Assembly: GCA_005882895.1 (NCBI GenBank)
Contig: VBBD01000022.1
Coordinates: 1 to 34,883 of the forward strand
DNA: 34,883 nt
DNA from: Candidatus Bathyarchaeota archaeon
GTDB lineage: Archaea; Thermoproteota; Bathyarchaeia; 40CM-2-53-6
Reading direction: 5' to 3'
A model generated the notes under the pieces. The model ran no database searches. It saw only the letters and a list, made by a program, of their open reading frames with translations, and was not told the DNA's origin. How positions within the stretch are numbered: the first letter of the stretch is position 1; each line of letters opens with the position of its first letter. The position numbers were made by a program, and so were the translations under genes. Below are positions 1-34,883 of this stretch, one piece after another.

Positions 1-498
1 CTTCTTTCCCATCAAGTAGAAGTGTCGGATAATCCGGTAGATAGTGTTGAGAGCCCAAGACGCCTCCACCAAGTTCTCCAGGTTCATGACCTGAGAAGAA
101 TCAGCGCCCGGCGCAATCCTGCGAACATCCTCCTTGAACTTCTCATCCCGAACATCCAGCAGATGATCGATCTTGCCGACGATTCCGGCCGGATCCATAT
201 CGACCGGCGAGATCAGAAACTGCTCCATCAACACGTTGATCTGTGGACCCGGATCAGTTGAGGGTTTTCCTATTTCCTTGACTGTCTTGAGTGTTAGATC
301 CTTCGCGGAGTTCCGGAACATGTCCAATTTCCGCAACCCCTTGTCGATATCCCAGAGAAACTGGCGCATTTGCAATTTCTGGCCGAAACCGAAGAACAGC
401 GCGATGAAAAGAACAGTAAAGAGCAATTGACTGATTGTGCCCAAGTTGCTCAGCAGCGAGCTGAAGATATCGCTCTCGTGGAGAATTACAGGCAGCAA
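1..498 (-). CDS. DUF1512 family membrane-anchored protein (3' part cut by window edge)
   Basis: This reading frame is open to the left edge, so the ORF track misses it. Translating the minus strand from the TTG at 498-496 gives a short lead, a hydrophobic segment (about residues 22-40, LLFTVLFIALFFGFGQ), then a soluble part with EQFLISPVDMDPAGIV, KIDHLLDVRDEKF and YRIIRHFYLMGKK at the edge. These resemble the archaeal DUF1512 family (usually several hundred residues), whose function is unknown. About 166 residues are visible and the C-terminus lies outside. An in-frame TGA lies just upstream, so TTG (or the next codon, CTG) is the likely start. A TATA-like box and a perfect inverted repeat sit upstream. 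The family call is from memory of conserved motifs, not a search. Confidence 0.72.
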   Translation of the reverse strand, partial: MLPVILHESDIFSSLLSNLGTISQLLFTVLFIALFFGFGQKLQMRQFLWDIDKGLRKLDMFRNSAKDLTLKTVKEIGKPSTDPGPQINVLMEQFLISPVDMDPAGIVGKIDHLLDVRDEKFKEDVRRIAPGADSSQVMNLENLVEASWALNTIYRIIRHFYLMGKK

Positions 499-509
499 TG
501 ATTGGGCCC

Positions 510-546
510 CGGAATATGCTCAATATTCCGGTCTGAACATTATAAA
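510..546 (-). promoter_or_regulatory. TATA-like box plus perfect 8-bp inverted repeat upstream of the DUF1512 gene
   Basis: On the minus strand a TTTATAAT box (539-546) is followed by CGGAATAT-TGAGC-ATATTCCG (510-530), a perfect inverted repeat with 8-bp arms and a 5-nt spacer. The repeat ends 12 nt before the TTG start, about where transcription should begin. It may be an operator for a dimeric repressor or a short leader hairpin. The symmetry is directly visible; the function is inferred. Confidence 0.45.
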
Positions 547-635
547 CGTTGATCCCTAAGACTGAACAGCAGTAGCTCAAACTGATCCGAAAGATATCCA
601 GGAAAGAAACCGCCCGTTCCCGAGATAAGAAATGA

Positions 636-758
636 GGTTGGCAGCGGTCCAAGCTTCGCGTGGGCTTTCGCACCACACTACCACATAGATCGCATGGGAG
701 ATTCACTTCCGTGTTCGGAATGGGTACGGGTCCTAGCTCCCACCTATGGCCGCCAACC
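636..758 (-). rRNA. rrf: 5S ribosomal RNA
   Basis: The minus strand carries the universal 5S core CCCGTACCCATTCCGAACACGG, and its ends pair: GGTTGGC at the 5' end with GCCAACC at the 3' end (helix I). The length, about 123 nt, is right for archaeal 5S. No 16S or 23S is present, so this is a stand-alone 5S gene, as is common in TACK archaea. The 5' 26 nt overlap the last codons of the PQQ-repeat gene on the same strand, and the likely promoter lies inside that CDS. Confidence 0.93.
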
Positions 759-2754
759 CCGTGAACAATCCACCTCGGAATCGGCTAGATAAGCCTTCTC
801 TGAAATCAGGCCTCGAAGCATACGTCGGGGGCGCTTCAACCGGGTGATAATATGGTGAGGAAGGTTCACTCTTTCTCCTTGATACTAGCGCGATCAGAAC
901 AACTAGGAATAGCAGAGCTGCTCCGGCGATAATGAAGATGAAGGGAATCCCAGAGACCTTCAAGTTCGTCAGGTTTGGAATCCCGTTCACCGTAACTGTC
1001 ACAGTGTCTTGTCCCGAGGAGAACCCGGGTTTCGAGGCTTGAATCGTGACAGTTGGGCTTGAAGCCTGAAGCGGTGTACTATAGACGGCGGTGTAGTTTC
1101 CGTTGCCTCCATCCGTCGGGGCTGAGAAAGCCCCTCCTGCTGAGGAGGAGAGGAAGATCGTGGCCCCCATCACCGGACTAGTTCCATTTGTGACTCTAAT
1201 CTCCAGGACGATCTCGCCCCCTGGAGTGATAGATGTTGGACTGGCCGCGGTGGCGACCGTCAAAGGTGGGAAAGGATTCACAGTGATCGTGGTCTGGGCG
1301 GAACCGCTCAGAAAGCCAGTCTCGCTAGCCACGACCTGAATTATCGTACCGGTAGTGGAACTCACTAGAGGCGCTGTGAAATTGGAATAGTACAAGCCCG
1401 GACTACCGGGCACTGGTTGAGTGAAACCGCCCCCAGCCGAGGAGGTTAGAGCAAGCGTGACTCCGGTCTGTGGAGCTGACCCGTTTGTCACGGTGATCGT
1501 TAGTGTTGATATTTGCCCCGGCTTAAGGCTCGTCACACTTGGAAATACTGTCGCCTGCAACTTGGGGGCTACTACGCCCAACGCGTACACGTTGTAGTCG
1601 TTAGAGCCAAAGAATACCCTGCCATCAGCGACCGCGGGCGATGACCAGATTGGCGCGCTGGTCAAGTACCTCCAAAGTCTAACGCCTGACGTGGCGTTTA
1701 GTGCGTAAAGATAGTGGTCGTTGGATCCGGCGAGGACCATGTTGGAGCCCAGGGAGAGAGCGGGAGAGGAAGAGACCGACGCCCCGGTTGTAGCGACCCA
1801 TTTCTGTACCCCGGTAGTAGCATTGACAGCGTAAACGTTGCCTTTCCCTGTTCCGAAGTAGACGACCCCGTTACTGACTGCGGCGGAGGTAGAGTTCGAG
1901 TTGCCTGTATTGAATGACCAGTCAGTCGCCCCGGTCATCTCGTCCAGCGCGAAAAACTTGGTTGCAGTGCCGATGTAAACCCGTCCATAAGCTATCGCCA
2001 ACGCGTTTCTGACAGCTACGGCTCCGCCTGGTACTACTCTCCATATTGCCTTGCCATTAGTCTCGTTGAGAGCGGTAACAGATCCGTCATCCAGTCCAAA
2101 GAAGACCCGACCTCTATCCACCGCCGGCGAGGAGGCTACGGGAGCGGAAGGAAGTGTTGCGTTTGCCCAGACAACAGCACCCGTGCTTGCGTCTAAGGCA
2201 ACAAACTGTCCGAACTGGAAACAGCCCGAGGCGCACCAATTACCGTAGAAGATTTTCCCGTCTGCGATGGCAGGAGATGATGCGATGAAATAGTTGAGAG
2301 TGCCTCTGCCCCAGACTTCGGAGCCTGTCTGCTCGTTGAGCGCGTATAGAATCCCTCCGTTTCTGGACGCAACATACACCATACCGTTTGCGACTGCAGG
2401 CGAGGAAAAGATGACGCTTCCGGTGTTGAACGACCATTTTTGCTGGCCGCTGTACTCGTCAATCGCATACACGTTAGTGTCCCATGAGGCTACAAAGACA
2501 AGCCCATCTGAAACAGCGGGAGACGAATAAACGAAAGACCCGGTCGCGAACCTCCACATCTGGTTCGCAGTGCCTGGCGCACTCGCCAGCGTCGCGCCGG
2601 ACCTAAATTGGTCGTAGTGGAACATCGTCCAAGGATAATCAGTCGATCCCAACGGCCCAGCGGAATAAGGCTGAGGGCGAAATGTTCCGGCGCTAGGGAT
2701 TCCGATGGCCAGTATGAAAAGAGAAAAGATTGTGAAAACTGCTACCCTTCTCAA
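733..2754 (-). CDS. Secreted, membrane-anchored PQQ-type beta-propeller protein with Ig-like stalk
   Basis: The 673-residue product opens with a signal peptide (VAVFTIFSLFILAIGIPSAG). Residues about 45-395 are a run of PQQ/WD-like propeller blades repeating SSPAVADG.V.....NVYALN..TG...W. Two Ig-like domains follow (about 400-490 and 500-590; paired VTNG and SSAGG motifs), then a membrane helix (about 605-630, IFIIAGAALLFLVVLIAL) and a basic cytoplasmic tail. It is thus a surface protein holding a propeller outside the cell. No quinoprotein catalytic residues were identified, so a binding or scaffold role is more likely than an enzyme (inference). The last residues (LAAIGGS) and the stop codon are encoded by the 5' end of the 5S rRNA gene, so the original C-terminus may have been replaced by run-on. 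Confidence 0.85.
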   Translation of the reverse strand: MRRVAVFTIFSLFILAIGIPSAGTFRPQPYSAGPLGSTDYPWTMFHYDQFRSGATLASAPGTANQMWRFATGSFVYSSPAVSDGLVFVASWDTNVYAIDEYSGQQKWSFNTGSVIFSSPAVANGMVYVASRNGGILYALNEQTGSEVWGRGTLNYFIASSPAIADGKIFYGNWCASGCFQFGQFVALDASTGAVVWANATLPSAPVASSPAVDRGRVFFGLDDGSVTALNETNGKAIWRVVPGGAVAVRNALAIAYGRVYIGTATKFFALDEMTGATDWSFNTGNSNSTSAAVSNGVVYFGTGKGNVYAVNATTGVQKWVATTGASVSSSPALSLGSNMVLAGSNDHYLYALNATSGVRLWRYLTSAPIWSSPAVADGRVFFGSNDYNVYALGVVAPKLQATVFPSVTSLKPGQISTLTITVTNGSAPQTGVTLALTSSAGGGFTQPVPGSPGLYYSNFTAPLVSSTTGTIIQVVASETGFLSGSAQTTITVNPFPPLTVATAASPTSITPGGEIVLEIRVTNGTSPVMGATIFLSSSAGGAFSAPTDGGNGNYTAVYSTPLQASSPTVTIQASKPGFSSGQDTVTVTVNGIPNLTNLKVSGIPFIFIIAGAALLFLVVLIALVSRRKSEPSSPYYHPVEAPPTYASRPDFREGLSSRFRGGLFTGLAAIGGS
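785..793 (-). promoter_or_regulatory. Probable TATA box of the 5S rRNA gene, inside the upstream CDS
   Basis: CTTATCTAG on the minus strand is centred about 30 nt upstream of the mapped 5' end of the 5S rRNA, the normal archaeal spacing. It lies within the last codons of the PQQ-repeat protein gene. The match to a TATA box is moderate. Confidence 0.4.
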
Positions 2755-2939
2755 GCGAAACCCCTACAACAACGTCTGGTCTAGCACTCTTCTCCATGGA
2801 AGAATTCGTGGAGTCCATGACTAAAAGAGACATGTAACTCACGCTTCCAAAACCGCAGGTATGCCTCAGATCCTTGGAGCTAAGCCGAAAACTAGATTAA
2901 TCTAGACCTGGCACAACGCCCGAGCAAGGTGCACCCTGT

Positions 2940-3218
2940 CTGATATTCGCCTTCCTAATCTTCTACCGAGTAAGACCCCTATCCGAAGCAGATAAGAAGA
3001 AAGCCACAGCCGACTGGGCACGTTTCAAGAAGACACTGTCCAAAGACCTCGCCATAGTAGCAGAATACGCCCACATCTGGGGAACAACCTACAACGGCAT
3101 GATCCTCATCGAGTCACGCGACCTATCCACATTCCACGACTTCTGGCACCGTTTCCGAGAAGCAACAAGATGGTACGTGCCCGAGACAAGAACGTACATC
3201 GCGCAGAAAGAAGAATAA
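2940..3218 (+). CDS. Small conserved-looking protein without an ordinary start codon
   Basis: This frame gives about 92 residues that read like a real protein: a hydrophobic strand (LIFAFLIFYRVRPL), an amphipathic helix with ADWARFKKTLSK, then GTTYNGMILIESRD, DFWHRFREATRWYVP and a charged end. The alternation of strands and helices suggests a ferredoxin-like dimeric alpha/beta barrel (EthD/NIPSNAP-like), but I do not recognise the family. Between the upstream in-frame TAA and the internal ATG at 3099 there is no ATG, GTG or TTG. CTG at 2940, preceded by AAGGTG, is the best candidate start. The alternative is a gene that has lost its 5' end. Codon choice resembles the cluster at 5-9 kb. The ORF track omits it because of the missing start. 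Confidence 0.5.
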   Translation: MIFAFLIFYRVRPLSEADKKKATADWARFKKTLSKDLAIVAEYAHIWGTTYNGMILIESRDLSTFHDFWHRFREATRWYVPETRTYIAQKEE

Positions 3219-3248
3219 GCCGACTCCGTCCCTATCTTTCGACTAAGC

Positions 3249-3254
3249 TTTATA
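3249..3254 (+). promoter_or_regulatory. TATA-like box upstream of the tRNA-Trp gene
   Basis: TTTATA lies 61 nt before the tRNA 5' end. With normal spacing, transcription would begin near 3278 and leave a leader of about 35 nt for RNase P to remove. The match is good but the spacing is long. Confidence 0.3.
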
Positions 3255-3314
3255 CCAAGAATTTCCGACACCCGCCTTTCGGTGGGGCGCTGCATAGAGC
3301 CTTCGTTACAGCAC

Positions 3315-3504
3315 GGGGCCGTAGTCTAGCCAGACCCATCGAAAGCGCGGGGTCCTAGAAAGGAATGACGACGGGCTCCAGAATCCATTACAACAGGACA
3401 TACCGACCTAAATTGAGGGATGAGGAAATTCAGGAGCGCGTGAAGATACCCGTAGACGAGAGACTCGGCGGATGTCGTGGGTTCGAATCCCACCGGCCCC
3501 ACCA
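3315..3504 (+). tRNA. tRNA-Trp (anticodon CCA) with three proposed introns
   Basis: Acceptor GGGGCCG (3315-3321) pairs with CGGCCCC (3494-3500), followed by A73 and an encoded CCA. The T-arm is GTGGG-TTCGAAT-CCCAC. Three insertions separate the exons. Intron 1, 3332-3360 (D-loop): central helix CTAG/CTAG, bulges CCA and AAA, inner helix GACCC/GGGTC. Intron 2, 3382-3447: canonical 37/38 site after CTCCAG; its central helix is imperfect. Intron 3, 3456-3473 (variable region): helix CCGT/GCGG, bulges AGA and ATG, inner helix CGAG/CTCG. Cutting each bulge after its second base yields exons 3315-3331, 3361-3381, 3448-3455 and 3474-3504. These form a normal 74-nt tRNA with D-arm GTCTAGCCAGGAATGAC, anticodon arm ACGGG-CTCCAGA-CCCGT and variable loop AGGTC. 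The tRNA itself is near certain; the exon model is a manual fold. Confidence 0.85.
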
Positions 3505-3593
3505 AAGTGGCGACGAATCCTGCAGACTTAAGTCCGGCTTTCGTCCTTGTTGTTCGATGACGTAGTATTGGTAGGGTGCAAGATCGTTGGTGA

Positions 3594-3863
3594 CTAGGGG
3601 CGGTCGGCAAGTTGCTGGAGCAGCCCTGCGAGCTCTTTGAGCTTTCCCTTTACGGCCGCCGTGTACCCGTCCTTCGCAATCTTCATAGCTAGAGTGTTCA
3701 GCTCGGCTCTTAGAACTGTCAGTGGGTCTTTCTTGTCTGCTCGAATCATTCCCCCGAAACAAGTCTGACACACCCACGCATGGAAATACGGGTCATACTC
3801 ATGGTAGGTCGCTTCTTCGCAGTACCGGCAGTAAGGATGGTTAGGGTCAGAGGGTTGCGACAA
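3594..3863 (-). CDS. Small zinc-ribbon protein, function unknown
   Basis: The 89-residue product has two cysteine pairs, CRYC (about residues 12-15) and CQTC (about 32-35), spaced as in a treble-clef or zinc-ribbon fold. The second half is a helical, lysine-rich segment (LRAELNTLAMKIAKDGYTAA, then KLKELAGLLQQL) that could form a coiled coil. The TTG start is in line with the many TTG starts in this window. It lies between the tRNA and the rpiB-like gene without obvious operon partners. A nucleic-acid- or protein-binding role is plausible, but no family is recognised. Confidence 0.6.
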   Translation of the reverse strand: MSQPSDPNHPYCRYCEEATYHEYDPYFHAWVCQTCFGGMIRADKKDPLTVLRAELNTLAMKIAKDGYTAAVKGKLKELAGLLQQLADRP

Positions 3864-3997
3864 CAGAGGATGCCTCCCCTTTGACGGATTGCGCTCCCGA
3901 TAATAGCCAAGTCAAACCCTACCATGGAAAACACGGTGACAACCGATTCAGTCAACCCCGGCACCGAACTGCAACCGGCTAGGATTTCTGGCCCATC

Positions 3998-4471
3998 TCA
4001 GGCCGTTTTTCGCGGTTTCTGAGCGTTGAGGTATTTTGAATCGAGCTTCTTGGCTCGCTCGATAAGCTCCGCATCGACCCCAGTCTTTACGGGGTCGCTA
4101 GAAAACCATGCATCCAGGATCTCCTTTGCGACCGCTGGCGAGGTGGATCTCAAACTCATCGCTAGAACGTTCGCATCGTCCCACATGCGAGCACCCTTGG
4201 CCGTTTCCGCGTCCCAGCAAAGAGCGGCTCGGACCCCTGGCACCTTGTTAGCGGCGATGGTGACGCCAGTTCCAGTCCAGCAGAAGAGAATACCTTGGTC
4301 AGCTTTCCCACTACTCACCTCCGCGCCTATTTTTTCGCCGACATCAGGCCAACCCATTGCCTCTCCCTCAAGCGGACCAGAGAGAGTGAGATCATGACCA
4401 CGTCGCTTCAACTCCTCGACAACAAAGTCGGTCAGTACAGTCTTCTCGTCGCTTCCAACAGCGAGCTTCAA
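3998..4471 (-). CDS. rpiB: RpiB/LacAB-family sugar-phosphate isomerase
   Basis: The 157-residue protein fits the RpiB family, which interconverts ribose 5-phosphate and ribulose 5-phosphate (LacAB members use galactose 6-phosphate). The N-terminal VGSDE matches the substrate-binding GSDHAG region, although the usual His is Lys here. FCWTGTGVTIAANKVPGVRAA is the phosphate/anion-hole segment with the family's catalytic Cys. MWDDANVLAMS matches the usual HNNANVLAMG, again without the His. The two replaced histidines suggest a divergent member whose substrate may differ. The start is TTG. Neighbours do not define a sugar pathway, so the ribose assignment rests on the fold only. Confidence 0.8.
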   Translation of the reverse strand: MKLAVGSDEKTVLTDFVVEELKRRGHDLTLSGPLEGEAMGWPDVGEKIGAEVSSGKADQGILFCWTGTGVTIAANKVPGVRAALCWDAETAKGARMWDDANVLAMSLRSTSPAVAKEILDAWFSSDPVKTGVDAELIERAKKLDSKYLNAQKPRKTA

Positions 4472-4558
4472 GTCTCGATTGAGAACATGAATGCCTCAAC
4501 ATAGGTTTTGTTCCGGGAAAGCTAAAGTCTCTCTAGATTACTCCGTGAGCTGAGCAAT

Positions 4559-5053
4559 ATGAGCAGGCCGTCAAAGCCGGTAAGCGCCTCCAAGACCACT
4601 CTTTCCAGCCAGATGATGCCGGTGGATGCGAACCCGATGGGAAACGTCCACGGTGGCACAATCCTCAAACTTGTTGATGTCGCTGCAGGCGTCACAGCCC
4701 TCCGGCATGCAAGATCCGTTGTGGTCACGGCGAGTATCGACCGTATGGACTTTTACCACCCGGTCTATGTTGGAAACCTTCTCAGCCTCAAAGCCTCCGT
4801 TAACTACGCTGGAACAACTTCGATGGAAGTTGGGGTCCGAATAGAAGCTGAGGATTTGAAGACGGGTAGGATTACACACACTGGCTCATCCTACCTGACC
4901 TACGTTGCTATTGATGAAAACGGACGCCCCGTCGAAATCCCCGATGTCGTCCCTGAGACGCCTGAAGAGAAAATACGATGGAGGGAGGGAAAACAGCGGA
5001 GAGCTGAGCGTCTCAAGATCCTACAAGACCGGAAAAGGAAAGGCAAGGCCTAG
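4559..5053 (+). CDS. Acyl-CoA thioesterase, hotdog fold (YciA/BACH type)
   Basis: The 164-residue product shows the hotdog thioesterase signature NPMGNVHGGTILKLVDVAAG (about residues 24-43), where the HGG turn binds the thioester and the Asp after it is the usual catalytic acid. RMDFYHPVYVGNLLSL and GRITHTGSSYLTYVAID match the later strands of acyl-CoA hydrolases. The C-terminus is a charged helix rich in Arg and Lys. It hydrolyses acyl-CoA to free acid and CoA. It is the first gene of the + strand CoA cluster and ends only a few bases before the dehydrogenase, so it may recycle CoA or relieve stalled intermediates of that pathway. Confidence 0.88.
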   Translation: MSRPSKPVSASKTTLSSQMMPVDANPMGNVHGGTILKLVDVAAGVTALRHARSVVVTASIDRMDFYHPVYVGNLLSLKASVNYAGTTSMEVGVRIEAEDLKTGRITHTGSSYLTYVAIDENGRPVEIPDVVPETPEEKIRWREGKQRRAERLKILQDRKRKGKA

Positions 5054-5061
5054 GTAGATCA

Positions 5062-5946
5062 ACGACGAAGGTCGCAATTATCGGATTCGGCATGATGGGA
5101 CGACAGATAGCACAAGTATTCGCCCAACATGGCTACGAAGTAGAGGCCACAGATGAAGATCAACAAGCCCTGAAAACAGGGATCGACGAAATAGCAAACG
5201 GACCATATGGAATTCACGCATCCGTCTCAAGGGGCAAACTGACTCCCGACCAGGCAAGCAAGGCTCTAGCCAATATCAAGACTAGTCCCAAGCTGGACGA
5301 CGCATGCAGAAACGCGAATTTGGTAATTGAGGCCGCCTTCGAGGATTTGCAGCTCAAACAGAATCTCTTTCAGAAAATCGAATCCGTTGCACCTGCAACC
5401 GCGATAATAGCATCAAACACATCGACATTGAGCCTCGACAAGATCTCCCAAAAAATCTCAGTGAGAGATAGAACGGTCGGCATGCACTTCTTCAACCCAG
5501 CCCAGGTAACAAAACTCGTCGAGATCATCCGAGGAACGACGACATCACCTGAGATGGTCGAGAAAGCGTCTCAGATTGTGCGCGAGATCGGCAAGACTCC
5601 CATCCTCGCCCAAGACGAACCCGGTTTCATCGCCAATCGCCTCGGACTCACGCTCTACATGGAAGCTTCAAAGCTCCTAGAGGACCGGCTCGCCAGCCTG
5701 CAGGACATCGATACCTGCATGAAACTCGGTTACAACCATCCAATGGGACCCTTCGAACTGGCAGATTTCGTCGGACTGGACACTAGACTACGGAACATAG
5801 AATCCCTCTACAAGGCGACGAGTGACAGTAAATGGATACCACCTAAGCTTCTGAGAGAAATGGTCCAACAAGGATACCTCGGCGATCCTACAAGAAAGAC
5901 GACGAGCAAGGGAGGATACTACGAGTACCTCCAGGTCAAACGCTGA
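5062..5946 (+). CDS. 3-hydroxyacyl-CoA dehydrogenase (PaaH/HbdA type), start uncertain
   Basis: This NAD-dependent enzyme oxidises 3-hydroxyacyl-CoA to 3-oxoacyl-CoA. The first ATG (5092) falls inside the nucleotide-binding loop, because the preceding in-frame codons encode KVAIIGFG, which completes GxGxxG (GFGMMG). The real start must be upstream, but there is no ATG, GTG or TTG between that point and an in-frame TGA near 5005. ACG at 5062, preceded by TAGGTAGA, is offered as a start. Further motifs are VIEAAFEDL, ASNTSTLS, the catalytic-His region GMHFFNPA, DEPGFIANR and the C-terminal domain motif NHPMGPFELADFVGLD. The roughly 294-residue length is normal for stand-alone HBDH. It follows the thioesterase directly and likely supplies substrate to the thiolase downstream. 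Confidence 0.9.
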   Translation, partial: TTKVAIIGFGMMGRQIAQVFAQHGYEVEATDEDQQALKTGIDEIANGPYGIHASVSRGKLTPDQASKALANIKTSPKLDDACRNANLVIEAAFEDLQLKQNLFQKIESVAPATAIIASNTSTLSLDKISQKISVRDRTVGMHFFNPAQVTKLVEIIRGTTTSPEMVEKASQIVREIGKTPILAQDEPGFIANRLGLTLYMEASKLLEDRLASLQDIDTCMKLGYNHPMGPFELADFVGLDTRLRNIESLYKATSDSKWIPPKLLREMVQQGYLGDPTRKTTSKGGYYEYLQVKR

Positions 5947-5960
5947 AAAAATCCTAACAC

Positions 5961-5966
5961 TTTATA
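5961..5966 (+). promoter_or_regulatory. TATA box for the enoyl-CoA hydratase genes
   Basis: TTTATA is centred about 34 nt before the TTG start at 5998. This implies an mRNA with almost no leader and an internal promoter within the CoA cluster. Confidence 0.45.
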
Positions 5967-5997
5967 CAGAACACAAACCACGAAACACCGATAACGA

Positions 5998-6771
5998 TTG
6001 CCTTACGCCCACATACTAGTCGAGACTGAGCCACCAATCGGAATCATTCGACTAAACCGTCCGAAAGCCCTCAACGCCCTCAACTTCGAACTCATACGAG
6101 AAACAGTGGACGCACTCGAGACTTTCGACAAAGAAGACAAGATCAAAGCAACAATCTTAACCGGAGGAGACGACGCCTTCTCCGCAGGCGCCGACATCAA
6201 AGAACTAGCCGAAGCCACGCCTGTCACGTTGATCGAGGAGAACAAATTCGCCCTCTGGGATCGGCTGAAGAAGATCGCGAAGCCGATCATAGGAGCGGTC
6301 AGCGGCTACATCTATGGAGGCGGCTGCGAACTAGCCATGAACTGCGACATCATCGTCGCATCCGAGACCGCCCGGTTCGCCCAACCCGAGATTAACATTG
6401 GAATAATGCCCGGGGCAGGTGGGACCCAGCGTCTCACAAGAACTATTGGAAAGTATAGGGCAATGGAAATGGTTCTAACTGGACAACCCGTGACTGCGAG
6501 AGAGATGGAGAAACATGGACTCGTCAACAGGATCGTTCCCGTAGAGGCTTACTTCGATGAAGCGCGTAAGCTTGCGATGCAAATCGCCCAGAAAGCCCCC
6601 ATAGCCACTCGTCTAGCCAAGGAAGCAGTTTTGAAAGCCTTCGACACGCCGCTCGAAGAGGGACTGCAGTTTGAGAGGAAGAATTTCTACCTCCTGTTCT
6701 CGACCGAGGACATGAAAGAGGGGATGAAAGCTTTCACGGAAAAACGTCCTCCAAGCTTCAAAGGACGATAA
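5998..6771 (+). CDS. Enoyl-CoA hydratase (crotonase family)
   Basis: The 257-residue crotonase-fold protein adds water to trans-2-enoyl-CoA. The oxyanion-hole segment FSAGADIKEL, the first catalytic glutamate in GGGCELAMNCDI, and the second in PEINIGIMPGAGGTQRL are all present, so it should be a true hydratase. GLVNRIVP and the C-terminal EDMKEGMKAFTEKR helix are typical. The start is TTG at 5998, giving PYAHILVE as the first strand. It lies 51 nt after the dehydrogenase and 3 nt before a second crotonase paralogue, with its own TATA box. Its product is the natural substrate of the dehydrogenase upstream. Confidence 0.92.
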   Translation: MPYAHILVETEPPIGIIRLNRPKALNALNFELIRETVDALETFDKEDKIKATILTGGDDAFSAGADIKELAEATPVTLIEENKFALWDRLKKIAKPIIGAVSGYIYGGGCELAMNCDIIVASETARFAQPEINIGIMPGAGGTQRLTRTIGKYRAMEMVLTGQPVTAREMEKHGLVNRIVPVEAYFDEARKLAMQIAQKAPIATRLAKEAVLKAFDTPLEEGLQFERKNFYLLFSTEDMKEGMKAFTEKRPPSFKGR

Positions 6772-6774
6772 TGC

Positions 6775-7569
6775 TTGGCACCTGAAACACTCATCGTCGA
6801 AGAACACGACCATATCACCAAAATCACCCTGAACAGGCCGAATGCGCTAAACGCCATAAACGACAAGATGGGAGAAGAACTACTTGCAACTCTCAAAGAC
6901 ACGGAGAAGAGCGAGACAGTCCGTTGCCTCATCATAACCGGCGCCGGCAGAGCCTTCTCGGCAGGCGAAGACGTAGCGGGGCTGAAAGACCGCTACGGCG
7001 AAGGAACACATCCCTCACTGGGAGATCATCTGCGGAAAAAATATCATCCAATCATAACCCGGATTCGAAATATCGAGAAACCAATTATCGCCCGTTTGAA
7101 CGGTATCGCAGCAGGAAGCGGAGCGAGCCTCGCCCTCGCCTGCGATATCCGAGTAGCCTCAGAGGAGGCAGGCCTCAAACAAGCCTTCATCGGAGTAGGC
7201 TTGGTACCAGATTCTGGAAGTAGCTACCTCCTGACGCGAATGATTGGTCTCGGAAGAGCCCTCGAACTGATCATGACCGGAAAAACAATATCCGCCAGAG
7301 AAGCCGAACAGCTGGGACTCATCAACAAAGTCGTCGCGGCCACCGAACTTGACAAGCATACGGACGAGCTAGCCCATCGGCTTGCAACCGGCCCAACAAA
7401 AGCGCTAGGACTATCCAAACGAATCGTCAACCGAGTTACTAGCCTCGAACTTCCCGAAGCCCTCGAGTACGAAGCGTACAACCAGGATATAGCGGGACGA
7501 ACGAGCGATCATCTCGAAGCCGTGAAAGCCTTTCTAGAAAAACGCCAACCCAGATTCTCAGGAAAATGA
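6775..7569 (+). CDS. PaaG-like enoyl-CoA isomerase (crotonase family)
   Basis: The 264-residue paralogue of the preceding hydratase resembles PaaG/PaaB-type isomerases. The oxyanion-hole motif FSAGEDVAGLKDRYGEG has the longer PaaG-style loop. The first hydratase glutamate is replaced (AAGSGASLALACDIRV), whereas FIGVGLVPDSGSSYLLTR keeps the aspartate used by PaaG (1,2-epoxyphenylacetyl-CoA isomerase) and related delta3-delta2 isomerases. It therefore most likely shifts a double bond or opens an epoxide ring on a CoA ester rather than hydrating it. It is separated from the hydratase stop by 3 nt, so translation is probably coupled. The adjacent di-iron oxidase gene strengthens the PaaG comparison; the substrate is unknown. 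Confidence 0.85.
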   Translation: MAPETLIVEEHDHITKITLNRPNALNAINDKMGEELLATLKDTEKSETVRCLIITGAGRAFSAGEDVAGLKDRYGEGTHPSLGDHLRKKYHPIITRIRNIEKPIIARLNGIAAGSGASLALACDIRVASEEAGLKQAFIGVGLVPDSGSSYLLTRMIGLGRALELIMTGKTISAREAEQLGLINKVVAATELDKHTDELAHRLATGPTKALGLSKRIVNRVTSLELPEALEYEAYNQDIAGRTSDHLEAVKAFLEKRQPRFSGK

Positions 7570-7636
7570 GACACAGAACATTCTCGGAGTTTCACGTTTA
7601 AGTAACAAGCTCCTCAATCGCGAGAGTTGAAAAACC

Positions 7637-8641
7637 GTGCCGGGCAAGGACAAGAACAAACGACCAAAGCTGGACCTCAACATCTTCCCGGGAAACTGGA
7701 CCGTAACGAACCAGCAAATGTTCAAGGCCTTCGACCTGTCCTTCGCCCAAAACTGGAACCCGGCCACCTTTCCCTGGGACGAACTTGACCAGAAAAACTT
7801 CGACTCGAAGGAACGAATAGCGCAAGCCTACTGGATGTCAAAACTCGCCCTCTTCGAGAAATCCGGAATCGGAGCCTTCGGCTTCGGCGCCGTAAGAGCA
7901 GCAGAGCTGAACATGGATGACCCTACGAAGAAGATGCTCGCCTCCATCACGTATGACGAGTGCCGGCATGACGAGGTCTGCCGGAGAGCCTGCGACAAGC
8001 TCTGCCCCAACTGGCCGTACGGCTACAAGCCACAATCAGATTTCGAAGCGAGGGCCCTCCGAAACATCCAAGCACTATACGATGATGGTAGACGCTACTG
8101 GGAAGGATTCCTAAAGGCATGGGAATACCTGCCCCCTGAGATACTGTTCGCAGGTTTCTTCTTCGCGGAAATAGGCGCAGAAACAATCTTCAACGCTATG
8201 CGCCAGACCAGCAAACTAGGAATCTACCAACAAACCTTCCGCAACATAACACGAGACGAGACACGCCACCTAGTAGCCACCATGGCCCTGCTCCGAGCCA
8301 TGGCCGAAAAGTTCACGGAGGAGCAAAAGCTCACCATAACGCGCCAGATGAAACAAGGTTTCATCTTTCTCTCACCCCTCCTCTACCAGCATAAGCCCGA
8401 ATTCTGGCACCTCCCCGCAGACTTCGACAAGGTCGACCAAGAGATGGAGGAAGCTGCCAGGGACGCGGGGCTAGGAGTGCTCACTCTCGAGGAGAAAGTG
8501 AAGTTCTGGAGAGAAGCGATTGAGAAGAAACGGTCAGAGATCGAAGAGATGGGAATCAAAGTACCAGCCATACCTGAGCTGGGAGTTGAGGGCGAAGTGG
8601 TTCAGGTTAAGAAGAACGAAACCATAGCTACAAGCTTCTAG
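7637..8641 (+). CDS. Ferritin-like di-iron oxidase (R2lox / ribonucleotide-reductase-R2-like)
   Basis: This 334-residue helical protein has two ferritin-like metal half-sites. E74 is followed 34 residues later by E108xxH111 (DECRHDE), and E178 (or E182) by E208xxH211 (DETRH). This is the carboxylate-histidine layout of ribonucleotide reductase R2 and R2-like ligand-binding oxidases. The N-terminal NWNPATFPWDELDQ resembles the R2lox start (KWNPADIDF). No R1 gene is nearby and no radical tyrosine was assigned, so an oxidase or oxygenase is favoured over a nucleotide-reductase subunit. The position between the PaaG-like isomerase and the EthD-like gene suggests it oxygenates the CoA substrate or a ligand of that pathway. 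Aromatic N-oxygenase or PaaA/BoxB-like relatives are alternatives. The start is GTG. Confidence 0.78.
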   Translation: MPGKDKNKRPKLDLNIFPGNWTVTNQQMFKAFDLSFAQNWNPATFPWDELDQKNFDSKERIAQAYWMSKLALFEKSGIGAFGFGAVRAAELNMDDPTKKMLASITYDECRHDEVCRRACDKLCPNWPYGYKPQSDFEARALRNIQALYDDGRRYWEGFLKAWEYLPPEILFAGFFFAEIGAETIFNAMRQTSKLGIYQQTFRNITRDETRHLVATMALLRAMAEKFTEEQKLTITRQMKQGFIFLSPLLYQHKPEFWHLPADFDKVDQEMEEAARDAGLGVLTLEEKVKFWREAIEKKRSEIEEMGIKVPAIPELGVEGEVVQVKKNETIATSF

Positions 8642-8654
8642 GAGACGGCGAAAA

Positions 8655-8966
8655 GTGGCAAAGATCATAGTTCTGTTCGGACAGCCGAAGGACCCGAGGC
8701 TGTTCGATGAGCAATACTGGAAAGATCATGTTCCAATGGCGAAGGCAATGCCAGGACTGAAAAAATACACGGTTCACAAGATCGTCGGGGCACCGCGAGG
8801 AGAACCCGCCTACTACCAAGTTGTCGAGCTAGAATTCGAAGACATGGACAGCCTAAAGAAGGCGTTGGAGAGCCCAACTGGACGCGAATCAGGCAGGCAC
8901 AGCGTCAAGATCGCCACAGGCGGCATAACGTTCCTCTACGCGGAATCAAAAGAAGCATTGCCCTAG
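8655..8966 (+). CDS. EthD-domain small protein
   Basis: The 103-residue protein has the EthD pattern: an N-terminal strand (KIIVLFGQPKDP), FDEQYWKDHVPMAKAMPGLKKY with the conserved HxP region, then AYYQVVELEFEDMDSLKKAL and a final strand. EthD proteins form dimeric ferredoxin-like barrels and often accompany oxygenases in degradation clusters, where some act as auxiliary factors or small isomerases. Its GTG start lies 13 nt after the di-iron oxidase stop, so the two are very likely co-transcribed and functionally linked. The exact activity is unknown. Confidence 0.85.
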   Translation: MAKIIVLFGQPKDPRLFDEQYWKDHVPMAKAMPGLKKYTVHKIVGAPRGEPAYYQVVELEFEDMDSLKKALESPTGRESGRHSVKIATGGITFLYAESKEALP

Positions 8967-9063
8967 CACGCCTCCGGCCCTTTTTCCGATTTACCTGAAA
9001 CAACTGCAGAAAACGTTCTTCTAGTAAAGACGTAAGCGATTCTAGCCTGGGAGCTTAGAATCT

Positions 9064-10218
9064 ATGGGCCGTATCGGAATCATCGGAGTCGGCCACACAA
9101 AGTTCGGGAAGAGGAGTGACGCGTCCCTCCGTGAACTGGCCTTCGAAGCGTACAGTTCCGCTCTTGACGACGCCGACATGGACTCCTCGAAAATAGACGG
9201 TTCAGTGGTTTGCTCCGCTACCCACTACGACAAACAACGCTCACCCGCAGGCGTGGTGGCGGAATACCTCGGACTCAACCCACAACCAACGTTCAACGTC
9301 GAAGCAGCTTGCGCTTCCAGTGCGGTTGGCCTCCGGACCGGCTGGGCTCTAGTCTCATCAAAACTTCACGACGTTATGGCGGTCGTAGGAGTGCAGAAGA
9401 TGACCGAACTTTCCTCGGAGGAGATCCAGGAACTCATGGGTAGAGCGGGAGATGTCATGTGGGAATCCCCCTTCGGGACGACAATGCCCGCGTACTACGC
9501 AATGTACGCGACAGCCCACATGGCAAAATACGGAACCACAGAAGAACAGATGGCACTAGTGACTGTGAAGAATCGAAAATACGGATCGAAAAACCCGAAC
9601 GCGATGTTTCAGAAGCCCATAACCACGGAGGAAGTTCTCAAGTCACGGCCTGTGTCAGCTCCGTTGAAGCTCTTCGACTGCTGTGCGAACGCTGACGGTG
9701 CAGCATGCCTCATCATCGCAAACGCAGAGAAAGCCAAGAAGCTCACAGACAGACCGGTATGGGTCGCCGGGCTGGGTCTCGCCTCGAGCCCAATGTCTCT
9801 AGCGGGACGAACGGGTCCGTTGACAAGCTTCGATGTCACGAAGAACGCCGCGAAAGCCGCATACCAGATGGCCGGAGTGGGTCCAAACGATGTCGATGTT
9901 GCTGAGGTTCACGACTCGTTCTCGATCACCGAGATTTTGAACTATGAGGATCTCGGGTTTGCGAAACCTGGAAGTGGAACGAGACTTCTTGAAAAAGGGG
10001 AGACTGAGCTTGGAGGAAAGATTCCGGTGAACATTGATGGGGGTCTCATCTCGAAGGGCCATCCCGTCGGTGCTACGGGCGCCTCCCAACTCTTCGCCTT
10101 GACCAGGCAGCTCAGAGGTGAAGCAGGTTCGACTCAAGTCGATGGAGCTAAGTTAGGGCTCGCTCAGAACATCGGAGGAATAGGCATGTACTCAGCCGTT
10201 ACGATCTTGAGGGCGTAG
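9064..10218 (+). CDS. Thiolase-family acetyl-CoA acetyltransferase (SCP2-type)
   Basis: The 384-residue protein has an active-site cysteine in VEAACASSAVGLR (about residue 88), a histidine-containing motif VHDSFSITE, and GGLISKGHPVGATGASQ with the catalytic His. The C-terminal segment QNIGGIGMYSAVTIL lacks the second cysteine of classical degradative thiolases, as usual in archaeal SCP2-type enzymes that need a DUF35 partner. Such enzymes cleave or form 3-oxoacyl-CoA. The DUF35 gene follows 5 nt downstream, supporting a complex. As the last catalytic step of the cluster it would release acetyl-CoA or another short acyl-CoA. Confidence 0.9.
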   Translation: MGRIGIIGVGHTKFGKRSDASLRELAFEAYSSALDDADMDSSKIDGSVVCSATHYDKQRSPAGVVAEYLGLNPQPTFNVEAACASSAVGLRTGWALVSSKLHDVMAVVGVQKMTELSSEEIQELMGRAGDVMWESPFGTTMPAYYAMYATAHMAKYGTTEEQMALVTVKNRKYGSKNPNAMFQKPITTEEVLKSRPVSAPLKLFDCCANADGAACLIIANAEKAKKLTDRPVWVAGLGLASSPMSLAGRTGPLTSFDVTKNAAKAAYQMAGVGPNDVDVAEVHDSFSITEILNYEDLGFAKPGSGTRLLEKGETELGGKIPVNIDGGLISKGHPVGATGASQLFALTRQLRGEAGSTQVDGAKLGLAQNIGGIGMYSAVTILRA

Positions 10219-10223
10219 CCTGG

Positions 10224-10631
10224 TTGGGTTTCGAAAAGTTTGGCAGATTCGGCTACGTCTCCCAGACCAAGGTCAATCCTCTGTTATCCTACCTTGAAAA
10301 AGGGAAGATCGCTGCCACAAGGTGCAAGAAATGCGGGAGAAAGTATTTTCCACCTAGAGCTGACTGCCTGGACTGTCGCCATAGTATCATAGAGTGGGTC
10401 GTGCTGGACGGGAAGAGCAACCTGATAACTTTCACCCAAGTTTTCTTCGCGCCACCCGTTTTTCAGCCTGAAACCCCGTACCTACTAGGGCTGGCAGAAC
10501 TCGTGAGTGGGTCGCGCGTTTTCGCGCCCATCAGTCCCACCGTAGACAAGGAGCAACTGAAACCAGGCCTCGAGCTGAACCTGAAAGTTGCAAAGGGCTC
10601 GCGTGACAACTTGTACTACTGGCTTGAATAG
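10224..10631 (+). CDS. DUF35 zinc-ribbon/OB-fold partner of the thiolase
   Basis: The 135-residue protein has a rubredoxin-like zinc ribbon near residues 34-51 (CKKCGRKYFPPRADCLDC) followed by an OB-fold (EWVVLDGKSNLITFTQV through GLELNLKVAKG), the order seen in DUF35 proteins. In archaea this family bridges thiolase to other CoA enzymes and positions the CoA. The TTG start is 5 nt after the thiolase stop, so they form a translational unit. It closes the + strand CoA cluster. Confidence 0.9.
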   Translation: MGFEKFGRFGYVSQTKVNPLLSYLEKGKIAATRCKKCGRKYFPPRADCLDCRHSIIEWVVLDGKSNLITFTQVFFAPPVFQPETPYLLGLAELVSGSRVFAPISPTVDKEQLKPGLELNLKVAKGSRDNLYYWLE

Positions 10632-10722
10632 AGACGCCTTCCCTATGCAAGATTACCGTTTCACTTTCGTGGAAACTCAGGTAAGGAACAGGGTTATTCC
10701 CTGCCCGAGCGATAGACAGTCA

Positions 10723-10934
10723 AGGAATCGCCCGTTATCAGCCCTGATCTTGAAAAGGAGAGGGGGTCTCTAGATTTCCGTGTAATCGTTCGGGATGCAC
10801 CGATGAAATCACTTTATCCGCCCTGGCATCCAAGCCCAGTCTAAGCCCTGAATCGCGAGCCTCGCCCAGAATCCATGCCAGACAGCAAATGACCTCTCCA
10901 GACCGGGGGGGTCTTAGCGACTCGACCTCGCGAC
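10723..10934 (-). repeat. ~210-bp non-coding element, copy 1 (inverted relative to copy 2)
   Basis: The reverse complement of this interval aligns over its whole length with 19174-19382. A 55-bp core is identical (10814-10868 here, 19239-19293 there), and the flanks diverge by substitutions and small indels. The core contains GCGAGGCTCGC, a near-perfect palindrome, and CTGGGCTTGGATGCCAG, which could form a hairpin. ORFs in both copies share a peptide, but an indel after the core breaks the frame, so conservation is at the nucleotide level. It could be a structured RNA or a miniature transposable element. No clear terminal inverted repeats or target-site duplications were found. Confidence 0.85.
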
Positions 10935-10954
10935 GCAAGAGTGGTCTTTCCGGG

Positions 10955-11800
10955 CTATTCGAGCCGAGGTAATCGGAGATCATCGCCCGCAGTTCGATAG
11001 CCCAGCTTCATGGCTAAAGGAGGACGTCTCTTGTGCTCCGACTTCAACCATCGTTCTCGGACTTTCCTAACCAACGCTAGCGCCAATCCTGTTTCTTTCG
11101 CAATTTCTTCTGGTGCCATCCATCTTTCGAGTCCCCAGAGAATCCTATCCAGCTTCTCATAGCTGAGTCCCAGTTCTTTCTCAGCGGTCTGCCCGGGCCA
11201 TAGCTCAGGGCTCGAGGCTTTCACGCGGATCCTCTCAGGAATACCCAATTGTCTAGCGAGGTGGCGTACTGATGTCTTGTAGACGTCCGCCAAAGGCAGA
11301 ATATCGCAGGCCCCATCTCCGAACTTGGTGAAGTAGCCTAGCATGATCTCGCTCTTGTCACCGGTTCCCACAACGAGACCACGCTCGGAGTTAGCGAAGT
11401 AGTACAGAACCATGGCCCGGAGCCGTGCTTTTACATTCCCCCAGGGAATTCCCTTCGCCATCTTAGCGCTGAGCGTAGTCCGAGCAGATTCGACAATCGG
11501 CGTAATATCAATTATCTTGAAACGTATTCGAGATTTCGATGCCACCAGTCTGGCATCTTTCAGAGCCTTATCGTTCCTCGTCTCCTTCTCCGGCAGACTT
11601 ATCCCCAGAACTTTCTCGCCACCGACAGCGAGCGCGCAAAGAGCTGCAGTGACGCTAGAATCGAGGCCGCCGGACATACCTACGACGAGGCGCCTTGCAC
11701 CGGTTTCTTCTAGGTGAGTTTTGAGAAATCGTTCAAGTCGGCTTACTGTCTCTTCTGGCTCCCGAATGGCGAAAGAATCGTCGCCGAACCTAGAGGACAT
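10955..11800 (-). CDS. nadE: NAD+ synthetase (ammonia/amide dependent)
   Basis: The 281-residue product catalyses the last step of NAD biosynthesis, amidating deamido-NAD via an adenylate. The PP-loop SGGLDSSVTA lies at about residues 44-53. GNVKARLRAMVLYYFAN, VVGTGDKSEIMLGYFTKFGDG and DILPLADVYKTSVRHLA are hallmark NadE segments, and ASPELWPGQTAEKELGLSYE matches the C-terminal NaAD-binding loop. No glutaminase domain is attached, so it is the short, ammonia-using form typical of archaea. The C-terminal end lies 20 nt from the repeat element. It is followed on the same strand by no obvious partner; the PAN-like gene is 46 nt upstream, so co-transcription is likely. Confidence 0.95.
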   Translation of the reverse strand: MSSRFGDDSFAIREPEETVSRLERFLKTHLEETGARRLVVGMSGGLDSSVTAALCALAVGGEKVLGISLPEKETRNDKALKDARLVASKSRIRFKIIDITPIVESARTTLSAKMAKGIPWGNVKARLRAMVLYYFANSERGLVVGTGDKSEIMLGYFTKFGDGACDILPLADVYKTSVRHLARQLGIPERIRVKASSPELWPGQTAEKELGLSYEKLDRILWGLERWMAPEEIAKETGLALALVRKVRERWLKSEHKRRPPLAMKLGYRTAGDDLRLPRLE

Positions 11801-11846
11801 AGCGCCCTCAACATTCAGGCCAGTGTAATAAGCCGAGAGACTTGGT

Positions 11847-13106
11847 CTAGCTGACGATACGTGAGCCGCGATCTTCTGTGAGGAGGCTCTTGAACAGAGG
11901 AAGCATCCTCTCCATCGTCACCCAGCGCTCACTCGCAAAAGAAGCCTCGCTCGCCGCTTCCTGAACAATATTCTTCAGATCCCGAGGCGTCACAACATAC
12001 TGCTCACGAACAGTAACCCCTCGCTCAGGAATCGAAGCCTCATACAACTGCTTCCTAGACCTAATCGTCCGCCAGATATCCCCAAACGCCTCGTCAGTCA
12101 ATCCTCCCCGATAGTTCGAGATAGACGGATCCAACTCGACCTTGGAGCAGTAAAAGTCCAACAACCTCTTCACTTCCTCCATCGATCTCGGAGGCGGAAC
12201 ATAGATGATCCGCTTGATTCTATCCAGGAGCGCGGTATCTATGACGCTCGGATAGTTTGTGGCAAATATCACAGACACGTTCCTATTGACATGGAACCCC
12301 TCTCCAAGCTCGGTAAGAATCTGGTTCAGCATTCCCTGAACATCTCTCCCCGCATCCGTCGTCGCCTCCATCCTCGCACGCCCAATAGCATCAGCCTCAT
12401 CGATGAAAAGAACCGTAGGAGCTGATTCCCGAGCCAGCTTGAAGACTTCCTTGACATTCTTCGCCGACTCGCCAAGCCACTTTGACACTATCTCGTAGCT
12501 CTCTATCTTGAGAAAGCTAGTCTCTTGACCCCGCTGCCCAATCGTCCCCGCTACAGCCTTCGCCATGTAGGTCTTGCCCGTACCAGGCGGACCGAACAAC
12601 AGAATGGACCCGGCTTCCTCCAACATCCTTGGGTCGCGGATAATTTGCTCCCGCCGAGTACGGACCTGAGGGTCAAGTATCCACTCGACCGCCTGTCTCA
12701 GACTAAGCAGTTCCTTTTCGAGACCAACAACATCCTCGTAGAACACCTTGGGCGATTTTTCGACCTGATACTCTAGGAGTGAGCGCTCGCGCAACCTGTC
12801 AATTACGTCGACAATAACCCCCTTCGTAGGAGAGAGGACTGCATCCACTTCAGTCGACACTTTTTCTCTAATCTCTGGAGGAATGCTAACCTGGAAAGCC
12901 TGCCCGCCCGATAACCGGACCAACGCCATGTCTCCCTTGACCTCTTCAATAGTCCCTATCGGACGCATACCCTGTTTCAGCTCCTCCATCAGGTTGTGGT
13001 ACCGGCGGAGCTCGGTCTGGAGATACTCTATCTGCCGCTCCTTTCGGGTCAGTTCCCTTTCGAGGTCTAATGCAGGAGGATATTCTGGCGAGTTCTGCTC
13101 GGCCAT
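11847..13106 (-). CDS. PAN/ARC-like AAA+ ATPase lacking a proteasome-docking tail
   Basis: The 419-residue protein has an N-terminal coiled coil (about 12-50, LERELTRKERQIEYLQTELRR), an OB domain (about 51-110, IGTIEEVKGDMALVRLSGG) and one AAA+ module: Walker A GPPGTGKT, pore-loop region KWLGES, Walker B VLFIDEADA and sensor ATN. This is the PAN (proteasome-activating nucleotidase) layout. Two features differ. The second region of homology reads ALLDRIKRIIYVPPP instead of the usual LRPGRFDR form. The C-terminus is SRIVS, not the HbYX tail that opens the 20S gate. It is probably an unfoldase or remodelling hexamer for a different partner (inference). It has its own TATA box and precedes nadE. 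Confidence 0.85.
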   Translation of the reverse strand: MAEQNSPEYPPALDLERELTRKERQIEYLQTELRRYHNLMEELKQGMRPIGTIEEVKGDMALVRLSGGQAFQVSIPPEIREKVSTEVDAVLSPTKGVIVDVIDRLRERSLLEYQVEKSPKVFYEDVVGLEKELLSLRQAVEWILDPQVRTRREQIIRDPRMLEEAGSILLFGPPGTGKTYMAKAVAGTIGQRGQETSFLKIESYEIVSKWLGESAKNVKEVFKLARESAPTVLFIDEADAIGRARMEATTDAGRDVQGMLNQILTELGEGFHVNRNVSVIFATNYPSVIDTALLDRIKRIIYVPPPRSMEEVKRLLDFYCSKVELDPSISNYRGGLTDEAFGDIWRTIRSRKQLYEASIPERGVTVREQYVVTPRDLKNIVQEAASEASFASERWVTMERMLPLFKSLLTEDRGSRIVS

Positions 13107-13135
13107 GCAGCTTCTGCTCCAACATAGCCCACCGA

Positions 13136-13146
13136 GGAATAAATAG
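13136..13146 (-). promoter_or_regulatory. TATA box of the PAN-like ATPase gene
   Basis: On the minus strand CTATTTATTCC lies about 30-40 nt before the ATG at 13106, placing transcription start close to the start codon. Confidence 0.45.
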
Positions 13147-13343
13147 ATATGGGCTTCACCCCCGCGCCAATCTTGTGGTCTTTCGAATAGAGAGCTGATT
13201 GGAGTCTCAACAAAATAGGACGCAGGGACCTAAGAAAAGAGCACTCACGAGATCTATCAACTTCAGAGTAGACATTGACGCCTACCCAGACAAATTGGTG
13301 GAGAGTTGAGACTTGATTGATTCTGGGAAAACATGTGTTCAGC

Positions 13344-14114
13344 CTAGCTTATTCGACCGGTCGTCCCTGCGCTCGGCCGATTTCTCAGGAATCCGAATCG
13401 AGGGAGATGAAGTTGGATACCTATTCCACTGATAATATCGAAGCGTACCAGTCGTGGGATGATCTGGCGACGATCCATTTTCCTGACGAGCAGGTATCGA
13501 CGTAGCACCTGATGTTCTTCCACCATTCGCAATTCGACTACACCATCTACAAGACTCTCGACCTTGTGAAATAGCTCGGGCTGGACACTTCCCGTAGAGA
13601 GAGTGGCTATCATTTTTCCACCCGCCTTCTTGACTTTGGCGGCGATACTCTGGAGGAAGCTGACCGCGTGTTTCGGTTCCGTCTCGCTGAAGATGGGCAT
13701 CAACGAGTCGACTATTATAGTAACTTGATGGTTCCCCATTTTTTCCATAACTGACGTCAAGTAGATGCTCACATTGGTCAGGTCGAATGGTTGAGGCACG
13801 ACTCCTTCAGTCACGCCTGCAGTGGCCGAGTAACAGTCGACGATGCTCAGCTTGTTCAGCAGCTGGTATTTTCTGGGGTCCCATCCAAACTGGCCCATCC
13901 TCTCAAGGATGTTGGCAGGGAACGTGTCATATGTGACAATGATACATGGTCTCGATCTCTGGAGCTCCTCATACAGAATTTGTTGTGCAAGAGTGGTCTT
14001 CCCACTTCCCGGGTCGCCAGTCACCAGCACTGAGGACGAGTCGGGTAGACTTCCTCCTATGAGCTCATAGAATCCTTTGAAGGGCGAGGACCCGTATTCC
14101 AGTTGTAAGTTCAC
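13344..14114 (-). CDS. KaiC/RAD55-like RecA-superfamily ATPase
   Basis: The 256-residue protein starts with the KaiC-like lead GSSPFKGFYELIGGSLP, Walker A GDPGSGKTTLAQQIL (about 31-45) and a long Walker B strand HQVTIIVDSLMPIF (about 128-141). GGKMIATLSTG and VDGVVELRMVEEHQVLRRYLLVRKM match the later strands and the Arg/Lys finger area of single-domain archaeal KaiC-like proteins (COG0467). These are ATPases often linked to signalling or motility, without a known clock role in archaea. The C-terminal ~25 residues are basic and unusual. The start is GTG. It has no clear operon partner here; function is unknown beyond ATP-driven regulation. Confidence 0.82.
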   Translation of the reverse strand: MNLQLEYGSSPFKGFYELIGGSLPDSSSVLVTGDPGSGKTTLAQQILYEELQRSRPCIIVTYDTFPANILERMGQFGWDPRKYQLLNKLSIVDCYSATAGVTEGVVPQPFDLTNVSIYLTSVMEKMGNHQVTIIVDSLMPIFSETEPKHAVSFLQSIAAKVKKAGGKMIATLSTGSVQPELFHKVESLVDGVVELRMVEEHQVLRRYLLVRKMDRRQIIPRLVRFDIISGIGIQLHLPRFGFLRNRPSAGTTGRIS

Positions 14115-14511
14115 CTAGGGGAAATTAACCGTCGAAGCCACTATTTCCCGTTAGGATGCTCCGGCATATGAATGGGGATTGTAACCTGTACACCTAGCAT
14201 TGAGTGACCGAGCTCGTGAAAATGAGTTCACTCAAGCCCTAAGCTTGTCCACACTTGCTACAAGTTCATCGCGACAAGGAGCCGGAATTCAGATGCGTAT
14301 TGTGTCGAACATTCTGGTGCAGTTTTCAAGAGAAAGTAGAGGTGGCGATGGAAGGAGTCTGAAAGATATAAGGCTCGCTTGTTTCCCGGTACTCGTAAGA
14401 TGGGCAGAAGTCGGTTGCGGGCGATATTTTGTCTTAACAGTTCTTGTTTGTTAATTTAGTGCGGGAACTGCTGCGAAAAATGTGCGATAACGTTCTAAGT
14501 CCGGGCAAGTT
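14115..14511. other. Intergenic region with no supported gene
   Basis: A + strand ORF at 14200-14454 is compositionally unlike a protein (serine-, arginine-rich with a Cys-Gly tail) and has no motif, so it was not called. The region may hold promoters for the KaiC-like gene, but no strong TATA box was identified. Confidence 0.4.
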
Positions 14512-14643
14512 TTAGTCGAACTCGTTCTCAAGGCCACTCGACTCGCTTATGAGGCGCGCATGTAGCTCAAGTAGGTTAATCAGAGTGGCAATGTCGTCGA
14601 GATCTTCGGCCGCAAATATCCGCTTGGGGGTTCGCTCTCCCAT
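14512..14643 (-). CDS. 43-residue acidic helical small protein
   Basis: This ORF is too short for the track. From the ATG at 14643-14641 it encodes a 43-residue peptide beginning MGERTPKRIFAAEDLDD, continuing with an amphipathic helix (IATLINLLELHARLISE) and ending NEFD. The hydrophobic/acidic spacing is protein-like, with no rare or low-complexity runs. It sits alone in a 650-nt gap between two minus-strand genes. It resembles no family I can name; a small regulator or partner of a larger protein is possible. The evidence is coding appearance only. Confidence 0.42.
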   Translation of the reverse strand: MGERTPKRIFAAEDLDDIATLINLLELHARLISESSGLENEFD

Positions 14644-14770
14644 GCCATCTCGACGCGTGTGTTCGCTTGTCCGGTGTTAGTATAAGGATTATCATTCTTC
14701 GAATATCGAAACCAAAGTCTGGAAACTTGACAAAGAAGCGAACCTACGGCAAATCAGATTCGTCGCGATG

Positions 14771-15811
14771 CTATATCGTTGGTGGCGGCGGTGGCTTTCG
14801 TACCTTGATGGCCAATAGGATTAGGAAAAGCGCCACTCCGAATATCGTCAGTAGCACGACCGCGGAGACGACGGGAGCAGAGGTTGTGCCGCTTATGTTC
14901 AGAGTGATGGTGCTCACACCTCCAGGTGTTGCTGATGCATCTTCAGACCATTTTACATCCTGCCCTTGGTACGTGACGCGAGCTGTGTAAGGTCCGAGCG
15001 GAATGTCTCCAAGGCCGACCGTTCCCTGGCTGCCGGTTAGGTGGCTTACACTGGTTGAGTTTGGAGGAGCAAAAGTAACGGTTACATTCGCACCAGACAC
15101 TGGATTATTGTTTAGGTCAACGACTTTTACGCTAGCCGGGTAGACTGCGAGTTGAATCGACTTTGTCACCGGACCGTTGGTAAGGTCTATCGTTTGTGCA
15201 CCTATTACAAGACCGGGTATCCCTTCCCATTTCGCATCTACGACACTCCAGCTTGCGGCTTGCAACCACTGACCAGAGTAGGCGGAGGTCGTCAGAGCGC
15301 CAGTGGGACCTGACAGCGTAATGCTGGCCGGAGCAGGACTCAATGCGGCTCCGTTATAGTCTGTAAATGTTAGCGTATATTGGAATTGCTTGTCAAACTG
15401 GGCCGTGAACTGGTCGTTGGGTAAGGTGTAGTTGTATATCATCAGAGGAGTGGTCATGTTCGCATTGGGATACTGCAGCGTGTGCCAAGTCCAGGCGGCT
15501 TTGGAATCCCAGAGGTAGCGGGCACCAGATGGCGTGCCGCTGACCGTTAGAGTGAGGACTTCGAGTGAATGGGTCGTTCCATTTGTAAACGCGAACAGGT
15601 GTGGCAGAGGGTATTCTAGAGCATTGTTGCCGTCCTGTCGAACTATTACTGAACCCTCTGCACTTGGCACATTGGTCTGAGCGTATAGATAGCATGTGGG
15701 CGGCGTTCCCGGTTTACACCCTTGAATGGCGTGTACATTTGTGATGAATAAAGGAGCGAGTATAGCTGCGACGATAAGGGTGAGAACTGTGATAGTCCCT
15801 CTTGATCTCAT
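14771..15811 (-). CDS. Secreted, C-terminally membrane-anchored surface protein
   Basis: The 346-residue product has a signal peptide (residues about 7-28, ITVLTLIVAAILAPLFITNVHA), a beta-rich extracellular region with several N-glycosylation sequons (NGT, NMT, NYT, NVT, NST), and a C-terminal membrane helix (about 314-336, VVSAVVLLTIFGVALFLILLAI) followed by KVRKPPPPP. A small Ig-like or carboxypeptidase-regulatory-like domain (about 225-300) is marked by VVDLNNNPVSGANVTVTF and GDIPLGPYTARVTYQG. Two cysteines near the mature N-terminus could form a disulphide. The topology matches the other surface proteins in this window. The role is unknown, probably in the cell envelope. Confidence 0.75.
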   Translation of the reverse strand: MRSRGTITVLTLIVAAILAPLFITNVHAIQGCKPGTPPTCYLYAQTNVPSAEGSVIVRQDGNNALEYPLPHLFAFTNGTTHSLEVLTLTVSGTPSGARYLWDSKAAWTWHTLQYPNANMTTPLMIYNYTLPNDQFTAQFDKQFQYTLTFTDYNGAALSPAPASITLSGPTGALTTSAYSGQWLQAASWSVVDAKWEGIPGLVIGAQTIDLTNGPVTKSIQLAVYPASVKVVDLNNNPVSGANVTVTFAPPNSTSVSHLTGSQGTVGLGDIPLGPYTARVTYQGQDVKWSEDASATPGGVSTITLNISGTTSAPVVSAVVLLTIFGVALFLILLAIKVRKPPPPPTI

Positions 15812-16346
15812 GATAATCCTCGCTTGGAGTCAAGGGAAGTTCGAACTACTGAGTTTAGAACGTCTTGAACCGTGCGATGGCAGGTGAGGGTACTAGAGTC
15901 CTTTAGAGTTAATCAACTTCGAGCGCCCGAAATTCGGGAGGGCTGTATTGTGAGTCGGAATCAGCCTCCCTCGAAAGTGGGCCTCTAGCGATTCTGAGTG
16001 GTGCGATCGCGCTCTTTTGAAGAATATTCCTCCTTCTCTTCCTTTTCGAAAGACGAAGTCTTCCCGACTTAGATTACGCTAGCTCTTCCGTCTTCGTCGG
16101 AAGGGTACTTTGGACTAGCTGCGTCTGTAGGAGCGAGAAAGGTAGAGAGCACGAACGGTTGACGTGGTTTTGATCGTGGTGAGGGTAGTTGCTTTACAAT
16201 TTGCGGGATGTATTCTCTAGCCTTTCGAACCGGCTCTTCTAGGGATATCAGGACTGGTTGGAAGCATCCGCCCAGATTTCTTGGATAGCTCCGACCTGAA
16301 TAGAAAGTTAGATATTGAGGACCTACATTAGAAGTTCCGTCGGGCC
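15812..16346. other. Intergenic region with a small hairpin
   Basis: This 535-nt gap separates a minus-strand surface-protein gene from the plus-strand BlaI-type gene. CTTCCG-TCTTCGT-CGGAAG (16085-16103) forms a 6-bp hairpin. A minus-strand ORF at 16069-16455 overlaps the BlaI-type gene antisense and is judged a shadow. No clear BlaI-type operator palindrome was found. Confidence 0.35.
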
Positions 16347-16727
16347 TTGGAACTAGGAGACCTGGAAGCAGCGGTTCTGGGAAGCGTTGTACGGCTTGGC
16401 AGAGCCTCTGCCAGGGAGGTTGCTCAAGACCTTCATTCCAGTCGCGGGCTTGCATACACTACTATCAGTACTACCCTAGATCGGCTCTTCAAGAAGGGTA
16501 TTCTGACCCGCGACGAGGCCGTTGGAAGAGGAGGGTCCCGATACGTTTACCGGCTTTATTCGGAGGACAAGGTGAAGGGTCGGGTCGTCAAAGGGTTTGT
16601 CGATAGGTTGCTCACAGCTTTCGGACCGAGCATAATCTCCACCTTGCACGACTACATGGATGAAATTCCGAAAGATGAACTGAAGAGGCTGGAAGAAAAA
16701 GTTCGAAGGGAGTCCGGGCAACGATAA
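16347..16727 (+). CDS. BlaI/MecI/CopY-family transcriptional repressor
   Basis: The 126-residue protein has the winged-helix of the BlaI family: ELGDLEAAVLGSVVRLGRASAREVAQDL (helices 1-2), then LAYTTISTTLDRLFKKGILTRDE (recognition helix and wing) and GGSRYVYRLYSED. The C-terminal half is a dimerisation helix region (LLTAFGPSIISTLHDYM). In bacteria these repressors are cut by a membrane metalloprotease (BlaR1/MecR1, M56) to release genes. Here a membrane metalloprotease frame starts immediately after the stop, which mirrors that pairing in an archaeon. The start is TTG. The target genes are unknown; the pair itself and the adjacent aldehyde dehydrogenase are candidates. Confidence 0.85.
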   Translation: MELGDLEAAVLGSVVRLGRASAREVAQDLHSSRGLAYTTISTTLDRLFKKGILTRDEAVGRGGSRYVYRLYSEDKVKGRVVKGFVDRLLTAFGPSIISTLHDYMDEIPKDELKRLEEKVRRESGQR

Positions 16728-16729
16728 GC

Positions 16730-17650
16730 CTGGAACTCTACTCTGTCTACTTTCTTTCGAGAGCGACTCTTGGAATCGTAGCCGCCGTCTTAGTAGTCCA
16801 AGCCCTCTCTTTCCTTGCCTACCGATCGAATGCAGGGAATCCTTTGCGAAGATCCAGACTGCTCTATCCGATTTTATCCTCCTCTGTTTTCTTTTGGTCG
16901 TTTCTTGGGACTAGCTTTGTCGTGTGCACTCTTTTCCTCAACACGTATGAGTGGCAGCCGCAACGAGTGATAGAACTCGTGCTTGGAAGCTCGCTGCTTG
17001 CATCTATAGGAATCGCGTCTCTATTGTCGCTAATTGCGCGAAGATACGCGTTCCCTCGGATGATGGAAGGCATGATTGCAGGAACATCCTCAGGCTCGCT
17101 ACTGAGCGAGACATTCGCAGATCTCTGCGGAAAAATGAACATGCGAGGAGTCGACCTAAGAGAAGCAACAGTTGGAAACGCTTTTTCCTTGGATAACAAG
17201 GGATTGAAAGTCGTGGCGGTGTCTCCAGAACTGGTCTCGTCAATGTCCCCGGTAGAGGTTGAGGCGGTCATTGCTCACGAACTCTCCCACTTGAAGAACA
17301 ACGATTCTCTGGAAAAGGGACTAGCTAGATTGGCCAAATTGGCGCTTGCTTTTGATCCAATCGTGCATCTTGTTGAGGCGGCAGTCCATAGGGAACGAGA
17401 GCTCTTGGCCGACCTGTCCTCGGTCAAGTACACTCAAAAGCCATTGGCTCTGGCATCCGCTTTGCTCAAGGTTCACTCAGCGTTTCAAGCCGGCTCACCC
17501 GGACCAGGTGCCGGATTGTTTGTGGGCCACAAGGGAAGAGGCTTGCTCAGCAGGTATCCCGACCTTGACCGAAGAATCCAACTATTGATCGACATGTCCC
17601 GTGAGATGAAGATGACGACGATTCCCGCCTGGGGAAACGCTCTTTTATAG
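16730..17650 (+). CDS. Membrane-bound M48/M56-like zinc metalloprotease, start uncertain
   Basis: The ORF track starts at TTG 16844, but the frame upstream encodes a first membrane helix (TLGIVAAVLVVQALSFLAY) back to the repressor stop. No ATG, GTG or TTG occurs before an in-frame TGA at 16676; CTG 16730 or ATA 16724 are candidate starts. Two further membrane segments follow (SSVFFWSFLGTSFVVCTLF; LVLGSSLLASIGIASLLSLIA). The protease core has NAFSLDNKGLKVVAVSPEL, the zinc motif HELSH and the third-ligand region RERELLADLSSV, as in M48 and M56 families. It probably cleaves the adjacent BlaI-type repressor or membrane proteins. No penicillin-sensor domain is attached, so any signal differs from beta-lactams. 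Confidence 0.85.
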   Translation: MELYSVYFLSRATLGIVAAVLVVQALSFLAYRSNAGNPLRRSRLLYPILSSSVFFWSFLGTSFVVCTLFLNTYEWQPQRVIELVLGSSLLASIGIASLLSLIARRYAFPRMMEGMIAGTSSGSLLSETFADLCGKMNMRGVDLREATVGNAFSLDNKGLKVVAVSPELVSSMSPVEVEAVIAHELSHLKNNDSLEKGLARLAKLALAFDPIVHLVEAAVHRERELLADLSSVKYTQKPLALASALLKVHSAFQAGSPGPGAGLFVGHKGRGLLSRYPDLDRRIQLLIDMSREMKMTTIPAWGNALL

Positions 17651-17674
17651 TCTCATCCAGTTTGGAATGCGGAC

Positions 17675-19132
17675 TTGACCGTTCAGATTCAGAAGTACAA
17701 GATGCTGATTGGCGGAGAATGGAAGGACAGCTCAAACGGTGCCGTCTCATCAGTTCTTGACCCTTCGAACAACGAGGTTGTCGCCGAAGTTCCACGAGCC
17801 ACAAAACAAGATGCGAAGGCCGCAGTCGAGAGTGCGAAGACGGCGCTCGAGTCGGCGGGCTGGATTGACATCGATCCCAGTAAGAGAGGACGTCTTCTTT
17901 CCAAGCTCACAAGCCTAGTCCGAGAGAGCTCGGAGCAGCTGGCAAGGCTTGAGACTCTGAGCGAGGGGAAGACTCTCCGAGAGTCAAAGGGCGATGTTGC
18001 ATGGGCGGCCAGGGCATTCGAGTACTGGGCCGGATTGGCAGACAAGGTTGAAGGAGAGACCATCCCGGTTCCTCCGAGGAGGTTGAATTACACTCTCCGA
18101 GAGCCGTTAGGTGTAACGGTGCACATTGTTCCCTGGAACTATCCGATTGCACTGGCTGCGAGAAGTTTGGCACCGGCTATTGCGGCGGGGAACACTGTCG
18201 TCATGAAGCCATCTGAAATTACGCCACTTACAGCCATCATGCTGGGAGATCTGGCGCTAAAGGCCGGCTTCCCCAGAGGAGTCATCAACATTGTGACTGG
18301 ATCAGGCGCTGAAGTTGGCGGAGCTCTTGTGTCGGACTCGCAAGCGGACGGGATAGTTTTCACCGGGTCTGCTGAGACTGGAAAGCAGGTAATGGAATCC
18401 GCCGCGAAGCATGTTACTAGAGTTCTATTGGAACTAGGAGGGAAGAATCCTCACATTGTTTTCCCTGACGCCGACTTGGCGAGAGCCTCCAAGAGTGTGA
18501 AGGAGGGGATCTTTACCAACGCTGGACAGATGTGCTGGGCTGGATCCAGAGCTTTCATTCACGAGAGTGTATACGACGGCTTCGTCAAGGATCTCGTGGC
18601 CAAGACTCGAGCGATCAAAGTTGGGCCCGGCACTGATGAAACGAGCGAGATGGGGCCTTTGGCGTCCAAGTCTCGCCAAGACGCGGTTCTAGGGTTTGTC
18701 AAGGACGGCCTCGAAGAAGGAGCGAGTCTACTCTGCGGAGGGAAGAAACCCGCAGATCCGAGACTGCAGAAGGGAAACTTCCTCGAACCTACAATCTTCG
18801 AGAGTGTCAACGGGAAGATGAAGATTGGCTGTGACGAGATTTTTGGGCCTGTCCTAGGCATTACCAAGTTCAAGACCCTCGATGAGGTTGTTGCCATGGC
18901 AAATGAGACGGATTATGGACTCTATGGAGGAGTTTGGACGAGCAATTTGAAAGTAGCTCATGAACTCGCGGCTCGTCTCCAAGTCGGTGGATTGGCGGTG
19001 AACGAGTATTTGGTGACTTTTCCGCAGACCCCGTTCGGTGGCTACAAAGACAGCGGCATCGGGCATGAGAATGGAATCCGCTCGTTGGAATTCTACACGC
19101 GGACCAAGAATGTCTCGATAAACTTGTCATAA
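17675..19132 (+). CDS. NAD(P)-dependent aldehyde dehydrogenase (betaine-aldehyde-DH-like)
   Basis: The 485-residue protein is a full-length ALDH superfamily member oxidising an aldehyde to its acid. The cofactor-binding segment IVPWNYPIALAARSLAPAIAAGN, the base glutamate in LLELGGKNPHIVF (about residue 254), the nucleophile in NAGQMCWAGSR (about residue 288) and EIFGPVLGI near the C-terminus are intact. PFGGYKDSGIGHENG is the usual terminal motif. The TTG start lies 24 nt after the protease stop, so it may share the BlaI-type operon. The substrate cannot be read from sequence. Copy 2 of the non-coding element begins 42 nt downstream. Confidence 0.93.
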   Translation: MTVQIQKYKMLIGGEWKDSSNGAVSSVLDPSNNEVVAEVPRATKQDAKAAVESAKTALESAGWIDIDPSKRGRLLSKLTSLVRESSEQLARLETLSEGKTLRESKGDVAWAARAFEYWAGLADKVEGETIPVPPRRLNYTLREPLGVTVHIVPWNYPIALAARSLAPAIAAGNTVVMKPSEITPLTAIMLGDLALKAGFPRGVINIVTGSGAEVGGALVSDSQADGIVFTGSAETGKQVMESAAKHVTRVLLELGGKNPHIVFPDADLARASKSVKEGIFTNAGQMCWAGSRAFIHESVYDGFVKDLVAKTRAIKVGPGTDETSEMGPLASKSRQDAVLGFVKDGLEEGASLLCGGKKPADPRLQKGNFLEPTIFESVNGKMKIGCDEIFGPVLGITKFKTLDEVVAMANETDYGLYGGVWTSNLKVAHELAARLQVGGLAVNEYLVTFPQTPFGGYKDSGIGHENGIRSLEFYTRTKNVSINLS

Positions 19133-19173
19133 GGCGCTTTTGTAGGCTCCGGTCCCGTCCCTCGGCACTTTGT

Positions 19174-19382
19174 GTCGCGAGACTCGGTCGCTAAGACCCC
19201 CCTCCCCCTAAGGACCATTTGCTGTCTGGCAGGGTTTTTGGGCGAGGCTCGCGATTCAGGGCTTAGACTGGGCTTGGATGCCAGGGCGGATAATGGGATT
19301 TCATCGGTTACATCCCGAACGATTACAGGGAAATCTAGGGACCCCCCCTTTTCAAGATCAGGGCTGAAAATGGGCGATTCTT
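19174..19382 (+). repeat. ~210-bp non-coding element, copy 2
   Basis: This is the direct-strand copy of the element seen inverted at 10723-10934, with an identical 55-bp core at 19239-19293. Both copies begin GTCGCGAG, pass TCGCTAAGACCCCCC and end near TTTTCAAGATCAGGGCTGA...GGGCGATTC. Each copy lies just after the last gene of a + strand unit (DUF35 gene; aldehyde dehydrogenase), although only copy 2 has the same orientation as that unit. A possible terminator hairpin lies about 195 nt further on. Confidence 0.85.
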
Positions 19383-19576
19383 ACCGAACCATGGTTAGGT
19401 CTCTGGCTACCACACACGATTTCGCCGGATGACGTCTGATACCAACATTCATGGGCGTAGTTCGTCGCGGTCGTTTCGACGAGTGGCAGGACCTCAAAAT
19501 GAGCCGTAAGGTTTGACCTCACCAGAGTAATGGGGGACGGACTCTATGCCTTGAAAGGTGGACTGAAAGGGCTCGT

Positions 19577-19603
19577 AAATCTCGAGTACAGCTGAGATTT
19601 TTT
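19577..19603 (+). terminator. Possible hairpin-plus-T-run terminator
   Basis: AAATCTC (19577-19583) pairs with GAGATTT (19594-19600), and the hairpin runs into TTTTTT on the + strand. It could end a transcript from the aldehyde dehydrogenase unit or from the non-coding element. Archaeal termination relies mainly on T-runs, so the hairpin may be incidental. Confidence 0.35.
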
Positions 19604-19609
19604 CGGCGG

Positions 19610-20536
19610 CTATGTTAGTTCATCCAGTAAGGGCGTAATGTCGCGGTTGTAGATGTCCTGTTCAACGAAGGGTTTGTCCTTCAGCGCGGGCATTCGAAGA
19701 GCCAACTGGTCTTCGAACGTTGGTACCTCCATCTTGAGGAAAACGCCGATGGGTATCTTGTCGCCCCACTCGAACGATTTCACAAGCGCATTTCCTTTCT
19801 TTGCATTAACCTCGTCTGTGGAGGGATCGACCACCGAACCATTGTATCCTGAATCCTCCAGCTTGTAGAGTCTCGGTGCTTTGACCGGAAGGTCTTCGCC
19901 ACCATACCACTCCTTTGTGTTTATGTCATTGTAGGTCGGGCATGTCTGCAGAACGTCCACGAAAGCGCTTCCCCGATGCTCAATCGCCGCTCGAAGAGTC
20001 TGCTTCAAGTGGCGAACATCGAGAGCGTAACTTCGCGCCACGAACGTATAGCCCGAGGCTACAGCCATCGCGATCGGATTCACACGTTCAATAATGGCGG
20101 GCGCGGGCATAGACTTCGTCTTAACACCCTTAGGCAAAGTAGGGGATGCTTGACCTTTCGTCAGACCGTAGACTCCGTTATCGTAAAGGACGTATGTAAA
20201 GTCCAGATTCCTCCTACCCGTGTTGACAAAGTGTCCGGCGCCTATGCCCAGCCCGTCTCCATCACCGCCAACCGCGACAACGGTCAATCCCGGATTGGCC
20301 AGACGGGCACCAGTGGCGATTGGGAGTACTCGGCCATGGAGGGTATGGAATCCGTAGGCGTTTACAAAGTGTGGAGTCTTACCAGAGCATCCGATTCCCG
20401 AGAAGATTGCGATCCTATGGGGTTCTAGCTGCATTTCCAGAAGGGTCATCTGAATCGCGTTGACGATTCCAAAATCGCCGCAACCGGGGCACCAGTCGTT
20501 GTGAACCTGTGTTCGGTACGTCTTTAACTCAAGCAT
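19610..20536 (-). CDS. 2-oxoacid:ferredoxin oxidoreductase, beta subunit
   Basis: The 308-residue subunit binds thiamine diphosphate and one [4Fe-4S] cluster. The expected four cysteines are visible: the pair in WCPGCGDFG, one in GIGCSGK and one in LQTCPTYND. The TPP/Mg motif is GGDGDGLGIGAGHF followed by LYDNGVYGLTKGQ. It oxidatively decarboxylates 2-oxoacids such as pyruvate or 2-oxoglutarate to acyl-CoA while reducing ferredoxin. The start ATG lies inside the end of the alpha gene (8-nt overlap), so the two are translationally coupled. The two-subunit form resembles crenarchaeal enzymes with broad substrate range; the exact substrate is not set by sequence alone. Confidence 0.93.
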   Translation of the reverse strand: MLELKTYRTQVHNDWCPGCGDFGIVNAIQMTLLEMQLEPHRIAIFSGIGCSGKTPHFVNAYGFHTLHGRVLPIATGARLANPGLTVVAVGGDGDGLGIGAGHFVNTGRRNLDFTYVLYDNGVYGLTKGQASPTLPKGVKTKSMPAPAIIERVNPIAMAVASGYTFVARSYALDVRHLKQTLRAAIEHRGSAFVDVLQTCPTYNDINTKEWYGGEDLPVKAPRLYKLEDSGYNGSVVDPSTDEVNAKKGNALVKSFEWGDKIPIGVFLKMEVPTFEDQLALRMPALKDKPFVEQDIYNRDITPLLDELT

Positions 20537-22385
20537 GAGATACAGTAACCTCTTTCATTCCGTTCTTTATTATGTCTTTGACGCCTTCATAGATTTCGTT
20601 TTGGGAAAATGGTCTTCCATCGAACTTCACAATAGTGTTATCCATTCCAATCCCGGTTTTTTCGCGGATTAACCCCGCCATCTGAGCCGAGTAATTGTTT
20701 TCAATTGCTATTTTTCTCCGGGCAGAACCGAGTACTTGTTGGACGTAGTCAGTGGGGAAGGGGTTGACGAATCGCACCTGAAGGAAGTTTGTTTCTATTC
20801 CATCGCTCTTAAGCTCTTCCATTCCGTCGAGTATAGCTCCCTTTGATGATCCCCAGCCGACAAGGGTTATTCGAGAGGAGCTGGGTCCGTGCAGTGTTGC
20901 TTTCTTCGAATCTGGAATGACTTGACCTGCAAGCTCGATTTTCCGCATTCTCTTTCTCATCATTTTGATTCGGATATCCGCTGCTTCGGTGATGTGTCCA
21001 TACTCGTCGTGTTCGTCGCCGGTGGTCCAGAATATTCCGCCTTTCTGGCCCGGGATTGCTCGAGGCGAAATGCCCAACTCTGTCCAGCGGTATCGTCTGT
21101 AATCCGTGGCGCCAGCAAGGTCTGAATCACTCACAATGTCCCCTCGATCAACCTTCAGGTTGTCACCATTGAATAGAGGAACATCTTGGTATGTGCTTGC
21201 GAGGAATTTGTCAGTTAGCAGTATCACGGGTACCTGGTAATGTTCCGCGTAGTTGAACGCGTCAAAGGTGTCGTAATAGTTTTCGACCACATCTCCGGGT
21301 GCAATGATGATTCTGGGAAATTCTCCGTGAGCTGCATGGAGGGCGAATCTTAGATCCGCCTGCTCAGTCCGAGTCGGCAGGCCCGTAGCGGGACCCGCTC
21401 GCTGGTATAGTATGATGACGGGCCCAGGGGCTTCAGTTATTCCTGCCCATCCCAAACCTTCCGCCATAAGCGAAAACCCTGGCCCGGATGTCGAGGTTGA
21501 AGATCGGAGGCCAGCGTGCGCGGCACCGGTGGCCATGTTGATGGCAGAAATCTCGTCTTCTGCCTGTACGACAATCATGTTGTAGTCTTTTTGATGGGAC
21601 TCCAGGTACTCGCTCTCATCAGTAGCTGGCGTAATAGGGTAGTAGGTTTGGAAGCCACATCCAGCCTTAAGTTTCGCGATTGCAACTGCTTGGACACCTC
21701 TGATCATCATCCGTTTTCCTGTTAATGGTTGTTTTCGCAGTTTGATCGGAAATGCGTCTTCACCGAAGCTTTTCTTCGCGTAGTCATACCCATGCCTCGC
21801 AGCACTAACGTTCAGGTCCCCGAGCGCCGCCTTTCGTCCCGTGAACCCTTCTCTGATAGCTTCGGTGGCGAGGTCGAAGTCGTAATCAGCAAGGCCCAGC
21901 GAGGCGCCTAGGGCAATCGTGTTGACCATTACTTGGTACTTGCTGAGTTCCTTGTCCTTTCCGAACTCTTTCAGAGCGTCAACAAGGAGATCCATGTATG
22001 GGATGGGAAAGAGTTTGATGTCGTCTCTTCCAAAAGACTCCGGTGTTAAGTTGAGACTACGGTCGTAGATTATTCCCCCTCCAGGGCTGACCTCGTGTCT
22101 GTGACCTCGATGTGTCGGGTGTACCTTGTTCATGTCGCCGAAGATTGTTTCTCGATCGAGGGCGACAAGCAGGTCTACCCAGTCCACGTGGGAGCGAGGC
22201 GGTTTTGATTCTACCCTGAGCCTGTAGTAGCTATGCTCCCCCTTGATGTTGGAATGGTACTCGATGTTGGCAAATATGTGAAGCCCCCCTCGTATGCATG
22301 ATTTTGCAAAGTTCTCTGCAACTGAGTTGATCCCGCTGCCCTGGGGACCGCCTATCATCCAGGTGAAACTGTTTGTTACCGTCAA
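20529..22385 (-). CDS. 2-oxoacid:ferredoxin oxidoreductase, fused gamma-alpha subunit
   Basis: The 618-residue subunit fuses a gamma domain (residues about 1-190; GGPQGSGINSVAENFAKSC and EYHSNIKGEHSYYRLR) to an alpha domain with the YPITPATDESEY motif (about residue 247) that contacts the thiamine ring and the 2-oxoacid. ALDRETIF, EDEISAINMATGAAHAGLRSSTSTSGPGFSLM and ILTDKFLA are conserved. This gamma-alpha fusion with a separate beta chain is the Sulfolobus/Aeropyrum-type layout. No ferredoxin-like delta domain is present, so external ferredoxin accepts electrons. The start is TTG, with a TATA-like box about 30 nt upstream. The acyl-CoA it makes could connect with the CoA cluster, but not necessarily. 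Confidence 0.93.
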   Translation of the reverse strand: MTVTNSFTWMIGGPQGSGINSVAENFAKSCIRGGLHIFANIEYHSNIKGEHSYYRLRVESKPPRSHVDWVDLLVALDRETIFGDMNKVHPTHRGHRHEVSPGGGIIYDRSLNLTPESFGRDDIKLFPIPYMDLLVDALKEFGKDKELSKYQVMVNTIALGASLGLADYDFDLATEAIREGFTGRKAALGDLNVSAARHGYDYAKKSFGEDAFPIKLRKQPLTGKRMMIRGVQAVAIAKLKAGCGFQTYYPITPATDESEYLESHQKDYNMIVVQAEDEISAINMATGAAHAGLRSSTSTSGPGFSLMAEGLGWAGITEAPGPVIILYQRAGPATGLPTRTEQADLRFALHAAHGEFPRIIIAPGDVVENYYDTFDAFNYAEHYQVPVILLTDKFLASTYQDVPLFNGDNLKVDRGDIVSDSDLAGATDYRRYRWTELGISPRAIPGQKGGIFWTTGDEHDEYGHITEAADIRIKMMRKRMRKIELAGQVIPDSKKATLHGPSSSRITLVGWGSSKGAILDGMEELKSDGIETNFLQVRFVNPFPTDYVQQVLGSARRKIAIENNYSAQMAGLIREKTGIGMDNTIVKFDGRPFSQNEIYEGVKDIIKNGMKEVTVSHA

Positions 22386-22412
22386 ATTCCTGCACTATTA
22401 AGTGATCGTCAA

Positions 22413-22420
22413 CTATAGAA
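22413..22420 (-). promoter_or_regulatory. TATA-like box of the oxidoreductase operon
   Basis: TTCTATAG on the minus strand is centred about 31 nt from the TTG start at 22385, which implies a near-leaderless mRNA. Confidence 0.35.
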
Positions 22421-22509
22421 AATTCTTTGCCCCACGAGATTCGCGGTCCTAGAGAATGAGCGCCAGTCTGGGCTGTCTGCGAAGCAAAGCCCCGTTGGAA
22501 AACAAGCGC

Positions 22510-22515
22510 TATATA
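22510..22515 (+). promoter_or_regulatory. TATA box of the aquaporin gene
   Basis: TATATA is centred about 30 nt before the ATG at 22543, so transcription should begin at or just before the start codon (leaderless). Confidence 0.55.
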
Positions 22516-22542
22516 CAGAGTCCATCGTGAAATCGTTTCGCA

Positions 22543-23250
22543 ATGAATCGGATGGGACGCGCGGCCTTGGCTGAGGCTTACGGGACGTTTCTTCTTACCA
22601 TGATTGGTCCTGGGACAATTATAGCGGTGACGTTTCTCGATGGCTCCATCACGAGTGCAGGTCTGGGCTTTATCGGTCTTGCCCACGGGGTGGCTTTGCT
22701 ACTGGCAGTCTATACCATAGGCCGGCTGACTGGTGCTCACATCAATCCTGCGGTCACAATCGCTCACTGGGCTACCCGGAGGATCGAGACAAAGAAAGTG
22801 GTGCCCTACATTCTTGGCCAACTTGGAGGCGCGTCTCTTGCAGGGTTCGTCCAGCTGGCGTTGTGGACATCTAGCAATAACAGAGAACTCGTTCAGGCTG
22901 CTCATTCAACCTTTCTTGGAGATACCATTCCAAGCCCCGAATTCGGCGTTGGCGCCGTACTTCTAGCCGAGGTGATTGGTACTGCCATTCTCGTCTTCAC
23001 CGTATTCGGGGCAACGGATAAGACTGCGGACCCGAGTCGGGCTGGAGTCACCATAGGATTCGCTCTAGCGGCCATCGTCTGGATTTTCGGCCGAATTTCC
23101 GGAGCGTCTCTCAACCCAGCTAGAACATGGGGACCCACATTAGCTTCAGCAGTCTTTAGTCTGACCCCGCTGGGAAACCTTTGGATATATGTCGTAGGAC
23201 CAGTCCTTGGAGGTTTGCTAGGAGCCTTCTTGTATGATGCCTTTAGGTAG
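22543..23250 (+). CDS. Aquaporin / MIP-family channel
   Basis: The 235-residue membrane protein has six predicted helices and both pore loops with NPA boxes: GAHINPAVT (about residue 66) and GASLNPARTWGP (about residue 190). The Arg after the second NPA is the selectivity-filter arginine. AEAYGTFLLTMIGPG opens helix 1 as in the MIP family. It conducts water or small neutral solutes across the cell membrane. The filter residues do not clearly separate a water channel from a glycerol channel; the short loop after the second NPA favours a water-type channel (inference). It is transcribed alone, divergently from the oxidoreductase operon, with a strong TATA box. Confidence 0.93.
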   Translation: MNRMGRAALAEAYGTFLLTMIGPGTIIAVTFLDGSITSAGLGFIGLAHGVALLLAVYTIGRLTGAHINPAVTIAHWATRRIETKKVVPYILGQLGGASLAGFVQLALWTSSNNRELVQAAHSTFLGDTIPSPEFGVGAVLLAEVIGTAILVFTVFGATDKTADPSRAGVTIGFALAAIVWIFGRISGASLNPARTWGPTLASAVFSLTPLGNLWIYVVGPVLGGLLGAFLYDAFR

Positions 23251-23575
23251 AGCATTAGCGAGGAATTTGGCATAAAGACAGAGCCGTTCTCCACTCTGAC
23301 CGCATGTGTTCTAAGAGGCATAGTTAGATCAGCTTGCACCGGCAATCTTGTTGCTTGGTTAAACTAGCCGAAATGCTGAGGAGATGTAATCGGTTGATCT
23401 TCCATTGCCCGCAGAGAGGGGTCCTCCCGGCGAGTGTACCTTTCCTCCAAAGCGTACTATTGGCCTTCGAATTTAGGTAGTAAAATTTCCTTTGCCTAGA
23501 TGAGGAAACGCTTGAAAGTTCCTTCGGGAACTTCTTCGACGACCAGAGTCTGATGAGCGGGAGGTTATGACCGAC
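23251..23575. other. Intergenic region with a stable UUCG hairpin
   Basis: AAGTTCC-TTCG-GGAACTT (23516-23533) is a perfect 7-bp stem capped by a C(UUCG)G tetraloop in + strand RNA. It lies between convergent genes (aquaporin and the DUF59 gene). CTGATGA and nearby GATGAGG resemble box C/D elements but without a convincing pair. The hairpin could be a 3' stabiliser or part of a small RNA. Confidence 0.4.
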
Positions 23576-23914
23576 TCATGCCTTTGTCTGAGCGGGTGAA
23601 GCTGGCTGAGCGGGTGGGGGAGTGTAGCTGGGGTTTACTCTCTGGTTGATCTCGTTTGCGAGAGCGTGTCCATGGAGGATAACTGTGACCTTCTTGACTC
23701 CTTCAAGCTTGGATGTCAACATCCGTATGTTCATTCCGATGTCTTCTGCAAAGATCGGCGGACAGAACGGCGCGGTCAGATGATACTTGATGAGGATCTC
23801 CCCGTTGTCCTGAATGTTTATCTCGTCCACGAGATGCATCTCTGTGATCGGAAGCCCGATCTCTGGGTCGACAACCTTCTCAAGCTCTCTTTCGATCGCT
23901 TCGACGGTAACCAT
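23576..23914 (-). CDS. DUF59/MIP18-family Fe-S cluster maturation protein
   Basis: The 112-residue protein is a single DUF59 domain: VEAIERELEKVVDPEIGLPITEMHLVDEI at the start, then KYHLTAPFCPPIF with the reactive cysteine of the family (about residue 51) and GVKKVTVILHG. Relatives such as SufT, MIP18/CIA2 and PaaD assist iron-sulphur cluster insertion. The last ~20 residues are a Pro-, Ala-rich tail (TPPPAQPASPAQ). A TATA box lies about 34 nt upstream. Another DUF59 domain is fused to the Mrp ATPase at 26-27 kb, so this locus has two such proteins that may cooperate in serving Fe-S enzymes like the ferredoxin oxidoreductase. Confidence 0.88.
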   Translation of the reverse strand: MVTVEAIERELEKVVDPEIGLPITEMHLVDEINIQDNGEILIKYHLTAPFCPPIFAEDIGMNIRMLTSKLEGVKKVTVILHGHALANEINQRVNPSYTPPPAQPASPAQTKA

Positions 23915-23944
23915 ATTTCCTTAATCTAAATGCGCGTGTTTTGA

Positions 23945-23952
23945 TTTATAGG
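23945..23952 (-). promoter_or_regulatory. TATA box of the DUF59 gene
   Basis: CCTATAAA on the minus strand lies about 34 nt before the ATG at 23914, giving a near-leaderless transcript. Confidence 0.5.
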
Positions 23953-23997
23953 TTCCTCGGTTGCCTCGACGTCTGCTCCGCGGGGTGCCAGAATTGA

Positions 23998-24021
23998 GAT
24001 CAGGGTCGATTATGGGCGATT
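23998..24021 (+). repeat. Possible partial third copy of the ~210-bp element's 3' end
   Basis: AGATCAGGGTCGATTATGGGCGATT resembles AGATCAGGGCTGAAAATGGGCGATT at the end of copy 2 with few mismatches. It lies between two divergent promoters. The match is short, so chance or a shared protein-binding site is possible. Confidence 0.3.
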
Positions 24022-24066
24022 TTCGTCCGGAGGAGTCGTCTATCAAGGATTATGACGTAAGTCATG

Positions 24067-24074
24067 TTTAAATA
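24067..24074 (+). promoter_or_regulatory. TATA box of the COG2522-like regulator gene
   Basis: TTTAAATA is centred about 35 nt upstream of the TTG start at 24106. Confidence 0.45.
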
Positions 24075-24105
24075 GATTCCAGGACTTTCCCATGTTGGCC
24101 TTTTA

Positions 24106-24555
24106 TTGATCATTCCCTGCGAAGTCGCAGCGAAATCCGTCATTCCGGCATTGCGCGCCATGATAGCCCGTGAGCTAATAGAGGGTTATGGGATGAAACA
24201 GGAACTAGTCGCACAGCGACTAGGAGTTACACAAGCGGCCGTCAGCAAGTACAGGCACCAAGTTCGCGGAGAAGCAGTAGACCTTGAATCTGCGGCCGAG
24301 GTCCGGCAGATTAGTAAGGATATCGCTTCCGCACTGGTCGGGGACCCGAGCCCACTGAACGTCTCAAGAAGGTTTTGCCAGGCCTGTACCGACATTCGTG
24401 CATTAGGCCTGATGTGCGAGACTTGCAGGAAGGTGGATCCTAGTTGGGATGTGGAACATTGCACGATTTGTTTCGGGCAACACAGCTGCGCCGACACTGT
24501 CAGTATTGAACCCAGCAGCATCGCAAAGTATCGAAGGATACCTATCCAGGACTAG
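24106..24555 (+). CDS. Archaeal HTH regulator with C-terminal cysteine cluster (COG2522-like)
   Basis: The 149-residue protein begins IIPCEVAAKSVIPALRAMIARELIEGYGM, typical of archaeal COG2522 regulators, followed by a Cro/XRE-type helix-turn-helix (KQELVAQRLGVTQAAVSKYRHQVRG, about residues 31-55). The C-terminal half carries several cysteines (FCQACTDIRALGLMCETC and HCTICFGQHSC) suited to bind zinc or an Fe-S cluster. Such a cluster would let DNA binding respond to oxygen or iron (inference). The start is TTG with a TATA box upstream. The neighbouring DUF59 gene, read divergently, is a plausible target. Confidence 0.8.
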   Translation: MIIPCEVAAKSVIPALRAMIARELIEGYGMKQELVAQRLGVTQAAVSKYRHQVRGEAVDLESAAEVRQISKDIASALVGDPSPLNVSRRFCQACTDIRALGLMCETCRKVDPSWDVEHCTICFGQHSCADTVSIEPSSIAKYRRIPIQD

Positions 24556-24560
24556 ATCGC

Positions 24561-24793
24561 TCACTCGGCTTCAATAATCCTCGTTCTCGGAATCTGAGTT
24601 TTCAACGGTTTTCCAGTGCCCGCGAGATACTGACCTGTTTGAGAATGAACCGTACGAAGTTTCGGTCGCGGCGGGATCGCTTTTAGTACTTGATGACCCT
24701 TCCGCTGGAGGATTTCCTATAGGGCCCTCTCTTCCGCCTACGGGCCTTATTCTTAGACTCTCTTCCCCGAATCATCTTGTCTTCAACACTCAC
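24561..24793 (-). pseudogene. Small basic gene, apparently split by a -1 frameshift
   Basis: A GTG at 24793-24791 with a strong ribosome-binding site (GGGAGG, 8 nt upstream) opens a 36-residue very basic ORF (contains KNKARRRKRGPYRK) that stops at 24683. The -1 frame overlaps it and continues to 24561 with a protein-like sequence (KAIPPRPKLRTVHSQTGQYL, GKPLKTQIPRTRIIEAE) that has no start codon of its own. Joining the two near AGGAAATCC would give a coherent basic protein of about 75 residues. No clear slippery heptamer is present, so a frameshift mutation or sequencing error is more likely than programmed frameshifting. The family is not recognised. This is a tentative call. Confidence 0.35.
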
Positions 24794-24897
24794 TTATCGA
24801 CCCTCCCAATGTCCATTCCTGCCCCGTCTCCAAAAAGAGTCAATTCTTAAATTGTTCACTAAAGAGCTTACGACCCCTCCCGGAGACCCTGAGTAGC

Positions 24898-25323
24898 TTG
24901 AAGCTAGGCTTTGGCAAGCCGAAACAGAAAGATCCCTCTCTCGAAATCAATGCCCAGTCCGTGGTGGCCAACAGACTAAAAGAGCTCTGCGGTGGCGACG
25001 GCGACTTATACAGAGCAATGTCCCGCCTCATGTTCCTCGACCCGAAAAAAATCACAACGCCAATTGACCGTGTGCTAGCCGAGACTCAAACCTTCGAGGC
25101 CCAAGGGAACAAGTTGCGAGCTGAAGTGGGGTATAGGATAGCCGGCGGAATCTCTCTGTATAAAGGTGACCTCGATGGAGTGAAGAAGTACTTCGAAAAG
25201 GCAGCCTCGTTCGCCGGCGACTCACATCCTGAGTACCAAGCTATTCTCAAACGGAGTGATGAGGCTGTGAGCATAGCTCGAAAGTATTATGACGAATTTG
25301 GCTCATTGGGCACACAATCGTAG
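24898..25323 (+). CDS. Hypothetical helical (TPR-like) protein
   Basis: The 141-residue protein starts at TTG with a short basic lead (KLGFGKPKQKDPS) followed by an all-helical region. ANRLKELCGGDGDLYRAMSRLMF and RVLAETQTFEAQGNKLRAEVGYRIAGGISLYKGDLDGVKKYFEKAASF read like paired tetratricopeptide-type helices, with the typical small-residue positions (YRIAGGISLYKGDLDGVKKYFEKA). It may mediate protein contacts. No catalytic or metal motif is seen. It converges on the acylphosphatase gene 18 nt away and has no operon partner. Confidence 0.65.
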   Translation: MKLGFGKPKQKDPSLEINAQSVVANRLKELCGGDGDLYRAMSRLMFLDPKKITTPIDRVLAETQTFEAQGNKLRAEVGYRIAGGISLYKGDLDGVKKYFEKAASFAGDSHPEYQAILKRSDEAVSIARKYYDEFGSLGTQS

Positions 25324-25341
25324 CACACGACGCAAACAGAT

Positions 25342-25623
25342 CTAACCAGTTATTCTGAACCCTCGAAACTCGCCCTTGAAATCAAACCAGTCCACGTCAA
25401 CACTCCTCACTCTCGCCCCAGAAGGACCAACACGGCAGAACTGGATGACCCTGTCAAGCTTCCCGATGTCTCCCTCGCAAACCACCTCAACACCACCATC
25501 TGGAAGATTCCTCACCCAACCTGTGATGCCCAGTTGCCTTGCCAAGTCGGCGATCCCGCGACGAAAGAAAACGCCTTGCACAAGTCCAGAGATCAGAATT
25601 CGTGCGCAAGCATCCAAACTCAA
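25342..25623 (-). CDS. acyP: Acylphosphatase
   Basis: The 93-residue protein is a complete acylphosphatase, which hydrolyses carboxyl-phosphate bonds such as acetyl phosphate or carbamoyl phosphate. The signature loop GLVQGVFFRRGI (about 14-25) contains the catalytic Arg, and GWVRNLPDGGVEVVCEG (about 35-51) carries the catalytic Asn. The alpha/beta sandwich length is exactly that of the family. It lies 69 nt after the start-distal DUF1858-like gene on the same strand and could be co-transcribed, with no evident functional link. Confidence 0.93.
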   Translation of the reverse strand: MSLDACARILISGLVQGVFFRRGIADLARQLGITGWVRNLPDGGVEVVCEGDIGKLDRVIQFCRVGPSGARVRSVDVDWFDFKGEFRGFRITG

Positions 25624-25692
25624 ACACTGATGACTCTCTTGACCACAAAGTTTTTCGCCGGTGAGAAGATATCCGGAAACGAGAAAGTTGAG

Positions 25693-26136
25693 CTAGGCGG
25701 CGGAGGGTGCGACGAGTTGGGTCACCGCTTGCTGAGGTGGAGGCTCCTTGGCAGCCTCAACGAGTTCCTGGACAAGACTTTCGGCTTTCAACCCGTTCAT
25801 GGCGGAGAAAGCATCAAGGGTCATGTAGATATCTCCGGCGTCCTCCGCTTCCAGCCTCAGACCCTTTCTAACCAGAACATCCCTTATTCGAGGGAAAGTA
25901 ACAAGAAGGTCTCCGATCGCGGTGTCGCCACGAATATTTTCGACCGTTATCCTTGACCGCTCCCGAACTGGTCGCTCGACGGAAAGAGGCGGCAACACGA
26001 CTGGTTTGAGCACGGGTGGAGATTTCTTCACTTCGACTCTCTTTCGGGAGTGACCAGCCTTCCCAGTTCTTGCCTGCCTAAGCTTCTTCCCTGATTTATT
26101 CGCCCTTCGAGTAACAGCTCGACGCTTTGTTGCCAT
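25693..26136 (-). CDS. Protein with basic tail and DUF1858-like domain
   Basis: The 147-residue protein has a strongly basic, Lys/Arg-rich N-terminal ~60 residues (ATKRRAVTRRANKSGKKLRQ) resembling a nucleic-acid-binding tail. A compact domain follows (about 67-135): ENIRGDTAIGDLLVTFPRIRDVLVRKGLRLE and YMTLDAFSAMNGLKAESLVQELVEAA. This matches the DUF1858 layout (TVGELLEKYPEAAEVL...), but the cysteines common in that family are missing, so it is unlikely to bind a metal cluster. Its last residues are Pro/Ala-rich. The function is unknown; DNA or RNA association is inferred from the charge. Confidence 0.6.
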   Translation of the reverse strand: MATKRRAVTRRANKSGKKLRQARTGKAGHSRKRVEVKKSPPVLKPVVLPPLSVERPVRERSRITVENIRGDTAIGDLLVTFPRIRDVLVRKGLRLEAEDAGDIYMTLDAFSAMNGLKAESLVQELVEAAKEPPPQQAVTQLVAPSAA

Positions 26137-26233
26137 GCCCTATAGCCCCCGAACTACCCATGTATGGTAGAACCTGCGTTAAAAGATTCGCAGCAGCAGA
26201 ATACCCACTCTAAAGGAGGAGGGCGAGTTACCG

Positions 26234-27442
26234 TCAGGGCTCGATAGACCAAGCGATTGGAAGCCCTTGGGTTAGCTGTTCAACCTGTCTGGCGGCTCGG
26301 GTTCTGAGCTCGCTCACAATGCCTCCGATTATTGAGTTGGAATACTCTTCGATTTTGCCCTCGTCAGACAATTTGGCAATGGCGGGGTCTAAGGGGATGG
26401 CACCTAGGAATGGCACTCCTAGGCTTGAAGCCAGGTTCTCTCCCTTCGGCTCTCCGAAAACATTCATCGTCTTCCCACAACTCGGACATTTGAGATAGCT
26501 CATGTTCTCAACTAGACCAAGTATTGGGACGTCCATCTTCTTGGCCATATTCACCGCTTTTGAGACGATCATTGAAGCGAGATCTTGTGGGGAGGAAACT
26601 ACGATGACGCCGTCTAACGGAAGAGATTGGAACACGGTTAGAGGGGCATCGCTGGTCCCTGGTGGAAGGTCCACGAGAAGATAATGAAGATCGCCCCAAT
26701 CGACGTCCCAGTAAAGTTGTCGGATTACGCTGTTAACGATTGGACCTCGCCAGACAACCGGCATGCTAGGGTCCTCCAGAACAAGGTTGATTGACATGAC
26801 TTTGATTCCAGTTTTCGTCCTAAGAGGCACGATTCCACCTCCGGGGCCCTTGTACGGCTTACCGAAAACACCAAGCACCTTGGCGATGCTTGGACCAGTG
26901 AGATCCGCGTCTAGGACCCCTACCTCGTATCCACTTCTCTTTAGCTCCGACGCGAGCATGCTGGTGACGAAGGATTTTCCAACGCCTCCCTTCCCTGAGA
27001 TGACCGCGATAATGCTGCGGACGCCCCGCTTTCCGAGACGTTCAATCCCAGGTCCAAGCCCGGGTCCACCCTTTGACGGAGTTGAGGAGACTGCTCCTGG
27101 TTGCAACTGTTGCTTCAACTCCTCCAGCTCCTTTCTCGACATGGTCGTTGTCTCGACTTTCACCGATCTTACGTCCTCGAGTTCTCGCACTGCCTTCTCG
27201 ACATCTGCCTGAAGGGTCTTTGCAAGCGGACAGTGCGCAACGGTCAGGGCAATTTTCACGTAAACATTCCCATCGCTAGCCGAAATATCTCTGACCATTT
27301 TCAGATCAACGATACTCCGGCCAATCTCCGGGTCCAGCACGCCCCTCAGCTTTTCCAAGACTAGGTTCTTATCGACCAAACGATAGCCCACAGTTCGAAA
27401 CACTATCATGAAGCCTTTCTTGCTATTTACACCCTCCTTCAA
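26234..27442 (-). CDS. Mrp/NBP35-type Fe-S cluster carrier ATPase with N-terminal DUF59 domain
   Basis: The 402-residue protein has a DUF59 domain (about residues 25-110, VLEKLRGVLDPEIGRSIVDL, with the Cys in TVAHCPLAK), a Pro/Gly linker, and a P-loop ATPase of the MinD/Mrp family: deviant Walker A SGKGGVGKS (about 148-156), DADLTGPSI, LLVDLPPGTSD and GLVENMSYLKCPSCGK with the CxxC pair that bridges a [4Fe-4S] cluster in dimers. It builds and transfers Fe-S clusters to apo-enzymes. ATG at 27442 is in frame with a second Met at about residue 12 (MIVFRTV), which may be the true start. It is divergent from the TrmB-type gene, 48 nt away. Confidence 0.93.
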   Translation of the reverse strand: MKEGVNSKKGFMIVFRTVGYRLVDKNLVLEKLRGVLDPEIGRSIVDLKMVRDISASDGNVYVKIALTVAHCPLAKTLQADVEKAVRELEDVRSVKVETTTMSRKELEELKQQLQPGAVSSTPSKGGPGLGPGIERLGKRGVRSIIAVISGKGGVGKSFVTSMLASELKRSGYEVGVLDADLTGPSIAKVLGVFGKPYKGPGGGIVPLRTKTGIKVMSINLVLEDPSMPVVWRGPIVNSVIRQLYWDVDWGDLHYLLVDLPPGTSDAPLTVFQSLPLDGVIVVSSPQDLASMIVSKAVNMAKKMDVPILGLVENMSYLKCPSCGKTMNVFGEPKGENLASSLGVPFLGAIPLDPAIAKLSDEGKIEEYSNSIIGGIVSELRTRAARQVEQLTQGLPIAWSIEP

Positions 27443-27490
27443 AGATGTAACGTAAGGTCGCCTGCTTAGCTCGAAGAGAAAGAAGATCTG

Positions 27491-28249
27491 ATGATGGTCT
27501 CCGAAACAACTAGAAGAGCCCTAAAGGAATTCGGGCTCACAGAATACGAGGTCAAAGCATACATTGCCCTAGTGGAATCTGGACCGATGCCCGCGAGCCA
27601 GCTGAGTACTACTGCCGCGATTCCCTACTCGAAGATATACGAAATACTAGGGAATCTGGAGAGAAAAGGCTGGGTGGAAAGCGAACAGGGCAGACCAAGT
27701 AAGTATTTCCCCAAACCTCCCAGTGCAGCCCTCGAATCCTCCAGGGTGAGAATGGAGAACACGCTCAAGTCCAGCCAGACAGACGCGATGTCGGAGCTAC
27801 AGCCCCTCTACGAGAAGAAAAGAGTCCAAGAAAGACCGGACATATGGATCGTTAGAGGACAAAACAATATTCTAGACAGAATCAAAGAGACGCTGGGTAG
27901 AACAAAGAGAGAACTGCTCGTTGCTATGCCGATAGTTCCCGACTCGGTGATTTCCATGGCGACACCATTACTTTCCCTCATGAACAGTCGAGGTGTCAAA
28001 GTCTCAGTCATGATTCCGAGCCTGATCAGCAAAGAGATAACGAGGAAACTGAAAGGGCTGGCAGAGGTCAGGGTCCGCGAGCAAATGTTCGGCGGAGGAA
28101 TTATCTCCGACAGTAACGAGATCATCCTTCTGCTCGGAGAAGAGCCGGAGAGAGGACTGACCCTAGCAATATCATCTGATCACGCGGGACTGGTAAGATT
28201 CGGAAAAAGCTACTTCGAATTCCTGTGGGAGAACTCCAAACCGTGCTAG
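27491..28249 (+). CDS. TrmB-family transcriptional regulator
   Basis: The 252-residue protein starts with a TrmB winged helix (ALKEFGLTEYEVKAYIALVESGPMPASQLS, then IPYSKIYEILGNLERKGWVESEQGRPSKYFP). A short coiled-coil linker (about 85-115) follows, then a PLD-like regulatory domain (IWIVRGQNNILDRIKETLGRTKRELLVAMP, then GVKVSVMIPSL and GLTLAISSDHAGLVRFGKSYFEFLW). TrmB proteins usually sense sugars or other metabolites, but this one lacks the longer sugar-binding C-terminus. Two adjacent ATG codons (27491, 27494) could start it. It is divergent from the Mrp gene and may regulate it; its ligand is unknown. Confidence 0.9.
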   Translation: MMVSETTRRALKEFGLTEYEVKAYIALVESGPMPASQLSTTAAIPYSKIYEILGNLERKGWVESEQGRPSKYFPKPPSAALESSRVRMENTLKSSQTDAMSELQPLYEKKRVQERPDIWIVRGQNNILDRIKETLGRTKRELLVAMPIVPDSVISMATPLLSLMNSRGVKVSVMIPSLISKEITRKLKGLAEVRVREQMFGGGIISDSNEIILLLGEEPERGLTLAISSDHAGLVRFGKSYFEFLWENSKPC

Positions 28250-28306
28250 CTAATGCTCTGGGCTGACAAAAAGGGTAATAGACTATGAGTCAGAGTCCCG
28301 GACGAT

Positions 28307-28475
28307 GCTCCGGTGGTGTAGCCCGGTTTAGCATAGCGGCCTTAGCCCGACAATGAAGCTCGGGTGGCCATTCGAGCGAATAACCAGCCAGCGGCGGAGA
28401 ATCGAAACCTCCAGAGCCGTTGATCGCGGGTTCAAAAGCGGTCGTTTGCCGCGGAGAGTCCCGCCCGGAGCACCA
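28307..28475 (+). tRNA. tRNA-Glu (anticodon TTC) with about three introns, one in the T-loop
   Basis: Acceptor GCTCCGG pairs with CCGGAGC (28465-28471), followed by A and an encoded CCA. The D-arm is GTGT-AGCCCGGTTTA-GCAT; the anticodon stem is GCGGC (28336-28340) with GCCGT (28416-28420); the T-stem is GCGGG/CCCGC. Intron 1 (28344-28371) has central helix GGCC/GGCC, bulges TTA and ATT, and inner helix GCCCGA/TCGGGT. Cutting it gives the loop start CTT+TCGA, hence CTTTCGA (anticodon TTC). A second intron lies between about 28376 and 28415, with exact ends unresolved because an AGC repeat makes several cuts equivalent. A third (about 28436-28457) sits in the T-loop with a GCGG/CCGC hairpin; removal leaves TTCAAGT. 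Glu identity rests on the acceptor/D-arm pattern and the intron 1 model. Confidence 0.85.
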
Positions 28476-28479
28476 TCAC

Positions 28480-28593
28480 GCGGGGGTACCATAGCCAGGT
28501 CAAATGGGCAGAGGGTCACTGGAAAGCACCCGCCTAGGGCTTAGGACCCTGTGGCGAAGGCCTTCGTGGGTTCGAATCCCACCCCCCGCACCA
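28480..28593 (+). tRNA. tRNA-Leu (anticodon TAG) with one non-canonical intron
   Basis: GCGGGGG pairs with CCCCCGC, followed by A and CCA; the D-arm is CCAT-AGCCAGGTCAA-ATGG, the T-arm GTGGG-TTCGAAT-CCCAC, and the long variable arm TGGCGAAGGCCTTC marks a class II tRNA. A 26-nt intron (28512-28537) interrupts the 5' strand of the anticodon stem: central helix GGGC/GCCT, bulges AGA and AGG, inner helix GGGT/ACCC. Cutting after the second bulge base gives CAGGG-CTTAGGA-CCCTG, a perfect anticodon arm with TAG. It lies 4 nt after tRNA-Glu, so both are probably processed from one transcript. Confidence 0.92.
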
Positions 28594-28628
28594 CTTGAGC
28601 CAAACCTTCCAAAAAACTCTATTCAGAA

Positions 28629-30956
28629 TCATGCGGGCCGGTATGCGGGTGAAGGCCCCTTTCGTCGTTTGAGGATTAGTAGCAGAGAAAGCACAATCAC
28701 AACAGCTATGAGCCCTCCGATTATCGCCGTGGTGAGATTGCTGGTGGGTGCTGTGGAGGAGAGAGAATACACGCCACCAGTCTTGTTACTGCTCCAAGCA
28801 TTGCCTTTCGAGATCGTCGCAGTCACAACATCGGTTGCGGGGTTTGACGATGTAGTGTCCCAAGAGAACGGGTAGGACTTTTGTTGGCCTGCCGGGAGCG
28901 TCTCGCTCATCTGAGCGATGGTAGTAGTTCCCCATTTCACCGTTATGTTGAAACTTGCGTCAACGCTTCCAGTGTTCGACACAGTTACGGTTCCTGTGAC
29001 AGAGTGGCCTGTAGTCGCGGTACCGCGAGGGGAAAGAGTGATGTCACTGATCGTTGGCACTGCAGATACGGTGATCGTAGCGACGAAATTCTGGGACGTT
29101 GCACCGCTGGTCGCAGTTACCGTGATCGTGTATGTTCCAGGGGACGTCGAGGTAGTCGAACCGATTCTCAGGACAGCACTGCCAACTGAGCCGGAGATCA
29201 GTTTGACAATGACGACGGTCGCAGTAGAACTGGAATTGCTCAAGAATACTGAAGGACTATTAGCACCGGCGGGAGAAATGGATGCAACAAGGGCCAGGCT
29301 CCCCGTCAAGCCAAGGCTGGTCAACGTAATGGTGGATGTGGCGGAACCGCCCGCGATGAAGGAGCTAGGAACGACAGGAGTGCTTGTCAATGTGAAGCTA
29401 CTAATCATACTGACCGACACTAGCAGCGAATGTTGCAGCGAACCGTTGGTACCCGTGAGAACCACAAGATAGACGCCCGCAGGGGTGGAGGTTGTCGTTG
29501 CAACATTTAACGTGGCACTGGTCGCTCCGCCTGCCACAACTCTGACAATAAGACTGGTACCACTGAAGGTCGAGTTGCTCAAAGATATCAGAGGACCATT
29601 AGCTACAACCGGCGATACAGAGGCGGTAACGGTTACGTTGCCGGCGAAACCGAAAACGCTACCAACTGTGACTGAGGAGACGCCTGAAGATCCAGCCGCG
29701 AAAGACAGAGAGGGATTACTCGCCGTGATACTGAAGTCGACCGTATTCACACTCACGAGGAGAAAGTGTTGCAGAGGACCACTAATCGCTGTAACGTTGA
29801 CGGTGTAGGCTTGAAGAGGCGTAGAGGCTGTCGTCGTAACACTCAGAGTGGCAGTACCCGCGTTCCCTCCGCCCACTAGTGTGATTATGACGCTGGTTCC
29901 TGTGAAAGAAGAGTTAGTCAATGCTGCAACGGGACCACTAGCCACTAGGGGTGAAACTGCGAGCCTCAATGTAACATTGCCCTCGAAACCATTCAGACTA
30001 GTCAGACCAATCGATGACGTTCCAAAAGAACCCGGGACGAAAGACAGCGATGTGGTACTAGCCGTGATGCTGAAGTCTACCACGTTCACGGGCACCAAGA
30101 AAAAGCGTTGAAGGATACCGCTTGCCTCAGTAACGTTGATGGTAAAGGTTTCGAGAGGTGTAGCGGTTGTCGTTGTAACATTCAAGCTAACCTTACTCGT
30201 CCCACCTGCGGAGAGAAGGACGCTAACCTTCGGACCGGTGAAAGGAGTAGAGTTAGTCAACAGTGCCAAAGGTCCATTGGAGAGAATGGGAGAGACGACT
30301 GCGGTAACGTTCACTTTGCCCGCGAAACCATTGATACTATTGACCGTAATTGTCGAATTCCCAAAGGAGCCCACTGGGATGTTCAAGAATGCGGGCTTGG
30401 AAATTATTGGTGCGATCCCATAGACACCTTCGGCTGTTGTGTGAGAAACGGTGCTACCGCTGTTTGCCAAGATATCCAAACCCGGAGGAATCGTAAGATA
30501 GCTAAACCCGCTACCTGCCACTTGGTACGTTATTGTGAAGAGAAGACCACTTCCACCGACGGCTATGCCAGTGCCTGATGCCGCAGATGAATGCGCTACC
30601 CCCGCACCGTCGGTAATGCTACAGCCTGTTCCCGAGCCGTTGATGCAGTTTGCGACTTGAAAGACGGATCCGAGGATGTCCCCGGCTACGCTGATGCTAA
30701 CAGGATTCAGAACACTCGGATCTGTTTCAACGCTGACGTCCCACGCGTTAAAAGGATCCATGCCGGTGACGTTGACCTGGTACGTGATCATGGTTCCCAT
30801 TGCAAAGGGCCCCTGGCTAGCAGGAGAAAAGAATAGGGTGCCTGCAGCATGCGCAAGAGGAGTTGACGAAGGCGCGAGGAATAAGGCCGGAACGAGCAGA
30901 CATGCCAGCGACACGGCTCGTATCGTTGAAAGTTGGAGGTTACGCATGCTTGACAA
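28629..30956 (-). CDS. Secreted cohesin-like/Ig-repeat surface protein with C-terminal anchor
   Basis: The 775-residue protein has a signal peptide (about residues 12-38, ending PLAHA) and a cohesin-like domain (about 39-185; TYQVNVTGMDPFNAWDVSVETD, LLFTITYQVAGSGFSYL). Four to five related ~90-110-residue beta modules follow, each opening FSITAS...SL.F..GS.G.S.. and ending STP...Y.VNVT...G.LQH. A CARDB-like domain (TVTVSNTGSVDASFNITVKW) comes next, then a membrane helix (IIGGLIAVVIVLSLLLILKRRK). Many Asn-X-Ser/Thr sites suggest glycosylation. It is a cell-surface protein, possibly for adhesion or as an S-layer-associated stalk. Plus-strand ORFs across it are antisense shadows of its biased codons. 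Confidence 0.85.
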   Translation of the reverse strand: MSSMRNLQLSTIRAVSLACLLVPALFLAPSSTPLAHAAGTLFFSPASQGPFAMGTMITYQVNVTGMDPFNAWDVSVETDPSVLNPVSISVAGDILGSVFQVANCINGSGTGCSITDGAGVAHSSAASGTGIAVGGSGLLFTITYQVAGSGFSYLTIPPGLDILANSGSTVSHTTAEGVYGIAPIISKPAFLNIPVGSFGNSTITVNSINGFAGKVNVTAVVSPILSNGPLALLTNSTPFTGPKVSVLLSAGGTSKVSLNVTTTTATPLETFTINVTEASGILQRFFLVPVNVVDFSITASTTSLSFVPGSFGTSSIGLTSLNGFEGNVTLRLAVSPLVASGPVAALTNSSFTGTSVIITLVGGGNAGTATLSVTTTASTPLQAYTVNVTAISGPLQHFLLVSVNTVDFSITASNPSLSFAAGSSGVSSVTVGSVFGFAGNVTVTASVSPVVANGPLISLSNSTFSGTSLIVRVVAGGATSATLNVATTTSTPAGVYLVVLTGTNGSLQHSLLVSVSMISSFTLTSTPVVPSSFIAGGSATSTITLTSLGLTGSLALVASISPAGANSPSVFLSNSSSTATVVIVKLISGSVGSAVLRIGSTTSTSPGTYTITVTATSGATSQNFVATITVSAVPTISDITLSPRGTATTGHSVTGTVTVSNTGSVDASFNITVKWGTTTIAQMSETLPAGQQKSYPFSWDTTSSNPATDVVTATISKGNAWSSNKTGGVYSLSSTAPTSNLTTAIIGGLIAVVIVLSLLLILKRRKGPSPAYRPA

Positions 30957-31279
30957 CTTGGGACGCTAGCAATTCGAAGGACGAGGCAGAGTTTCGCTCT
31001 AAAAAGGCTTATCGAGAACTTGGCACTCCGATGCTTTCGGATGCTGTTTGGCAGACCCGTTTATCCCAGAGATCTTGAGAGTCTCGCCTAGCCGCAAGAT
31101 CTGAAAGGTCTTCGAACTAGCTTCGTTTATCCAAACGCTCGTGACAGTTTATCATTCCTCAGATTCTAGAATTAGAACAAGTCGACCGGACGGGAAGTCA
31201 GGGGCGGGGAAATGATAGTAGTATGACTTGAACGAGGGGAGAAACAGGAAAGGCGCGGCTTCGGTGCTGAAAAGATGGG
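30957..31279. other. Intergenic region, no gene seen
   Basis: This 323-nt gap between two minus-strand surface-protein genes holds a T-rich, TATA-like stretch (TTTTTAGA on the minus strand, 30999-31006) about 45 nt before the downstream gene's ATG. Nothing else is supported. Confidence 0.35.
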
Positions 31280-34200
31280 TCAAACGGTGACGGAGAAGGA
31301 CGAGAATTCCAAATGATGATGCCTTACGGTGACCACCTGACTTATGATCGTCCCATCTGGCAACGAGGATTCAACCGTGAACGTCGATTTGCCTGAAATG
31401 TGAGGATGAAACCCAACGAAACCATCGGCGTCCGTGAACGCCATCGCCACCAGGTTTCCGCCCGAATCAAAGAGCGAGACGGATATGTTCGCCACCGGAC
31501 TTCCCATCTGGTCAGTGATAATGCCCGCGACCACCCGGTCCTGTTTGAACACGTTGTCGCTCACGATAGTCTGGGTGTCCGTAAGAGAGCTGGCGCTGAC
31601 GGAGAAGGAGTATGTGGCGTCATCGGGGATTACCACCTGACCCGTACCCGGATTTGTAGCGTTGTCGTCACTCTTTCCGAACGACGAGCCCTTCAGACCA
31701 TAGTTCAGATGCACCGTCAGGTAAACCATTCCAGATGATGGAACACTGCCTGAGACCGTTATCGTCACTGTTGACCCGAGAGCTTGCGCGCTGTAGTCCG
31801 TAAGAGCAATCGCGGCTGGAGTTATTGCAAAGCTATTGCTGACATTATTGATCGGCACAAAGCAGCCCGACTGAAGACCAAAGTTCGAGAAGACCTGGAC
31901 AGGGTTTGTGCCCTGTGTCACGAATGGATACGGGACAGACATGGACAACGTGACGGGCGTGCCTGCAGTCCCGTTGAAGAAAACATTGTAGGCAAACTGG
32001 CCTGGATTACTCGCTGCCAGCGTAAACCCGGAAGCCAACTTGCTCTTGGCGTTGCTTTGCACGAAAATCAAGTGGAACTGGTCGCCGAAGCCGCACAGGC
32101 TACCATCAGTCACTACACTACTCAGCTGCCCGATACTTACGATAGCGAATGTGAACGTGGCCGTGGTCGACTGGGACGCGGTGCCAGGCGAACCAGTACC
32201 GGTAATGGTTACAGTGAAAGCGTTCGCAGTAGTCGAAGTGCACGACAGACTGGAGGTGCCAGTACCGTTAGCAGCGAGCGATACGGGTGTTACGGTGAAC
32301 GGGTTGCAGGTCAAACCAGCAGGAAGAGGAGTATCAGAGAGAGCAACAGAGCCAACAAAGTTGAACGTACTAGTCAGAGTAATCGTCGAAGACATTGATG
32401 TGCCGGTAGCTCCACTAGGAGACGTAGCACTGATCGTGAAATCGCCTACGTGGGATACGAAGCTAGCTGTGTGAGTGCGACCGCCACCGGTTGCCGTGAT
32501 TGACACAGTGTAGGTTCCTGGGGTTGAGGAGGAAGGAGTGCAAGTACCAGTAACAGCTCCAGAAGTCACGGTCAGACTCGTAGCGCAGTTGGCGGTAAGA
32601 CCGGTGGAAGGTGAAACGACAGTGGTGAGAGTAACAGCACCAGTGAAGCTTCCAATCGGAGTGATAGTGATCGTTGAGCTGCCTGTTGTGCCAGTGTTGA
32701 AGTCAGCAGGCGAAGTTGCACTGATTGTGAAGTCCACTAATCCTGTGAATGTGAACGTGGCCGTAGTCGAGTGAGACGCGGTACCAGGCGAGCCAACCCC
32801 GTTGATGCCCACGATGAAAGCGTTAGCGGTAGTCGAAGTACAGCTGATGCTGGCCATGCCCGTACCGTTCGCTGAGAGCGGAACGGTGGCCGTTGGGCTA
32901 AAGGGCTGGCAGGTCAGACCAGAAGGAACAGTATCACCGAGAGCAACAGAGCCCACAAAGTTGAACGTGCTGGTAAGAGTAATCGAGGAAGAGATCGATG
33001 TGCTCGTCGCACCGCTTGGAGACGTAGCACTGATAGAAAAGTCACCGACATGAACGGTTGCAACAGCAAAGTGAGACGCGGTGCCAGGCGAGCCGATACC
33101 AGTGATAGTCGCGCCATAGGTTCCGGCAGCTGTCGAAGCTAGAGAACAGGAAGCGGCGACAGTAGCATTCGCAGTAATGCTAACAGGCGCAGGACACGTG
33201 ACCGTCAAACCGGTAGCTGGAATATTCACCGCGGCCAGACTGACAGTGCCAGCGAAGTTGAAGGTACTAGCGAGAGAGACGGAGATAGCAGAACCAGTAG
33301 CACCGGAATTGAAGTTCACAGGGCCACCAACGGAAATTGAAAAGTCACCAACATGTGAGGCGAAGCTGTTAGTGTGAGTGTGACCGCCGCCACTAGCAGA
33401 GATAGAGATACCGTAGGTTCCAGGCGCAGAAGAGGACGGACTGCAGGTACCAGTCACCACGCCGGTTGTCACGGTCAGACTCGTAGGACAATTAGCCGTG
33501 AGACCGGTAGATGGCGAGATAACAGTCGTCAGAGTCACGGTACCCATGAAACCGTTGAGCGGAGTTATGGTAATCGTCGAACTGCCAGTCGCACCAGTGT
33601 TGAAATCAGCTGGGGAAGAAACGCCGATAGTGTAGTCTACAACTCCAGTAAATGTGAACGTGGCCGTGGTCGAGTGAGACGCAGTACCAGGAGAACCCAC
33701 ACCGCTGATGTTCACATTGAAAGCGTTCACGGTCGTCGAAGTGCACGAGAGATTAGCGGTTCCCGTACCATTTGTTGCTAGAGAGACTGCGGCGGAGGGA
33801 CTAAACGACTGGCATGTAAGACCCGCAGGAACAGTATCACCGAGAGCAACCGTACCAACAAAGTTGAACGTACTCGTCAGGGTAATCGTCGAAGAGATCG
33901 ACGAGCCCACAGCACCGCTTGGAGACGTAGCACTAATCGTGAAGTCACCAACATGGACTGTTGACGCAGCAGAGTGAGAAGCTGTACCAGGCGAACCCGC
34001 ACCAGTAATAGTTACACCGTACGTTCCGGCAGTCGTAGAGGCCAAAGTACACGAGGCAGCAACAGTAGCATTCGCAGTAGTACTGACAGGAGCAGGACAT
34101 GTGACTGTCAAGCCAGTAGCCGGACTTGTAACCGCAGTCAGACTGATCGTGCCAGCGAAGTTGAACGTACTGGTCAGAGAGACAGAGATAGCAGAACCAG

Positions 34201-34883
34201 TGGCACCGGAATTGAAGTTGACAGGGCTACCGGCAGAGATGGAAAAGTCCCCGACGTGAGAGATGAAAGTTGCACTGTGAGTGTGACCACCACCCGTGCC
34301 GGTGATAGTGACCAGATAGGTTCCAGGAGTCGAAGAGGAAGGAGCACATGTCCCGGTAACGGCGCCTGAGACGACCGTGAGACTTGTCGGACAATTAGCC
34401 GCAAGACCAGTCGAAGGCGAGACAACCGTGGCAAGGTTGACTGCACCAGTGAAACCTCCCGAGGGAGTGATGGTAATCGTCGAACTGCCGGTCGCACCCG
34501 TATTGAAATCAGCAGGCGACGAAGCCGTAATCGCAAAGTCGGTGCCAACAGTGAAGGTGAACACGGCAGGGGCCGAGTGCGACGCGGTGCCAGGCGAACC
34601 AGCACCGGCGATAGTTACGGGGAACATGCCCGCTGAGGTTGAATTGCAGGACAACGATGACGTACCAGTACCGTTTGAGGTAAGCGACACAGGAGTCACG
34701 GTGAACGCGCTACAGGTCAAACCAGAAGGAAGAGGAGTATCAGAGAGAGCAACAGAACCAACAAAGTTGAACGTACTAGTCAGAGTAATCGTCGAGCTGA
34801 TCGACGAACCCGCAGCACCACTAGGAGACGTAGCACTAATCGTGAAATCACCAACATGGACTGTTGAAGCGGCAGAGTGAGAA
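31280..34883 (-). CDS. Giant secreted repeat protein (5' end beyond window)
   Basis: The frame is open to the right edge; the track's start at 34720 is an internal TTG codon, because the repeat continues upstream without a break (VHVGDFTISATSPSGAAGSS...). About 1200 residues are visible. They form an array of ~95-105-residue Ig-like modules of three kinds: A (DFNTGATGSSTITITP), B (NFNSGATGSAISVSL) and C (ISSTITLTSTFNFVG). From the visible N-terminal side the order is C-A-B-C-A-B-C-A-C. Regular Cys pairs (NCPTSLT/GTCAPSS, TVTCPAP/ASCTLAS) probably form a disulphide in each module. The C-terminal ~280 residues are non-repetitive and include a carboxypeptidase-regulatory-like domain (VVAGIITDQMGSPVANISVSLFDSGG). 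No C-terminal membrane helix is present, so it is secreted or held by another partner. Confidence 0.85.
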   Translation of the reverse strand, partial: SHSAASTVHVGDFTISATSPSGAAGSSISSTITLTSTFNFVGSVALSDTPLPSGLTCSAFTVTPVSLTSNGTGTSSLSCNSTSAGMFPVTIAGAGSPGTASHSAPAVFTFTVGTDFAITASSPADFNTGATGSSTITITPSGGFTGAVNLATVVSPSTGLAANCPTSLTVVSGAVTGTCAPSSSTPGTYLVTITGTGGGHTHSATFISHVGDFSISAGSPVNFNSGATGSAISVSLTSTFNFAGTISLTAVTSPATGLTVTCPAPVSTTANATVAASCTLASTTAGTYGVTITGAGSPGTASHSAASTVHVGDFTISATSPSGAVGSSISSTITLTSTFNFVGTVALGDTVPAGLTCQSFSPSAAVSLATNGTGTANLSCTSTTVNAFNVNISGVGSPGTASHSTTATFTFTGVVDYTIGVSSPADFNTGATGSSTITITPLNGFMGTVTLTTVISPSTGLTANCPTSLTVTTGVVTGTCSPSSSAPGTYGISISASGGGHTHTNSFASHVGDFSISVGGPVNFNSGATGSAISVSLASTFNFAGTVSLAAVNIPATGLTVTCPAPVSITANATVAASCSLASTAAGTYGATITGIGSPGTASHFAVATVHVGDFSISATSPSGATSTSISSSITLTSTFNFVGSVALGDTVPSGLTCQPFSPTATVPLSANGTGMASISCTSTTANAFIVGINGVGSPGTASHSTTATFTFTGLVDFTISATSPADFNTGTTGSSTITITPIGSFTGAVTLTTVVSPSTGLTANCATSLTVTSGAVTGTCTPSSSTPGTYTVSITATGGGRTHTASFVSHVGDFTISATSPSGATGTSMSSTITLTSTFNFVGSVALSDTPLPAGLTCNPFTVTPVSLAANGTGTSSLSCTSTTANAFTVTITGTGSPGTASQSTTATFTFAIVSIGQLSSVVTDGSLCGFGDQFHLIFVQSNAKSKLASGFTLAASNPGQFAYNVFFNGTAGTPVTLSMSVPYPFVTQGTNPVQVFSNFGLQSGCFVPINNVSNSFAITPAAIALTDYSAQALGSTVTITVSGSVPSSGMVYLTVHLNYGLKGSSFGKSDDNATNPGTGQVVIPDDATYSFSVSASSLTDTQTIVSDNVFKQDRVVAGIITDQMGSPVANISVSLFDSGGNLVAMAFTDADGFVGFHPHISGKSTFTVESSLPDGTIISQVVTVRHHHLEFSSFSVTV
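32130..34883 (-). repeat. Tandem DNA repeats encoding A/B/C Ig-like modules
   Basis: Segments such as GTTGAACGTACTAGTCAGAGTAATCG and GTGAGACGCGGTGCCAGGCGA recur roughly every 300 nt, with a higher-order A-B-C period near 900 nt. Near-identity between distant copies indicates recent duplication or gene conversion. Such arrays are prone to length change and to assembly collapse. Confidence 0.8.

Follow-up and report, generated by a model that had tools for sequence, protein, structure and literature searches.

A dispersed intergenic repeat of soil Bathyarchaeota with three conserved blocks, a putative protein-binding chromosomal element

Introduction

Interspersed repeats of prokaryotes are usually mobile or differently placed in different species. 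The bacterial families ERIC/RU, STAR, BIME/REP and REPIN are multi-copy, intergenic and non-coding, some of them forming short arrays that grow and shrink, and they are mosaics of modules; gene conversion has been proposed for some of these families. MITEs are likewise short, dispersed and non-coding, with discrete ends. Archaeal ORB boxes lie between genes, upstream of orc1/cdc6, and the dispersed satellite DNA of eukaryotes, a model of concerted evolution, consists of tandem units, with single units near genes, that are homogenised within a genome and diverge between species. Published accounts describe REPINs as persisting as sequence populations in bacteria (PMC8049555), and STAR loci as expanding and contracting and as sitting at different places in different staphylococcal species (PMC3532100).

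Here we analyze an inverted pair of sequences of about 220 bp in a stretch of 34,883 nucleotides from a Candidatus Bathyarchaeota genome (contig VBBD01000022.1 of assembly GCA_005882895.1), hereafter the window. The Bathyarchaeia are uncultured and without genetics. The two sequences are copies of a dispersed, genus-specific, intergenic non-coding repeat of soil Bathyarchaeota; no description of a repeat of this kind in Bathyarchaeota was found in the open-access literature and, as far as we found, it is previously unreported. The repeat shares the above traits with ERIC/RU, STAR, BIME/REP and REPIN but is archaeal, about 220 bp long, neither palindromic nor hairpin-forming, and without a RAYT partner; moreover, its sites are common to several species, whereas the account of STAR describes locations that vary between species (PMC3532100). 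Compared with MITEs, it has no terminal inverted repeats, clear target-site duplication or found autonomous partner, and its sites are old and shared. Like ORB boxes it is intergenic and found upstream of orc1/cdc6, with a small dyad and a G-run in many copies of its subfamily I, but by a weak matrix test the ORB consensus of the genus is absent from it, and it occupies about 50 sites per genome. It recalls satellite DNA in its tandem units, homogenised within a genome and diverging between species, and in single units near genes, yet its arrays have only 1-3 units and occupy conserved sites in a 2-Mb archaeal genome.

Results

The original prediction described 10814-10868 and 19239-19293 as exact reverse complements over 55 bp, set in flanks that match less well, and this is correct to the base. 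The longer arms are 82-95% complementary, reaching 95% in the core arms (10799-10891/19216-19308) by inverted-repeat comparison of the window and 82-92% in the flanking arms (10725-10797 and 10906-10938), far above chance expectation. An nhmmer profile built from members of the repeat family places two full copies of subfamily I, copy 1 at 10725-10945 on the + strand (E ~1e-62, also delimited by alignment) and copy 2 at 19170-19380 on the − strand (E ~1e-56). Both lie in gaps between convergent genes, identified using Pfam: copy 1 between the genes for a ChsH2-like zinc-ribbon/OB protein (10224-10631, +) and NAD synthase (10955-11800, −), and copy 2 between those for aldehyde dehydrogenase (17675-19132, +) and a 2-oxoacid:ferredoxin oxidoreductase beta-type protein (19610-20536, −). 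The site of copy 2 has an orthologous counterpart in 10 other species. A third, partial piece of the repeat is an isolated 5′ block (profile positions 1-40) at 23983-24022 on the − strand (nhmmer E 1.4e-5, and visible in the sequence), immediately upstream of the gene for an Fe-S assembly protein (23576-23914, −; Pfam). The palindrome GCGAG(C/G)CTCGC reported for the core is present, and the alignment shows that it differs among copies (GCGAGACTCGC, GCCTGTCTCGC, GCAAGACTCGC and others).

Further copies, sought in the assembly and in related genomes as had been proposed, were found. Copy 1 as query gave 49 matches in the source assembly (1.97 Mb in 92 contigs, 87% complete). A second subfamily, which first came to light through 5′-end matches immediately preceding ordinary copies, contributes at least another 16 places; both subfamilies together occupy about 50 sites in the 1.97 Mb, all of these copy numbers being lower bounds because they come from sequence searches. 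The second subfamily (for example L103:1106-1332, L013:1170-1400 and L062:1175-1400, among others) has the 5′ block in common with subfamily I and departs from it in the middle and 3′ part (..GAAAAGAAATTCCTATAACTTTTG..). Each site holds an array of 1-3 head-to-tail units drawn from the two subfamilies, the second often providing the upstream unit of mixed arrays, and many sites have two or three units with a period of about 242 nt (a unit of about 219 and a linker of about 24 nt). Several contigs start or stop inside a copy, as is expected for repeats in short-read assemblies, and the family accounts for some of the assembly breaks in soil Bathyarchaeota MAGs.

Among the first 60 relatives searched, matches were confined to the genus of the window. 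All 18 genomes searched of this soil Bathyarchaeota genus contain the repeat, each clade with its own version, and no match was obtained among the other genera searched, including 3 genomes of other genera of the same taxonomic family. A scan of 85,462 species genomes with the core pattern returned 56 stretches, every one in soil Bathyarchaeota MAGs (BA_3, BA_4, BA_21 to BA_25, 13_1_40CM_3_52_10 and _17). The far-clade species (G002, G003, G007, G008, G010, G011 and G016) have a divergent version of their own, matched up to 20 times in a genome, and their profile matches are nearly full-length in all but G002. The viral contigs, phages and plasmids searched held no copies, and an origin from any of these was rejected on that ground.

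The repeat was also predicted to be a multi-copy element conserved at the nucleotide level without coding capacity. Our results agree: an open frame is present in 31% of 121 copies and in 29% of shuffled sequences, and lengths modulo 3 are mixed among copies, so that a coding repeat was rejected, both measures being at chance level. On the contrary, the suggestion of a hairpin or structured RNA found no support in any of three tests. Folding was no better than that of shuffled sequences, either for copy 1 (z = +1.25/+1.10) or for 30 copies (mean z +0.31/+0.61); RNAalifold on 112 copies gave no consensus structure on either strand (−0.8 and 0.0 kcal/mol); and in the covariation check that had been called for, the top covarying columns are not Watson-Crick (7/100 above 0.8), the strongest covariation being local and due to alternative modules such as TCTTAGCGA versus TATTGTTCA. 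Rfam contained no match to the element.

None of the 98 tabulated clusters overlaps a gene predicted by a simple codon-usage caller, and, with the same gene predictions, convergent gaps are enriched (22/67 against 31/205 for other gaps, Fisher p 0.002). Orientation relative to co-directional neighbor genes is random, with 14 in the same and 15 in the opposite direction. We surveyed 23 sites of the source genome, picked regardless of presence elsewhere, in five other species, with both flanks required: of 71 orthologous site-genome pairs, 63 contain the element, with orientation conserved in 62, between flanks 71-93% identical. The sites are old and inherited vertically, and orientation is nearly always fixed. 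At the site of L023 in G012 the element is absent and a remnant of its 3′ end is left, which identifies this absence as a deletion. Site 1 is empty in three species, where the tight gap could be either a pre-insertion site or a deletion.

All 11 near-clade genomes have an element at the site after the aldehyde dehydrogenase gene, reversed in G000, G009 and G006 relative to the other eight. G006 and G001 differ in orientation there while their flanks are 92.7% and their elements 73.8% identical, which points to a replacement and not a flip. The proposal that the inverted pair could recombine and flip the intervening segment from nadE to the aldehyde dehydrogenase gene was not borne out either: among species with both markers on one contig, six others (G012, G014, G005, G006, G017 and G015) agree with the window in how markers inside the 8-kb segment are oriented relative to those outside it, and inversion of the segment is therefore unsupported.

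While the sites persist, their content turns over. A single site may differ between species in unit number and subfamily, and elements at orthologous sites are often much less alike than their flanks and nearer to other copies. For instance, L003 and L074 have flanks 87.7% and elements 75.7% identical, their best matches lie at other sites (88-89%), and the 89% match is a copy in the same genome; L019 and L058 show a similar swap of the interior. In the alignments, ends and flanks stay in register and the interior is replaced, and separate sites of one genome can hold copies with 99% identity. A paralog-like interior between intact ends and flanks is indicative of gene conversion or unequal recombination between copies; draft MAGs could misjoin near-identical copies, but most of the swapped pairs have no near-identical counterpart among the other copies.

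Conservation within the element is concentrated in three blocks at near-constant spacing, which are kept throughout the genus while the interior drifts. In copy 1 (+ strand) these are a 5′ block at 10725-10759 (positions 1-35; AATCGCCCATTATCAGCCCTGATC..GAATCTGG in the family), with 80% consensus agreement between the near and far clades, a middle block at 10825-10892 (positions 101-168; 58%), which contains most of the 55-bp core, and a 3′ block, CTCGCGACGCAAGAGTGG, with a partial dyad, at 10925-10945 (positions 201-221; 81%). Outside the three blocks agreement is 34-37%, with 37% in the variable interior at 10760-10824, the part that comparison of orthologs and paralogs shows to be swapped between copies. 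The motif of the 5′ block recurs in the middle block (AATCGCCCATTATC / ACTCGCCCATAATC); in a comparison of the profile with itself, this internal repeat scored 13.3, whereas the maximum after column shuffling was 2.9 +/- 1.5. Per-position conservation correlates between the two clades (Spearman 0.31), a value that no circular shift reaches. Since concerted drift without selection would not conserve the same positions in both clades, we infer that sequence-specific selection acts on the DNA of the three blocks. In subfamily I, A+T content shows a periodicity of about 10 bp (band p 0.008) that is weak in the other two sets, and 13 of the 18 genus members have one histone gene per genome (for example G000:C80:39055-39234); this rhythm and the histone gene are too weak to carry an explanation by histone positioning.

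In eight near-clade genomes (L181:275-493 in G000, L173, L175, L176, L177, L178, L179 and L182) the repeat directly precedes orc1/cdc6-1, on the strand of the gene, and in two far-clade genomes (G008:C78:25722-25816 and G016:C32:64503-64598) it is found upstream of the second cdc6. In the near clade, the upstream region of cdc6-1 holds no full copy in G005, G015 and G017, the last with a remnant. One cdc6 neighbor per clade is unusual given about 50 sites per some 2,000 genes (an assumed number); it was noticed post hoc and is kept as a lead. The far-clade regions upstream of cdc6-1 (L167-L172 and L174) have clear ORB-type boxes, such as TTGCACTGGAAATTAAGGGGTGGG and TTTCCAATGGAAATATAGGGGTGGGG, around an A+T-richer stretch, and near-clade genomes keep only one ORB box, next to the cdc6-1 start. 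A matrix of these boxes, a weak test because it is based on two distinct sequences, scores 8.4 on the elements, about 29 on the ORBs themselves and 6.1 on shuffled elements. The dyad, the G-run and the cdc6 location had suggested that the element is itself an ORB box, an identity that this weak matrix does not support.

Discussion

The repeat occurs in many copies, between genes and without coding, as do interspersed intergenic repeats in general. The short, hairpin-forming palindromic units that define REP, BIME and REPIN were not found by folding copy 1 and 30 copies. Because it fails this test as well as those for the terminal inverted repeats of MITEs, for RNA structure and for ORB boxes, we file it as a variant of the interspersed intergenic repeats.

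The best reading of these data, to which we give about an even chance, is that of a multi-block, putative protein-binding chromosomal element homogenised by recombination. The three conserved blocks would be candidate sites at which one or more proteins bind duplex DNA, and the element could then serve as a dispersed chromosomal landmark in nucleoid architecture, replication or regulation. Units contract, expand and trade interiors with other copies, and gene conversion together with unequal recombination between copies would render them alike within a genome and divergent between species.

The main rival is an old non-autonomous mobile element (MITE-, REPIN- or ERIC-like), once dispersed, now decayed and self-perpetuating through conversion without host function, a possibility that we take seriously while holding it to be the less probable. 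The miniature mobile element of the original prediction is right in so far as the pair belongs to a dispersed family, and high copy number, exclusively intergenic location, tandem arrangement, recent copies at separate sites with 99% identity, occasional reversed orientation at one site and the tight empty site 1 in three species are all compatible with it, as is the persistence described for REPIN-type populations in bacteria (PMC8049555). Mobility is harder to reconcile with sites that are old and common to several species, with at least one absence that is a deletion leaving a 3′ remnant (G012 at L023), and with the lack of clear new insertions or of any autonomous copy in the fetched loci. 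Comparison of the profile with itself reveals no terminal inverted repeats between the 5′ and 3′ ends, and Y1 (RAYT) transposase is absent from all 18 genus genomes, with controls ringing in 5 of 14, so that a RAYT/IS200-type partner was rejected. Slow loss and conversion could nevertheless retain sites without host function, and the blocks could be selected because they help the element itself to spread.

The other explanations appear much weaker. Dispersed Orc1/Cdc6-binding, putatively origin-type, sites would be in line with the copies upstream of orc1/cdc6-1 and of the second cdc6 and with the small dyad followed by a G-run that is frequent in subfamily I; we consider this improbable given that the true ORB boxes of the genus are visible upstream of far-clade cdc6-1 and score poorly, by the two-sequence matrix, on the elements, and that a copy is missing at cdc6-1 in some genomes. 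An RNA reading, in which the family consists of small non-coding RNAs or of mRNA leader or terminator elements, would account for conserved blocks without coding in intergenic positions, yet the folding, consensus-structure and covariation results, the empty Rfam search and the random orientation relative to co-directional genes make it very improbable. Least credible of all is a site-specific substrate for recombination that flips the segment from nadE to the aldehyde dehydrogenase gene: the two copies are indeed inverted and 8.3 kb apart, but they are members of a family that occupies about 50 sites, marker orientation is unchanged in six other species, and L132 and L135, opposite in orientation, have elements only 74% alike, as left by replacement.

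A broader version of the protein-binding reading is more doubtful than that reading itself, and we put it forward tentatively, as possible but rather unlikely: a new archaeal landmark with about 50 intergenic, duplex, multi-block putative protein platforms per genome, the orc1/cdc6 upstream region included. The platforms would sit at sites passed on by vertical descent, and conversion would reassort their interior modules into species-specific homogenised versions. Old sites shared between species, combined with content turnover by conversion, separate the conservation of sites from the conservation of sequence. If the element is a protein-binding landmark, it would provide a sequence-defined handle on chromosome organization in Bathyarchaeia.

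Other features of the window include a 5S rRNA gene at 636-757 on the − strand (Rfam RF00001) and a 30-nt stretch common to 3475-3504 and 28564-28593 that resembles a tRNA T arm and CCA end. An open frame of 1146 aa at 31280-34720 on the − strand, with internal direct repeats of about 300 nt and six copies of a 40-nt motif, probably encodes a repeat-domain surface protein.
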